Shown here: positions 1 to 64,000 of the stretch, piece by piece
Layout of the letters: each line of letters opens with the position of its first letter
Numbering within the stretch: the first letter of the stretch is position 1
Assembly (NCBI GenBank): GCA_018222605.1
Contig: JAAEZZ010000002.1
Coordinates: 372,001-436,000, forward strand
DNA: 64,000 bases
Direction of reading: 5' to 3'
Origin: Alphaproteobacteria bacterium
Lineage (GTDB): Bacteria > Pseudomonadota > Alphaproteobacteria > Caulobacterales > Hyphomonadaceae
Translations under genes and position numbers: made by a program
The notes under the pieces: model-generated
What the model was told of the DNA's origin: nothing
The model's database searches: none
What the model saw: only the letters and a program-made list of their open reading frames with translations

Positions 1-804
1 CTTGCTGACCTGGTTGAGCGTCAGGAAGGTGACGATTTCCGGCCGCATCTCTTCGCGGCTCTTTGGCGGACTGGTCCGGCGGTCTTTCACCTTGATGATG
101 TGCCAGCCATCTGCGGACTGGAAGGGCTCGGAGACACCACCAACCTTGGTATTGGCGATGGCAACGGGAAACGGGTCCGGCAAATCATTGGGCGCGACAT
201 AGCCGAGATCGCCGTTTTCCATGCGCGTCGCGGTATCGAGCGAGTTCGCCACCACGAGGCTTTCAAAGGATTTGCCATCCTGGATCTGCTGATAGACGCG
301 GCGAGCATCCTCTTCGGTATCGAGCAGGATGTGCGCGACGGAAACCTCGTCATTATCCTGCTGCAGCAGGATCTGTTGCTTGTACATCGCCTCGATACTG
401 TCTTCCGTCACTTCGGAGGCGACGAGGTTTTCGACCAGCAGATTGCCGAGGATGCGCTCGCGCGCCATTTCCAACCGTCGCTTGGCCGCCGGTGTGTTGG
501 TCAGGCCGCGCGTCATAGCCTCCTGCGCCATCAGCTTCTGATCGATCAACTGATCCAGCACCATGTCATAACTCTCATCGCCGGGGCCAAACTCCTCCCC
601 TGGCGTGATCAGGCCGCGGGCCACAGCCTCCAATTCAACATCGCTCACATAAATCGGATCATCATTAACCCTGACAGCCGTCACGCCTTCGACCTGAATG
701 GAGGGCTCTTCTTCCTCCGGAGCGCCGCAGCTGCTGAGGGCGACAAGAGACAAGGCCGCCAAAAGCGGCTGCAGGGATTTCAAAAAGGGCTTCTGTAGCA
801 GCAC
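1..804 (-). CDS. PpiC/parvulin-type peptidyl-prolyl isomerase lipoprotein, C-terminus cut by window edge
   Basis: Reading the minus strand from a GTG at 804-802 gives an open frame of 268 codons that runs off the left edge. An AAAGGAG ribosome-binding site lies 8 bases before the GTG. The N-terminus has a hydrophobic signal ending in a lipobox (ALSSC), followed by an acidic stretch, so it is probably a lipoprotein in the periplasm or on the outer membrane. A SurA/PrsA-like helical region follows, then a parvulin domain with VSVAHILL and DGWHIIKVKDRR, the typical core of the PpiC family. The expected role is folding of exported or outer-membrane proteins. It is divergent from secA, the preprotein translocase motor, which fits a secretion theme. 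The substrate is not visible from sequence. Confidence 0.85.
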   Translation of the reverse strand, partial: MLLQKPFLKSLQPLLAALSLVALSSCGAPEEEEPSIQVEGVTAVRVNDDPIYVSDVELEAVARGLITPGEEFGPGDESYDMVLDQLIDQKLMAQEAMTRGLTNTPAAKRRLEMARERILGNLLVENLVASEVTEDSIEAMYKQQILLQQDNDEVSVAHILLDTEEDARRVYQQIQDGKSFESLVVANSLDTATRMENGDLGYVAPNDLPDPFPVAIANTKVGGVSEPFQSADGWHIIKVKDRRTSPPKSREEMRPEIVTFLTLNQVSK

Positions 805-991
805 GGTAAAGTCTCCTTTGGGCTGAGGGCACTGCATTGACACCCCAATGCGGCGTTCTTAAGTCTGACCCGCGCGTTGGTCGAGAGGTTTCGGCCAGCG
901 GATGCGCGGTGGGAGAACCCGCAAAGATCCTGTCCGGCCTGCTGATCAGGATTAGAGTTTTGTCGCCCCAGATCAATTGGTGCTGCCTGAT

Positions 992-3757
<2,766 letters not shown>

Positions 3758-3762
3758 TCCTG

Positions 3763-4275
3763 ATGGCCCGGCTGATCATGCTGTCGGGCCTACCCGGATC
3801 AGGAAAATCCACACTTGGCCGGATACTTTCCGAACGCATTGGAGCGTGTCTTGTCAGGGTAGATGTGCTGGAGCAGGATATGCGCAATATGTGTGGCCCC
3901 GATCACGATGTGGGCACGAAGGGCTATGCAGCAGGTTACAAGCTGGCCTCAGAATATCTGATATCCGGCCATGACGTCATCGCAGACGCGGTGAATGCGG
4001 TAGAAGCCGCCCGAGACGGCTGGCGCACTATCGCTACCCAGGCACACGCCCCCATCATCGAGATCGAGATTCTTTGCTCATCCCTCGTCGAAGTGAAGAC
4101 CCGCCTGAAAACTCGCGACACCGGAATTAAAGGCCTTCGCCAAGTGAGCCTGAAAGACAGGCAGCAAAGGCGCTGGGACGACAATCCGCATGCAAATTTC
4201 CGGATCGACACGGCGGGCCGCTCCATCAATGCATGCGCGGACGAAATTGAGCATTTTTTGAACCCGGTGGATTAG
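3763..4275 (+). CDS. Small AAA/P-loop kinase-like protein (zeta-toxin/adenylylsulfate-kinase fold)
   Basis: A 170-residue protein with a P-loop GLPGSGKST at residues 9-17 right at the N-terminus. It resembles the AAA_33 family of small nucleotide or sugar kinases, with an RxxxR lid-like region (KTRLKTRD). ATG at 3763 was chosen because it lies just before the P-loop strand and 5 bp after the secA stop; the frame is also open upstream within secA. The substrate cannot be told from sequence. The position suggests cotranscription with secA. This family includes predicted phosphotransferases of unknown substrate; no antitoxin partner is visible, so a toxin role is not supported. Confidence 0.75.
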   Translation: MARLIMLSGLPGSGKSTLGRILSERIGACLVRVDVLEQDMRNMCGPDHDVGTKGYAAGYKLASEYLISGHDVIADAVNAVEAARDGWRTIATQAHAPIIEIEILCSSLVEVKTRLKTRDTGIKGLRQVSLKDRQQRRWDDNPHANFRIDTAGRSINACADEIEHFLNPVD

Positions 4276-4348
4276 GCCTCGCCTCACACGGGAACCTCTT
4301 GCACATTTCCGCGTTAACCATGCCGAAGCCTCAACAAGGAGACTCGTC

Positions 4349-4573
4349 ATGGGACGGACTTTGACGTTCATCATTGCCTTTATTTGCGTTGCATTCCTGC
4401 TGGTACTTGGCTGGTTCTATTTTCAGGAAGGCTCGTTTGAAGGTGCCGGTGAACGCATGGATACCGCCATTGAAAATCTTCCGGAAGAAGCCGCCGAAGT
4501 GGCGGATGATGTTTCCGACGCAGCAGATGAAGTCTCACGGGAGCTGGACGAACAGGCCCGCGACCCAAATTAA
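4349..4573 (+). CDS. Small single-pass membrane protein, unknown function
   Basis: A 74-residue protein preceded by an AAGGAG site 7 bases before the ATG. Residues about 5-24 form one hydrophobic helix (TFIIAFICVAFLLVLGWFYF). The remainder is a strongly acidic, amphipathic segment rich in Glu, Asp and Ala that could form a helix or coiled coil. No known family is recognised. The good ribosome-binding site and its position between the kinase and murB support a real gene. Confidence 0.7.
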   Translation: MGRTLTFIIAFICVAFLLVLGWFYFQEGSFEGAGERMDTAIENLPEEAAEVADDVSDAADEVSRELDEQARDPN

Positions 4574-4632
4574 GGCACCGCCCCTCCTGATCGCTTGACA
4601 TCTTTGCCCCGACGGGTGAACCGCTAGCCGTG

Positions 4633-5571
4633 ATGATTGCAAGCCTCCCCCCCGTTCGCGGCAAGCTGATGCAGGATGCCAGCCTTGCCCCCTATACCTG
4701 GTTCCGCGTCGGTGGGCCGGCCGACTGGCTGTTCCTGCCTGCCGACGAAGAAGACCTGTCCAGCTTTCTGAAATCCCTGGACCCTGCTATTCCGGTCACA
4801 GTGCTGGGGGTGGGATCGAATGTCATCGTACGTGATGGCGGGATTGAAGGCGTTGTCATCCGCCTGATGGGAAAATACTGGGGCGCGATTGAGTCTGAAG
4901 GCGACCTTACCGTGTCAGCCCGCCCCGGCGCGCTGGATTTGGCGGTGGCGAAGGCAGCTGCGCGGGCCGGCATTAAGGGTCTCGAATTCCTGTCCGGTAT
5001 TCCCGGCTCTCTTGGTGGGGCAACGCGTACAAATGCCGGTTGCTATGGCCGGGAGTTGCGCGATGTGCTGGTCAGCCTGGAAGGCTATCGACGCGATGGC
5101 ACACATGTTTCCTATCGCGGACCGGGGCGCGAGGGCACCGCGCCTGAAGCGGGCTTTTCTTATCGGCACACGGACTTGCCAGACGATATGATCGTCACAA
5201 AGCTGATACTGCAAGGCACGGGCACTGATGCGCCCGACAAGATTCTGGAAGAGATTGAAGCCCTCCAGACGCGCCGCGCCGAAACTCAGCCCATCAAGGA
5301 GAAAACGTCCGGCTCAACCTTCGCCAATCCGGACCCACCTGGCACGCCGGATCAGCGCTCCGCGTGGAAACTAATCGATGCAGCCGGCTGCCGGGGCCTT
5401 AAAGTGGGCGGGGCCCAGGTCTCTCCCAAGCATTGCAACTTCCTGATCAATACGGGCGATGCCACAGCGGCAGACCTGGAAGCGCTGGGCGAACTGGTGC
5501 GCGCGCGGGTTCTGGACACGCAAGGCGTCCAACTGCGCTGGGAAGTGCGGCGCATCGGACGAACGGCCTAA
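4633..5571 (+). CDS. murB: UDP-N-acetylenolpyruvoylglucosamine reductase MurB
   Basis: A FAD-dependent enzyme of peptidoglycan precursor synthesis that reduces UDP-GlcNAc-enolpyruvate to UDP-MurNAc with NADPH. FAD-binding motifs [12 protein letters not shown] and GIPGSLGG are visible. So are the catalytic set of type I MurB: Arg in FSYRHTD (R178), Ser in SGSTFANP (S228) and the C-terminal Glu (E304). A GTG one codon upstream at 4630 is an alternative start. murB normally follows murC in alphaproteobacterial dcw clusters; here it follows secA and two small genes, and a TonB-dependent receptor separates it from ddl. Its stop overlaps the convergent receptor stop by 4 bp. Confidence 0.97.
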
Positions 5572-7634
5572 AACGTACCTTCGAGCCTCAGAGTGAAAAT
5601 CTGGCCAAAGTCGCGTTCACGCGTTTCCCGCACCAGAACATCATCCAGCCGGCTGCCATCATGAATTTCCCGCCAGAAATTGTCATTCTGGTTGGTAATA
5701 TTGCCAATGGTGATCCGGCCGGTTGCCCCGAAAATATCCTTGTCCTCAATATAAACATATCCGAAGCCGGGTGGATGAGCCTCCAGGCTGACCTCTGACA
5801 GGCGATAGAAGCTGTTATTTTTCGACCCCTCAAACCCGATACCCCAGGCCCAATTGGTCTTCGGGATATCATGGCGCAGTTCCGAGAACAGATAATAGGC
5901 CGTATCTCCATTGATCGGGCGCGTCTCACCCGTCAGCGGATCTGTCACTTCGGAGTCATACCATTCCCCTGAGAGCGTGATCTCAGCCCCTGGCACCCCT
6001 GCCCGCGCCAGCTTCAATGTGGCTTCCAACTCCGCGCCAACCTGCCAGGCCGTGTCGAGGTTTCCCGGTCCGTCTCCATCATCAATCGGAATGCGATCTA
6101 CAATGTCTTCGATGCTCGCCCCAAACACTTTCAGCGTCGCAGCCCCCCAGGCTCCGAAATCCTTTTCCGTCTTCAGACTGAGAGTCCAGCTCTGCTCCGG
6201 AACGATTTCCGAATTCCCGGTCTGGCCGTTGTCCGAATTCAAATTAACAGAGGAAATGAAATCAAAGAAATCCAGCTGTCCCACATCACGCTCCAGCCGG
6301 GTGATCAGCTTCAGGGAGTCGTCGGCCTGCCAGGTAAGGCTAGCATAGCCCTTCGGCCGCGTGAACGTGCGTACCTTGGACACATCGCCTGATTGCGAAA
6401 GTTCCGAGACTTCCATCCCGAGAGAAACCTGCGCGCTGAGCCGGGGAGACAACTGGCGGCCATGTGTGACGGAAATCTCTCCGCGTTGTTCTTCGACGCG
6501 GGAGTTCGCATTGGTCAGGTCCACTATCAGCAAGGGGCCGCCATCATCTGCTTCACGCAGGCTGGACGTTGCCTCCAAATAGTTGAAGGCCCCTTCTGCC
6601 GCGATCTGCCAGTCTCTGCCTGCGACGTGTCCAAAGGCATATTCACTTCGCAGAATGTATTCGCCTTCATCAATGGTCTGCTGAAAGAGTGATCTCGATA
6701 GATCACTTCCGTCCACATCGCCCCGCAGAAATTCATCCGTAATTGGACTGTATTCGCGCCGCACCAGACCAATCGTCTTCAGGCGCCCCGGCCCAACTCC
6801 AAGTTCATAATCAGCGCCAAGTTCGGCGGCCCACTCATCTTCTGATCCCTTGAACAGTCGGCGCCCCTCCGGGCCGCCTACCGGATAGGTCTTTGAGACT
6901 TCCTTGTTGTCTGGCTCGTAAATGGCGTAGCTGGCATTTAGGTTTCCTACTGCGCCGCTCGCCGGCTTCCATGAAAGCGATCCGGCCACGGATGCATATT
7001 CTGCGGCGTGGGTGAAGTCTTCAAGACGCTTCTCGAGAAGGTCTCCCTGACCATCTGTGATGTATTCCGGGCCATTATTGGCACCGCGTTCCGGCGAGCT
7101 GTCCAACTCGAACATCCATCCCAGCGCGCCCTTCCCACCGGACAGGGCGATATTGAAGTCATTATAGTAAGGAGGCAGATTATCCCGGAAGCGAGAGGAC
7201 CAGCTCCATGTACCAGCCGTCTTGCCCAACCCATTGGTAACGACATTCACCACCTGGCCGGAAAGGCCCGGAATATCGAACTGACTGCCATCGACCAATT
7301 CGATGCGAACGACATTCTGCGCTACGATCCGGCCAAGTGACTCAACCGCGCCATTGGACTTTCCCGAAACCCGCTGGCCATTGATCAGCACATTGCCCTG
7401 CGCCTGACCAAAGCCGCGCTGATTGCTGTTATCCCCCTGAATGGCGAAGCCCGGAATCCGGGTGACCATATCCAGAGCCGTTCTGGGGCTGTACTGGCGA
7501 AAGTCTTCCAGCGTGTAGACGGTCACCTCGGAAATCTGCTCTTCTGTCTCTGCGGCATAAGCCCATGGCGAGACAGCCAGGCTATTCGCGGCAGTCAAAA
7601 ATAGGCTGAAACAGACTCGCGCCGTGATGTTCAC
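5568..7634 (-). CDS. TonB-dependent outer-membrane receptor
   Basis: A 688-residue protein with a signal peptide cleaved near AYAA/ET, a TonB-box-like segment (EVTVYT, about residues 35-41), and a plug domain at about 45-135 with [12 protein letters not shown] and the [10 protein letters not shown] end. A long beta-barrel follows, closing with the typical terminal aromatic (RLEGTF). A GTG start at 7634 is preceded by AGGGAGGGG. It imports a substrate that sequence does not identify, using TonB energy. It is inserted antiparallel between murB and ddl, which is unusual for a cell-wall cluster. Its upstream region carries an inverted repeat very like the BlaI-type operator at 26184, so it may be controlled by that repressor (inference). 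Confidence 0.92.
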
Positions 7635-7707
7635 GCCGGTACCCCTCCCTGAATTTTATGGCTGTGATCAGATGCCGTTCGGTATCTGATTCTCATGTTT
7701 GACGGAG

Positions 7708-7729
7708 AATGACTACACACGTAGTCATT
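7708..7729. promoter_or_regulatory. 22-bp perfect inverted repeat upstream of the TonB-dependent receptor
   Basis: Two 9-bp arms, AATGACTAC and GTAGTCATT, flank the 4-bp spacer ACAC. The core CTACACACGTAG differs by one base from CTACACATGTAG at 26186-26197 in front of the blaI-type gene. It lies about 75 bp upstream of the receptor start. BlaI/MecI repressors are known to bind TACA-N2-TGTA-like dyads, so this is a candidate operator. Confidence 0.55.
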
Positions 7730-7868
7730 CCATGGCAAGAATACGGAGCATATATTTTTCGTAATTCAGGCCATGAATTGCTTTCACGCTGCCATGCTAA
7801 GGCCGTTTTAACCCTGCAAACGCGATGACTAGACTTAACGCCGCTGGGCCAATTTGCAGGAAGACAAG

Positions 7869-8777
7869 ATGAAACGTGTTGCCGTGATCTATGGGGGCTG
7901 GTCGTCCGAACGGGAAGTCTCACTGTCATCTGGACAGCAGATGGCCGAGGCCGCGCGTAAAAGCGGATACGATGTGGTGGAGATTGATGCCGGACGGAAT
8001 CTGGCAGAGCAGCTGACCGAGGCAAAACCGGACGCAGTGCTGAATGGTCTGCACGGGCCCTGGGGCGAGGATGGCTGCGTGCAGGGTGTTATGGAAGTGC
8101 TGGGCCTGCCCTATTCTCACTCCGGCGTGCTCGCTTCCGCCCTGGCGATGGACAAGTTGAAGTCCAAGGCCGTCTACCAGCAGGCCGGTATCCCTGTTGC
8201 CCAGGACAAACGCGTGACCCGCGAAGAAGCCACTGCCGCACACCCGCTGGCCCCGCCTTATGTCATCAAGCCGGTTGCTGAAGGGTCCAGCTTTGGCGTG
8301 CTGATCGTTCGTGAAGGCGCAAATGCCCCTGCCCTGGAACTGACCAGCAGCAATTGGCGCTATGGCGATAATCTGATGGCCGAGGAATTCATTCCGGGAC
8401 GCGAGCTGACCGTCGCGGTTCTGGGGGATCGCGCGCTGGCTGTCACAGAGATAACGACCTTAAGAGACTATTACGATTTTGATGCAAAATATGCAGCTGG
8501 AGGATCGCAACATGTGATCCCGGCAGAATTGCCGACTGATGTGACACAGGCCGCGATGGATTACGCGCTGAGGGCACATCAGGCACTTGGATGCCGGGGA
8601 GCGACGCGATCTGATTTTCGCTATGACGACAAGAGAGACCGGCTCGTGATTCTGGAAACTAATACACAACCCGGCATGACGCCCACCTCGCTTGTCCCCG
8701 AACAGGCCGCTTTTGTTGGCATGTCCTTCGAAGAGCTGGTCGCCTGGATGATCGAGGATGCTTCATGCCAAAGGTAA
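7869..8777 (+). CDS. ddl: D-alanine--D-alanine ligase
   Basis: A 302-residue ATP-grasp ligase that makes D-Ala-D-Ala for peptidoglycan. Motifs seen: [14 protein letters not shown] at the N-terminus, the ATP-binding [16 protein letters not shown], the omega region DYYDFDAKY, and the metal-binding [16 protein letters not shown] at 7869 was chosen over an in-frame TTG at 7854 because it is preceded by GCAGGAAG and gives the usual N-terminus [10 protein letters not shown]. It overlaps ftsQ by 13 bp, so the two are translationally coupled. Confidence 0.96.
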
Positions 8778-9634
8778 GCCGCAACCAGACTGTCCCAAAG
8801 AAGTCGTCGCGCAAGCCCGCCGTCATTGTGGATGAGGTGACGGGCGAGGAAGTGCGCGTCTCTTCCGTGATTTTCGGGTTCGTGATGCTGGTCGCTATCG
8901 TGGTGGCGACAGCTGCCTGGATGGGCGGATCCATGTCGCAGATCGAAAGCCGCTTTGCTGGCTTCATGGATGATACGGCCCGCGTCATGGGCATTTCCGT
9001 CAATGATGTCTCCGTGATTGGCTTGGAGCAGGACCCTGCCCTGGCGCAGGACATCCGCGCCGCTGCCATGATCGAGCCGGGCGAGAACATGTTCCGCGCG
9101 GACCCGCATCTCATTCGTCGCCGCGTTGAGGGCACCCACAAGGTGCTGAATGTGCGCGTCCATCGCCTGTGGCCGGATCAGGTGGTCATCCTGGCCGATG
9201 CCGCAGAGCCGGTTGCCCTATGGCATGACAGCAAGAAATGGACAGTTGTGGACGGCCTTGGCCGAATCATTCCGGATGCCCGCCCTGAAGATCATAAGGG
9301 TCTCGTACGCCTCGCTGGCCGTGGCGCGCCGCAAGCTGCGCCGGTTCTGGCCGCTGCCCTGAAAGCCGAGCCGGATGTAGCGCCGGGTATTGCCATCGCT
9401 ACCCGCATCAATGACCGCCGCTGGGATATGCGTCTGATCAATGGCGCCACCGTGCGCATGCCGGAAGATGATGACCTGACAAATGCCCTGGACCGGCTGT
9501 CCACACTACAGGTCCGTACCGCACTGATGCAGCGCCCGCTGGAGACCATCGACCTGCGCAATCAGGGCCGCGTTTATCTGACGCCGATCGACGCGCCGGA
9601 CTTTGCCGCCCGTGAAGAGGCCCCCCGCAGCTAA
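8765..9634 (+). CDS. ftsQ: Cell division protein FtsQ
   Basis: A 289-residue bitopic inner-membrane divisome protein. The N-terminal cytoplasmic part is basic (PKKSSRKP), a single membrane helix covers about residues 34-55, a POTRA domain follows (about 78-148, with VSVIGLEQ and [13 protein letters not shown]), and then the FtsQ/DivIB domain. The stop shares one base with the ftsA start (TAATG). It links the early (FtsA/FtsZ) and late (FtsW/FtsI) division proteins. Confidence 0.94.
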
Positions 9635-10929
9635 TGGCAAACCTCCAGTCCCGCCGCATGGCCCTTGGCGGCCACCGCACGACCGGCCCGGTCGCGGCGC
9701 TGGACATTGGCTGCTCCAAGATTACCTGCCTGATTGGCCGCAATGACGGCACCGGTCCGCGTCACTTCCAGATTCTCGGCTCTGGTCGCCAGCAATCGCG
9801 TGGCTTCAGCGGTGGTACGATCACCGACATGGAAGGCCTGGAACGCTCCATCCGCCTCGCCGTTGAGGATGCCGAACGCGAAGCGGGTGAACAGATCAAT
9901 CAGGTGATGCTGGGCATCACCGGCGCGCGCGTTCAGTGCAATCTGGTCACCGCCTCCATCGAGATTGGCGGGCGCGAAATCAACGCCAAGGATGTGCGCC
10001 GTCTGCAGGCGGCTGCCATGGCGAATGTCTCTACCAAGGGCCTTGAAGTGCTGGCGGCATGGCCTGTCGCCTACCGTGTGGACGAACAGGAAGGCGTGCG
10101 CGAGCCGGCCGGAATGTATTGCGACACGCTGGGCCTGTTCCTCTCCGTCGTTACCGCCCCGAAAGCCATGGTGCGCAATCTGGTCGAATGCGTGGGCCGC
10201 GCGCATCTCAGCGTCAATGCGCTGATCCCCTCCTCTATTGCGAGCGGGGCCGGCACACTGATTGATGACGAGATCGAGAATGGCGCGATCTGTATCGACA
10301 TGGGCGCTGGCGTTACGGCGGTCTCAGTCTATCTCAATGGCTCTCCGGCCTGGGTTGGCCTCGTTCCGGCTGGCGGAACACATGTCACTTCAGACATCGC
10401 GCAAGGCATCGGCACGACCTTTGCCGCCGCAGAGCGCCTGAAAAGCATCTATGGCACAGCCAATCTGGAAGGCCCTGGCCTGGCCGAGCGGATCGAAGCG
10501 CCGCGTCTGGGCGATGATGGCCGCCTACAGGCCACACGCATGGAACGCGGTAAATTGGCCGAGATTATCGCGCCGCGTATCGAGGAAATTTTCGAACTGA
10601 TCCAGAAAACCCTGGAATCCAGTGGTGTACGCAAAGTACTGCCTCGGCGAGTTGTCCTGACAGGCGGCGCAAGCCAGCTGCCGGGCGTACGGGATGTCGC
10701 GACACGCATTCTGGAAGCCCCTGTCCGGCTTGGACGCCCGACAATTGCAGAATTCCTGGGCGAAACACTGGGAACACCAGCTTTTTCTACAGCGTCAGGT
10801 CTGCTACTGTATCAGGAGTTGGGGTTTGCTGACGCTGTGCGGGCTGGCATTGCGTCGAAGGAGTACGGTTCGGAAGTCCGAAGCGGTGCTGTGAACAAGG
10901 CGTTCCATTGGCTGAAAGAAAATTTCTGA
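9634..10929 (+). CDS. ftsA: Cell division protein FtsA
   Basis: A 431-residue actin-fold ATPase that tethers FtsZ to the membrane. Visible motifs are the phosphate-1 loop ALDIGCSKITCLIG, the SHS2-like 1C region (residues about 90-180), phosphate-2 CIDMGAGVTAVSVY, and the adenosine motif VVLTGGASQLPGV. The C-terminus (KAFHWLKENF) is an amphipathic helix of the membrane-targeting type. It overlaps ftsQ at TAATG and is separated from ftsZ by 94 bp that appear to contain a separate promoter region. Confidence 0.96.
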   Translation: MANLQSRRMALGGHRTTGPVAALDIGCSKITCLIGRNDGTGPRHFQILGSGRQQSRGFSGGTITDMEGLERSIRLAVEDAEREAGEQINQVMLGITGARVQCNLVTASIEIGGREINAKDVRRLQAAAMANVSTKGLEVLAAWPVAYRVDEQEGVREPAGMYCDTLGLFLSVVTAPKAMVRNLVECVGRAHLSVNALIPSSIASGAGTLIDDEIENGAICIDMGAGVTAVSVYLNGSPAWVGLVPAGGTHVTSDIAQGIGTTFAAAERLKSIYGTANLEGPGLAERIEAPRLGDDGRLQATRMERGKLAEIIAPRIEEIFELIQKTLESSGVRKVLPRRVVLTGGASQLPGVRDVATRILEAPVRLGRPTIAEFLGETLGTPAFSTASGLLLYQELGFADAVRAGIASKEYGSEVRSGAVNKAFHWLKENF

Positions 10930-10945
10930 CGCCAATCGCCCTCAC

Positions 10946-10960
10946 TTAACTGCTTCTTAG
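10946..10960. promoter_or_regulatory. Near-consensus CtrA box upstream of ftsZ
   Basis: TTAA-CTGCTTC-TTAG lies about 65 bp before the ftsZ ATG. The CtrA consensus in Caulobacterales is TTAA-N7-TTAA, so 7 of 8 fixed bases match. CtrA is known to repress ftsZ in Caulobacter, and the placement between ftsA and ftsZ fits that role. This rests on one sequence match only. Confidence 0.4.
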
Positions 10961-11023
10961 CGGCAAGGCGTCATTTTAAACGATGAGCGAAGCTTTCAGA
11001 GACCGGTAGAGTGAGGGATACGT

Positions 11024-12475
11024 ATGACACATGAACTGAAGCCCAGGATCCTGGTCTTTGGCGTAGGCGGTGCCGGAGGCAACGCTGTCGACAATATGAT
11101 CGAGGCCAACCTGCAAGGCGTTGAGTTCATCGTAGCCAATACGGATGCGCAGGCGCTTTCCCGATCCAAGACGGAAAACCGCATTCAGCTGGGCCCGGAA
11201 ACGACCTCCGGTCTGGGCGCTGGCGCACGGCCCGACATCGGCGCGAAAGCCGCCGAAGAATCCATCGAGGATATTCGCGAGAAACTGCAAGACGCTCACA
11301 TGGTCTTCATCGCTGCCGGCATGGGCGGTGGAACCGGCACAGGCGCAGCACCGGTTATCGCGCGCGTGGCGCGTGAGATGGGCATGCTGACCGTCGCCGT
11401 CGTGACCAAGCCGTTCAGCTTTGAAGGCACACGCCGTATGTCCTTTGCCGAGGATGGCTTGGCCGAAATCCAGAAACATGTCGATACGATGATCGTCGTG
11501 CCGAACCAGAACCTGTTCCGCATCGCCAATGACCGCACGACCTTTGCCGAAGCCTTCCGCATGGCAGACGATGTGCTCTATTCTGGCGTGCGCGGCATTA
11601 CAGACCTGATGGTCATGCCTGGCCTGATCAATCTCGACTTTGCAGATGTCAGCTCCATCATGCGCGGCATGGGCACGGCCATGATGGGTATGGGCGAAGG
11701 CGAAGGCGAAAACCGCGCCTTGGAAGCCGCCCGCCAAGCCATCGACAATCCGCTGCTCGACGACATCTCGATGAAAGGCGCCAAAGGCGTGCTCATCAAC
11801 ATCACCGGCGGCTATGACATGACCCTGTTCGAACTCGACGAGGCCGCCAATGAGGTGCGCCGCGAGGTCGACCCGGATGCCAACATCATTCTCGGCTCTG
11901 CCTTTGACAGCGAGTTGGAAGGCAAGATCCGCGTCTCTGTGGTCGCCGCTGGCATTGACGGCGCGATGATGGGCGTTCCTGCGGCCGAGCCTGTTGCAGA
12001 AACCGTACGTCAGCCCATCGCAGAACCGATTGAGGAAGAGCCTGCTGCTGAAGCCGAGGCCCCTGCCGAAACGGAAACCGTCGCTGAAGAGGCAGATGAA
12101 GACCGTCCGCGTGTCATCAAGCATACGTCCACGGCCCTACGCTCTGACGAAAGCGATCCGCGCGAGGATTTTGAAAGCCAGTCTCTGCCTGCAGAGCATT
12201 ATGAAGGCGCAGAGGGCGAGGACCAGATCAGCGCCGACACGGTGTTCACCAAGCACACGGAAGCGCCTGTTGAAGAGGAACAGCGTAGCCCGTCCGGCTT
12301 TTCCAACCTGTTCGGATGGCGCCGTGGCAATTCCCAGGGCGAGAATGACGATACGCCGTCAGCCAAAACGCCGACACAGATCGTCTCGTCTCCGGAAGAT
12401 CATCCGGAGCCTGCACCTTTCGATGATGCCGACCTTGAAATCCCGGCATTTCTGCGCCGGTCTGCCAATCACTGA
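11024..12475 (+). CDS. ftsZ: Cell division GTPase FtsZ
   Basis: A 483-residue tubulin homologue that forms the Z ring. It has the N-terminal [13 protein letters not shown] loop, the tubulin signature GGGTGTG at residues 101-107, and the T7 loop around NLDFADV. After the globular core (to about residue 315) there is a long acidic, Ala/Glu-rich intrinsically disordered linker of about 150 residues, as is usual in alphaproteobacteria. It ends in the conserved peptide [10 protein letters not shown] that binds FtsA and other partners. A GAGGGATACGT stretch with a purine-rich core precedes the ATG. A strong intrinsic terminator follows. Confidence 0.98.
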
Positions 12476-12538
12476 AATTACAGCTGAAAAATCAGATTTC
12501 AGCACAGATCTGTTACAGGTAATTTTCAATAATTACAA

Positions 12539-12566
12539 GGCCAAAGCGTATGCTTTGGCCCTTTTT
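12539..12566 (+). terminator. Intrinsic terminator after ftsZ
   Basis: A perfect 9-bp hairpin GGCCAAAGC-GTAT-GCTTTGGCC is followed by CTTTTT, about 65 bp past the ftsZ stop. It should end transcription of the division operon before lpxC. Confidence 0.85.
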
Positions 12567-12646
12567 GTAACACGCCGAAACAAGCCGTGTTTTGTATCTT
12601 CAGACCATAGAAGCCATTCTGATATGCGAAACTGGAGGCGTGTATT

Positions 12647-13570
12647 TTGTCCCGTAGCGTAGAATTTCAGCAGACGATTGAGCGCCCCGCGGTATGCGCG
12701 GGCATTGGCGTGCACAGTGGCGAGAAAGCCCGGCTTGTGCTGAAACCTGCGCCCGCCGGGACAGGCGTCTCCTTCCGCCGCACCGATATTTCCAGACCGG
12801 ACACGCTGATCCCGGCCTCTGCCGAATATGTCTCGGACACTCAGCTGGGCACCACGCTGACCAATGAAGCCGGTGTTTCCGTGGCGGTTGTGGAGCATTT
12901 GATGGCTGCGCTGGCAGGCGTCGGCATCGACAATCTGCTAATCGAGATCGACGGCCCTGAAGTACCGATTATGGACGGCTCTTCTGCGGTGTATTGCGAA
13001 TTGCTGATGCAGGCTGGCCTGCGCCGCCAGTCGGCACCGCGTCGTCGCATTCGCATTCTTGAAAAGATCGAGATCGAGGATGGCCCCAAACGCGCCAGCC
13101 TCTCGCCTTCTGAAGACAATCTGCTGACACTGCGCGCGCGGATTGAATATGACGACAAGCTGATCGGCGTGCAGCAAATGGCCCTGCGCCTTGCCCCCGG
13201 CATGTTTGCGCGTGATCTGGCCTTTGCCCGCACCTATGGCTTTGCCCGGGATGTCGACATGCTGCGCACAATGGGCCTCGCCCGGGGCGGCTCACTGGAC
13301 AATGCTGTTGTCGTCGATGATGGCAAAGTGATGAATCCGGAAGGCCTGCGCTCTGAAGACGAGTTTGTGCGCCACAAGATGCTGGATGCCGTGGGCGATC
13401 TGATGCTGGCAGGCGCGCCGATTGCCGGGCGCTATGACGCCGTTCAGCCAGGCCATTCCATCAATAATCTGCTTGTCCGCAAGCTGCTCGACACCCCTTC
13501 TGCATGGTGCTGGGAAAGCGACGAGATGGATGAGAGCCTTGTCGCGTCACGCACAAGTGCCGCCATCTGA
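12647..13570 (+). CDS. lpxC: UDP-3-O-acyl-N-acetylglucosamine deacetylase LpxC
   Basis: A 307-residue zinc amidase that carries out the committed step of lipid A synthesis. Zinc ligands H84 (VEHLMAAL), H243 and D247 (RHKMLDAVGD), and the catalytic H270 (GHSINN) are all present. The start is TTG at 12647 with GGAGG 8 bases upstream. No ATG or GTG gives an intact N-terminus, so the TTG start is well supported. A weak start could help hold the amount of this dosage-sensitive enzyme low (inference). The gene follows the ftsZ terminator, so it must have its own promoter in 12567-12640. Confidence 0.96.
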   Translation: MSRSVEFQQTIERPAVCAGIGVHSGEKARLVLKPAPAGTGVSFRRTDISRPDTLIPASAEYVSDTQLGTTLTNEAGVSVAVVEHLMAALAGVGIDNLLIEIDGPEVPIMDGSSAVYCELLMQAGLRRQSAPRRRIRILEKIEIEDGPKRASLSPSEDNLLTLRARIEYDDKLIGVQQMALRLAPGMFARDLAFARTYGFARDVDMLRTMGLARGGSLDNAVVVDDGKVMNPEGLRSEDEFVRHKMLDAVGDLMLAGAPIAGRYDAVQPGHSINNLLVRKLLDTPSAWCWESDEMDESLVASRTSAAI

Positions 13571-13684
13571 ACGGGATTTAACCCAGCCTACAGGGTGAAT
13601 GCCTGAGAAACCTTCTTGGAAAACTGGCAGGGTTCGCGCTAAGCAGTCTGTCTGACACTCACAGCTGAAAGCGTCCGCCCTGCC

Positions 13685-14524
13685 ATGCGTTTCACCAAAG
13701 CCTATCCGATTGTACTGGTTGCAACCGCAGCAATTGCCCTGACAGCCTGCCAATCACGCCGCGACCGCCAACAAGAACTGGCCTATGTGGAACGCCCTGT
13801 TGAGCAATTGTACAATCAGGCTTCGACCGAGCTCGACAAGCGCTCCTATGACAAGGCCGTGCTTCTGTTCAACGAGGTCGAGCGCCAGCACCCCTATTCC
13901 GAATGGGCCCGCCGCGCGATGGTGATGACGGCCTTCGCCCATTATCAGGCGCGCAACTATGACGAAGCCATCGATGGGGCCCGCCGCTATCTCTCGCTGC
14001 ACCCCGGTGGCTCTGAAGCGGACTATGCCTACTACCTGATTGCCGTCAGCTATTTCGACCAGATCACCGATGTGGGCCGCGACCAAGCCATCACGGAACA
14101 GGCGCGTGACGCGCTGATGGATGTGGTTCGCCGCTATCCTGACAGCCAGTATGCCCGCGATGCCAACGTGAAGCTGGACATGGTTCGCGACCAGCTGGCC
14201 GGCAAGGACATGGAAGTGGGGCGCTGGTATCTGCGCAACAACCAGACCTTGGCTGCTATCAAGCGCTTCCGCACCGTGGTGAAGAAATACGACACCACAT
14301 CCCATACGCCAGAAGCCCTGCACCGTCTTGTCGAAGCCTATCTCACCGTAGGCTTACGCGATCAGGCGCTCGCCGTCGGCTCAACGCTCGGATACAACTA
14401 TCCCAATAGCGACTGGTACAAGATGAGCTATCGCCTTCTGACGGAAGAGGGCGTGGACCCGGAAGCTGTAGACGAAAAAACCCGCCGCAGCTGGCTGCAG
14501 CGTATTCTGCCAGACGGCAAATAA
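13685..14524 (+). CDS. bamD: Outer membrane assembly lipoprotein BamD (ComL)
   Basis: A 279-residue lipoprotein of the BAM complex that folds outer-membrane beta-barrels. The signal ends in lipobox LTAC with the lipidated Cys at residue 22. Five TPR-like helical repeats follow, with typical segments YNQASTELDKRSYDKAVLLF and ARRYLSLHPG. A 114-bp gap separates it from lpxC, an order typical of alphaproteobacteria (ftsZ-lpxC-bamD-recN). Its stop lies 26 bp from the convergent ligA stop. Confidence 0.95.
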   Translation: MRFTKAYPIVLVATAAIALTACQSRRDRQQELAYVERPVEQLYNQASTELDKRSYDKAVLLFNEVERQHPYSEWARRAMVMTAFAHYQARNYDEAIDGARRYLSLHPGGSEADYAYYLIAVSYFDQITDVGRDQAITEQARDALMDVVRRYPDSQYARDANVKLDMVRDQLAGKDMEVGRWYLRNNQTLAAIKRFRTVVKKYDTTSHTPEALHRLVEAYLTVGLRDQALAVGSTLGYNYPNSDWYKMSYRLLTEEGVDPEAVDEKTRRSWLQRILPDGK

Positions 14525-14550
14525 GCCGGGCCCTCAGGGCCGATTGCATA

Positions 14551-18347
<3,797 letters not shown>

Positions 18348-18389
18348 GGCCAGTCTCCCAGAAGAGTTACCGGCCATGACTTAACATTG

Positions 18390-18404
18390 GAACAAAAAGA
18401 GAAC
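18390..18404. promoter_or_regulatory. LexA (SOS) box upstream of recN
   Basis: GAAC-AAAAAGA-GAAC is an exact match to the alphaproteobacterial LexA box GTTC-N7-GTTC (read on the other strand as GAAC-N7-GAAC). It sits 43 bp upstream of the recN start, in the position expected for repression. Confidence 0.8.
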
Positions 18405-18430
18405 AAGCGTGATTCTTCACGCGCCTCTAT

Positions 18431-20242
18431 TTAGAGGGGCATGCAGGCGGCGCGTAGCCAGTCCTTTGCGTCCCCGTCCAGACCGTCCGCCAGATGCTCG
18501 TAGACCTGCGCATGATAGGCATCGACCCAGGCGCGTTCGTCTTCCGTCAACAAGGTCAGATCAATCAGGTCACGCGCGAGCGGCGCGAAGGTCAGGCATT
18601 CGAAGCCATACATATCCAGCTCGCCGCCCTCGATCTGGGTAGCGGGGGTCACATATTGCAGATTCTCGATGCGGATGCCGTATTGGCCTGCGCGGTAATA
18701 GCCCGGCTCATTGGACACGATCATCCCCTCGACCAGGGGAACCGCGTTCCAGGCCTTGGCGATGCGCTGCGGCCCTTCATGAACACCGAGATACACGCCA
18801 ACGCCGTGGCCGGTGCCGTGCTGATAATCGAGGCCAGCCTGCCAAAGCGCGTGCCGCGCCAACACATCAAGATGCGTACCGGTCGTGCCATGCGGGAAAC
18901 GGACCACGGCCAGCGCAATATGCCCCTTAAGAACCAGCGTATAGTGCCGCCGCATATCCGTACTCGGATCACCAATCGGAACCGTGCGGGTGACATCCGT
19001 CGTGCCGTCCAGATACTGGCCGCCACTGTCAACCAGATACAGGCTGCCACGCTCCAGCTTGCGATTGGAGGCTGTGGAGACACGGTAGTGCGGCAGCGCG
19101 CCATTTGGTCCGGCCCCGGAGATTGTCGGGAAGGACAGATCATCCAGACCGCCCAGGCTTTCGCGGAACTCTTCCAGCTTGATGGCAGCGTCGATCTCCG
19201 TCACCTCACCGCTCTGGGCCTCAGTGTCCAGCCAATGCAGGAAGCGCGTCAGCGCAACACCATCACGGATATGCGCAGCAGATGTGCCGGCCAGCTCCGC
19301 CTCATTTTTGCAGGCCTTCGGCAGGGCCACGGGGTCACGCTGGCGAACGGCTTTGGCGCCCACTTGCTCAAGCTGGTCGAAGAACCAGGCGGAGGCAACG
19401 TCCGGATCAACGCTGACGGATTTTCCCTTGAGACCGGCAAGGCCTGCCTCAAGCTCCGACAGCGGACGAAGCGTCACGCTGTTGCCAAGATGCTGGCGCA
19501 GCGCGTCAGAGACTTTGACCTCATCCAGATAAAGTTCCGCAGAGCCGTCCGCGAACAAGATCGCCCGGCCAAGCGGCAGCGGCGTGCAGCTGACATCCCC
19601 GCCGCGAATGTTGAACGCCCAAGCGATGGAGGCAGGCGACGTAATGATCGCCGCGTCCAACTTCTCGGTCTTCAGATCCTTGCCGATCTGCAGGCGCTTT
19701 TCATGATGGGCGACGCCGGCATATTTGACATCATGCGGCACGACCTGCGCGGAAGGCTGCTCCGGGCGGTCTTCCCAGGCGAGATCGATTGGGTTCTGCT
19801 CAACGGCGATCAGTTCAGCGCCCGCCATTTTCGCAGCGCTCTCCATCGCAGCCACGTCGTTCGGGCTCATCAGTTTCGGGTCATAGCCGATCTTCTTGCC
19901 GGACATGTCCTGTAACCTCAGCCAGCCAAATGGGCCTGGCTCGGGCACGTTCTGAATCTCCCAAAGGTCCGGATCGGTCTGATCCGCGACCTGGAGCGTG
20001 TAACGGCCATCGGCAAAGATCACCGCGCGATCCGTAAACACGAAGGCGGAGCCGAAAGACCCCGTGAACCCGCTGACCCAGGCCAGACGCTCATTCGCAT
20101 CGGGCAAATATTCGTTCTGATATTCATCCTCATGAGGCACATAGAGGCCATCAAGGCCCTGCGCTTTGAGCTGGTCGCGAACTGGCGGAAGGTGGGCGCG
20201 CCCATCTTGCGGGCCCCCTTTAATATCAAATGTCTGTCTCAT
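18431..20242 (-). CDS. Aminopeptidase P family Xaa-Pro aminopeptidase
   Basis: A 603-residue M24B metallopeptidase that removes N-terminal residues preceding proline. Two creatinase-type N-terminal domains (about residues 5-320) precede the pita-bread domain. Metal ligands are visible in YLVDSGGQYLDGTTDVTRT, HGTGHGVGVYLGVHEGP, SNEPGYYR and IRIENLQYV. A C-terminal M24_C extension (LLTEDERAWVDAYHAQVYEHL) matches the long, three-domain form. Start ATG at 20242 (MRQTFDIKGG) is preferred on family N-termini; the frame is open 24 codons further upstream with other possible starts. Confidence 0.93.
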   Translation of the reverse strand: MRQTFDIKGGPQDGRAHLPPVRDQLKAQGLDGLYVPHEDEYQNEYLPDANERLAWVSGFTGSFGSAFVFTDRAVIFADGRYTLQVADQTDPDLWEIQNVPEPGPFGWLRLQDMSGKKIGYDPKLMSPNDVAAMESAAKMAGAELIAVEQNPIDLAWEDRPEQPSAQVVPHDVKYAGVAHHEKRLQIGKDLKTEKLDAAIITSPASIAWAFNIRGGDVSCTPLPLGRAILFADGSAELYLDEVKVSDALRQHLGNSVTLRPLSELEAGLAGLKGKSVSVDPDVASAWFFDQLEQVGAKAVRQRDPVALPKACKNEAELAGTSAAHIRDGVALTRFLHWLDTEAQSGEVTEIDAAIKLEEFRESLGGLDDLSFPTISGAGPNGALPHYRVSTASNRKLERGSLYLVDSGGQYLDGTTDVTRTVPIGDPSTDMRRHYTLVLKGHIALAVVRFPHGTTGTHLDVLARHALWQAGLDYQHGTGHGVGVYLGVHEGPQRIAKAWNAVPLVEGMIVSNEPGYYRAGQYGIRIENLQYVTPATQIEGGELDMYGFECLTFAPLARDLIDLTLLTEDERAWVDAYHAQVYEHLADGLDGDAKDWLRAACMPL

Positions 20243-20380
20243 GCGCCTTATGTAGTGCGAATGGAGCGTTTTGGCCATTGAAAGCCGCATCATAGCTATG
20301 CATTTTTGAGGCAATATTTCTGCATATCTATGCTTTTTTGTTCACGCTTTTCCCTTACATAGCGCACTCGCAAAAAAAAT

Positions 20381-20395
20381 TTGTGCAGTGCACAA
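20381..20395. promoter_or_regulatory. 15-bp palindrome upstream of the small ORF at 20422
   Basis: TTGTGCA-G-TGCACAA is a perfect inverted repeat with 7-bp arms and one central base. It lies 27 bp before the ATG, after an A8 tract, in a low-GC promoter-like stretch. It looks like a repressor operator. TGCA-containing dyads of this kind are reported for PhaR-type regulators of storage-granule genes, but the link here is only an analogy. Confidence 0.5.
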
Positions 20396-20421
20396 TAAAA
20401 TTTCCAAAGGGAAACAATAGA

Positions 20422-20604
20422 ATGAAACCTCACATCAACCTTGCTGCATCCGAAAACAGCGTGATGCAAAACGACCTGCGTATGCCAATGGTCAATGAGC
20501 TGACCGCGCCTGCCCCAGCCAGCCTTTTGAAGGCAGCCGAGCTGGTCCGTCCGCACATTCTGGAACGCCGTACAGCCCGTTGGGCCCGCCGTTCGGCTTA
20601 CTGA
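20422..20604 (+). CDS. Small 60-residue protein, unknown function
   Basis: A 60-residue protein from ATG 20422, with AAAGGGAAA 8-14 bases upstream. It is proline- and arginine-containing, with no membrane segment: the middle reads NELTAPAPASLLKAAELVR and the end is basic (RRTARWARRSAY). It stands alone between pepP and prmA with its own AT-rich promoter region and a palindrome. The low-GC leader followed by GC-rich coding sequence supports a real gene. No family is recognised. Confidence 0.6.
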   Translation: MKPHINLAASENSVMQNDLRMPMVNELTAPAPASLLKAAELVRPHILERRTARWARRSAY

Positions 20605-20612
20605 TCCTCAGA

Positions 20613-21473
20613 TCAGCCAGCCGGTTTCCGGAAGACCAGCGTCGACCAGCCGTCTTCGCGAATACGCTTCTGGAAATCGAGCCCCCGCGCCGCAAAGGCA
20701 TTCCGCACTGGCGGAGCCTGATGGTGCAACAGGCCTGACAGAATAATCGTGCCCCCCGCCGCCGTAAGCGCGGCAATGTCCGGGGCCAGACCGATCAGGG
20801 GCCGCATCAAAATGTTCGCAAACACCGTGTCATAGGGAGCCGACCGCCGGATACGCGGTGTGTTCGCCCCTGTGACATGCATTGCAGTGAAGCCGGTCAC
20901 ATTATTCTTTTGCGCGTTCTCATTTGCCACCAGCACACTGTCGAGATCGATATCCGTGCCGATTGCTGAGGTCGCGCCTGCCTTCATGGCCGCGATAGCC
21001 AGCACACCTGACCCCGTCCCCAGATCCAGCACCTTGCCGATCGGCCGGTTGCGGCGCACTTCATCCAGCGCGATGAGGCAGCCAAGCGTCGTGCCATGAT
21101 GGCCTGTCCCGAACGCCGGGCCTGCCTCGATCAGAACGGAGATACGGCCAGGAGACTGGCGCGTCAGGGCATGACTGCCCGCGACAATAAAGGGCCCCGC
21201 CTCAACTGGCGGCAGTCCTTCGAGCGACAAGGTCACCCAGTCACGGTCAATGACTTCCTCAATCCGCGCTGCCAGCTCGGGCGCGACATCCTCAATGATC
21301 GAGACGCAGGCCTCGGCCTCTTCATGGGTTTCGGCAAAAGCATCGAGACGCCAGACGCCTCGACCATCTTCCTTGGCATCCACGGCACCCGCAGGGGATG
21401 GATCTGCCCAGGCGAGCGCATCCCACGCAGTTTCTACTGGCGCCCGTGCGCCCCTTGCACTTATCTGATACAT
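20613..21473 (-). CDS. prmA: Ribosomal protein L11 methyltransferase PrmA
   Basis: A 286-residue SAM-dependent methyltransferase that methylates lysines and the N-terminus of ribosomal protein L11. It has the SAM motif I VLDLGTGSGVLAIAA, the preceding FGTGHHGTT loop characteristic of PrmA, and motif IV in VFANILMRPL (NILxxP-like). ATG at 21473 (MYQISARG) gives the normal length; an upstream start at 21530 would overlap the divergent gene. The N-terminal substrate-binding domain covers about residues 1-95. Confidence 0.93.
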   Translation of the reverse strand: MYQISARGARAPVETAWDALAWADPSPAGAVDAKEDGRGVWRLDAFAETHEEAEACVSIIEDVAPELAARIEEVIDRDWVTLSLEGLPPVEAGPFIVAGSHALTRQSPGRISVLIEAGPAFGTGHHGTTLGCLIALDEVRRNRPIGKVLDLGTGSGVLAIAAMKAGATSAIGTDIDLDSVLVANENAQKNNVTGFTAMHVTGANTPRIRRSAPYDTVFANILMRPLIGLAPDIAALTAAGGTIILSGLLHHQAPPVRNAFAARGLDFQKRIREDGWSTLVFRKPAG

Positions 21474-21522
21474 GCCGCGGCGATTAGCAGGCCCGCGCAG
21501 ACTTGGGAAGAAGGAGAAAATC

Positions 21523-22458
21523 ATGCGCACTGCTTTGATCGTTACCGCCGCATGTCTGTTCGCCTTGTCGGCCTGTCAGACACCAGCTGCGACGCTTGCC
21601 CCGCCCCCTGCTGCAATATCAGACGCACCCTGGCGGCCGGTGGCGCCGGAAAATCTTGTCATCCTGAAAACCCGGACTGGCGAAGCCATCATCGAACTGG
21701 CCGAAGAGGCCGCGCCGGAACATGTCCGGCAGTTTCGCGAAGCCATCCGGGCTAATCTCTATAATGGCGAGTATTTCTACCGCGTGATTGATGGCCATGT
21801 GGCGCAGGCGGGCCTGGAATTTGAACATCGTCTGGAAGACTGGCCGCTTCTGCCCCTGGAAGCCGAGCGCCAAGTCAAAGCGGAAGGGTTTGACACTTTT
21901 GGCAATGCAGACCTGTTCGCCGATCCAGTCGGGCACCGCGAAGGCTTCGCCGTTGGGCGTGAGGGCGACCAGGAATGGCTGCTCAATTGTCCCGGTGCCC
22001 TAGGCATGGCGCGGGATGATGATCCCGGCACGGGCTCAACCGAGTTTTTCATACCGCTTGCGCCCCGACGCTATCTGGACCGCAATTACACGATCTTTGG
22101 CCGGGTCATCGCCGGCATGGAACATATCAACCGCCTGAAGCGCGTAGATCCGGTGGGAAAAGAGGATGTGCCCGCCTTTGTCGATCCGGCAACCGCGCTG
22201 CAGAAAATGGCGGAACGGGCCCAGCGCCTGGGCGATAATGAAATCATCTCTATCGGTCTAGCCGCCGACATGCCGGAAGCCCTTCGCCCGCGCTGGGAAG
22301 TGATGGCAACACCGGGCCCGGAATGGGAAGCGTTGAAAGCCGAAAAGCGCAATTATGGCATTTATGACGCCTTTGTCGTGAAACCGCCCAAAGTCGTCGA
22401 TATCTGTACGCTTCCCGTACCCGCCCGGCCCATTACTCAGGAGACTGACCCGGCATGA
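21523..22458 (+). CDS. Cyclophilin-type peptidyl-prolyl isomerase lipoprotein
   Basis: A 311-residue protein with a lipoprotein signal (lipobox LSAC, Cys18) and a cyclophilin domain. Core elements are ENLVILKTRTGEAIIEL, NGEYFYRVIDGHVAQAG, and GMARDDDPGTGSTEFFI. A long C-terminal tail after the domain (about residues 215-311) has no recognised motif. AAGGAG lies 6 bases before the ATG. It presumably assists folding in the periplasm. The start of pgeF overlaps its stop (ATGA), so the two are coupled. Confidence 0.88.
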   Translation: MRTALIVTAACLFALSACQTPAATLAPPPAAISDAPWRPVAPENLVILKTRTGEAIIELAEEAAPEHVRQFREAIRANLYNGEYFYRVIDGHVAQAGLEFEHRLEDWPLLPLEAERQVKAEGFDTFGNADLFADPVGHREGFAVGREGDQEWLLNCPGALGMARDDDPGTGSTEFFIPLAPRRYLDRNYTIFGRVIAGMEHINRLKRVDPVGKEDVPAFVDPATALQKMAERAQRLGDNEIISIGLAADMPEALRPRWEVMATPGPEWEALKAEKRNYGIYDAFVVKPPKVVDICTLPVPARPITQETDPA

Positions 22459-23225
22459 CCACCCCTCCGCCCCATGTGGAAGCCCCCAATCTCTCTCCCC
22501 TACCCGGCATACGCCACGGATTTTTCGGCCGCCAGGGCGGCGTCTCCACGGGTCTCTACAGCAGTTTAAATGTCGGCACTGGGTCACACGATGTGCCGGA
22601 AGATGTCGCCGTGAATCGCGAGCGCGTGCGGACCGCAATGCAGGCGGACGCGCTGCTCTCCTGCTACCAGATCCATTCTGCCGATGTGGTTCATGTCACT
22701 GAAGCCTGGAACGCCCGCCCCGAGGCCGATGCCATGGTGACAACAGAACAAGGCATTGGCCTGTGCATACTGACGGCCGATTGTACCCCTGTTGTGTTCG
22801 CAGATGCCGAAGCCGGGATCATCGGCGCGGCCCATGCAGGCTGGAAAGGCGCAATTGGCGGAGTTCTGGACGCCACGGTCGCAGCCATGACGGCGCTTGG
22901 CGCAGAGGCTGGCCGCATCACAGCCGCCATCGGCCCAACCATCCAGCAGGCAAGCTATGAAGTTGGCCCCGAATTCCAGGAGACTTTCCTCGCCCAGTCG
23001 CCGGGCAGCGCAGCCCTGTTCACACAAGGGCATGGCGACCGCTATCATTTTGACCTGCCCGGCTATTGTCACCAGCGCCTGAAAAAACTCGGCCTGCAGG
23101 ACATTTACAATACCGGCCTCGACACCTGCGCGATGGAAGACAGCTACTTCTCAAACCGGCGCCGCAACCATCGTGGAGAGCCGGATTACGGCCGAAATGC
23201 CTCCGTCATCATGCTCGAAGTGTAA
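22455..23225 (+). CDS. pgeF: PgeF/YfiH family peptidoglycan-editing factor (purine nucleoside phosphorylase-like)
   Basis: A 256-residue member of the family once called polyphenol oxidase or multicopper laccase. The zinc triad is visible: His in CYQIHSADV, Cys in LTADCTPVVF and His in GAAHAGWKG. Members hydrolyse or phosphorylyse purine nucleosides, and in enterobacteria one prevents incorporation of wrong amino acids into peptidoglycan. The C-terminal CAMEDSYFSNRRR is also typical. It overlaps the cyclophilin gene by 4 bp. Confidence 0.92.
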   Translation: MTTPPPHVEAPNLSPLPGIRHGFFGRQGGVSTGLYSSLNVGTGSHDVPEDVAVNRERVRTAMQADALLSCYQIHSADVVHVTEAWNARPEADAMVTTEQGIGLCILTADCTPVVFADAEAGIIGAAHAGWKGAIGGVLDATVAAMTALGAEAGRITAAIGPTIQQASYEVGPEFQETFLAQSPGSAALFTQGHGDRYHFDLPGYCHQRLKKLGLQDIYNTGLDTCAMEDSYFSNRRRNHRGEPDYGRNASVIMLEV

Positions 23226-23315
23226 TTTTCTGAAAAACACGACAGAGTCCGGTTGCGACTCGCGCCCAGCTGTTACAAAAGCGACACCAATCCGGGCAGC
23301 ACGGGCACTCCAAAT

Positions 23316-24251
23316 ATGAAACTGCTTTCTTGCAACGCAAATCGGCCATTGGCGGAAGCCATTGCCGACTATCTGGACACGCGCCTGACGCGCTCAGAGG
23401 TCAAAACATTCTCCGACCAGGAAATCTTCGTCCGTATCGACGAGAACGTCCGCGGCGAAGATGTCTTCGTGATCCAGTCCACTTCCTATCCCGCGAATGA
23501 CAATCTGATGCAGCTTCTGATTTGCATGGATGCATTGAAACGGGCCTCCGCACGCCGCATCACGGCCGTGATCCCCTATTTCGGATATGCACGGCAGGAC
23601 CGCAAAACCGATGGCCGCACACCGATCTCCGCAAAACTGGTGGCGAACCTGATTCACTCTGCCGGCGCCGACCGCGTTCTGACTGTGGATCTGCACGCAG
23701 GCCAGATCCAGGGCTTCTTCGACATTCCGACCGACAATCTGTTCGGAAGCCCCGTCATGGTGGATGACATCAAGGAACGTTACGGCAAGGCTGACCTGAT
23801 CGTCGTCTCTCCGGATGTTGGCGGTGTGGTGCGGGCCCGCTCCCTCGCCAAGCGCCTGGAAGCAGACCTCGCCATTGTCGACAAGCGCCGTCCTGAAGCC
23901 GGCAAGTCCGAAGTCATGAACATCATCGGCGATGTGAACGGCAAACGCTGCATCATGCTGGATGACATGTGTGACTCCGGCGGCACGCTGGCCAACGCTG
24001 CTGCGGCCCTGAAAGAGCAGGGCGCAAAATCCGTCTCCGCTTATGTGACGCATGGCGTGCTTTCCAACAATGCCGTTCAGCGCATAGAGAAATCAGTTCT
24101 TGATGAATTGGTGATGACGGATTCGATCCAGCCGTCTCAGGATGCGATCAAATCCAAATCCATCCGTATCCTGCCGATCTCCCCTCTTCTAGGCGAAGCC
24201 ATCCGTCGCATCGCCAATGAAGAAAGCGTCTCGAAACTGTTCGAGCGCTGA
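23316..24251 (+). CDS. prs: Ribose-phosphate pyrophosphokinase (PRPP synthetase)
   Basis: A 311-residue enzyme that makes PRPP from ribose 5-phosphate and ATP for nucleotide, His and Trp synthesis. Motifs: [15 protein letters not shown], the flexible loop [20 protein letters not shown], the metal site [12 protein letters not shown], and the PRPP-binding [16 protein letters not shown] 23316 gives the standard N-terminus [14 protein letters not shown]. The gene ends with a strong intrinsic terminator. Confidence 0.97.
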
Positions 24252-24272
24252 GAGCAGCAAGACCACAAAAAG

Positions 24273-24301
24273 AAAACCCGCAGCCTGGCTGCGGGTTTTT
24301 T
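24273..24301 (+). terminator. Intrinsic terminator after prs
   Basis: CCCGCAGC-CTG-GCTGCGGG, a perfect 8-bp hairpin, is flanked by AAAA and TTTTTT. It lies about 20 bp after the prs stop. The flanking A and T tracts make it potentially bidirectional; the blaR-like gene converges from the other side. Confidence 0.9.
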
Positions 24302-24338
24302 GTTGGAGGAAGGCCGAGGTCTCATTCCATGAGGTGTC

Positions 24339-25766
24339 TTAGCGGGCAGGCACCTTCTTCTCAAGACCCGCAGGCACTGACAGCTCGCTCGCCAGAACTA
24401 ATCCGGTCTCCGCCTGCGGATCAACTGCAATGCCCGCGCGCCAGACTTCAAAGTGCAGATGCGGCCCAGTTGCCCGGCCAGACTGACCGAGCGTTCCGAT
24501 CACATCTCCGGCTTTGACAACATCACCTGCCTTGACCGCCATGCTCTGCAGCTGGCCGAAGCGCATACTCGTCTCCTCGCTCGCTTGCAGTAGAACTAGA
24601 TTGCCATAGGCGCCTTTCTCCGCTGCCAAGGTGATGACACCATTTGCCGGTGCATAGACCGGCACGCCTTCAGCCTCTGCTAGGTCGACACCATCATGTT
24701 GCTTCATCTTACCGGTGATAGGATGCTTTCGATTGCCGAAGGTGCTGGTGAGGCGAGCCTTGTCCAGCACGGCATGGCTATAGGTAATCTCAGCCCCCGG
24801 CGCCGCGGCGGCGCCCTTGATCAGTACACCTTGTGCAATGGCAAGCGGGGCGGCACAGGCCAACGCTGCGGCCACGACTAGCCCCAGACGGCGCGGGCGT
24901 GGTTTCTCGGTAAGGAGTTCGGTGAGACGCATCTTCAGGTTTCCTTTCTTCTGCAAGATGAATGCTGCAACAGGCAGCACCGCCTCATCGCGCGAAGCAC
25001 GCGCAGCAGATGTCAGGGCTTTTGCATAGGCGATCCGGTCTCCTGTCAGCTCGACCGTTTTCTGATCAACGACCGCCTCTCGCCAAAAGTCGAGCTGCCC
25101 TCGTATCAACCAGGCAAAGGGAGAAAACCAGAAAAGGTCAGCAATAAGCCGTTCAATCGGACGGGTCAGTAGGTCTCCCCGCTTCAGATGGACCAGTTCA
25201 TGAACGATCACCTGCTGGGCCCCTTCCCTGCGAATCAGGGCTGCCGGGACATACACTCTGCGCTTCATAATTCCCGCCAGGAATGGCGCACCGTGCGGGA
25301 TGACATGCACATCAGGCACATGGGAGAGGCCCAGGGCTTCGGCCCAATGCCCTATGGGACGGCTCGCCGGCCGGGCCCACGACTTCAGGCGCTGCAGCCG
25401 GACCTGACTGATGCCCCAGAGCAGAGCCCGGAAGCCCCATCCAAGCGCCAGCATGATGATCGTCAGCATACCGACATCAGGCATTCGCGACGCGGGTCCT
25501 TGCGCCACGACCTCATCATTCGTCTCCGGCATGATAGCGAGAGGCTCAAGCATGGGCAGGTCTGCCAGAGGTGCGTCAGCAAGAACAGGCAAAGCCGGAA
25601 CGCAGACTGACGCCGCAAAAGGCGCGATCAACAGAAAGGCCGCGCCGCGCCATGTCGCCTGCGCCATTACCGGGGATGGCCGCATACGGCAGATGAGACT
25701 GGCACCCGCCCAAACGATAGCACTCCAAATCAGAGCGAGAAGAACAAGAGCGAGCGGACTCATCAT
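24339..25766 (-). CDS. M56 (BlaR1-type) membrane peptidase fused to an M23 (LytM) endopeptidase domain
   Basis: A 475-residue protein. The N-terminal half is a BlaR1/MecR1-like M56 metallopeptidase with membrane helices at about 4-26, 38-60 and 99-120, and the zinc motif HELVH at 189-193 followed by a downstream Glu (FWREAVVDQ). A further helix lies at about 295-312. In place of the beta-lactam-binding sensor, the C-terminus (about 325-450) is an M23 peptidase with H357 and D361 (HDGVDLAEAEG) and HLHFEVW (436-442), apparently catalytically complete. It starts within the blaI stop (ATGA). By analogy, it should sense a cell-wall signal and cleave the BlaI partner. The M23 domain may bind or cut peptidoglycan as the sensor (inference). 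Confidence 0.9.
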   Translation of the reverse strand: MMSPLALVLLALIWSAIVWAGASLICRMRPSPVMAQATWRGAAFLLIAPFAASVCVPALPVLADAPLADLPMLEPLAIMPETNDEVVAQGPASRMPDVGMLTIIMLALGWGFRALLWGISQVRLQRLKSWARPASRPIGHWAEALGLSHVPDVHVIPHGAPFLAGIMKRRVYVPAALIRREGAQQVIVHELVHLKRGDLLTRPIERLIADLFWFSPFAWLIRGQLDFWREAVVDQKTVELTGDRIAYAKALTSAARASRDEAVLPVAAFILQKKGNLKMRLTELLTEKPRPRRLGLVVAAALACAAPLAIAQGVLIKGAAAAPGAEITYSHAVLDKARLTSTFGNRKHPITGKMKQHDGVDLAEAEGVPVYAPANGVITLAAEKGAYGNLVLLQASEETSMRFGQLQSMAVKAGDVVKAGDVIGTLGQSGRATGPHLHFEVWRAGIAVDPQAETGLVLASELSVPAGLEKKVPAR

Positions 25767-26155
25767 TCACCGCCCTTCTTGTCCGACGCCTCATCCTCTG
25801 CCGCGTTTATAATGGCGTCCAACTCGTCCAGCTCAGCATCTGACAGATGGGGGCTCTCGGCAAAGAGGGCTGCCGGAATGGGGCCATCCATATCCAGCAC
25901 CTGCCGGGCCAGATGCCTCACGAGACCGCCCAGCGTAGCCGTGCGGTCCAGCTTGGCCGTAAAAACCGCCATGCCGTGAACATCCTGGCGCGTCACCCAG
26001 CCCTTGTCTTCCATCCGGGCGATCACGGTGCGCGTCGTCGAGGGCTTCCAGCCCTGCTGAGTCCCGATGGCGTCGTGCACCTCCCGCGCACTTTGCGCGC
26101 CGCTGGACCAGAAATGCTTCAGAACGGCAAGTTCGGAGGGATTGGGTTGTGACAT
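25763..26155 (-). CDS. BlaI/MecI/CopY family transcriptional repressor
   Basis: A 130-residue winged-helix repressor. The HTH covers about residues 5-70 (SELAVLKHFWSSGAQSAREV, TTRTVIARMEDKGWVTR) and the C-terminus is the acidic dimerisation region (SDAELDELDAIINAAEDEA). It is the usual partner of M56 sensor peptidases, which inactivate it by cleavage. It is translationally coupled to that peptidase. A perfect TACA-CA-TGTA dyad 29 bp upstream of its start indicates autoregulation. Confidence 0.93.
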   Translation of the reverse strand: MSQPNPSELAVLKHFWSSGAQSAREVHDAIGTQQGWKPSTTRTVIARMEDKGWVTRQDVHGMAVFTAKLDRTATLGGLVRHLARQVLDMDGPIPAALFAESPHLSDAELDELDAIINAAEDEASDKKGGE

Positions 26156-26183
26156 GGCGACCTCACTATCATCGTCGCCATTA

Positions 26184-26199
26184 CGCTACACATGTAGCG
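26184..26199. promoter_or_regulatory. BlaI/MecI-type operator
   Basis: CGCTACA-CA-TGTAGCG is a perfect inverted repeat with 7-bp arms and the core TACA-N2-TGTA known for BlaI/MecI repressors. It is 29 bp upstream of the blaI-like start. The core is nearly repeated at 7712-7723 upstream of the TonB-dependent receptor. Confidence 0.75.
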
Positions 26200-26273
26200 C
26201 AAGTGTGTCAAGTGAAGTCATCCAGAATTTCTTCCGGCCTATTTGTTTCCGATAAAGTCAGGAGTGGCAGGGC

Positions 26274-26552
26274 CTATTCGACCGTCCAGCCTCGCGGGGT
26301 GCGGCGGGCCTCAAGCGTCATCGGATCAGACTCGCCCGATGGCGTAATCGGAGATGCCTTGCGACGATTGGCAAAGCGCATGACCAGAGCGGCAGATGCC
26401 AGCAAGACACCCGCAATCGCCGTCATCACTGCCAGCAGACCTGCGAAGAGAACGAGGAGCACACCGATACCAAGCTGAGCAAACAAGCCAATCACACCTG
26501 ACAGGGCGTCTGACAGGTTCATGCGAGCCGGTTGGGAAGCTGTGCGGGTCAT
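26274..26552 (-). CDS. Small membrane protein, unknown function
   Basis: A 92-residue protein with GAGG 5 bases before its ATG. One or two hydrophobic helices occupy about residues 18-62 (VIGLFAQLGIGVLLVLFAGLLAV and IAGVLLASAALVM), followed by a basic cytoplasmic tail (RFANRRK). No family is recognised. Confidence 0.65.
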   Translation of the reverse strand: MTRTASQPARMNLSDALSGVIGLFAQLGIGVLLVLFAGLLAVMTAIAGVLLASAALVMRFANRRKASPITPSGESDPMTLEARRTPRGWTVE

Positions 26553-26654
26553 CTGGTCCTCTTGTTCCCCTAAAAGATGGCGTCATCAGGGCCTCACGTC
26601 AATGTAAAGCCACCTCAAATACTTGTAAGAAAGGCAGAATGTCCCGTGAATAGC

Positions 26655-27362
26655 CTAATCCGGCCGCACCAGGAGGCCGCGTTCGGTGCGGATCTGGGCA
26701 TAAGCTGCGGTAATCGCCGCCGCCTTGGCATGGGCCGCATCCTCAAACTCTCTCGGCGCGCCCATCTGCACGACCCGGTCCGGGTGATTATCCGCCATCA
26801 AACGGCGATAGGCGGCCCGGATATCGTCGAATGCTGCATCATGTTGTACGCCCAGGATGAAGTATGGGTCTTCCTTGTCCGGTCCAAGATGACTCGCACG
26901 GATACGCCGGAAGGTCGCCTCGTCAAAGCCAAAGGCCCGAGAGACGGTCTCCAGATACTCCATTTCATCAGCGGTCACGACGCCATCTGCTCCGGCAATC
27001 TGGAACAATCCGTCCAGTACACCCTCCAGCAGGCATGGGCGATCATGATACTTCCGGCCAATCTTGCGAGCATACCCCTGATACCCCCGCACAGTCTGCC
27101 GAGCGATGTTGAACACGCGGCGGACGCTGTCAGCATCCTCAGGCGCGGCGCGGAAGACGCGCGAAAACACCATGATTTCCTTATCGGAAACATTGCCATC
27201 GGCAGCTGCCAGCTTCGCACCGAGCCCTACAACGGCAGCGGTAAAGCCGACATCATTCGGGTCCGGCGCACACGCAAACTCCCCACTGGCAACTTCGCCA
27301 GAGGTGGCATCAGGGTCGAACAAGCGTCGTCCACCCTCAAGAAGTCTTGCCCAGAGAGACAT
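26655..27362 (-). CDS. DjlA-like protein with TerB and DnaJ domains
   Basis: A 235-residue protein. Residues about 38-150 form a TerB-like helical domain (AAVVGLGAKLAAADGNVSDKE and ADGVVTADEMEYL, two acidic metal-binding-like repeats). The C-terminal J domain (about 165-230) has HPD at 193-195, so it should stimulate DnaK ATPase. Unlike E. coli DjlA, no N-terminal membrane helix is visible. It is a cochaperone of unknown client. Confidence 0.88.
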   Translation of the reverse strand: MSLWARLLEGGRRLFDPDATSGEVASGEFACAPDPNDVGFTAAVVGLGAKLAAADGNVSDKEIMVFSRVFRAAPEDADSVRRVFNIARQTVRGYQGYARKIGRKYHDRPCLLEGVLDGLFQIAGADGVVTADEMEYLETVSRAFGFDEATFRRIRASHLGPDKEDPYFILGVQHDAAFDDIRAAYRRLMADNHPDRVVQMGAPREFEDAAHAKAAAITAAYAQIRTERGLLVRPD

Positions 27363-27509
27363 GTCTATTCTCCATATACCCGATTTTCAGAAATATGGGA
27401 GCGCGTCATCCTGACAGTTTCGTGAAGCTTTGCTCACACGCGGATGCATGAAATTCTTTTGAAATTCAGTGCATAGAGGTTTCCCGCATCAGAGGCTGGC
27501 AGGAGACGG

Positions 27510-28394
27510 CTAATCTCTGGACTGCGTTTCGACCACGGACCGCAGGTCTGCAAGTTCCGCCCGCATCTCCTGAATGGCCTGCAGGATGGCCGAGCGACCG
27601 AGTTCCGCGGTCTCCAGCTCTTCCTCCAGATCATCCTCAATATCCTCAAGCCCCTCTTCCAGAATGGCCTGTTGCTCCGCCGCCAGCGAATCCACCACCA
27701 ACGCGATGAACAAGTTGAGAATGGCGAAACTGGCGATGAAGATGAAGATCAGGAAGAACAGCCAGGCATAGGGGTGGCCGTCATCAATCACCTTCTGGAC
27801 AACCTCAAACCGCCAGCCATCCATCGTCATGACCTGGAACAGCGAATAGGCCGAACTCGGCAGATCTCCGAACAAAAGCGCCACTTCCTCATTGTCCGTA
27901 TTGCCGTACATGTTCGTGGCCATGACCGCCGCCACATAGGTAACCAAAGCGAGCACCGCAAAGATGGCGCCCATGCCCGGCAGGGCCTTCATCAGAGCCT
28001 CTGTGATCCGGCGCATCATCGGTACGACATGCAGAAGGCGCAGCACCCGGAGCACACGCAGGGCCCGCAGCACGCTGAATGCTGTACCCCCGGGCACAAG
28101 CGAAACGCCCACGACGATGAAATCAAACCAGTTCCAGGCCGACCGGAAGAACTGGACCCGGTAAACGACCAGTTTCAGCAATATCTCGGCGGCAAAGACA
28201 TAAGTGATGCCCTGATCGACAAATTCCAAAACCGACACAAGGTCTGGCGGCAGGGTGGCGTGATAGGTCAGGACGCCCAGTATGACCGCATTGAGGATGA
28301 TCAACGCGATGATCGTGCGCAGAAACCAGGGCTGCTCGATCGCTCGTTCGAGCGCAGAAGTGTGCGTTTGCGTATCGAGTGTCGCGCGTCCCAT
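27510..28394 (-). CDS. Single-domain voltage-gated cation channel (NaChBac/Cav-like)
   Basis: A 294-residue six-helix channel subunit expected to form a homotetramer in the inner membrane. S1 lies at about 26-44, S2 59-79, S3 88-101, S4 105-125 with regularly spaced Arg (RALRVLRVLRLL), S5 136-160, the pore loop 178-197 and S6 209-236. The selectivity filter reads T190-M-D-G-W-R195. Sodium channels of this family have TLESW and the engineered calcium form has TLDDW, so Asp-Gly here is unusual. The C-terminal tail (240-265) is a very acidic helix followed by a predicted coiled coil, as in the neck and bundle of NaChBac channels. Confidence 0.9.
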   Translation of the reverse strand: MGRATLDTQTHTSALERAIEQPWFLRTIIALIILNAVILGVLTYHATLPPDLVSVLEFVDQGITYVFAAEILLKLVVYRVQFFRSAWNWFDFIVVGVSLVPGGTAFSVLRALRVLRVLRLLHVVPMMRRITEALMKALPGMGAIFAVLALVTYVAAVMATNMYGNTDNEEVALLFGDLPSSAYSLFQVMTMDGWRFEVVQKVIDDGHPYAWLFFLIFIFIASFAILNLFIALVVDSLAAEQQAILEEGLEDIEDDLEEELETAELGRSAILQAIQEMRAELADLRSVVETQSRD

Positions 28395-28498
28395 TGCTCG
28401 TCCCGTCCCTGCGTCCCAAAGTCAAAGCCTTGCAGTTTTGCCCGCTTCGGTTGCCTCTGCCAAGTCAGAGACGGGAAGATGCATAGCGTAGCCCGGTT

Positions 28499-28972
28499 TC
28501 AGCCCGCCGATGTGGTCGTGTCGGATATGATGCGCCACTGCCCTGCCACTTTGCGCAGCACAAGCGTGTAGAGACCGGACGGCTCGGCCCCCTCCATGTC
28601 CAGCTTCCAGCGGCCATGCACGACTGCCGCGTCGGAAGAGAGCAGCACGATCTCATTGTCGGACGTCGTCAGATGGCCCATCGTTTCAGCCGATCCGTAC
28701 CTCGCCACATACCGGTCAAGCGTCGCCTGCCAGCCTCGCGTCACGGTGCCACCGGAGGCGAAACGCAAATCGGGAGACTTCCAGTACCCCGCCATGAAAC
28801 CCGGAATGTCCCCTCGGTTCCAAGCCTCATCCTGCGCATCCAGCAGCGCAGTGATCGCAGCCATCTCTTCGGTCTGCTGAGCTCCGGAAAGGCTGGCGTC
28901 AGACATAGTGAACTGAGACACGCAGGCTATAGGCAGAAGCGCCAAGGCTGTGGCGGCAATCAAAATACGCAT
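28499..28972 (-). CDS. NTF2-like (DUF4440/SnoaL-type) lipoprotein
   Basis: A 157-residue protein with a signal peptide and probable lipobox (LPIAC, Cys17). It is followed by an NTF2-like alpha+beta domain: ITALLDAQDEAWNRGDIPGFMAGYW at the start and VLRKVAGQWRIISDTTT at the end, typical of DUF4440. The ligand or activity is unknown. The start is preceded by AGGAGATCGCT. Confidence 0.8.
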   Translation of the reverse strand: MRILIAATALALLPIACVSQFTMSDASLSGAQQTEEMAAITALLDAQDEAWNRGDIPGFMAGYWKSPDLRFASGGTVTRGWQATLDRYVARYGSAETMGHLTTSDNEIVLLSSDAAVVHGRWKLDMEGAEPSGLYTLVLRKVAGQWRIISDTTTSAG

Positions 28973-29042
28973 AGCGATCTCCTGTTCAGCAGCCCCTGTT
29001 TAAACAAGGACGCCCTCAGGGCACCAGCCAAAACCGCATTTG

Positions 29043-30788
29043 TCAGGCGTCAATTGGCGTTGTTGCCTCATCCTGTTTCGGCAACCTGGCCTGGCGCACC
29101 CACTCAATGGCGCTGAGCACAACGGCAACACCGCCGAGCCAGAACGTGATGATGAAGACATCGTAGAAGCCATTCTTCTCGATCATTTCTCCCAACCATG
29201 GACGGCCAAGCGTACCGATCAGCATCGTCAGGGAGGCGAGCAAGGCATACTGGACCGCCGCAAAGCGTGGATTGACCACAGATGTCAGGTAAGCGGTGAT
29301 AGCCACAAGCGCGAGACCGCCCGCGATATTCTCAGCAAAGATGGTTACCATGAGACGCGCCATGCGCTGGCCGTGATCTGCCTCTGCCGTGCTGGCCGAA
29401 AGGGTTGAGCCCCAGTCAGCAAGCGCAATTAGAGGCGCATCCAGATGCGTAAAGGCGAGAAAGGAATCGACCGCCACAGCGCCAGCGGCAAGGTCTGCGT
29501 AAAGTAGATTTGTAACAGCCGCGACGACACCGCCCAGGAAAAAAACGGGCATCCTTCCGATCACGCCGATCAGGACCGCGCCCATAAGTGAGCCCAAAAT
29601 AGTCGCGATGACCCCGAAGAGCTTCGAGGCAATGGCGACATCCGCCAGGGAGTGCCCGAGCGCGCCAAAATTCTCGCCCAGATAAAACGGATAGGCAAAC
29701 GAGCCCCAGACGGCATCCGTGAAGCGATAGGTCAGTGCCAGCAGCAGCACGAGCAGCGCCCCCCAGCGCAGACGGAAGATCAGATCCATCATGGGATCAA
29801 AGATCGAGCGGAACAGGATGCGTTGAGCTGCCTGAAGCTTTGTTTCTTCCTCAACCCGTATGGCAACGGTCTGGGGGTGCGCCTTGCTACGAAAGATCAG
29901 GAAGGCCGAGACCAGCGCGGGTAAAACGACCGTGAACGCAACAATCCAGGGGCCTTCATTGCGCACAAAGGCAGAGCCGGACGCCCCTTCCGGGCCGAAA
30001 GCCTGAATGACGAATACCACAATCATGCCAAACGCGATCAGCCATCCGAACGCGACGATCATGATGGCGGGCAAGGTCACCTTGTGCGGCAAGCTTTTGT
30101 AGAAGGTCTCACGCGTTTCACTACGGACGCGAGAGGATTCCGGTTCCGGTGCGAGCAATGTGCCGACAACGGACAGCAGCATGAAGCCTGCAACCATCAG
30201 GAACACGATGACCCAGCCATAATGTTCTGCAATCAGCAGCGCAAAAAAGCCAGTCACAAAGCCCGCAGACTTATAACCAAGCTGGTACAGCGCAGACATC
30301 ATGTCCTTGTCGACATCAGACCTTGCCACTTCGATGCGCCAGGCGTCCAGAAGCAAATCATGCGTTGGCGACAGCAGTGTGATGAGGAAAGCGCCGAAGG
30401 CAACGAGGGCCATGTTCTTTGTGGGATCGGAAAAGGCAAACAGCGCCAGCAAGGCCGCGAGAGCTATCTGCAACACCAACAACCATGAGCGCCGCGCGCC
30501 AAGACGCGCAAGAAACGGAAATGGGCGCGGATCCTGAAACAGAGGGGCCCAGAGATATTTGAAAGCATAGCCCAGCGTAACGAGGGAGAGCACACCAATC
30601 GTTGCGGGTGTGATGCCGACCTCCGTCAGCCAGGCATTCAGCAGGCCCAACGTGGCGCCCATAGGCAGACCGGCCGCAAAGGCCAGCAAAGTCATCGCCA
30701 CCATGCGGCGATCCTTCATCGCCCTCAGGGCACGCAACGCACGGGGCGGCTGTTTAAGGGGCGGCTGCGTCGCCGGTGTCTCGCTCAT
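29043..30788 (-). CDS. AmpG-type major facilitator permease (muropeptide transporter family)
   Basis: A 581-residue MFS protein with about 12-14 hydrophobic helices. AmpG-like signatures are LLAFAAGLPMGATLGLLNAWLTEVGITPATIGVLSL in the first two helices, FKYLWAPL, RRSWLL, and SPTHDLLLDAWRIE in TM4-5. AmpG imports anhydro-muropeptides for cell-wall recycling, and its action controls beta-lactamase induction in many Gram-negatives. It starts inside the stop of the upstream histidine kinase gene (ATGA). An insertion of about 70 residues in the middle loop makes it longer than E. coli AmpG (491). Confidence 0.85.
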   Translation of the reverse strand: MSETPATQPPLKQPPRALRALRAMKDRRMVAMTLLAFAAGLPMGATLGLLNAWLTEVGITPATIGVLSLVTLGYAFKYLWAPLFQDPRPFPFLARLGARRSWLLVLQIALAALLALFAFSDPTKNMALVAFGAFLITLLSPTHDLLLDAWRIEVARSDVDKDMMSALYQLGYKSAGFVTGFFALLIAEHYGWVIVFLMVAGFMLLSVVGTLLAPEPESSRVRSETRETFYKSLPHKVTLPAIMIVAFGWLIAFGMIVVFVIQAFGPEGASGSAFVRNEGPWIVAFTVVLPALVSAFLIFRSKAHPQTVAIRVEEETKLQAAQRILFRSIFDPMMDLIFRLRWGALLVLLLALTYRFTDAVWGSFAYPFYLGENFGALGHSLADVAIASKLFGVIATILGSLMGAVLIGVIGRMPVFFLGGVVAAVTNLLYADLAAGAVAVDSFLAFTHLDAPLIALADWGSTLSASTAEADHGQRMARLMVTIFAENIAGGLALVAITAYLTSVVNPRFAAVQYALLASLTMLIGTLGRPWLGEMIEKNGFYDVFIITFWLGGVAVVLSAIEWVRQARLPKQDEATTPIDA

Positions 30789-32272
30789 GCAACGCCTTCA
30801 TGCGGATGTGTGCGTGTCCAATTCAGGGCGAGTGTACGCAGGGCTTCGGCATCCAGCGGCTTGGCAGCCACCGCGTTAGCGCCGGATGCAAGGGCCTGAC
30901 GCTCAATATCCGGATTGATTTCGGCAGAGACGGCAATCATCGGGACATCTGAGCCAATCTCACGGATGCGGCGCATGGCTTCAAAGCCATCCATGATTGG
31001 CATCCTCAAATCCATCAAGATCAATACAGGATTCATGCTGGTGGCGCTCTCCACGGCTTCGCTTCCGGTCGAAGCGACTGTGACGGCAAAACCAGCCGAT
31101 TCCAAGGCACGCCGTGCGATCAGCGCATTCACCGGATTATCGTCTGCGATCAGTACCAGGCCTGCGCCAGTTTCCGCTTCCGGTTCATCAATGGCCTGTT
31201 CGCCCGATTTCACAACATAGATACGCTCTGCGACGGAAGAGGCGCGTAATGGACGAACCAGCCAGCCCGCGCAGCCCAAATCGCGAAAACGGCCTATGGC
31301 TCCCCTGTCTTCCGGCCGGAGCACAACCAGAGAGGGCTTTTGCCGCGCAAAGGATTTGACCAGTGTCTCTCTTACGTCTGCGCCGATCAGCAGGATATCT
31401 ATGTCCGCAGGCACCTGTTTGCAGGCCGGGTCCACCAGAACAACCCGCGCAGACGCAGCCGCCAGAGACACTGAAGTTGACAGCGTGGTGGCAGGGGGCA
31501 ATCCAACAAGTCCAACCGTCACGCCCAGTTCGGGCAAGTCATGGGTGGGCGGCATGTCAGCCCGCGCGAGCGGCAGAAACACCGAAAAAGCCGTGCCCAG
31601 ACCCAGCTGGCCCGTGACATCCACCCGGCCGCCCAGCAATTCGGTCAAGCGCTTCACAATCGCCAGGCCGAGCCCGACGCCACCATCCTTGTAAGCATCC
31701 TTGGCGCTCGACTGATGAAACGCATCAAACAGGCGCTGACGGTCCGCCTCGGCAATTCCCGGCCCGGTGTCGATGACGCGGAACTCGAGACCGTTATCCA
31801 GGGCCTTGATATCCAGAAGCACCCCACCCTGCCGCGTAAACTTCAGCGCATTGCCAACCAGATTGAACAAGATCTGACGAATCCGACCCGTATCCCCCAC
31901 ATAGGTCGGCATGGGCGTCGGCAGGATACGCGCCGCAAGGTCCAGTCCGGCGGCATGGGCTCGCGGGCTGAGCAGCTCAATCACTTCCCGGCCAAGGCGA
32001 GCCGGGCAAAAGCTCTCGCGTTCCAGTTCGACCGCGGACGCATCTAGGCGTGCATAGTCGAGTACATTGTTCAAAAGTTCCAGCAGGCGCGCTCCGCTCA
32101 ATCGAATGGCCTCGGCATATTCACGCTGGGCTGGCGCGAGTTCTGTTTCAAGAAGAAGGGAAACCGTCCCGAGAATGCCATTCAGCGGGGTGCGGATCTC
32201 ATGACTGGCTGTTGCCAGAAATGTATCTTCCGGTTTGGAGGCGGATGGAGGGGAATCTGGCGCGTCTGTCAT
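30785..32272 (-). CDS. Hybrid sensor histidine kinase with C-terminal receiver domain
   Basis: A 495-residue soluble kinase with no membrane helix or clear sensor domain. HisKA has H24 in SHEIRTPLNG. HATPase_c has the N box NLVGNALKF, G1 DTGPGIA and G2 GVGLGLAIV. Residues about 248-355 form a degenerate receiver-like domain lacking the phosphorylation Asp in its usual context. A full receiver has D421 (LILMDLRMPIMDGF), with KP at about 471-472. It sits 37 bp downstream of comM and is translationally coupled to the AmpG-type permease, so a cell-wall or stress link is possible (inference). Confidence 0.92.
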   Translation of the reverse strand: MTDAPDSPPSASKPEDTFLATASHEIRTPLNGILGTVSLLLETELAPAQREYAEAIRLSGARLLELLNNVLDYARLDASAVELERESFCPARLGREVIELLSPRAHAAGLDLAARILPTPMPTYVGDTGRIRQILFNLVGNALKFTRQGGVLLDIKALDNGLEFRVIDTGPGIAEADRQRLFDAFHQSSAKDAYKDGGVGLGLAIVKRLTELLGGRVDVTGQLGLGTAFSVFLPLARADMPPTHDLPELGVTVGLVGLPPATTLSTSVSLAAASARVVLVDPACKQVPADIDILLIGADVRETLVKSFARQKPSLVVLRPEDRGAIGRFRDLGCAGWLVRPLRASSVAERIYVVKSGEQAIDEPEAETGAGLVLIADDNPVNALIARRALESAGFAVTVASTGSEAVESATSMNPVLILMDLRMPIMDGFEAMRRIREIGSDVPMIAVSAEINPDIERQALASGANAVAAKPLDAEALRTLALNWTRTHPHEGVA

Positions 32273-32309
32273 GTCGACACTGGCCTATCCCAAAGGCTTT
32301 AGCATTCAT

Positions 32310-33878
32310 TTAACCGGCAGGGCCGGCTGACGCGGCCTGAGACACAGCACTCATGGAGGCTTCGGGCATGCCAGGCGGTCTGTGCCTATAGGATAATGCC
32401 TCTGCCACGTGAAGCCTGCGCACAGACGTCGCGCCTTCGAGATCCGCAATCGTCCGGGCGACTTTCAGAACCCGGCTATAGCCCCTGGCGGTAAGGCTCA
32501 GGCGCTCCGCGGCCTGGCGCAACAAGGCCGCGCCCGCCTCATCCGGGGCTGCATGCCTCTCCAGTTCCGGCAAAGGCGCATCGGCATTCACTGGGCGACA
32601 TGTATCGCTGACCACTTCACTGAACCGTTCAGACTGGATTTCGCGAGCCCGGCTGACCCGTTTGCGTACGTCTTCTGTCCCCTCAGTCGGCGACGGCAAA
32701 GTCAGGTCCACGGCTGTGACGGGCGGAGTGTCATAGTAAATGTCGATCCGATCCAGAAACGGGCCGGACAAACGTGCCTGATATTGCTGTGCGCACCGCG
32801 GCCCACGACGACATGCAGCGGCGCCCGGCCCTCCCCCGCATCGGCAGGGATTCATTGCGGCGATCAATTGGAATCTGGCAGGATAACGCACATGGCGATT
32901 TGCCCGCGCGACAACCGCTTCCCCTGCCTCAAGCGGTTGCCGTAAGCTATCGAGCACTGTGGCCGAAAATTCCGGCAATTCATCCAGAAACAAAACGCCA
33001 TGGTGAGCGAGCGAAACCTCCCCCGGTTTCGCCTTTATACCTCCGCCAACCAAGGCTGCCATAGAGGCGGAATGATGCGGCGCGCGGAAAGGCCGTTTTC
33101 GTGAGAGGCGCCCACGCTGAAGAAGTCCGGCTACGGACTGTATCTGCGAAACCTCCAGCAACTCTCGTGCCGAGAGAGGCGGTAACAAACCCGGCAGACG
33201 CTGCGCCAGCATGGATTTCCCGGAGCCGGGCGGACCACAAAAAAGCAGATTGTGTCCACCGGCGGCCGCAATTTCAAGCGCCCTCTTGGCGCCCTCCTGC
33301 CCTTTCACATCCCGCAAATCAGGTCCGCTTGCTTCCGGCGCAAGTTCCCCGGGTTTGGGCGGTGCAATCACAGCCCGGCCGGTAAAGTGGTTAATCAGAG
33401 CAATCAGGCCGGGCGCCGCAATCACTCCGCCGCCGGCCCAGGCGGCTTCTGCACCGCAGATCTGTGGACAGATCAACTGCAGATCCATCGCTTCGGCCGC
33501 CATGGCCGCGGGCAATACGCCCAGCGTTTCGCCCAATGTACCATCCAGCGAGAGCTCACCAATCGCCGCATACGCTTCAAGCTGGTCACCAGGCACAACG
33601 CCCATCATCGCCAGAATGGCCAGCGCAATGGCGAGATCGTAATGGCTGCCCTCCTTAGGCAGATCGGCAGGCGCCAAATTGACGATGATGCGCTTGGGTG
33701 GCATGGCGAGGCCGAGAGAGGCAAAGGCGGCGCGAACTCTCTCACGGCTTTCCCCCACCGCCTTGTCCGGCAAGCCAACGACATGAAAGGCCGGATTCCC
33801 GCTAGTCATCTGCACCTGCACATCGACAGGCTGGGCCTCAACGCCCTCAAACGCAAATGTTGTAACCCGGCAGACCAT
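32310..33878 (-). CDS. comM: ComM/YifB family Mg-chelatase-like AAA ATPase
   Basis: A 522-residue protein. An N-terminal Lon-like ChlI domain (PVDVQVQ, GLPDKAVGESRERV) is followed by an AAA+ core with Walker A GPPGSGKS (215-222) and Walker B VLFLDELPEF, and a C-terminal ChlI domain with a Cys-containing insertion (CRCGG...CRRGPRC). ComM homologues are helicases that drive branch migration in natural transformation. ATG 33878 (MVCRVTTFAFEG) is the family start. An exact LexA box lies 45 bp upstream, so the gene is probably in the SOS regulon. Confidence 0.93.
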   Translation of the reverse strand: MVCRVTTFAFEGVEAQPVDVQVQMTSGNPAFHVVGLPDKAVGESRERVRAAFASLGLAMPPKRIIVNLAPADLPKEGSHYDLAIALAILAMMGVVPGDQLEAYAAIGELSLDGTLGETLGVLPAAMAAEAMDLQLICPQICGAEAAWAGGGVIAAPGLIALINHFTGRAVIAPPKPGELAPEASGPDLRDVKGQEGAKRALEIAAAGGHNLLFCGPPGSGKSMLAQRLPGLLPPLSARELLEVSQIQSVAGLLQRGRLSRKRPFRAPHHSASMAALVGGGIKAKPGEVSLAHHGVLFLDELPEFSATVLDSLRQPLEAGEAVVARANRHVRYPARFQLIAAMNPCRCGGGPGAAACRRGPRCAQQYQARLSGPFLDRIDIYYDTPPVTAVDLTLPSPTEGTEDVRKRVSRAREIQSERFSEVVSDTCRPVNADAPLPELERHAAPDEAGAALLRQAAERLSLTARGYSRVLKVARTIADLEGATSVRRLHVAEALSYRHRPPGMPEASMSAVSQAASAGPAG

Positions 33879-33922
33879 CGCAACCCCCAGTTCGTCTAAA
33901 CCAGAGGTTAACAATTAAATTC

Positions 33923-33937
33923 GAACAAATAAAGAAC
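33923..33937. promoter_or_regulatory. LexA (SOS) box upstream of comM
   Basis: GAAC-AAATAAA-GAAC is an exact GAAC-N7-GAAC match in an AT-rich gap of about 86 bp between dusA and comM. It lies 45 bp before the comM start, the same distance as the box before recN. Confidence 0.75.
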
Positions 33938-33964
33938 AAAAATATCGAAAAATTGAAACAGGCC

Positions 33965-34945
33965 TTATGCGCGCTGAAGAGATACCGCTTCCAGCGCCTT
34001 GTCCAGAACATCCAGCCCCGCCCCGGCCCTTGGGGCCAGTTCGGATAAGGTACGCCGCCAAAGCCGCGCACCGGGCCGGCCATTGAACAGGCCCAGCATA
34101 TGCCGTGTCATCGCATGCAGACTCACACCTTCCTGCAACCGCGCCGCCATATAAGGCCGGTAGGCTTCGATGGCGTCAAAAGGCGAAACAGGCTCGCCAT
34201 CCGCATACAGAGCGGCGTCAACTTCGCCGAGAATCGCCGGCGTCTGATAAGCGGCCCGCCCCAGCATGACGCCATCAAATTCTTCCAAATGCTGCTGGCA
34301 GGCTTCGAGTGTCGTAATGCCACCATTCAGCAGAATGGTCAGGTCCGGACGCGCCGCCTTCAGCTTGGAGACAAGACCATAATCCAGTGGTGGCACCTCC
34401 CGGTTTTCCTTCGGGCTCAACCCCTTCAACCAGGCCTTTCGCGCGTGCACGGTAAACACATCACAGCCCGCCGCACTGACCTTTTCAACAAAGCCGAAAA
34501 GGGTTTCTTCTGCCGGCAGATCGTCAATCGCAATGCGGCACTTCACCGTTACGGGAATGGACACCCTGGCCTGCATCGCGCTGACACATTCCGCCACAAT
34601 CTTCGGCTGGGCCATCAGGCAGGCACCAAAAGCGCCGGACTGCACACGGTCAGACGGACAGCCGCAATTGATGTTCACCTCATCATAGCCAAAGGCTTCG
34701 GCGATGCTGGCCGCTTCGGCCATTTTGGCGGGCTCGTTTCCGCCAAGCTGCAACACCAGAGGATGCTCCGCTTCTGAAAACCCGATCAGGCGTTCGCGGT
34801 CTCCATGGATCACTGCATCGGCGGTTACCATCTCCGTCCAAAGCAGCGCACGCCTGGACAGGCACCTGTGAAACGACCGGCAATGCCGATCCGTCCAGTC
34901 CATCATCGGCGCTACGGAGAACCTGTAAACCTGATCTTGTGTCAT
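33965..34945 (-). CDS. dusA: tRNA-dihydrouridine synthase DusA
   Basis: A 326-residue FMN enzyme that reduces U20/U20a in the D loop of tRNAs. DusA features: FSVAPMMDWTDRHCR at the N-terminus, LQLGGNEP, NINCGCPSDRV with the catalytic Cys (C96), HARKAWLKGLSPKENREVPPLDY, and NGGI for phosphate binding. A tRNA-Leu gene follows on the same strand side upstream, about 180 bp away. Confidence 0.95.
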   Translation of the reverse strand: MTQDQVYRFSVAPMMDWTDRHCRSFHRCLSRRALLWTEMVTADAVIHGDRERLIGFSEAEHPLVLQLGGNEPAKMAEAASIAEAFGYDEVNINCGCPSDRVQSGAFGACLMAQPKIVAECVSAMQARVSIPVTVKCRIAIDDLPAEETLFGFVEKVSAAGCDVFTVHARKAWLKGLSPKENREVPPLDYGLVSKLKAARPDLTILLNGGITTLEACQQHLEEFDGVMLGRAAYQTPAILGEVDAALYADGEPVSPFDAIEAYRPYMAARLQEGVSLHAMTRHMLGLFNGRPGARLWRRTLSELAPRAGAGLDVLDKALEAVSLQRA

Positions 34946-35128
34946 GTTTGCCCGCTATTTCAGGACTCAAGCGTAAAAGTGAACCATAGCGGGAGCACCT
35001 CGTGGGCGTTATTAGCGGATTTGCCTCACCAGTGTACAGAACGGGCGCACATCTTAGCTCAGTAAGCCAAGCGCATGAACCGGAATGCCTAAAGAAACGT
35101 TCTCTAGCCATAATGGCGAGAAAATCCC

Positions 35129-35215
35129 TGGTGCCCAGAAGAGGACTCGAACCTCCACTCCCTTGCGAGAACTACGACCTGAACGTAGCGCGTCTACCAA
35201 TTCCGCCATCTGGGC
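35129..35215 (-). tRNA. tRNA-Leu (anticodon CAG)
   Basis: Read on the minus strand, the 87-nt gene begins GCCCAGATGGCGG and ends TCTGGGCACCA with the CCA encoded. The 7-bp acceptor stem, the anticodon arm CTACG-TTCAGGT-CGTAG giving CAG, a long variable arm (TTCTCGCAAGGGAG region), and the T arm GTTCGAGTC are all seen. The long variable arm identifies the leucine class. It decodes CUG. Confidence 0.95.
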
Positions 35216-35449
35216 ACGGGATCGGAAGGCGCCGATGTATAGGCTGTTCCCGGTGGCGTCAACGGGAAATCCCAGAACTTTTTGGCTCAACCTGCTTATT
35301 CCGCAGGATGGCAGGAGATGAGCCTGGAACACAGCGCGACAGCCCCCTTCCCCGCAAGACATGGATGAACGTTCTGCATCAGGTTAATGGGGCGCAAACT
35401 GTCTAAAGCTATACCGTCCTTACGAGACATTTTCCCGCGCATGGACCGC

Positions 35450-35827
35450 TCAAGGCTGCCGCGAAAACCGCAGGCCAATGACCGAAAGCGCAACAATCAC
35501 AAGCTCAATGACGATGGGCTGAGCCACGCCTTCCGGTACGCCAGAGACCGCAAGCCCGAGAAAGCGCCCGGTGACGGCAAGCCCGTACAGCAATGTTGGC
35601 AACCACAGCCAGGCTGTTCGGCCTTTAAAAAGCGCCCCGCCAGCGCCAATCGCGCTTACCAGAAAAAAGGCGCCCATATCCGCCCTCACAGTGTTTAGCC
35701 CCAGCCCTGTCACCACGCCGAGCCCCAGGGTTTCCGCCATGCGGTCCGGCGCTACGAGGGCCAGCCCCGCCATCATTAGTGAAAACAGGAACACAAGCCC
35801 CGCACATATACGTCCCAGCCAGATCAT
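35450..35827 (-). CDS. Small four-helix membrane protein (DUF4345-like)
   Basis: A 125-residue protein of four hydrophobic helices, with GGGAGG 7 bases before the ATG at 35827. The pattern LGLGVVTGLGLNTVRADMGAFFLVSAIGAGGALF followed by two helices resembles the DUF4345 family of unknown function; this family call is from memory of its motif. It is divergent from the sulfatase, and a 43-bp inverted-repeat region lies between them. Confidence 0.7.
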   Translation of the reverse strand: MIWLGRICAGLVFLFSLMMAGLALVAPDRMAETLGLGVVTGLGLNTVRADMGAFFLVSAIGAGGALFKGRTAWLWLPTLLYGLAVTGRFLGLAVSGVPEGVAQPIVIELVIVALSVIGLRFSRQP

Positions 35828-35851
35828 ATTCTTTCCTCCCCTTCTTGACGT

Positions 35852-35894
35852 CCTTCGCAACTATCGACATCAATAATGTCAATAGTTGCGAAGG
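35852..35894. promoter_or_regulatory. Large inverted repeat between divergent membrane protein and sulfatase genes
   Basis: Two 19-bp arms with a single mismatch (left arm begins CCTTCGCAACTAT, right arm ends ATAGTTGCGAAGG) surround the 5-bp spacer CAATA. The inner part is GACAT-N5-ATGTC. It covers the whole short gap, and the right arm touches the sulfatase ribosome-binding site. It is best explained as an operator for a dimeric repressor controlling both genes, possibly the TetR protein encoded at 37601-38203. Confidence 0.6.
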
Positions 35895-35899
35895 GTCTT

Positions 35900-37573
35900 A
35901 TGAGCAACCGATTATTGATAATGTGGACGTGCCTGGCAATCATTCTCACAAGTACGGTGAGCATGGCCTATCTTAATCGCAAGACGATCATTCTGAAGCT
36001 TGTCACCAGCCGGGACAGGATGGATGTCGCGCAAAACAGGGAAGTGACCTGGCAGGCAGGCCCCGAAACAGCCACCGCGGCACTTGAAGATCACCCTCCC
36101 AATATCATCTTCATTCTGATCGATGACCTTGGTATCAATGACATCTCTACTTTCGGAGGGGGCGTTGCCCGAGGGCTGGTGCCAACACCAAACATCGACA
36201 GGCTGGCAAATGAAGGCGCGATATTCTCTCAGGCCTATTCCGGCAGCGGCACATGTGCGCCTTCAAGAGCGATGCTATTGACCGGCCGGTATCCGACACG
36301 GACAGGATTTGAGTTTACCCCGACCCCAGCAGGCATGGGCCGCATTGTCTCCATGTTTGCAAATGACGAGGCGCGCGGCACGCTTCCCCCGGTTGATTAC
36401 AACAAACAGGCTGCAAAGACCGCCCTTCCCTATGCGGAGCAAGGCCTGCCCGGAACAGAGGTCACGCTGGCCGAAATACTGCAACAGAAAGGGTATCATA
36501 CCGTCCATATCGGCAAATGGCATCTGGGACAGAATGAGGAGTCCCGCGCCATTTCCCAAGGCTTTGATGAAAGCCTGAACATGGAGAACATGTTCTATTT
36601 GCCCAAAGACGATCCGCATGTCGTGAACGCCGAGCTGGACTTTGACCCCATCGACAAGTTTCTCTGGGCGCGCGCCCAATATGCAACATCATACAATTCG
36701 GGAGATGTGTTCGAGCCCGGTGGCTATCTGACCGATTACTGGACGGATGAAGCCAAGAAGGTGATCGAAGCCAACAGGAACCGGCCCTTCTTCCTTTATC
36801 TGGCGCATTGGGGTGTCCACACACCCCTGCAGGCCACGCAGGAGGATTACGAGGCGGTGGGAGACATTCAGCCCCATCGCTTGCGGGTATATGCCGCCAT
36901 GGTGAGAGCCATTGACCGTAGCGTGGGCGAGGTCATGGACAAGCTGGAAGGGGAAGGCCTTGCCAACAACACGATCATCGTGCTGTCCAGCGATAATGGC
37001 GGTGCGGGCTATATTGGCCTGCCGGAGATCAACCAGCCCTATAGAGGGTGGAAGATCACCCTGTTCGAGGGGGGCATTCGCGTTCCCCTCTTCATGAAGT
37101 GGCCGGCCCGGATCGCAGCGGGTACGGTTATTGAGACGCCTGTGGCGCATATTGACGTCATGCCGACACTGGCCGCAGCAGCCGGTACCGAACCGCCTGA
37201 GGGGATCGAGATTGACGGCCTGGACCTTCTGCCTCTTGCCACAGCATCGGGCGAACTGGCCCGCACCGATGACGCCCTGTACTGGCAAAGCGGTTATTAT
37301 CAGGTGGTGCGCGCTGGCGACTGGAAGCTGCAAGTGGACGGCCGCCAGAATAAGACTTGGCTGTTCAATCTGGCGGATGACCCTACAGAACAGAATGACC
37401 TGTCGGAACACGAACCGGAAAAACGTGCCGAACTGGAAGCCCTGATCCGCAAGCATCAGGAAGGCGCCGTGCCAGTACTTTATCCTTATACAATCGAAAC
37501 GCCTGTCGCGATCGACAAGACTGCGGCTGAGATAGCCATAGACGGCGATGAATATGTCTGGTGGGCAAACTGA
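35900..37573 (+). CDS. Arylsulfatase-type sulfatase, probably membrane-anchored or exported
   Basis: A 557-residue sulfatase. An N-terminal hydrophobic segment (about residues 4-24) is a signal peptide or anchor. Metal-binding D75-D76 (FILIDDLG), the formylglycine motif C119-A-P-S-R, KWHLG, and HWGVHTP with downstream SSDNGG are all present, so the active site is complete. Cys-type sulfatases need a formylglycine-generating enzyme or anaerobic maturase, and neither is in the window. ATG 35900 has AAGGG 4 bases upstream. An earlier ATG at 35876 lies within the inverted repeat and is less likely. The substrate is unknown. Confidence 0.92.
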   Translation: MSNRLLIMWTCLAIILTSTVSMAYLNRKTIILKLVTSRDRMDVAQNREVTWQAGPETATAALEDHPPNIIFILIDDLGINDISTFGGGVARGLVPTPNIDRLANEGAIFSQAYSGSGTCAPSRAMLLTGRYPTRTGFEFTPTPAGMGRIVSMFANDEARGTLPPVDYNKQAAKTALPYAEQGLPGTEVTLAEILQQKGYHTVHIGKWHLGQNEESRAISQGFDESLNMENMFYLPKDDPHVVNAELDFDPIDKFLWARAQYATSYNSGDVFEPGGYLTDYWTDEAKKVIEANRNRPFFLYLAHWGVHTPLQATQEDYEAVGDIQPHRLRVYAAMVRAIDRSVGEVMDKLEGEGLANNTIIVLSSDNGGAGYIGLPEINQPYRGWKITLFEGGIRVPLFMKWPARIAAGTVIETPVAHIDVMPTLAAAAGTEPPEGIEIDGLDLLPLATASGELARTDDALYWQSGYYQVVRAGDWKLQVDGRQNKTWLFNLADDPTEQNDLSEHEPEKRAELEALIRKHQEGAVPVLYPYTIETPVAIDKTAAEIAIDGDEYVWWAN

Positions 37574-37600
37574 TTTCGCCCGGTGTCATCTGGCGGCAGA

Positions 37601-38203
37601 TCAGTAGTCAGCCAGAAGCGCGTCCGTCGTGCGGCGCACCACTTTCTCTGCGTCCGGCGCATCAAGCTTCTGATCCTGACGAAGGCGTCGCCATGTCTGG
37701 AACGCAACAGCGGCTTCGACTGCAGCGAACAGGATCTTATCCGCCACAATGGGTTCCGGCAGCATGACCTGAAGTGTCGCACGCTCCATTTCCAGCGTGC
37801 TGTAGTATTTTTCCATCAGGAAGGGTGACTGAAAGCGCCTCAGATTGGCAGACACACGCATGGAGAAGATCTGTTCGTAGATCTCGGCACGCCGACTAAT
37901 CAGCACAGACAGGTTTCCCCGCCAATCAGGCGCCGTAAACGGGGCCTTTGCTTTTGGCATAATCTCCGCGGTGATAATCTCGGACATCTCGCCATACAGG
38001 CTGTCCATATCCTCAAAGTGGCGAAACACGGTTCTAAGGCCGACACCGGCCCGCTCTGCCACACTGGCTGCACTCGGGGACATATCCCCTTCCTGAATCA
38101 GGGCGAACATGGCTTCGACGATTTGCGCCCGGCTTCTTTCGCTACGCTGGCGGCGTCCGTCCGCCTTTTCGCCCTCTACAAGTGTCTGGCCTGTCTTGGT
38201 CAC
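37601..38203 (-). CDS. TetR family transcriptional regulator
   Basis: A 200-residue regulator with an N-terminal TetR HTH (about 18-68: RSRAQIVEAMFALIQEG, SVAERAGVGLRTVFRHFEDMDSLYGEM) and a helical ligand-binding domain. It starts at GTG directly after the TAG stop of the MBL-hydrolase gene, with no gap, so it is the last gene of the DsbA-MBL-tetR operon. It converges with the sulfatase. It likely controls its own operon through the dyad at 40639-40663 (inference). Confidence 0.9.
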   Translation of the reverse strand: MTKTGQTLVEGEKADGRRQRSERSRAQIVEAMFALIQEGDMSPSAASVAERAGVGLRTVFRHFEDMDSLYGEMSEIITAEIMPKAKAPFTAPDWRGNLSVLISRRAEIYEQIFSMRVSANLRRFQSPFLMEKYYSTLEMERATLQVMLPEPIVADKILFAAVEAAVAFQTWRRLRQDQKLDAPDAEKVVRRTTDALLADY

Positions 38204-39289
38204 CTAGAACCCTTTTGTCATCTCCACTCTGTCTGTCCCTGCGGGCAGGCTGAATATCATGCCATCTTCAGACACAGTGATCTTACCGTCATATATATCC
38301 CGCGTACCTTTTGTGAACACTCCGTACAATACCGCAGACGGCATGGGCGGGATTGTATGGTAGAAAACCAGCTGCCTGGCATTCGCCTCTTTTGCAACCC
38401 TCGCCGCATCCAGAGGTGTGGCATGATATGTCAGAATATCATCCATGATCTGGGCAATATGGTCCTGTCCACGAGCCCTTGCAGCATCCCGCATGACACC
38501 CACCATGTCCGGGTTCAGCGCCTCATGGAACATCAGATCGACATCACGTGAATTTGCGACCAGATTCGGGTCGTAAATCGTGTCTCCGCTGATAGACACC
38601 GAGCGCCCCTTATAATCGACCCGGTATCCGAAAGCAGGCTCTACAGGAGCGTGACTGACGCTATAGGCCGTTATGGTAAGATCTCCGTCATGATATATGA
38701 CGGCATGACTGCCCGGCCCTGCGGGCAGGCTGATGACCTCTCCCACACCGCCGCGGCCAGCGGGGTTGGCGATATCAACCCCATGATGAGCCGTGCGAAA
38801 CTGTCCGTCGATTCGATACGCCTGATTGAAGCCATCAATGACTTCATCAATGCCTCTCGGCCCGGAAACCGGCAGCGGCTCATCACGCCGACCATTCACC
38901 CAAACCTGCATCAGCAGTTCGCCCAAACCGTCCATATGGTCTGAGTGAAGGTGCGTCAGATAGACATGGTCGATTTTCGAAAGCGGGAAACCCATGCGCG
39001 TAAGGTTGCGCGACCCACCCGAACCGGCATCAAAGACCAGCACATTGTTTCCAGCCAAAACCCCCAGACATGCCCCGGAGCGCTTCGGATCCGGCAGCGG
39101 CGTACCAGCACCACAGACGAAGACATGCAGCCCGTCCGGCAGAGTCTGGGACCGGTCGACACCGACCCCCGCCTTTACGGCTCTCCGAAAGGCCATTTCT
39201 GCCAATTGCGGTTTGAAAAGCTGATAGCCCCCAACCCCAAGACAGATCAAAATCCCTATGAAGATCAGCAAACGACCGAACAGCTTCAC
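38204..39289 (-). CDS. Metallo-beta-lactamase fold hydrolase (RNase Z/arylsulfatase-like subgroup)
   Basis: A 361-residue protein anchored by an N-terminal hydrophobic helix (about residues 5-25). The MBL metal motif H113-L-H115-S-D117-H118 is followed by further His/Asp ligands (SISGDTIYD, LMFHEAL, and a C-terminal His in LVFYHTIPP). The GTPLPDPKRSGACLGVL start and metal pattern resemble the RNase Z-like or alkylsulfatase-like MBL subgroup. The anchor suggests a periplasmic small-molecule hydrolase rather than a nuclease. It overlaps the upstream DsbA-family gene by 4 bp. Confidence 0.85.
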   Translation of the reverse strand: MKLFGRLLIFIGILICLGVGGYQLFKPQLAEMAFRRAVKAGVGVDRSQTLPDGLHVFVCGAGTPLPDPKRSGACLGVLAGNNVLVFDAGSGGSRNLTRMGFPLSKIDHVYLTHLHSDHMDGLGELLMQVWVNGRRDEPLPVSGPRGIDEVIDGFNQAYRIDGQFRTAHHGVDIANPAGRGGVGEVISLPAGPGSHAVIYHDGDLTITAYSVSHAPVEPAFGYRVDYKGRSVSISGDTIYDPNLVANSRDVDLMFHEALNPDMVGVMRDAARARGQDHIAQIMDDILTYHATPLDAARVAKEANARQLVFYHTIPPMPSAVLYGVFTKGTRDIYDGKITVSEDGMIFSLPAGTDRVEMTKGF

Positions 39290-40587
39290 GCTTTATCCTC
39301 CCGCGCGAGCCTTTTGAGCTCGTCTTCAATTACCCACAAACGATCTTGTCCCCATGTGTAGACATTGCCGACCCTGAAACTCGGGACGCCCCATAACCCT
39401 AACTCGGACATCTCCGCGCGATTGACCTCAGCCTCCGCCCGCCAGTCACCACGGCCCAGCATGCTTCTGGCATGTTCCCAGCTCAGGCCTGCTCCGGCGA
39501 CGATGGCTTCCATGCCCTTCGCGCTACCGGCATCGATCCCTTCCGACCAGACTTTCCTCATGAAGCTGAGACAGAACTCAAAGCCCCTTTCCTGGGATAT
39601 CGCCCAAGGCAGTAGTGAATACCCTCGCTCGACAGGCTCCCCCACAGGGTCCGCAATCTTGCCGAAAGGCACTCCCAGGCGGCGAGCTTCCCGCGCGGTA
39701 TCCTTGGTTATGTACATTCCCTTCATGCGAGGTACTGGCAGTCCTCGCATGACCATGGGCAAGACAAACCGTAGTCTCAGTCTAGCACCATAGGATTGCG
39801 CCAGGGCCTTAACCCGCTCAGCAACTATGTATGTGTAAGGACTACGAAACGAGAGGTAATAATGAATCTCGGTACCTTCAGGAACACGATCAGTCACACT
39901 GGGTGCAGGAGAAACCGGGGGCGCGAATATCGGCGTCTCGGAACACCCCGGCTTTACGGCACCAAGTGCCAGCAAACGCGCTTCGAGATAGTGCAAGCGG
40001 TCCAGTCCCCAATACCACTCGCCCGCATAATGAAACGTCGCGCCAAGATAATGCCCCAGCGCTTCCCGCCGCGCACTGCCTTTGCCCTTTCGGAAAGGAA
40101 CATCTTCTCGAGGGGGCTTGTCATTCCCAGACAAGCCCCCTCCCCATAGCGTCCCCCCAATCCGTGCAGCTTGCTGCACGAAAGCTCCCTTATCCAGCGC
40201 ATCCAGAAACTCAGACTCTGCCTGCGCGATCACTTCGGCCGAAGGCGTTTTGCCCGGGTCCTGAAAGTTTAGTCCCGCCTTTTCCGCCAGTCTCTGTGCA
40301 TCCAGACGCGACCAGTCCGCCAGTTGCTCCCGCTCTGGAGCAGCCCAATCTGGAGGCGGCGCAACAAGGTGGATTTCAACATGTACATCATAGCGCTGTA
40401 CAAATTCGCCAAGGATTTGAGAGACAAGATATGAATACGGATCACTTGCATCATGAAAGTATTCCACCACATGCGCCTCTCCCCTTGCCACTCGCCGTCT
40501 CTCCGCTTTGGCGCGTGCAGCAGCCTGCCTTTCAGAAGAGGTCAGATACTGCGTGAGGCGCGACATGATGGCAGTTCTCAGAGACAT
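39286..40587 (-). CDS. Tandem DsbA/2-hydroxychromene-2-carboxylate isomerase-like protein
   Basis: A 433-residue protein with two thioredoxin-fold DsbA-type domains. The first (about residues 35-240) carries DPYSYL and the second (about 240-430) SPYTYI at the active-site turn. The redox CXXC is absent in both. Ser-Pro-Tyr in this position is typical of the kappa-GST / 2-hydroxychromene-2-carboxylate isomerase branch, which uses glutathione. The C-terminal LGLWGVPSFRVGN with the cis-Pro is well conserved. ATG 40587 was chosen; other starts lie up to 21 codons upstream. It heads a three-gene operon with the MBL hydrolase and TetR genes. The substrate is unknown. Confidence 0.85.
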   Translation of the reverse strand: MSLRTAIMSRLTQYLTSSERQAAARAKAERRRVARGEAHVVEYFHDASDPYSYLVSQILGEFVQRYDVHVEIHLVAPPPDWAAPEREQLADWSRLDAQRLAEKAGLNFQDPGKTPSAEVIAQAESEFLDALDKGAFVQQAARIGGTLWGGGLSGNDKPPREDVPFRKGKGSARREALGHYLGATFHYAGEWYWGLDRLHYLEARLLALGAVKPGCSETPIFAPPVSPAPSVTDRVPEGTEIHYYLSFRSPYTYIVAERVKALAQSYGARLRLRFVLPMVMRGLPVPRMKGMYITKDTAREARRLGVPFGKIADPVGEPVERGYSLLPWAISQERGFEFCLSFMRKVWSEGIDAGSAKGMEAIVAGAGLSWEHARSMLGRGDWRAEAEVNRAEMSELGLWGVPSFRVGNVYTWGQDRLWVIEDELKRLAREDKA

Positions 40588-40638
40588 GCCTGCCCCTTCA
40601 TCCAGATCCCCCGATTGGCACAAACTCCACGCACTTAA

Positions 40639-40663
40639 ATTATGACACACCTAGTGCCATAAT
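40639..40663. promoter_or_regulatory. 25-bp dyad upstream of the DsbA-MBL-tetR operon
   Basis: ATTATGACAC-ACCTA-GTGCCATAAT has 10-bp arms with one mismatch, located 52-76 bp before the first gene of the operon. The size and symmetry fit a TetR-family operator. It shares GACA and the 5-bp spacer geometry with the repeat at 35852-35894. Confidence 0.6.
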
Positions 40664-40685
40664 AATTCACGCGCGACAATAGCCA

Positions 40686-40712
40686 ACTTACTTGCCACCC
40701 CAGAAAGTAAGT
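40686..40712. repeat. Hairpin between the Pfa operon and the DsbA operon
   Basis: ACTTACTT and AAGTAAGT flank an 11-base loop, about 30 bp past the end of the megasynthase gene at 40743. No T tract follows on the minus strand, so it is not a good intrinsic terminator. It could be part of the operator region or a rho-dependent processing site. Confidence 0.45.
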
Positions 40713-40742
40713 AAGGTGACCAGAATTCAGATCATGAACGCT

Positions 40743-43700
40743 TTAAGGTTTAGCCACATCCACCAAAGCGAGACTCATCTCTGCAACTTCATAGACGCGC
40801 AGATCATCCCGCCAGAGGCTGCCACGCGCCGTTGCAACGATGCGACCTTCATGTTGATCAACTGAGGTAATTTCCATCATGGTGACCACCTCTTTCTTGT
40901 CCGGCGTGACTTGGCCACGATAGCTCCATTTCACAGGATAATCACTCGCAAGCGTCTCGAACCTCGGCTCGGCCATATTAGTGTGCAGGCCTTTCAGTAA
41001 CATCGCCCTGGCCAGCAATTGCGCAAGCGCGTCCAGTCCCAGAGAACCAGGCTGCACCGGGTCCTGATAGAAATGCGCCTTGAAGTACCAGGCGTGAGGA
41101 TCGACGGCCTGACGCCCACGGATCAAGCCAAGTCCGGCCTCCCCGCCTTCCGCGTCAAAATGATCAATTTCATCCAGCATGCATAGCTGGTCCCTCGCCA
41201 GCAAGGCCTGGTCATCTTCCACAGCAATGACTTTTGAAGGCAGGGCGTAGACTGAACTGAAATGTGGCTTGTCTGAGAGACCTGCCTGACGAGCCAGTGC
41301 GCCGGATGGGAAAAAGCCAAACTGTGTTTTCAGGTCCAGAACTTTTTCACCAGACTTGCAGGATACAACAACATCAAAGGATACAATCGTCATTGGGCCT
41401 ACCCGCGAGAAACTCGACAGGCTACTCTTGATGACGAGCGTTTCATCCGCTGGAAAAACTTCCCTGTAGAGATGCCCATCGCCCTCAAGGTTGCGGAACT
41501 TGAGGACGCCGGACAGGGCAAAGCCGCAATGGCTGGCCAGCCAACCGCATGGCTGAAGGGCAATCTCCGAAAGCACGGCAAATGGCATGGCGCCATTGCC
41601 ATTGTCCTGGAAGTACCATGCCTGCGGAGGAATATCATACTCACAGCGCACCGCCGCGCCTACCTCCTGCACGCCCGGCCGGGTGGAGACCTCCATGACG
41701 CGCGTCATCATATGATAAGGGGGTTGCGGAAGCCTTGGCACGATTCCTTCGTGATCGAACCGCGTATACATGTCTCCGAAGGCAGCCGACGGCGCACCAT
41801 TCGCGCAATCCAGTAGAGCCGCATAGTCTCCCCGGCTTTCCTGCTGCGGCCCAATGCGGCGGGGTTGCCTGTCCTGTCTTGGAGCAGGCCAGGTGCGCCT
41901 CAGACGCAAGCCGAAACGGGGACAGTGGAACACTTTCTTGCCGTCTGAACTCGCCAGCAGGGTCGCATAGATTTCCGGCGCATCTCCATCAATGATCTCA
42001 TCAATGAAAACTTCATATGTCAGGTCATGGGCCTGGTCTGGAATAACCTGCCCCCGGCAAATGAATTGCGCCGTATGCCCAGGCACAGGCTCAAAAACAT
42101 ATCCATCACGCTCAAGCGTTAGCCCTGCCGCCGCCGCGTAAAACTCCATGGCCTGAACCGCTGCCTCGGCCATCAGGGTTCCGGGCATGCAGGGATCTTC
42201 ATGGAAGTGGCCTTCATAGAACCACATATCGGCAGTCACAGCTGCGCGCGCCTTCAGATATCCCCTGCCCCAAGGGCCGCCCTTCGGATCAAATATTTCA
42301 ACATCATCGAACAATTCCAGCTTGCCATCCGGCAAACAGGCGGGGAGAGACTGCGCAGCCGCAAGTTCGAACCCCACCCCAAAGCAGGCATAAATATCCC
42401 CCTGGCGAAAGGCATCGAGATCCGCCGGCGAAAAAGCTTTTTTCCGGCTAGCCTGCTCCGCGGGGAAAGGCTTTACCTCTGCCGTGGGCGGACCATCCCG
42501 CTCAGCTGACCAGACAACACCTTTTCCTGCCGCCAGCTCTGCATCACTGAAAAAGCCTGCCTGACCATTGCGGATCGAGAAGACAGGTCTGTCTCCGGCG
42601 CGGCAATCATACTGGAAGAAAAACATGCGGACATCCGCCAGCGTGGCATGACCGGTAATCTCTATCTGGAAGCGCAGTGTATCGCCAGGCTCCGGCAGTC
42701 CGCCCTCATGGAAGGTGATCTCACACCCCAAAAGTCGGTAAACGCGCTCATCCTGATTGCGAAAGTCAGCGCCCATCCAGCTAATAAGAGTGAGGTCTGC
42801 CTGACCGCACTCAATCAGCGGCCCCGGCCTTATCCGCCCATCATGCATGAACCACTGATCAGCACTCAGATCTGTTTCAGTCCAGATAACGCCCTTTGAC
42901 TCAATGCCGGGCTCTGCATCTATCCCGGTGATGCGGTCCACCAGTAGCAAGGGCGGCGCAGGCAAGCGCACCTGACGGGCATACCCATCTTGTTGACGAA
43001 ACTGCTCTCCGAAAAAGTCAGACATTTTCCCGCGGGTGGACGCCTCAATCGCCTCATATTCCCAAGAGGGTCCACAGGGCGAGCGTTGCAACAAGGGCTC
43101 TCCCCCACTCACCACCTTTTTCGGATCCGGCAATGGCCGATCCTTTGGGGGCGGTGGAAAGGCAATTAAACCTTCTAAGTGAGAAACAGGCTTGGCTTTC
43201 GCATAGAGGCAAGGCGCACGCCGCGGTGCAATTGGCAAAGTGGCGCAGCGGGCCATTTGCGGAACCACGGGGGGCGCATAGGGCACATCTCGTGCGACAG
43301 ACCATTTCTCCGGTCGCGGCAACGCGCTGGACCGGGCTTCGGCCAAGGCTTCTTCCACCCGCTTTATGCTCACCTGACGGCCTTCAGCAAACAGTACGCT
43401 GGCCAGTTCCGCCACCTGAGCAAGATCTGAAGACTCAATCCTGTCTGTGGCAACAGCGGTGAAGGGCTTGTCTTTCAGGATATGCGGCAAGGACTGGGTC
43501 AGTGTATCGCGAGGCCCCAGCTCGACAAACGTACGCACACCATCTTGCCAAGCTTGAAGAACCGTCTTGGGAAAGTCGACCGTATCGACAGCCTGGCGGG
43601 TCAGCATGTCCGCGACCGTCTCACTATCTGGTGTGTAGGCCCCATTCACGGCATTGGCATACAGGCGCACTTTAGGGCCAGAATGAACTTTGCGCGTATG

Positions 43701-46700
43701 CAATCTGCGCCAGGTTTCCTCAAACGGCTTCATGGCTTTTGCATGCACGATCAAATTCTGGTGCATCTTAGCGCCAGATCCACGCCCCAGCGCCTCGCAC
43801 ACGCTGCGACAAGCCTCTGAAGGGCCACCAATCATGCAGTCGCGGTCGGAATAAATGATCGTAATTTCCACGCCGGGTTGGCGGGCAATCTCTCTACGCA
43901 CATTTTCCAGTGGTGCCTGCACGCGCCAATTGCTCCAGTCAGAGGGAACATTTGGGCCCCAGGCCTCTCGTGCTGTTTCAAAGTCGCCACCAAGATGGCG
44001 CTCATACATTGCCGCATCAGAGATCTCATCCAGCAGAGCGCCCGGATCATCCCAGAAGCCGAATGCAAACAGCGCATTGCTCTCGCCCAGCGACAGCCCC
44101 AATGCCGCCTGTGGTTTGATACCTAATATGTCCAGCAGCAAGAACGCATGAGCCTGACTGATCAGTGTACCCGCACATAATTGCTCAAACTCGCTGAGCC
44201 TGGAGCGCATCAGCAATGGAGCAATCTCCTGCGCCTTGTCCAAACCGGACAGTTTCTGGCACAGGTCCGGGAAAGCCATCAAAAGACCGCGCCCCATCCT
44301 GGGATAGACGGCGGCAGAGCCGGTGAACATGAAGGCCAATTCCCCTTTGGCCTTGCCTTCGCCAAAGTGCAGGCCGTCTCCGGAAGGCGCCTCACCGCGT
44401 GACAGATATATCTGCGCTTCCGTCTTCTTTGCTTCCAGTTCCTCTGCGGAGGACGCCAGCAACGCGATGCGACAGGCACCTCGTCCGCCGGTTTTGCCCG
44501 ATGCGACTTTCGTTGCCAAGGCATCCTTGTCCTTGCCTGCAGCCCAGAACAAATATGGCGCGGGCCTGAGGGGATCTCCGACAGTCCGCGGCGATGCAGG
44601 CAGGAACTCGGCATATCCTGCGGAATTGACCGCCGTCTCCGCGACACCAATTCGCAGAGTTTTCTTTGAACTACCCAGATCCGGCATCGCGCCGTCATCC
44701 GAAATCTTCAATCCGCGTGCAGACGCCTGAGCTTCCAGAGCCATGCAGAAAACAGTGTCTGCGCAGGGTGCATATCCATAGGCATCTTGGAGGGATTTCG
44801 GTCGACTGTCCGGTGCCGCCTTCCAGAAAACACCCGGTACAATTCCCAAATGTGACGGGCCAGAATCCGGAAGATCCTCCACACGTTTCAGGATCAGGGC
44901 CGCAGCCTGATCCCCCGGACACTCCGTCAACCCCATATTAGACAAGGCCCTGGCCCGGACAGGCTCTGCGGCAAAGTCAGCGGCGGCAATAATGGCCGTG
45001 TCGATGGTTCCATTGCGCAAGGCTTCAATCGCCAGATCCAGCGCCGCCAGCCCTGATGCCGCGTCCGCCGAGACGGAAAAGCCCATGCCGTGATAGTCTT
45101 TCGCATAGGTCAGCCGGTTTGCCGTCATATTGGCCATCGCACCGAGCACCGTGGCGGCACTCAAGGCAGGCGCAATGCGATTCTGCATCTCAGCGAGCCT
45201 GGCCGCACCAGCAGCGCCGCCGACCAGACCAGCAAGCCGTTCCCGCAACAACCATCGCGCAGAATCCGCGGCGCACCCCATGGCCGTAAAGATGCCTGTG
45301 CGCCCCTGATCGACATCCCCTGCCGACGCCAGAGCCTCTTGCACAACATCCAAAATGGCCAATTGCTGAGGTTCTGCCTCTGTAAGGTCCCTTGGTGGGG
45401 TACGGGCGCTGATGGCATCCGCGCCAATCTTCTGACAGGGTTTGGACGGCTTCAGAGAATGGTTCATAAGCCGGCGGAGCACCGTCTCATTCCCCCTATC
45501 CTGACCGGCGAGCAGCCCCGTTGCGACGAGCGCTATGTCCCCGTCATAGATTTCCGGCAGTTGCACCTGAAGCTGATTTTCGGCCGGGCTGTATTGCTCA
45601 AGAATCAAATGCGCATTGTTTCCGCCAAATCCAAAATTGCTGATGCCTGCGAGGCGCGGCCCCTCAGGCCAGACTTCTTCCTGCTGAATGACCCTCAACC
45701 CCGATGCGCTGGCTGGCTCAATCAGGCTCCCATCTATGGGGGTGGCAGGCAGAACTCCGTGTTCGAACGCAGACGTCATCTTCAGGACGCTGGCGAGGCC
45801 TGCAGCGGTGATCAAGTGCCCCGTATTCGCTTTCAGGGAACCGATGGGCAGGGCGTCATCCCGCTGGAACATCTGCGCGGAGGCGACCAGTTCCACACTA
45901 TCGCCGGTTGGCGTGCCGGTTGCGTGACATTCAAGATATGAGACGCTGTCCGGAGACACACCGGACATGGCATATGCCTGACGCATTGCCTCCAGCTGCC
46001 CCTCCCCTGAGGGGGCCAGCAAACCTTTCCTGCGTCCATCATTCGACAGGCCAATCCCGCGAATAACTCCGGAGACCTTATCGCGGCGCGTAATATCGCT
46101 CAACCGTTTCAGCACGATTGAAACAGCGCCCTCAGACGGAACAAGACCATCCGCCCCCTGCACGAAAGGTCTGGATGTTCCCGTCGGGCTGAGAGCCTTC
46201 AGGGCATCGAAGCCGATATGCAGGATCAGATTATCTGCCGCATTCACGGCCGCAACAACGGCATAATCGAGCTGACCCGATTGCAAGCGACGACAGGCAA
46301 TTTCCAGCGCATAGAGCGATGAGGCACAGGCCGCGTCCAGCGAAAATGCCGGTCCGCCCAGCCCCAACACCTGGGAGATCAAGCGGGCCGGCAGCGCAGA
46401 ATTAAAGACACTTTCAGGCGCGCCAGAATTTTCCCCTGACCAGACAGACGCGGCATATGCCGCATGCGCTGCACTGGGATAAGAGAGATTGGCCACGAAC
46501 ACGCCCGTTTTGGCACGCCGCGAGCGTGCAACCCGCGCATCCTCCCATGCCTCTATCGCCGCATGGACAGGCCATGCGCAGACGGGGTCAGACACGACAA
46601 ATGTGCGATAAGCTTCCGGAATACGCTCCGGGTCAAAAACACTCTCAAACCCCTCCACCAGACCGGAAACATACCCCTCTGCTCGCGCTGCAGACGCACC

Positions 46701-46844
46701 CCTAAGTCGCCACGCAGGCACAGGCCCATAGACGACCTGCCGATCACGTACAATTTCCCAAAGGGCACGTGGGTTCAACGCACCAGGTAGTACACAGCCC
46801 TGACCAACGATTGCGATGGGTTCAAACCGGCAAGTGCCTGTCAT
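40743..46844 (-). CDS. pfaC: Pfa-type megasynthase: KS-CLF-AT-DH-DH (fused PfaB/PfaC functions)
   Basis: A 2033-residue multidomain synthase. Order (residues from ATG 46844): KS 8-420 with C173, H307 and H343; a chain-length-factor-like KS 435-750 whose active Cys is replaced by Ala (A595); an acyltransferase 835-1150 with GLSLGE (S918) and H1034; then four hotdog domains at about 1260-1437, 1470-1650, 1680-1850 and 1870-2028. The second (GHFHEDPCMPG, H1546) and fourth (AHFYQDPVQPG, H1924, D1938) look catalytic; the first has only a displaced His and the third lacks the His. This matches the paired FabA-like dehydratases of PfaC, with an AT inserted as in PfaB. The ATG overlaps the KR-frame stop (ATGA); a GTG three codons earlier is the alternative start. 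Confidence 0.9.
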   Translation of the reverse strand: MTGTCRFEPIAIVGQGCVLPGALNPRALWEIVRDRQVVYGPVPAWRLRGASAARAEGYVSGLVEGFESVFDPERIPEAYRTFVVSDPVCAWPVHAAIEAWEDARVARSRRAKTGVFVANLSYPSAAHAAYAASVWSGENSGAPESVFNSALPARLISQVLGLGGPAFSLDAACASSLYALEIACRRLQSGQLDYAVVAAVNAADNLILHIGFDALKALSPTGTSRPFVQGADGLVPSEGAVSIVLKRLSDITRRDKVSGVIRGIGLSNDGRRKGLLAPSGEGQLEAMRQAYAMSGVSPDSVSYLECHATGTPTGDSVELVASAQMFQRDDALPIGSLKANTGHLITAAGLASVLKMTSAFEHGVLPATPIDGSLIEPASASGLRVIQQEEVWPEGPRLAGISNFGFGGNNAHLILEQYSPAENQLQVQLPEIYDGDIALVATGLLAGQDRGNETVLRRLMNHSLKPSKPCQKIGADAISARTPPRDLTEAEPQQLAILDVVQEALASAGDVDQGRTGIFTAMGCAADSARWLLRERLAGLVGGAAGAARLAEMQNRIAPALSAATVLGAMANMTANRLTYAKDYHGMGFSVSADAASGLAALDLAIEALRNGTIDTAIIAAADFAAEPVRARALSNMGLTECPGDQAAALILKRVEDLPDSGPSHLGIVPGVFWKAAPDSRPKSLQDAYGYAPCADTVFCMALEAQASARGLKISDDGAMPDLGSSKKTLRIGVAETAVNSAGYAEFLPASPRTVGDPLRPAPYLFWAAGKDKDALATKVASGKTGGRGACRIALLASSAEELEAKKTEAQIYLSRGEAPSGDGLHFGEGKAKGELAFMFTGSAAVYPRMGRGLLMAFPDLCQKLSGLDKAQEIAPLLMRSRLSEFEQLCAGTLISQAHAFLLLDILGIKPQAALGLSLGESNALFAFGFWDDPGALLDEISDAAMYERHLGGDFETAREAWGPNVPSDWSNWRVQAPLENVRREIARQPGVEITIIYSDRDCMIGGPSEACRSVCEALGRGSGAKMHQNLIVHAKAMKPFEETWRRLHTRKVHSGPKVRLYANAVNGAYTPDSETVADMLTRQAVDTVDFPKTVLQAWQDGVRTFVELGPRDTLTQSLPHILKDKPFTAVATDRIESSDLAQVAELASVLFAEGRQVSIKRVEEALAEARSSALPRPEKWSVARDVPYAPPVVPQMARCATLPIAPRRAPCLYAKAKPVSHLEGLIAFPPPPKDRPLPDPKKVVSGGEPLLQRSPCGPSWEYEAIEASTRGKMSDFFGEQFRQQDGYARQVRLPAPPLLLVDRITGIDAEPGIESKGVIWTETDLSADQWFMHDGRIRPGPLIECGQADLTLISWMGADFRNQDERVYRLLGCEITFHEGGLPEPGDTLRFQIEITGHATLADVRMFFFQYDCRAGDRPVFSIRNGQAGFFSDAELAAGKGVVWSAERDGPPTAEVKPFPAEQASRKKAFSPADLDAFRQGDIYACFGVGFELAAAQSLPACLPDGKLELFDDVEIFDPKGGPWGRGYLKARAAVTADMWFYEGHFHEDPCMPGTLMAEAAVQAMEFYAAAAGLTLERDGYVFEPVPGHTAQFICRGQVIPDQAHDLTYEVFIDEIIDGDAPEIYATLLASSDGKKVFHCPRFGLRLRRTWPAPRQDRQPRRIGPQQESRGDYAALLDCANGAPSAAFGDMYTRFDHEGIVPRLPQPPYHMMTRVMEVSTRPGVQEVGAAVRCEYDIPPQAWYFQDNGNGAMPFAVLSEIALQPCGWLASHCGFALSGVLKFRNLEGDGHLYREVFPADETLVIKSSLSSFSRVGPMTIVSFDVVVSCKSGEKVLDLKTQFGFFPSGALARQAGLSDKPHFSSVYALPSKVIAVEDDQALLARDQLCMLDEIDHFDAEGGEAGLGLIRGRQAVDPHAWYFKAHFYQDPVQPGSLGLDALAQLLARAMLLKGLHTNMAEPRFETLASDYPVKWSYRGQVTPDKKEVVTMMEITSVDQHEGRIVATARGSLWRDDLRVYEVAEMSLALVDVAKP

Positions 46845-48214
46845 GATGTCCACTCGTCTCCGATAACCAATTCTGTTTCACTCGGCTCACCGAACAGGAT
46901 TTGATCGGCAAAGATTCGGGCCCCGTCTTCCAGACTGATCAGTTGGATGCCGCGCTGGGCAAAATGCGCCGCCAATGTGTCATCCACCATGCCGCCTTCC
47001 CATGGCCCCCAGCAGAAGCTTTTCACAATGGCATCCGGCAGCTGATGGGACAGCTCACGAGCCACCGCATTCAGCCAGGCATTGGCCATGGCATAATCAC
47101 TCTGGCCCACATTGCCGAATACAGCCGCAGCAGATGAAAAAAGGCCCACATGCCGTAGCCGGGAGATATCCAGGCAAGCCAGAATGTTCAACAAGCCTTC
47201 GACTTTCGGGCGGAATACGCGTTGCACCTCTCTCGGTGTCTTCTTGTCGGCAAGACTGTCCGCCAGGACGCCGGCCCCATGGACAAGCCCCGTAACCGGA
47301 CCATATTGCGCAACGGCATCCTGCATGGCACGCTGTAGCCCATCGGCATCGGATACATCCGCCATCAGATAAACCGCCTCGGCTCCCGCGGTTTCAATGG
47401 CATTTAGAGTCTGCCGGATTTCAGCGCTGGCGAGCAAGGCTTTTGCCTGTCTGTCTATATCTGGCAAGACGGGCTTCAGGCCGCGCGACCTGGCATCCTC
47501 TATCAGGGCCATCCGAAGCGACTTAATATCCTTCATCATTGGCAGATGATGCGGCCATTCGACAATCGGAGAGCGTCCAGCCAAAAGGAACACTGAACCA
47601 GGCTGCATCTGCGCCAGACGGATGACACACGCCGCCGTAACTCCCCTGCCCCCACCAGACACGAACCAGGCATTGCGTTCACTCTGCGCACGCCTTGATC
47701 GCACAGGAGCCCCCATGACCTTCAACTCATGGGCTTGCTTCCCTGCAAAGACGACATTTCCAACCCCCGCAGACAGCGCCTGAACTATGCTGGGGAAGCC
47801 ATCTTCTTCACGGCCCTCAAGCGACCAGGTCACAATATCTGTAGCCGGCCATTCCTGCGAGAGGGTTCTGGAGAGCCCCTGCAAACCGGAGACGTGCGTC
47901 AGCTCATCGGCCTGCGCTCGCTCAAGAAGGATCAGCTTGCGCCCTTCAAGTTGCAGTCGGCAGCAGGCCTCGAGAACCTGCCAATGGCGCTCGGTAATCG
48001 ACCCCTCGCTCAACCCCTCTGTCATGATGACGCAAGCCGCATTCACCGCATTGGCACTGTCCTGCAGACAAGCTTTGGCGCCTGCAGCCCGCAGTGCTTG
48101 AACAAGGCCAGACGCCAGCTCAGGCGCACCTTCGGTGACAGAGATCATCCCCAGCCCCTGTAGAGGACGCATGCTGCCCACAGCACCACAGGGCTGAAGC
48201 GAAACCACTCCCAC
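46841..48214 (-). CDS. PfaA-type ketoreductase (KR) domain frame, in the -1 frame downstream of pfaA
   Basis: It encodes the two-part polyketide KR of PfaA: a structural half, then the NADPH-binding half with SGGGRGVTAACVIRLAQ, VHGAGVLADSLADKK, the catalytic Ser (FSSAAAVFGNVG) and Tyr (QSDYAMANAWLN). It should reduce beta-keto groups. A stand-alone start would be GTG at 48214, but no ribosome-binding site precedes it and 74 bp separate it from the pfaA stop. The frame is open upstream through that gap into pfaA, and joins pfaA by a -1 shift at 48295-48301. A fused chain would add 484 residues. Either it is made by frameshifting, or there is a one-base indel in the T6 run, or it is a separate poorly initiated gene. 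Confidence 0.85.
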   Translation of the reverse strand: MGVVSLQPCGAVGSMRPLQGLGMISVTEGAPELASGLVQALRAAGAKACLQDSANAVNAACVIMTEGLSEGSITERHWQVLEACCRLQLEGRKLILLERAQADELTHVSGLQGLSRTLSQEWPATDIVTWSLEGREEDGFPSIVQALSAGVGNVVFAGKQAHELKVMGAPVRSRRAQSERNAWFVSGGGRGVTAACVIRLAQMQPGSVFLLAGRSPIVEWPHHLPMMKDIKSLRMALIEDARSRGLKPVLPDIDRQAKALLASAEIRQTLNAIETAGAEAVYLMADVSDADGLQRAMQDAVAQYGPVTGLVHGAGVLADSLADKKTPREVQRVFRPKVEGLLNILACLDISRLRHVGLFSSAAAVFGNVGQSDYAMANAWLNAVARELSHQLPDAIVKSFCWGPWEGGMVDDTLAAHFAQRGIQLISLEDGARIFADQILFGEPSETELVIGDEWTS

Positions 48215-48269
48215 ACGGCTTTGATACTCTGGCTCAGTCGGTGTATCCGCAAGGGGACGGGAGAACGCA

Positions 48270-48301
48270 GGCGGCGTTCCGCCGCCCCTTATCTGAAAAA
48301 A
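48270..48301 (-). promoter_or_regulatory. Candidate programmed -1 ribosomal frameshift signal at the pfaA-KR junction
   Basis: On the minus strand the last pfaA codons are GAT TTT TTC AGA TAA. T TTT TTC (48301-48295) fits the X XXY YYZ slippery rule. An 8-nt spacer (48294-48287, which includes the TAA stop) leads to the hairpin GGCGGCG-GAA-CGCCGCC (48286-48270), with 7 uninterrupted G-C pairs. After a -1 slip, reading resumes at CAG ATA AGG and continues without a stop through the KR domain. Heptamer, spacer length and hairpin are all as in known bacterial signals. Confidence 0.6.
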
Positions 48302-51300
48302 TCGGCAATCGCCCGGATCGTTCGGAGGTCCGTCAACTCTTCCGGATCCACCTCTGGCAATTCCGGATACTGATCTCTCAAGGATGACAGAATTTCGACC
48401 TGCTTGATGGAGTCCACACCCAACTCGCCTTCAAGGTCCATGTCGTCTTCGAGCATGTCCTCCGGATAGCCTGTTTTTTCCGCAATAAGGGCACGCACGG
48501 AATCAGCCGTTACACCGCCCGTAACCGGCGCTGACGCATTAGATGCCGGTGCCATGGTAGAGAGCTCCGCGGCTCCGTTTTTTTGCGACGGGGCACCAAT
48601 GCCTGCACCTTCAATCATCTCAGCGATTGCGGCGATGGTGCGCAACTCGACCAATTGCTCAGGATCGATTTCCGGAAGCGCCGGAATGCGCTCACGAATT
48701 GTCGACAGGATTTCGACCTGCTTGATGGAATCCACACCCAACTCGCCTTCAAGATCCATATCGGCTTCCAGCATATCTTCCGGATACCCCGTTTTCTCCG
48801 CAATGATGCCTCTCACCAGAGCAAGCGAGTCCCCATTCACGACATTCCCGGGTGCTTCCACAGCTGCAGGCTGGGGCGCAGGCGCGGCGGCTGCGGGCTT
48901 CGCAACCGGCGCGGCGGGCGCCGCAGCTTTAGCAGACACGGGGGCTGGCGTAGGAACGGATGGCTGTACCGAAGTATAGCTTCCATTTGGGCGTCCGCTA
49001 GGCACAGGCGCGGGTGCAGACGGGGCCACGGGCGCGGGAAGCGCCGCAGGAGGCGGCGGTGGCGGCGCAGAAGGCTGATGTCCAGTCACGCCAGCGATCT
49101 GCCCTGCCACATTCAGGAAAGCCGTATGGGCACTCGTCATAGCAGACATATATTCAGCGTGCCGCAGGGACATTTCTGAAATGATCCGATCTGAAGCGGT
49201 TGCAGGCGCAGCACCCATGCCCGGTTCGCCCGGCGCAGAAATGGAATGAGCAGGAGGAGTATCTTTTGTCATGGGAGAAGAGCCTGTCTGTTCTGGAAGA
49301 GCGGTTTTGGAAGCCGGCACAGCTTCACGCACCGGTTTGTGAATATTCGGCGCAGCCTTTCCAGCCGCACCTATTTCAGGAGGATAAGGTTTCTTGTAAT
49401 TGGCGCCTGAGATCATCACGGCATGTTTTGATGGCGCTGGTTTTTCCGGCTGAGGCGGCAGCGCCTCGAACAGCTTTACAAAATCCAAGGAGATGCCTGA
49501 GACGGCTAGCGTCGCGGATGCTGCCAGGAACTGGTTTACACCATTGCGTCGCTTGTGATCCAGCGACACAGCAAGATGCTCCTTGCCCTGCAGGATATTT
49601 CCCACAAGACCTGACACAACAGAGCCCGGACCAATTTCAACGAAGATCCGCGCGCCTGCCGCATGCATCGCTTCGACTTGTTCCCGGAATCGCACAGGCT
49701 GTACCAATTGGCCGGAAATGAAGTCTGGCAGCTCAGCTACTTTGCACGCATACTTGCTCGCAGTGGCGTTCGCATAGACATCCAGTTTCGGGCTTCGCAG
49801 TTTCTGCTTTGCCAGTAGCTTAGCGAATGGCGTGACGGCCCCCGCGACGATGTCCGAGTGGAAGGCTGTGGCGACTGGCAAGCGCCGCGCCTTGAAGCCT
49901 GCCTCGTCGCAAGCCTGTTGCGCAGTCTCAATCGCCTCGACAGTACCTGACAACACAATCTGGTCTGGTGCATTGTCATTGGCCAGCACAACGGACAGCC
50001 CAGCTTTCTCAATCAGCCCATTGATTGTGTCCGCATCGGTCTGCACGGCCAGCATGGCACCTTCAGATGTACTCGCCGCCACGGCCATCTGCGCACCACG
50101 CTCTGCAGACACGGTCAGGGCCGTATCAACATCCATGACACCAGCCTGATGCAGAGCCATGATTTCCCCGAAACTGTGCCCGGCTGCCATGTCCGGCTGC
50201 AGGCCCAGCGTATCCAGCAGCGCAAGCTGCGACAGCGCCACAGCAGCGATGGCGGGCTGGGCATGCTGCATTTCTGTCAGCCGCTGAGTCTGCGTTCCGA
50301 AATCCAACTGGTCGAACGCGGTGGGCGGAAAGGCCAGCCGATCAAGGCGCAGGTCACCTGTCCTCTTGTGACCTGCGGCACGATCCCAGATCTCACGCGC
50401 AGCCGGGAAAGCCATCGCAAGATCGCTCCCCATTCCGACATATTGGCTGCCCTGCCCCGAGAACATGAAAGCCACTTTACCCTCAACCGGCGGGTCGAGA
50501 GACGCTACGCAATCCTGCTTAAGTGGCCGCTTGCCAATTTCCCGGGCCTCAATCTGGCCAGCCAGTGCGGCGCCCTTGCTGACAAGATCAGCCGAATTTT
50601 CTGCTATGATCGCGGCCCTTGCCCCGGCTCTAGCGTCAAACCCCTCATGCGTGCGGGAGGCACGTAGCGCCAGATCGGCTTCGGGCACTTCACAGCACAC
50701 GGATTTGATTGACGACGCCAGTTCCTCAGGCGTCTCTCCAGAGAACAGGAACAGCTCTGCCGGCAAAACCCGATATGGCCGCACCGCACGCGCGCCGACA
50801 TATTCTTCAAGGGTCACATGGAAATTACTGCCGCCAAACCCAAAGGAACTGACTGAGCCCCGACGTGGCCGCTTGGGCGGGCTGATCCAGGGACGTGGCT
50901 CTGTATTCAGATAGAAGACCTTGCTGTCCTTGATAACATCGGCGGGTTCTTCAATCTTGATGGTCGGCGGAAGCACCTTGCGGCTCAACGCATTGACCAC
51001 TTTCACCAGGCTAGCCGATCCCGCGGCGGCCTTTGTATGCCCTATCTGGGATTTGATGGAGCCCAGCGCGCACCATGGGGCTTCGGCGCCTTCCCCGAAG
51101 ACAAGATGCAGGCCGTCGAGTTCGGCCTTATCCCCGGCGCGCGTGCCCGTGCCATGTCCCTCGACAAGGTCGACTGTATCCGGGCCATACCCCGCCTGCT
51201 CATAAGTTCTCTTCAGCGCCTTTGCCTGACCTTCAGGAACAGGCGCATAAATTGCCGTACCCTTCCCGTCTGACGATGCACCAATGCCGCGAATAACCGC

Positions 51301-52182
51301 ATGGATCGTATTGCCATCGCGCTCGGCATCTTCAAGACGCTTCAGGGCCAGCATGCCGACGCCTTCCCCCAGCATCGTACCATCAGCCTCATTTGAGAAA
51401 GGCCGGCAATCTCCGGTCGGCGACAGCGCTGGCGTCTTGGAGAAGCACATATACATGAGGATGTCGTTCAGCGCGTCGACCCCGCCGGTCAACACCATAT
51501 CACTGTCGCCGAGACGCAGTTCATTTATGGCGATCTGTAGTGCCGCGAGACTGGACGCACAGGCTGCATCCGTCACCATATTGCTGCCATCCAAATCCAG
51601 GCGGTTCGCAATCCGCCCCGCAACCACATTTCCAAGAAGGCCCGGAAATGTCGCTTCCTGCCACTCGGCATAATGCGCTTCGATCCGGCCTGAGATGTCC
51701 TGAACCTCATCTTCCGCCAGGCCAGCATCCCGCATGGCATTGACCCAGGCAGGTCGCTGAAGGCGGCCTGCCATGTGCGCGGTCAGCTCCGTGGCAGAGG
51801 CGACACCCAAAACGACACTGGTCCGACTACGGTCAATCAGCCCCTTGCTGTCGCGTTCAATATCCTCCAGCGTCATCTGCGCAGCAATCAAGGCCAATAG
51901 CTGGGCGGAATCCGTCCCCTGCATGGCCTTGGGCGGAATACCAAAGGTTACGGGGTCAAAAGCCAGCGGATTAATGAACCCGCCGCGCCGCCCATATGTC
52001 TTGTCTGGTGCCTTCGGATCAGGATCATAGTAATCCTCGATCAGCCAGTGACTGGCGGGCACATCCGATAACAGGTCCCGCCCTTCCATAATATCGCGCC
52101 AGAAACCGGTGACGTCTCCCCTTCCCGGAAAGATCGCGCCCATACCTACAATGGCGACAGGAATGGCAGACCTGGATGTCAT
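48289..52182 (-). CDS. pfaA: Pfa synthase subunit A: KS-AT-ACP-ACP (KR in the next frame)
   Basis: A 1297-residue protein of the iterative PUFA/secondary-lipid synthase type. Counting from ATG 52182: KS 6-460 with C208 (TDAACASS), H343 and H382; malonyl-AT 570-880 with GHSFGE (S670) and H775; a Pro/Ala-rich linker about 1035-1110; then two acyl carrier domains with LGVDSIKQ (phosphopantetheine Ser1152 and Ser1258), 106 residues apart. Canonical PfaA continues into a KR, which here lies in the -1 frame after a slippery T6C. A GTG at 52215 overlaps the pfaD stop (GTGA) and is an alternative start; ATG has GAGGA upstream. Only two ACPs are present, compared with four to nine in most marine PfaA proteins. 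Confidence 0.92.
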   Translation of the reverse strand: MTSRSAIPVAIVGMGAIFPGRGDVTGFWRDIMEGRDLLSDVPASHWLIEDYYDPDPKAPDKTYGRRGGFINPLAFDPVTFGIPPKAMQGTDSAQLLALIAAQMTLEDIERDSKGLIDRSRTSVVLGVASATELTAHMAGRLQRPAWVNAMRDAGLAEDEVQDISGRIEAHYAEWQEATFPGLLGNVVAGRIANRLDLDGSNMVTDAACASSLAALQIAINELRLGDSDMVLTGGVDALNDILMYMCFSKTPALSPTGDCRPFSNEADGTMLGEGVGMLALKRLEDAERDGNTIHAVIRGIGASSDGKGTAIYAPVPEGQAKALKRTYEQAGYGPDTVDLVEGHGTGTRAGDKAELDGLHLVFGEGAEAPWCALGSIKSQIGHTKAAAGSASLVKVVNALSRKVLPPTIKIEEPADVIKDSKVFYLNTEPRPWISPPKRPRRGSVSSFGFGGSNFHVTLEEYVGARAVRPYRVLPAELFLFSGETPEELASSIKSVCCEVPEADLALRASRTHEGFDARAGARAAIIAENSADLVSKGAALAGQIEAREIGKRPLKQDCVASLDPPVEGKVAFMFSGQGSQYVGMGSDLAMAFPAAREIWDRAAGHKRTGDLRLDRLAFPPTAFDQLDFGTQTQRLTEMQHAQPAIAAVALSQLALLDTLGLQPDMAAGHSFGEIMALHQAGVMDVDTALTVSAERGAQMAVAASTSEGAMLAVQTDADTINGLIEKAGLSVVLANDNAPDQIVLSGTVEAIETAQQACDEAGFKARRLPVATAFHSDIVAGAVTPFAKLLAKQKLRSPKLDVYANATASKYACKVAELPDFISGQLVQPVRFREQVEAMHAAGARIFVEIGPGSVVSGLVGNILQGKEHLAVSLDHKRRNGVNQFLAASATLAVSGISLDFVKLFEALPPQPEKPAPSKHAVMISGANYKKPYPPEIGAAGKAAPNIHKPVREAVPASKTALPEQTGSSPMTKDTPPAHSISAPGEPGMGAAPATASDRIISEMSLRHAEYMSAMTSAHTAFLNVAGQIAGVTGHQPSAPPPPPPAALPAPVAPSAPAPVPSGRPNGSYTSVQPSVPTPAPVSAKAAAPAAPVAKPAAAAPAPQPAAVEAPGNVVNGDSLALVRGIIAEKTGYPEDMLEADMDLEGELGVDSIKQVEILSTIRERIPALPEIDPEQLVELRTIAAIAEMIEGAGIGAPSQKNGAAELSTMAPASNASAPVTGGVTADSVRALIAEKTGYPEDMLEDDMDLEGELGVDSIKQVEILSSLRDQYPELPEVDPEELTDLRTIRAIADFFR
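48298..48825 (-). repeat. Tandem ACP-encoding repeat (318-bp period)
   Basis: The two acyl carrier domains of pfaA are near-identical at the DNA level over their core; for example TTTCGACCTGCTTGATGGA on the plus strand occurs at 48393 and 48711, 318 bp apart. Both encode DMDLEGELGVDSIKQVEILS. The repeat reflects tandem domain duplication and could allow ACP number to change by recombination. Confidence 0.85.
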
Positions 52183-52211
52183 GTTCGTGTGTTCCTCATC
52201 ACCCTTGCGCG

Positions 52212-53720
52212 TCACAGGAAATGCCGCGGCCTGAAAGAAAATTCAGTCGGCGGAATAGAAACTCCGCAAGCCCGCATCTGTCCCGCTCTGGACAGGTGCG
52301 CGGCTCCCTCCATCAAATTGAGGGCAATCTGGCGAACAGTTCGATTTTCGATCGGCTCCAGGAAAGTTCCGGAAACCCACTCGTTAAACGCGCCCTGCGC
52401 CGGACCACACCAGATCTGATAATCCGAGACGCGGCCTTCCGCGCCCTCGCGCGCCCATTGCGCGCCCATGAAAAGATATCGCCGCGCCACCAGCGCCAGG
52501 CGCTTGTTGTCATCTGTCTCAGCGCGCGCGGCTTCTTTGGGATTCGCCTTCTGAATATAAGCCCGCGTCTTTTGCCAGGCCGCAGGAAATGGCTCGCCCA
52601 GCACGCTATCCAGCCATTTACGATCTTCCGTACACATTTTTTCGTAAGATGCACCTGCCCGGTAAAACGCGTATAGCTTGCGCGCCCGCATCGCAAACAG
52701 GGTTCCGCGCTTCAACACCTGGACCTCGACGCCCTGCTCGAACATATCTGCGGCGGGTGCCATGGCCACATCTGCCGGGCCCGCCTTCGCCAGCAGTTGA
52801 CGCGCGCGCTCCGACAGGCCGGACTCGACTGCTGCCTGATTGATTGAGCCTGTCAGCACATAAGCCGCGCCCATCTGAAAAGCTGCAGCAACCCCGTGCG
52901 GAGTTGCAATGCCGCCGCTAAGGCCAATGCGGATCGTGTTGGCATCGATTCCTGACCGCTCCATCACACGGTCACGCGCGAGACACAGGGATGAAAAGAG
53001 CGGGGCCGCGGCCCGGTTATCCGTATGGCCGCCGCTATCAGCCTCGGCCGTAATATCCAGCGCGACCGAAACCTGCGCAGCCAGGTCGGCCTGCGCTTCA
53101 CTGATACGCCCTTCCGCGACCAATGCTTTGAGAATGTTTTCAGGTGCAGGTGCCATGAACTGCTCAGCCACCTCAGCGCGGGAGACTTTGGCGAAGACAT
53201 GGTTGGCACGTGTGATGCTGCCATCTTCGGCGCGGGTCAGACCCAAAGCGGTAAAGCGCACGATTTCTGGAGACAGGCGCATATAGGCTGAGGCCGACAG
53301 GCGGCGCACGCCTCGCTCCAGAAACAGGTCGACTACTTTGGCCTCATATCCCGGCTGTTGCGGAGAGTGGATAAGATTGGCGCCCCAGGAAACCTGATCG
53401 GGACCCAGCGCGGATTTGATCTCTTTCAGACCCGCATCAATCGCGTCGGGCTGAAGGCCCGCACTGCCATAGAAACCGACACAGCCGCACCGGACTGCTT
53501 CAATCACCATGCGCGGTGTGGCAATCCCTCTCGCCATTTCACCAACGACATAATTGAATCGTGCGCCGTGTGCCTCTGCAAACGCCCGGTCTCCCAGCCA
53601 TTCAGGATAGATCGGAGGAAAGCAGATCCGCCTCTTACTCTCCCCGTCCGAGTTTGCATTTTCGTCGACACAGACTTCTTCCCGCAAACGGGAGAGAAGT
53701 TGCTCGCCTGAGTACCCCAT
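52212..53720 (-). CDS. pfaD: PfaD enoyl reductase
   Basis: A 502-residue FMN-dependent enzyme of the nitronate monooxygenase-like PfaD family, the trans-acting enoyl reductase of Pfa synthases. Family features are NYVVGEMARGIATPRMVIEAV near the N-terminus, WGANLIHSP, TAEADSGGHTDNR (a flavin/active-site segment), and GGIATPHGVAAAFQMGAAYVLTGSINQ for phosphate binding. A helical C-terminal domain (about 330-502, with WCGPAQGAFNEWV) is also typical. It is the first gene of the minus-strand operon and overlaps pfaA (GTGA). The partner phosphopantetheinyl transferase (PfaE) is not in the window. Confidence 0.94.
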   Translation of the reverse strand: MGYSGEQLLSRLREEVCVDENANSDGESKRRICFPPIYPEWLGDRAFAEAHGARFNYVVGEMARGIATPRMVIEAVRCGCVGFYGSAGLQPDAIDAGLKEIKSALGPDQVSWGANLIHSPQQPGYEAKVVDLFLERGVRRLSASAYMRLSPEIVRFTALGLTRAEDGSITRANHVFAKVSRAEVAEQFMAPAPENILKALVAEGRISEAQADLAAQVSVALDITAEADSGGHTDNRAAAPLFSSLCLARDRVMERSGIDANTIRIGLSGGIATPHGVAAAFQMGAAYVLTGSINQAAVESGLSERARQLLAKAGPADVAMAPAADMFEQGVEVQVLKRGTLFAMRARKLYAFYRAGASYEKMCTEDRKWLDSVLGEPFPAAWQKTRAYIQKANPKEAARAETDDNKRLALVARRYLFMGAQWAREGAEGRVSDYQIWCGPAQGAFNEWVSGTFLEPIENRTVRQIALNLMEGAAHLSRAGQMRACGVSIPPTEFSFRPRHFL

Positions 53721-53742
53721 AAGCCTTCTCGCTCACATTCAG

Positions 53743-53761
53743 AGTCGATTTCTTCGACTCC
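53743..53761. promoter_or_regulatory. Inverted repeat just upstream of pfaD
   Basis: Seven-base arms GAGTCGA and TCGACTC with a 5-base spacer. GAGTC and GACTC are also GANTC sites, the CcrM methylation motif of Caulobacterales, so both arms could be methylated (known motif; inference for function). Confidence 0.45.
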
Positions 53762-53904
53762 CCTAGACTAGACTCAACTATCACCTCTCGTGGCCCCCTT
53801 CCCAAGAATTCACCACAATACGTGACACCTTCACACACAAAGCCCACCCAATAGTCAGCTCTGAACAGAAGCTTATCCCTCCAATCCCACGAAGCAACCC
53901 ATAG

Positions 53905-53925
53905 TAGATTTATTTCATAAATCTA
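53905..53925. promoter_or_regulatory. AT-rich perfect dyad, possible operator of the Pfa operon
   Basis: Nine-base arms TAGATTTAT and ATAAATCTA around TTC, 185 bp upstream of pfaD and about 280 bp upstream of the plus-strand gene. Perfect symmetry in an AT-rich island suggests a protein-binding site. Confidence 0.45.
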
Positions 53926-54202
53926 TTCTTAGTATGCATTGTTTCAGGAAGGCGCATTAAACGCATTCTGTAGGAATACATGCAAGATGCGCACCATGGT
54001 GGCGCCTCCGCTTGACCTTATAATTGCCATGAAATCAGTATTTCCGATGCTTGGCTATACGGCTCTGAGAGGTAGTAACCACTCTTGCGTCCCGGATTGG
54101 GAACCCCTAGTGAACCACTCAGCTATCGTGTCCCAAACCGGCATGCTAGTGACCGGGAAAAGCCGCATCAACGGAACACCGACGTAACAAGGAAACGCCT
54201 GC

Positions 54203-54730
54203 GTGAAGAACTTGAAACACCTCCTGGCTGCGGTGGCTCTCGCATCCATGACGGCAGCCGCCGCGAATGCTGACAGCGATGACCGCACCAGCGATTCCGC
54301 CGTCATGGGATATGTCGAGAATGTTTATGTCGGCAAGCTGGACCTGGAAATGAAGGGCAAGCTGGATACCGGTGCAGATTCCAGTTCAGTCTTCGCCCGC
54401 GACGTTCATATCTACAAGAAATCCGGCAAGGATGACTGGGTGCGCTTTCGCCTGATCGGAAAGAATGGGCGCACAGTTCGCTACGATCAGAATGTCCGCC
54501 GCTTCGCCCTCATCAAGCTGAAGAAGGGCGGTACGATCCGCCGTCCCGTTATTCACCTGCCGCTCTGCATTGGCGGCGTGAAGGGGCTCGCCGAAGTCAA
54601 CCTCGCCGACCGGGAGGATTTTGAATATGATTTTCTCGTCGGCCGTGAGTTCATGGCTTCCCGTATTCTAGTGGACTCTGCGTCAACCTTCATTGCCGAA
54701 GGCAGCTGCGAAAAAGACGACCGTGAATAG
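54203..54730 (+). CDS. Retropepsin-like aspartic protease (putative ATP-dependent zinc protease family)
   Basis: A 175-residue secreted or periplasmic protein with a signal peptide (cleavage near ANA/DS) and an aspartic protease flap-type domain. The catalytic motif is D55-T-G-A (KLDTGADSSSV), and FDYLFLVGREF-like segment YDFLVGREFMASRILVDS closes the fold. Proteins of this family are labelled ATP-dependent zinc proteases in databases, but the visible motif is retropepsin-like. GTG 54203 has AAGGA 9 bases upstream. It heads a three-gene set with an inactive transglutaminase membrane protein and an ATP-grasp ligase, overlapping the next gene by 8 bp. Confidence 0.87.
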   Translation: MKNLKHLLAAVALASMTAAAANADSDDRTSDSAVMGYVENVYVGKLDLEMKGKLDTGADSSSVFARDVHIYKKSGKDDWVRFRLIGKNGRTVRYDQNVRRFALIKLKKGGTIRRPVIHLPLCIGGVKGLAEVNLADREDFEYDFLVGREFMASRILVDSASTFIAEGSCEKDDRE

Positions 54731-56255
54731 TTTCACCCATACCCGTCTACTCGCCCTGCTGCTAACAGTTATCGGGCTGAGCATCTTTGCCACGAAAGTG
54801 GTGAGGTACGACTATCCCCTGTCGCCAGGTGCGCGCACCACAACATGGGATTTCGAAATTTATCTGGATTTCGACACCAACAATCAGCCTGTCAGGCTGG
54901 AAACCTTCATTCCCTCCAACAGTGAGAGCCGCCGGGTTTCCCAGGAGCAGTTCTATAATGGTGCGTTCGGTCTGCGCCTGGATACCAAATCCGCTGAAGG
55001 CCGCACGGCAATCTGGACCTACCGGTATCCAAATGACCGCAAGGTGCTTCGCTATCGGGCCCGACTAGTTGGGGAAACCGAAAGCACGCCGCTGCCTGAA
55101 GGCATGCATCGCAAGCTGCAACGCGCTGCACCGGAAACAGAAAATGATCTCGAGCGCCAAGCCTTCCTCGTCTGGTCGACCGATCTGCGGCGGCGCTCGG
55201 CGGATGATGAATCCCTTGCCGATCTCGTCCTGCAGGAAATTTTCGTGGATGAAGATGTGGACGAGGTCGAGGCTCTTCTCTCCCCCACCCTTCCATCATC
55301 CATCAGCCGCCTGGCACTCGCCCGCGATGTGTTGACGGCGCAGGGCATTCCGGCACGCGTTGCAAATGGTATCTATCTGGACCAAGCCCGTCGCCGCGCC
55401 GAGATCCACCACTGGCTGGAATATTATGCCGATGGCGCCGACCATCGGTATTTCCCTGGCCTCGACCCGGAAGAGTTTTTCACGATCTGGCATGGAACGG
55501 ATGACTTCATCCGCGCCGAAGGCATTTCCGATCTGGACCTGCAAGTCAGCATCGAACCCGTGAATGCCGCCGTCGCCGATGTCGCCCAGCGCGTCGCGCG
55601 CGATGAAGGGTCTGCGATGCAATGGTTCGGCTTCAACCGCCTGCCCATTACGACACAGCTTGTCTATCAGGTTATCGTGACCATTCCTGTCGGCATTCTG
55701 ATGCTGGTTTTCCTGCGCCAGTTTATTGGCTTGCAAACGCTTGGCACTTTCATGCCCGTGCTGATCGGGATCGCCTTCCGGGAAACTGCGCTACTAAACG
55801 GCATCATCCTGTTCACGGCCCTGATTGCTCTGGGCCTTGCCGTTCGCTTCTATCTTGAGAGACTTAAACTGCTGCTTGTGCCCCGATTGGCAACGGTGGT
55901 CGTTTTCATTGTCATCTGTATGGCTGTTGTGGCCCAGCTGATGTCAAATACCGGACAGCGCATCGGCCTTTCGATCTCCCTGTTCCCGATGGTTATCCTG
56001 ACGATGACAATCGAGCGCATGTCGATTGTGTGGGAAGAATACTCTGCGACAGATGCCATCAAGCAAGGCCTCGGCAGCCTGCTCGTCGCATCGGCCGCCT
56101 ATCTGGTGATGACCAATCCGACGGTTGAGTATTTCATGTTCAACTTCCCCGAACTGCTCCTTGTGATCATGGCGATCTGCCTGCTGATGGGCAAATATAC
56201 GGGCCTTCGTCTCAGCGAGTTGATCCGCTTCCGTGAACTGGATACGCGCAAATGA
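54723..56255 (+). CDS. Inactive transglutaminase domain fused to seven transmembrane helices
   Basis: A 510-residue membrane protein. After an N-terminal anchor (about 8-24), residues 30-320 form a periplasmic region including a transglutaminase-like fold. The Cys expected before ARDVLTAQGIPARVANGIYL is missing, while the His is kept in AEIHHWLEYY, so it is catalytically dead. About seven helices follow from residue 322 to 490. GTG 54723 overlaps the upstream stop (GTGAATAG). This protein always accompanies the retropepsin-like and RimK-like genes in known genomes, so it is likely a binding or scaffold subunit (family knowledge). Confidence 0.88.
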   Translation: MNSFTHTRLLALLLTVIGLSIFATKVVRYDYPLSPGARTTTWDFEIYLDFDTNNQPVRLETFIPSNSESRRVSQEQFYNGAFGLRLDTKSAEGRTAIWTYRYPNDRKVLRYRARLVGETESTPLPEGMHRKLQRAAPETENDLERQAFLVWSTDLRRRSADDESLADLVLQEIFVDEDVDEVEALLSPTLPSSISRLALARDVLTAQGIPARVANGIYLDQARRRAEIHHWLEYYADGADHRYFPGLDPEEFFTIWHGTDDFIRAEGISDLDLQVSIEPVNAAVADVAQRVARDEGSAMQWFGFNRLPITTQLVYQVIVTIPVGILMLVFLRQFIGLQTLGTFMPVLIGIAFRETALLNGIILFTALIALGLAVRFYLERLKLLLVPRLATVVVFIVICMAVVAQLMSNTGQRIGLSISLFPMVILTMTIERMSIVWEEYSATDAIKQGLGSLLVASAAYLVMTNPTVEYFMFNFPELLLVIMAICLLMGKYTGLRLSELIRFRELDTRK

Positions 56256-57211
56256 TCGGGCGCTATCGGGCATTGCGGCGCGCCGGATTGCTCGGGATCA
56301 ACGAGCGGAATCTCCGTCTCGTCAATGAATTGAATCCACGCCGCCTGATCCGTCTGGTAGACGATAAACGGGAAACCAAGCGCCTCGCCATGGCGGCAGG
56401 AATCCCGACACCGGAACTGTATGGCGTAATCGCCAACCCGTTCCATATGCGCCATCTGGAATCCTATCTGGACAAGCCGGACGGCGTGGTCATCAAGCCG
56501 GCAAACGGATCCCAAGGTAACGGCATTCAGGTTCTGATGGAGCCTATGCGCGGGGGATGGCGCAGATCCAACGGTCAGCGCGCGATGCTGGAGGATATCC
56601 GGTTCCACGTGAACAATATCCTCTCCGGCATGTACAGCCTCAGCGGCCAGCCGGATGTGGCGATGTTCGAGTATCGCGTGAAGTTTGACGAGATTTTCAA
56701 TCCGATTTCGTTTGGTGGCGTGCCGGATATCCGTATCATCGTGGTGCGCGGCATCCCTGCTGTAGCGATGGTGCGCCTGCCCACTGCAGAGTCAGACGGC
56801 AAGGCCAACCTCCACAAGGGCGGCGTCGGTGTCGGTCTGGACCTTGTCACAGGCAAGACGCTGAGCGGCATGCAGAATGGCAAGACAACTGACATTCACC
56901 CCGACACAGCCAACCCGCTAAAGAATTTCTCGGTGCCGCACTGGGACGCGATGCTGGAAATGGCCGCCAAGGCCTATGATGTGACCGGGCTTGGCTATCT
57001 CGGTGCTGATATCGTACTGGACAAGGGCAAAGGCCCCCTGCTTCTGGAGCTGAACGCACGCCCGGGCCTCGCCATCCAGATTGCGAACCGGATTGGCATC
57101 CGCCCGCTGCTAAATGCGACGCTGGAAGCAGATACTGAGGGCATGGACGCCTTGGCCCGCGTTGAGCTTGCCCGCAAGCTTTACCGCCAGAATGTGCCGG
57201 AAGTCGTCTAG
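56252..57211 (+). CDS. Alpha-L-glutamate ligase-like (RimK-related) ATP-grasp protein
   Basis: A 319-residue ATP-grasp ligase. ATP-binding elements are GVVIKPANGSQGNGI, DIRIIVVRGIPAVAM, LHKGGVGVG and the metal-binding LLLELNARPGL. It resembles the RimK-related family that adds amino acids to protein or peptide ends. It overlaps the membrane protein gene (ATGA) and ends 7 bp before the convergent Anbu gene. In the trio, a ligase and a protease may add and remove a modification (inference). Confidence 0.88.
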   Translation: MIGRYRALRRAGLLGINERNLRLVNELNPRRLIRLVDDKRETKRLAMAAGIPTPELYGVIANPFHMRHLESYLDKPDGVVIKPANGSQGNGIQVLMEPMRGGWRRSNGQRAMLEDIRFHVNNILSGMYSLSGQPDVAMFEYRVKFDEIFNPISFGGVPDIRIIVVRGIPAVAMVRLPTAESDGKANLHKGGVGVGLDLVTGKTLSGMQNGKTTDIHPDTANPLKNFSVPHWDAMLEMAAKAYDVTGLGYLGADIVLDKGKGPLLLELNARPGLAIQIANRIGIRPLLNATLEADTEGMDALARVELARKLYRQNVPEVV

Positions 57212-57218
57212 GTCCTCG

Positions 57219-57950
57219 CTAGAATTCGTAGTCCGGCAAGGAATTGAAGGCGAGCTTCAAGGCATCGCCCCAACGTGAGGAAATGGTCGAGAAGTACGGA
57301 TCATTCTCTTCCACCCGGCGCCGGGCTGCAACCTTGCACGTATCTTTTTCGATCGTTTGCAGATCCAGCGGCATGCCAACAGACAAGTTCGCCTTCAGTG
57401 TGGAGTCGAAAGACACGTAGAGCAGTTTGACCGCCTCTTCGAAGGTCATCTCCGGACGATACGCACGCAGTAGGATAGGACGTCCATATTTGGTCTCCCC
57501 TATCTGAAAGAAGGGCGTCTCGTCACTGGCTTCAATGAAGTTTCCTTCCGGATAGACCAGGAAAAGGCGCGGGCCGATCCCCGCAATCTGCCCGCCGACA
57601 ATCATGGTCGCGCCAAAAGGAGATTCCGATTCAGGACCATCTGATCCCTGCGTGCGGATCACTTCCTTCAAAGTCTCGCCGACCAGATTGGCCACCTGAA
57701 ACATGGTCGTTGCGGCCATGATGCTGGGATTACGATCTTCTGGCGCCTTGAGGCGCTCATCCAGCAAACTGACCACCGCCTGCGTGGTTGCCAGATTCCC
57801 TGCCGTCAAAATCGTGATGACACGCTCGCCCGGCTTTTCCCAAGTGAACATCTTGCGAAATTTGGAAATGTTGTCGACGCCCGCATTCGTGCGCGTGTCC
57901 GACATGAAGATAAGGCCACGATCAAGCCGTAAAGCAACGCAATACGTCAC
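57219..57950 (-). CDS. Anbu, proteasome-type Ntn-hydrolase
   Basis: A 243-residue proteasome-beta-like protein. After the start Met the sequence begins TYCVALRLDRGLIFMSDTRTNAG, with Thr as the predicted N-terminal nucleophile once Met is removed and Asp/Lys-like partners in MSDTRTN and ISKFRKM. Anbu assembles into open helical rings rather than closed stacks. It ends a minus-strand operon of circularly permuted ATP-grasp, alpha-E, transglutaminase and Anbu, the gene set known to travel with Anbu. Substrates remain unknown. Confidence 0.92.
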   Translation of the reverse strand: MTYCVALRLDRGLIFMSDTRTNAGVDNISKFRKMFTWEKPGERVITILTAGNLATTQAVVSLLDERLKAPEDRNPSIMAATTMFQVANLVGETLKEVIRTQGSDGPESESPFGATMIVGGQIAGIGPRLFLVYPEGNFIEASDETPFFQIGETKYGRPILLRAYRPEMTFEEAVKLLYVSFDSTLKANLSVGMPLDLQTIEKDTCKVAARRRVEENDPYFSTISSRWGDALKLAFNSLPDYEF

Positions 57951-57983
57951 TCCGAATCCCTCCGCAGAAAACCAGCTGTCACT

Positions 57984-58784
57984 TTACTGTTGTACTTGGA
58001 TGGATACTACGAGATTTTCCCGTTCAGCCCCATATAGAAGGCCCCGCACAGGCGCGGCGTCTCTATAATCCAGCCCCGTAGCTACGCGGATGTAACGTGC
58101 ATCCGGGCAGATGCGATTTGAGACATCAAAGCCCGTCCATCCGAGCCCATCGACCCAAGCCTCGGCCCAGGCATGGCCAGCCTCCTGCTCGATACGGTCC
58201 ATCATCATCAGATAGCCGCTGACATAACGCGTCGGGAACCCGAGCAGCCGCGCCGTTGCGATGAAGACGTGCGCATGGTCCTGGCAAACGCCTCGTCCCA
58301 GTTTCAGCGCCTCCTCTGCATTGGTCTCGGCATCGGTGGTATCTGTCTCATAGGCAATGGCTTCACTGATCGCTCCCATCAGGTCATGCAGAACATTCAC
58401 ATCCTTTGGAGAGGCATCCGGAAAACGATCAGCCAAAGCGCGGATCTCTTTTCCCGGCGTGGTCAGCTTGGTTGCCCGCTCATATAGCCAGAGCGGGATA
58501 AGTTGGTTGTGCGCGCCAGAGACGCCAGCGGTGTCATGCGTTTCGACCTCTCCCTTGTAGGTGACCGCCACACGCTCTGCGCCCGGCTCGAGAGAGACCA
58601 GATCAACGAGATTTCCATGATGGTCGGAATAGCTGACTTCCTTGCGGGCACCATCAAGAACAAGATCCCATGACAGGATGGATTGTGACGGCAGATTCTG
58701 TGGCCGCTTGCGCACCTGCAGCAGCGCGTAACTCGCGCCGCGCTCATAAGTATATGTGGTTGTATGATCTACAGTCAGTCGCAT
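57984..58784 (-). CDS. Transglutaminase-like cysteine protease of the Anbu operon
   Basis: A 266-residue protein. A bacterial N-terminal domain (VDHTTTYTYERGASYALLQVRKRP) precedes a transglutaminase core with an intact triad: Cys in LGRGVCQDHAHVF, His in EAGHAWAEAWV, and Asp in GWTGFDVSN. ATG 58784 (MRLTVDHTT) lies 4 bp after the alpha-E stop; a longer frame upstream overlaps alpha-E. Unlike the protein at 54723 it should be active, probably as a peptidase. Confidence 0.93.
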   Translation of the reverse strand: MRLTVDHTTTYTYERGASYALLQVRKRPQNLPSQSILSWDLVLDGARKEVSYSDHHGNLVDLVSLEPGAERVAVTYKGEVETHDTAGVSGAHNQLIPLWLYERATKLTTPGKEIRALADRFPDASPKDVNVLHDLMGAISEAIAYETDTTDAETNAEEALKLGRGVCQDHAHVFIATARLLGFPTRYVSGYLMMMDRIEQEAGHAWAEAWVDGLGWTGFDVSNRICPDARYIRVATGLDYRDAAPVRGLLYGAERENLVVSIQVQQ

Positions 58785-58788
58785 AGCG

Positions 58789-59730
58789 TCACTCCATGAA
58801 CCTGTAGTCTTGCACGATCTGGTAAGACAGTGCGCCATTGCGCCCCATGAAGTCCGTCAGGAATTCATGCAGCCCATCATGGAAGACGTTTTTAATGGAT
58901 GCGGCGGTCAAACGGGCCTCAAGAGACTCCGCCAGATCATGAGATGGCATCCTCTGGCCATACTGAGCGAACAGGCCCTGCAGCTGGAAACTGATTGTAT
59001 CATAACAATAAGCGAGCGATCTGGGCAGGCGCGTGTCGAATATCAGAAAGTCCGCGATGGCAATGGGGGTGATATTACCGCCATTCAGCCAGTGGAACGC
59101 CCGCTCTGCTGATGCAGACCGCAAGATCATTTCCCATTGAACATTGTCCAGGGAAGACCCGATCGATGCGCTGGACGGCAGGAGGACGTAATACTTCGTG
59201 TCCAGAATACGGGCGGTACTGTCGGCCCGCTCAATCATCACACCCAGGAAGATGAAATTGTAGATGTCATTGCGCAGCATTGTGCCCGCCGTCGTGCCAC
59301 GCACCTGTGCGCCCTGCTGGCGGATCAGATTCAGCACTTCCGGCAAATCGGCCTCTGACGGTGCCCGGCGCAGGGCTTCCTTGGTCGTCATCCAGAAATC
59401 ATTGATCGACTCCCACATTTCCCGTGTCAGGGCTGTGCGGGTCATCCGTGCATTCTCGCGCGCCGTGTGCAGCGTCGACAGAACACTCACAGGATTACTC
59501 CGGTCCCGGAGGACAAAATCGGCAACCTTGTCGCCCCGAATCGCTTCATGCTTTTCCAGATATGCGTCGCGGCAACCGGCCGCCGTGAGGACAGAACCCC
59601 ACTCCTCTTCCCCGGCTTCAGCACGCGTCAGCGCCATACGGAACCCCGCCTCGACAAGGCGTGCCGTATTCTCAGCTCTTTCCATATACCGGGCCATCCA
59701 GAATAGACCCGCTGCAGTCCTGCCCAGCAT
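58789..59730 (-). CDS. Alpha-E domain protein
   Basis: A 313-residue all-alpha protein beginning MLGRTAAGLFWMARYMERAENTARLVE, the hallmark of alpha-E proteins. The middle NPVSVLSTLHTARENARMTR and SIGSSLDNVQWEMILRSASA are also typical. Its function is unknown. It is always found with circularly permuted ATP-grasp ligases and transglutaminases, and is proposed to take part in peptide synthesis. It is tightly packed (3-4 bp gaps) between those genes. Confidence 0.93.
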   Translation of the reverse strand: MLGRTAAGLFWMARYMERAENTARLVEAGFRMALTRAEAGEEEWGSVLTAAGCRDAYLEKHEAIRGDKVADFVLRDRSNPVSVLSTLHTARENARMTRTALTREMWESINDFWMTTKEALRRAPSEADLPEVLNLIRQQGAQVRGTTAGTMLRNDIYNFIFLGVMIERADSTARILDTKYYVLLPSSASIGSSLDNVQWEMILRSASAERAFHWLNGGNITPIAIADFLIFDTRLPRSLAYCYDTISFQLQGLFAQYGQRMPSHDLAESLEARLTAASIKNVFHDGLHEFLTDFMGRNGALSYQIVQDYRFME

Positions 59731-59733
59731 GGC

Positions 59734-61167
59734 CTAGTCTCCCTTCAGTACCCAAGTGTCTTTGGTTCCGCCGCCCTGGCTGGAATTGACCACCAGAGAG
59801 CCTTTCTTCATGGCAACGCGCGTCAACCCGCCAGGCGTTACGTTCACGCCTTCGGGAGAGACAAGCACAAATGGCCGTAAATCCACATGGCGGGGGGACA
59901 AGCCGCCCCGCGTCAGAACCGGCACGGTGGACAGCGCAAGTGTTGGCTGCGCGATATAATTGGCCGGTTTGGCCTTCAGTTTCTGACGGAAGGCCGCAAC
60001 CTCCTTCTTGCTGGCAGCAGGCCCGACCAGCATGCCGTAGCCGCCAGAACCGTGCACCTCCTTCACCACAAGTTCTTCCAAATGCTCCAACACATAAGCG
60101 AGCGCATCCTTTTCAGCGCAGCGCCAGGTCGGAACGTTCTGCAATAGAGGCTTCTGGCCTGTATAGAACTCCACAATGTCCGGCATGTAAGAGTAGATCG
60201 CCTTGTCATCGGCAATACCCGTACCCGGAGCATTTGCAATGGCAATACTCCCCGCTCTGTAGGCATCCATAATACCGGCGACACCCAACAGGGAATCAGG
60301 CCGGAAATTCAACGGGTCAAGGAAATCATCATCGACCCGGCGATAGAGCACATCAATTGGTTCATAGCCCTGCGTTGTGCGCATAGCGACCCGGCCATTT
60401 ACGACCCGAAGGTCATGCCCCTCGACCAGTTCGACCCCCATCTGGTCTGCCAGGAAAGCGTGTTCGAAATAGGCTGAGTTATGAATGCCCGGCGTCAGAA
60501 CCGCGACAGTCGGCCGGTCGTGCGTTGCTGCCGGGGCCGACCGCTCAAGAGACTTGCGAAGCGCCATGGGATAGCCGGACACTCTCTCAACCTGAACCTG
60601 AGAGAACAGTTCGGGAAACATCTTCAGCATCGTTTCCCGGTTCTCCAGCATGTAGGAGACCCCTGAGGGTGTGCGGGCATTGTCTTCCAGCACAAAGAAT
60701 TCATTCGGGCCGGTGCGAACAAGATCTATACCGACAATATGCGTATAGATACTGCCCGGTGGATCAAAGCCAATCATCTGCGGAAGAAAGGCATCATTCT
60801 GACTGATCAGATGTTCCGGAATACGCCCGGCGCGCACAATCTCCTGCCGATGATAGATGTCATACAGGAAGGCATTGATTGCTTTCACCCGCTGTTCAAT
60901 GCCGCGGGTAAGCTGCGCCCACTCCCCTGCCCCGATAATACGCGGCACAAGGTCAAACGGGATCAGACGTTCGTCCGCTTCCGTCTCGCCATAGACATTG
61001 AATGTAATGCCCGTCCTGCGAAAGAAGGTCTGCGCGTCGCGCGACTTCTTCAGAAGCGCATTGGCTGTCCTGTTCTCCAGCCACGCACAGTATTCAGAAT
61101 AAGGCGCACGTATGCCTTCTCCCGCTCCATGCATCTCATCGAAAAAAATATCATCACTCCCGGCCAT
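59734..61167 (-). CDS. Circularly permuted type 2 ATP-grasp protein
   Basis: A 477-residue ligase-like protein of the DUF404/DUF407 group. Family segments are FNVYGETEADERLIPFD, EFFVLEDNARTPSGVSYMLENR, YRRVDDDFLDP, and ANAPGTGIADDKAIYSYMPD. The end reads GGGTKDTWVL as usual. It is predicted to ligate amino acids or peptides, with alpha-E and the transglutaminase in the same operon. It is the first gene of that operon, 90 bp downstream of the GH15 gene. Confidence 0.93.
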   Translation of the reverse strand: MAGSDDIFFDEMHGAGEGIRAPYSEYCAWLENRTANALLKKSRDAQTFFRRTGITFNVYGETEADERLIPFDLVPRIIGAGEWAQLTRGIEQRVKAINAFLYDIYHRQEIVRAGRIPEHLISQNDAFLPQMIGFDPPGSIYTHIVGIDLVRTGPNEFFVLEDNARTPSGVSYMLENRETMLKMFPELFSQVQVERVSGYPMALRKSLERSAPAATHDRPTVAVLTPGIHNSAYFEHAFLADQMGVELVEGHDLRVVNGRVAMRTTQGYEPIDVLYRRVDDDFLDPLNFRPDSLLGVAGIMDAYRAGSIAIANAPGTGIADDKAIYSYMPDIVEFYTGQKPLLQNVPTWRCAEKDALAYVLEHLEELVVKEVHGSGGYGMLVGPAASKKEVAAFRQKLKAKPANYIAQPTLALSTVPVLTRGGLSPRHVDLRPFVLVSPEGVNVTPGGLTRVAMKKGSLVVNSSQGGGTKDTWVLKGD

Positions 61168-61257
61168 CTACTCACCAACGCACAGCTGTCAGATAGGTTC
61201 AATCAAAGCATTCTGCGGCGCGTTCTATCCATCTGCGCTATGCATTTACGTGCAGAC

Positions 61258-63024
61258 TTATGTGACCGCTGCCCAAGGCTTGCTCAATAAAGCGGCAGAA
61301 TTGATGATTCCGACCATACAATAAGTCTGTGGGTAATTTCCCCACAGCTCCCCGGTCTCCGGATCGACGTCTTCTGATAGCAGGCCGACATGGTTGCGAG
61401 CCGCCAGCACGGACTCGAACATGGCGCGCGCCTCATCCACGCGTCCAACCCTGTAAAGGGCATCAATGAACCAGAACGTGCAGGCCGTGAAGGCAGTCTT
61501 CGGCTTTCCGAAATCATCTTCCACCTTGTAGCGGTAGACATGATTGCCTTCTCTCAAATCCCGGTCCACCGCATTGACCGTACCTATATAGCGCTCATCG
61601 GAAGCTGGCAGGAAACCGATCTCCGCCATCAAGAGAACCGAAGCATCCAGATCCTTTCCCCCGAAGGCCGCAGTGAAGGCACCGATCTCAGGGTTCCACG
61701 CCTTCTCCAGAATGGTCGCATGAATGATGTTCGCGCGCTCGCTCCAATATTCCTGCCGTGCCTCCACGCCCAGACTTTCTGCGATCCGGGCCAGCCGGTC
61801 ACACGCGGCCCAGCACATGATGGCAGAGGATGTGTGCACATGCGCGATGGTGCGGAACTCCCAAATGCCCGCATCCGGCGTGTCATAGACCGCAAAGGCG
61901 CGTTCGCCGACAGGCTCTAATTGCTCGAATTCGGCTATGCCGGGCTGTGACAGCAGGCGCTTGTCAAAGAAGGATTGCGCAACACCCAACAGGACCTGGC
62001 CATAGACATCATGCTGGACATGCTCAGCCGCCTGATTGCCTCGCCGTACCGGCCCCATGCCGCGGAACCCCGGCAGGTTCGGCGCCATATCCTCAGACAG
62101 ATCAGCTTCCAGTCCGATCCCGTAAACGGGTTGTATGTGCCCGCCTTTTGAGTGCGCCACGATGTTTCGCACCCAGCGCATATAATGCTCCAACGTCCCC
62201 ATACCGGACAGCCGGTTCAGAGCCGTCACCGTGAAATAGGCGTCCCGGATCCAGCAATAACGATAGTCCCAATTCCGGGAAGACCCTTCATGTTCGGGGA
62301 TAGAAGTCGTCAGGGCAGCAACAATACCGCCCGTTTCTTCGAATACACACAATTTCAAGGTGATCGCAGCGCGAATAACCTCTTCCTGCCACTCGAACGG
62401 AACAGCCAGGCTGCGCGCCCACTTTGCCCAATATTGCCGCGTGCGCTCTTCCCAGTCCCGCGCGATGACACCAGGGGAATCCGTCAAGGATTCATCCGCC
62501 CCCAAAATGAAGGTCGTGTCGCGGTCAAGAATGAAGGTGGTTTCAGAAAGGATGTAGGACACCGGCGCATCCGTTGTCACGCGGAAGGCAAACTCGTCAT
62601 CCACAAAGCGGACATGATTGACACCGCGAATAGGACGAAGCTGCCGCCCGCCCCAATCGGTTTCCGGCCGCATCGAGATGCGCAACTGCGGAGAGCCTGC
62701 AATCACCTCGAACCGGCGTACGACGCTGGCCGGGCGGAACATGCGGCCCTTGTGTTCAAAGCGCGGCGCAAAGTCCACGATCTCAACAATCGCACCGTCT
62801 TCGGATTCCATCCTTGTACGCAGGATAGCCGTGTTGCGGTCATAGGTCTGGCTGCGCTTGGCCAGTCCCTCCATCCATACATTGAACGTGCCATTACCGC
62901 CCAGAAGCTGGTTGAACACAGGCTGCCCGTCAAATCTGGGCAGGCAGAACCATTGATAATCCCCACGTGAATTGATCAGGCCGGCAATCGTGCCATTGCC
63001 GATAACCCCAAGGTCCAGACTCAT
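61258..63024 (-). CDS. Glycoside hydrolase family 15 protein (glucoamylase/trehalase-like)
   Basis: A 588-residue cytoplasmic enzyme. The N-terminal beta-sandwich starts LGVIGNGTIAGLINSRGDYQWFCLPRFD; the (alpha/alpha)6 barrel contains NWDYRYCWIRDAYFTVTAL and the C-terminal ACTFWFIDAL, both typical of GH15. Members linked to otsA-otsB have trehalase or glucoamylase activity. It is 2 bp downstream of otsB, so a trehalose-degrading role is likely by context. Confidence 0.9.
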   Translation of the reverse strand: MSLDLGVIGNGTIAGLINSRGDYQWFCLPRFDGQPVFNQLLGGNGTFNVWMEGLAKRSQTYDRNTAILRTRMESEDGAIVEIVDFAPRFEHKGRMFRPASVVRRFEVIAGSPQLRISMRPETDWGGRQLRPIRGVNHVRFVDDEFAFRVTTDAPVSYILSETTFILDRDTTFILGADESLTDSPGVIARDWEERTRQYWAKWARSLAVPFEWQEEVIRAAITLKLCVFEETGGIVAALTTSIPEHEGSSRNWDYRYCWIRDAYFTVTALNRLSGMGTLEHYMRWVRNIVAHSKGGHIQPVYGIGLEADLSEDMAPNLPGFRGMGPVRRGNQAAEHVQHDVYGQVLLGVAQSFFDKRLLSQPGIAEFEQLEPVGERAFAVYDTPDAGIWEFRTIAHVHTSSAIMCWAACDRLARIAESLGVEARQEYWSERANIIHATILEKAWNPEIGAFTAAFGGKDLDASVLLMAEIGFLPASDERYIGTVNAVDRDLREGNHVYRYKVEDDFGKPKTAFTACTFWFIDALYRVGRVDEARAMFESVLAARNHVGLLSEDVDPETGELWGNYPQTYCMVGIINSAALLSKPWAAVT

Positions 63025-63026
63025 GG

Positions 63027-63755
63027 TTACCCCAATTCTCTCTTCAAATAGGCAATCACATCGTGATGGCCAGACAGCCTGTAATCTGCACAGGTCTGCC
63101 CTTCTCCAACCTTAACAGACCAGCCGCCCAGCTTTCCGGCCATTGCAAAGGCATCTTCATCGGTGCGGTCATCTCCGATCATGACCGGCACCCTGCCCTC
63201 AAAATCCTTGAGAGACATGGCGCGCTCCAGGCAGATGCCCTTATTGGCACCTTTCGGTTTGGCTTCTAGCACCATTTTTCCCGATTGCAGGGAATAGTCG
63301 TCAAAGCCCAAAAGCACCTCCGTCAGCTCCGCCTTTAGCTCATCGCCCTTGTCCGGGGCAGCGCGATAGTGAATGGCCAGAACCGGTCCCTTGATTTCAA
63401 GACGCACGCCCTCATGCGCAGAAACGCTTTGCCGGATAGCCGAGACCAGACCCGCCGGTGCCTCGGCAATCTTTTCATCAGGCGCCTCGCCGGGCTCTGC
63501 TGATCGTAGTCCGTGATTGCCAAACCGCCAGAGCCCCTCTGGCACCCTGCGGGACAAATCCGTCAGATCCCGTCCGGACAACACGGCCAGGGCACCTTTC
63601 AGCTGCTCCGCAAGTTCAAGAATTACGCGGTCCATGCCATCTGGCAGAAATACCGCATCCGGATCATCCTGCAGCGGCGTGAGTGTTCCATCGAAATCGA
63701 GGAACAAGGCGACATCAGGGCCCAGCGCAGGCGGCGCCATATCTGTCTTGCTCAT
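63027..63755 (-). CDS. otsB: Trehalose-6-phosphate phosphatase
   Basis: A 242-residue HAD phosphatase. Motif I is D20-F-D22-G-T-L, motif IV GDDRTDEDAF, and LEAKPKGANKGICLE is the OtsB cap-following segment. It dephosphorylates trehalose 6-phosphate to trehalose, an osmoprotectant. It overlaps the upstream otsA stop (ATGA). Confidence 0.95.
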   Translation of the reverse strand: MSKTDMAPPALGPDVALFLDFDGTLTPLQDDPDAVFLPDGMDRVILELAEQLKGALAVLSGRDLTDLSRRVPEGLWRFGNHGLRSAEPGEAPDEKIAEAPAGLVSAIRQSVSAHEGVRLEIKGPVLAIHYRAAPDKGDELKAELTEVLLGFDDYSLQSGKMVLEAKPKGANKGICLERAMSLKDFEGRVPVMIGDDRTDEDAFAMAGKLGGWSVKVGEGQTCADYRLSGHHDVIAYLKRELG

Positions 63756-64000
63756 GCAGGTATCGCCTCGAATTCAGCCAGAAATCTCTCGCGCCACCAA
63801 TTGATGTCCTGCTCAACAAGGTTTCGATACAGGCTCTGCCAGCGTTCGCGGCGCTCTTCCACCGGCATGTCGATGGCGCGCTTCACGGCATCTGCGATGG
63901 CTGCACTGTCATATGGATTGATAATCAGGGCCTCCTTCATCTGCTCTGCCGCGCCTGCGAACTGGGACAGGATCAGCACACCGGGGTCCTCCGGGTCCTG
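63752..64000 (-). CDS. otsA: Trehalose-6-phosphate synthase, C-terminal part only (cut by window edge)
   Basis: The last 82 residues of a GT20 synthase are visible. They begin DPEDPGVLILSQFAGAAEQM, the conserved UDP-glucose/nucleotide-binding end of OtsA, followed by EALIINPYDSAAIADAVKRAIDMPVEER. The 5' end lies beyond position 64000. It uses UDP-glucose and glucose 6-phosphate, and is coupled to otsB. Confidence 0.93.
   Translation of the reverse strand, partial: QDPEDPGVLILSQFAGAAEQMKEALIINPYDSAAIADAVKRAIDMPVEERRERWQSLYRNLVEQDINWWRERFLAEFEAIPA

Follow-up and report, generated by a model that had tools for sequence, protein, structure and literature searches.

The junction between a PfaA-like synthase gene and its ketoreductase (KR) in the window, i.e. 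the whole stretch of 64,000 nucleotides analysed here, is very probably a site of programmed -1 ribosomal frameshifting which yields a short and a KR-bearing form of the protein, as judged from the sequence and its conservation in relatives. We infer slipping itself, its ribosomal nature, its frequency and its setting of the KR dose. A ribosome on the PfaA-like mRNA would reach GAU UUU UUC at the moment of meeting a 14 bp stem 6 nt further on; some ribosomes would slip back by one base on U UUU UUC, with tRNA-Phe re-pairing with UUU UUU, and enter the KR frame, and the remaining ones would read one further codon and then stop. The products would be KS-AT-ACP-ACP and KS-AT-ACP-ACP-KR. This was the reading of the original prediction, and it is supported by the -1 split of 49 out of 50 distinct junctions of the family.

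Operon layout and the KR frame

The Pfa-type operon on the minus strand of the window, in a host genome of 3.7 Mb, is composed of a PfaD-like gene, a PfaA-like gene, the KR in the -1 frame and a PfaBC-like gene. The first of these (52212..53720), located before the PfaA-like gene, matches the Pfam family FabD_helical_ins over the cut-off and NMO below it. The PfaA-like zero frame (48289..52215, 1308 amino acids, KS-AT-ACP-ACP from the ORF reading and Pfam) ends, as had been predicted, after two ACPs (two PP-binding stretches), and the KR was likewise found in the -1 frame with no stop in between. No stop interrupts the -1 frame from 142 nt upstream of the zero-frame TAA down to 46841; read from the slip site (46841..48295, minus strand), it encodes a linker and the KR, in total 484 amino acids (Pfam KR, E=1.3e-31). 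The PfaA domain order KS-AT-ACP(n)-KR is complete at the locus, but the KR is reached by a frame change only.

The PfaBC-like gene downstream (40743..46853, minus strand) carries KS (two N-terminal stretches), a weak AT and a FabA-like DH (two stretches), a KS-KS-AT-DH order resembling a fused PfaBC. Its in-frame ATG (46844-46842) overlaps the KR stop as ATGA. In 48 readable loci the KR stop and the next start form ATGA in 30 cases, GTGA in two, TAATG in one and other arrangements in 15. Given how frequent this overlap is, the PfaBC-like partner may be supplied by slipping ribosomes as well, and translational coupling may put it under frameshift control. Elsewhere in the window the sole Rfam match at the gathering threshold is a tRNA gene (35132-35215, minus strand).

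Conservation of the split in Hyphomonadaceae

Translated from the slip site onwards, the -1 frame (P0002) served as query in 61 genomes. It matches at E 3.2e-52 or better in 35 of the 37 genomes of the genus, the own genome counted, and was not found in the other two (G001 and G021). For 30 loci of the genus the frame of the KR was compared with that of the last ACP; it is at -1 in 29, and only L007 is at 0. The ACP could be read in 60 family loci, ten of which repeated a junction and were dropped; among the 50 distinct ones, belonging to Hyphomonas, Henriciella and one more genus, the split is at -1 in 49, L007 again being at 0, and in the same 49 of 50 the KR continues the -1 frame. At the level of the order, 46 of 299 sampled genomes match at 1e-25. 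They include three genera of Hyphomonadaceae, with KR frames of 325-592 amino acids, and five genomes from two other families; in all five the KR frames are longer (1982-2836 amino acids) and fused with the ACPs. A sample of 289 genomes from Alphaproteobacteria at large gave four matches, two in Hyphomonas and two elsewhere (G339, G417), the latter with open frames of 1512 and 667-8044 amino acids.

A missing T in the run, from a sequencing error or gene decay in the window genome, would look alike, as the original prediction had pointed out, and the exceptional locus L007 shows that junctions can be damaged. In L007 (1459-1512; genome G003, identical to L038, Hyphomonas sp. L-53-1-40) the slip site and stop are kept, and the 3' arm of the stem is lost to a deletion, after which the KR sits in the zero frame past the stop. 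However, the split is common to 49 of 50 distinct junctions, and because the same T run recurs in many separately assembled genomes, including the one-contig genomes G016, G018, G036 and G063, loss of a T in one assembly is excluded; error or decay is excluded at the family level and conceivable for single loci. Nor does the KR look decayed, since its dN/dS is 0.27, 0.16 and 0.17 in three pairs and the columns GG.RGVT plus S/Y/N and K, which we take to be those expected of a KR, are invariant in 18 of 18 rows. For the window the probability of such an explanation is negligible. A point less in favour of the frameshift is the linker, with dN/dS values of 0.64, 0.17 and 0.13 in three pairs that are noisy in short linkers.

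Alignment of the junctions of the relatives bore out the conservation of T6C or T7 and of the split, but not that of the 7 bp hairpin originally proposed, in place of which a 35 nt stem is found (see below). A continuous frame, the outcome in relatives that had been named as speaking against a signal, did not occur, 49 of 50 junctions being split with T6C or T7. Four new junctions outside the earlier set (L242, L246, L280 and L279) all have the T run, the stop, the stem and a KR at -1; in L279, whose stem was identified by eye, GGT takes the place of GAT, so that the first T of the heptamer is retained. Two loci from records titled Acidobacteria (L043, L044) carry a Hyphomonas-type junction, and as L043 is identical to L028 of a genome of the same genus these titles look wrong.

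Slip heptamer, possible starts and downstream stem-loop

The slip heptamer T TTT TTC (48295..48301, minus strand) lies in the zero frame GAT TTT TTC AGA TAA, with the TAA stop (48289..48291) one codon past it. Its presence, as described in the original prediction, is confirmed, and in the zero frame of the 50 distinct family junctions the X XXY YYZ heptamer is T TTT TTY in all 50, followed by TGA in 20, TAG in 16 and TAA in 14. Over the last 45 codons before the zero-frame stop in 50 family loci synonymous variation is found at all codons but two, the GAT and the first Phe codon TTT, which jointly spell T TTT TT. The codon before the first Phe is GAT in 49 of 49 cases of Asp (49 of 50 junctions) and AAT in one locus, the first Phe is always TTT (50 of 50), and the second is TTT in 35 and TTC in 15, giving T7 in 35 of 50 junctions. 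Elsewhere in these loci TTT is used 306 times vs 848 for TTC, and GAT 1088 times vs 1683 for GAC. On this codon pattern the heptamer is under selection of its own. In 15 of 49 loci a -1-frame stop immediately precedes the heptamer, so in these the -1 frame opens only at the heptamer. In E. coli work U_UU.U_UU.C is described as being among the more efficient heptamers and is found in IS elements (PMC4066793).

T runs could also act at transcription: RNA polymerase would slip on the run and some mRNAs would change frame and give the fusion by standard translation. The T7 of 35 junctions fits this explanation, as does the avoidance of UUUUUUU in all frames in enterobacteria, for which transcriptional slippage is one possible reason named (PMC4066793), and context-dependent slippage at a short run is reported for a Roseiflexus IS (PMC5009743). 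Yet the run is T6 in the window and T6-T7 in the family, compared to the runs of nine given for efficient bacterial slippage (PMC5009743). The heptamer is moreover kept in phase as T TTT TTY, and the stem, being 3' of the T run, would still be untranscribed when the polymerase is at the run. We hold polymerase slippage at this junction to be highly improbable and prefer the ribosomal frameshift.

Alternatively, the KR could be a gene of its own, translated from GTG 48214 or from some other internal start, possibly by ribosomes that re-initiate once pfaA translation has ended. The first ATG, GTG or TTG of the -1 frame after the slip site is indeed this GTG, at +77 from the stop, and no SD-like sequence was found before it by a simple pattern, which agrees with the earlier statement that no start or ribosome-binding site precedes it. 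Start-like codons are present in the -1 frame by +101 in 39 of 49 loci, and in one locus (L025) an ATG and the stop overlap in ATGA. The AlphaFold2 model of the -1-frame product (mean pLDDT 87.8) did not decide on the start site, its residues 1-19 being of low confidence (below 50); the first strand of the KR starts, in this model, at residue 28, which is the GTG codon, so a KR made from there could fold. Two published cluster types also give pfaA as two genes (PMC3098273). Against a separate gene, the start is not conserved, the codon at +77 being GTG in 14 of 49 loci and a start-like codon being absent by +101 in ten, and L018 has none before +317. A separate gene would also leave unexplained the fixed heptamer, the fixed position of the stop and the covarying stem, and we regard it as very improbable. 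Between the zero-frame stop and +77 stops occur in the -1 frame in none of 49 loci, in the +1 frame in 48 and in the zero frame in ten.

The programmed frameshift has a candidate stimulator in a conserved stem-loop of 35 nt and 14 bp (48254..48288, minus strand), found by folding, pair counts and a covariance model. It starts 6 nt past the heptamer, has one internal mismatch and folds with -23.6 kcal/mol (z=-3.76); the arms are 48288-48282/48260-48254 and 48280-48274/48268-48262, with the loop at 48273-48269. A shorter form of 32 nt is found in ten family loci, and these ten junctions and L007 were excluded from the alignment (A4, 39 junctions, 36 distinct rows). In shuffled comparisons that ignore relatedness, 79.4% of cells are paired vs 71.5% in shuffles (0 of 500 as high), doubly changed cells number 56 vs a shuffled mean of 21.6 (0 of 500), the covariation score is 0.320 vs 0.196 (0 of 500) and double changes occur at 10 of 14 pairs (equalled by 6 of 500). 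Further pair types, 25 in number, were equalled by 140 of 500 shuffles and so are not above them. Shifting the partner by 1 to 3 columns lowers pairing to 50-61%. RNAalifold unaided recovers the outer arm, together with three inner pairs in another register, and the register of the inner stem differs between genera. By these alignment counts the stem shows compensatory changes.

The hairpin of the original prediction (48270..48286, 7 bp, 3 nt loop, 8 nt past the heptamer) is present as an alternative fold of the same bases and, folded alone, the piece gives -14 kcal/mol (z=-2.44). It is not conserved, with 47.2% of cells paired vs a shuffled mean of 53.6% and 500 of 500 shuffles at least equal, and we rejected it as stimulator; the 35 nt stem-loop, rather than this hairpin, is the likely one. 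The stem was also considered as an intrinsic terminator and discarded, as no stem plus T run is found on the minus strand in 47800-48800. No Rfam family matches the junction (48150-48450) up to E=10. In L025 (2874-2927, genome G030), where the ATGA over the stop supplies the ATG in the -1 frame, the 3' part of the stem is altered.

With the covariance model (R1) the site in the window reaches 67.2 bits; the runner-up, at the same place on the opposite strand, has 12. The model matches at E 5e-8 or better in 38 of 42 genomes of the genus, those without a match being G001, G021, G015 and G1623; G001 and G021 also lack a KR match, and in G015 the KR sits at the start of a contig. At 1e-5 or better 55 of 105 family genomes, from three of ten genera, have one match each, the genome of L007 (G003) among them. 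A cassette elsewhere was looked for and rejected: the next matches in the genus (G019 27.4, G026 23.8 and G1622 22.4 bits) lack the expected stop codon, and the one in G026 has most outer pairs broken; these weaker matches were judged to be due to chance. The weak second match of G019 (L256 1184-1237, E=6.1e-5 per genome), with GATTTTTTC and no stop, is probably such a case.

Other lineages and known recoding systems

We consider it fairly probable that programmed recoding recurs in bacteria at the ACP/KR boundary of PUFA-type synthases, with U UUU UUY and a stem in Hyphomonadaceae, A9-A11 runs, where either ribosome or polymerase would slip, in the majority of readable SAR324 loci, A AAA AAG and a stem in a pair of Myxococcota, and an A-run or A6C in single cyanobacterial and Pelagicoccus loci. 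In a contig scan across genomes the best 80 KR loci were analysed. Fifty are fused according to the classifier, which with the five of the order sample gives 55, and no FF was seen in the 25 residues read of the ACP tail in 54 fused loci. Outside the family ten loci are split at -1: five SAR324-like loci, L047 (Nostoc), L101 (Pelagicoccus), L115 (Myxococcales), L116 and L086. Splits in more than one genome are found in Hyphomonadaceae, SAR324 and Myxococcota, the others being single loci or a few.

In the SAR324 phylum 30 of 52 genomes match, and their 30 loci comprise 23 split, five fused and two without a readable ACP. All 23 split loci have an A9-A11 run inside the frame overlap, only three other A9/T9 runs being present in their 121 kb, and in 22 of them the -1 frame continues for 795-853 codons; the remaining one (L153) has a second frame break after 213 codons. 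Since bacterial RNA polymerase is reported to slip on runs of nine A or T (PMC5009743), the mechanism in SAR324 may be transcriptional, and such slippage is a serious rival to ribosomal slipping in this phylum.

Myxococcota match in 91 of 282 genomes, and the 30 loci fetched are 26 fused, two unreadable and two split (L201, which is the locus of L115, and L202). Both split loci have a run of six or seven A followed by G with the stop adjoining; the stem downstream of L115 has z=-4.87, and the matching stem of L202 was found by eye. For Cyanobacteria (matches in 33 of 244 genomes, 30 loci fetched) ACP and KR share one frame in 17 loci, two are unreadable, and in eight the ACP frame runs on for 303-325 codons with the catalytic KR in another ORF. 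Two loci (L171, which is the locus of L047, and L197) have the KR at -1 after an A9 run, and L113 is a third. L189 (G703) has a pseudo-KR, open for 255 codons, after the ACP stop at +1, not -1, and no A or T run of six.

Verrucomicrobiota match in four of 240 genomes. Apart from Pelagicoccus, long frames are seen in two of them, and the ACP and KR of L234 are in a single frame. The site in Pelagicoccus (L101) is A AAA AAC, and its stem (z=-2.2) was equalled by 6 of 200 shuffles; this heptamer is described as having low efficiency in E. coli (PMC4066793). L116 (Acidimicrobiales, ~3180-3330) and L086 (cyanobacterium, ~280-430) are split at -1 after the last ACP and have strong stems directly after the stop, and L250 (Persicobacter psychrovividus plasmid, ~4150-4320) is split in the same way; no clear slip run was seen in these three, which are left uncounted as leads. 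L250 has an in-frame G GGA AAG near the end, which we take to resemble the lambda slip site. Its sister L249 is fused; ACP and KR are in one frame in both L249 and a further relative, L236.

The slip mechanism is of a known kind; what is new is the target, the catalytic domain of a lipid megasynthase, and the apparent recurrence in several phyla. A close parallel in a cellular gene is csoS2 of the alpha-carboxysome, with a -1 shift, a 3' stem-loop and long and short forms in one assembly (PMC5009743). Frameshifting there is reported as 50% efficient, and no 5' Shine-Dalgarno stimulator was seen (PMC5009743); the shifted form is the short one, whereas here the shift would lengthen the protein and add a catalytic domain. 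In dnaX (tau/gamma), too, a -1 shift takes place at a heptamer followed by a simple stem-loop, and in some bacteria the long form reportedly comes from the shift, with a stop right after the site (PMC5009743), but it is another gene and its heptamer is A AAA AAG. In Thermus dnaX transcriptional slippage on a one-base run likewise gives two products (PMC5009743); that run is of nine, in contrast to T6-T7 and a downstream stem in Hyphomonadaceae, and by analogy it may serve as a model for SAR324.

Among described Pfa clusters, type D of Shulse and Allen (2011) has pfaA1 (KS-AT-ACPs) and pfaA2 (KR) as separate ORFs and a fused pfaBC, and type H has pfaA likewise split and pfaBC fused (PMC3098273). 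These are given as two genes, and the word 'frameshift' is absent from that text (PMC3098273). The main text of a 1106-genome survey of frame transitions contains none of the terms 'fatty acid', 'ketosynthase' and 'beta-ketoacyl' (PMC3711429). By title and abstract no report of frameshifting in a PUFA or polyketide synthase was found in the open-licence literature, a weak absence.

Iterative type I synthases are usually treated as fixed domain chains. If the recoding is real, these synthases would run with fewer KR domains than ACP-bearing chains, in a ratio set at decoding, and the number of reductase domains per complex, set by the frameshift ratio, would offer a handle on when they reduce; a repeated origin, if true, would mean that sub-stoichiometric KR is itself selected. 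In annotation such a gene resembles two genes or a pseudogene with a frameshift, and transfer of a cluster into a different host could alter its KR ratio. The signal, present in 55 of 105 family genomes, is compact and reporter-friendly. In addition to the Pfa-type operon, the same genome contains seven clustered large KS-bearing open frames (G000:C14:336639-377187; 1456-2532 amino acids), which are modular PKS-like.
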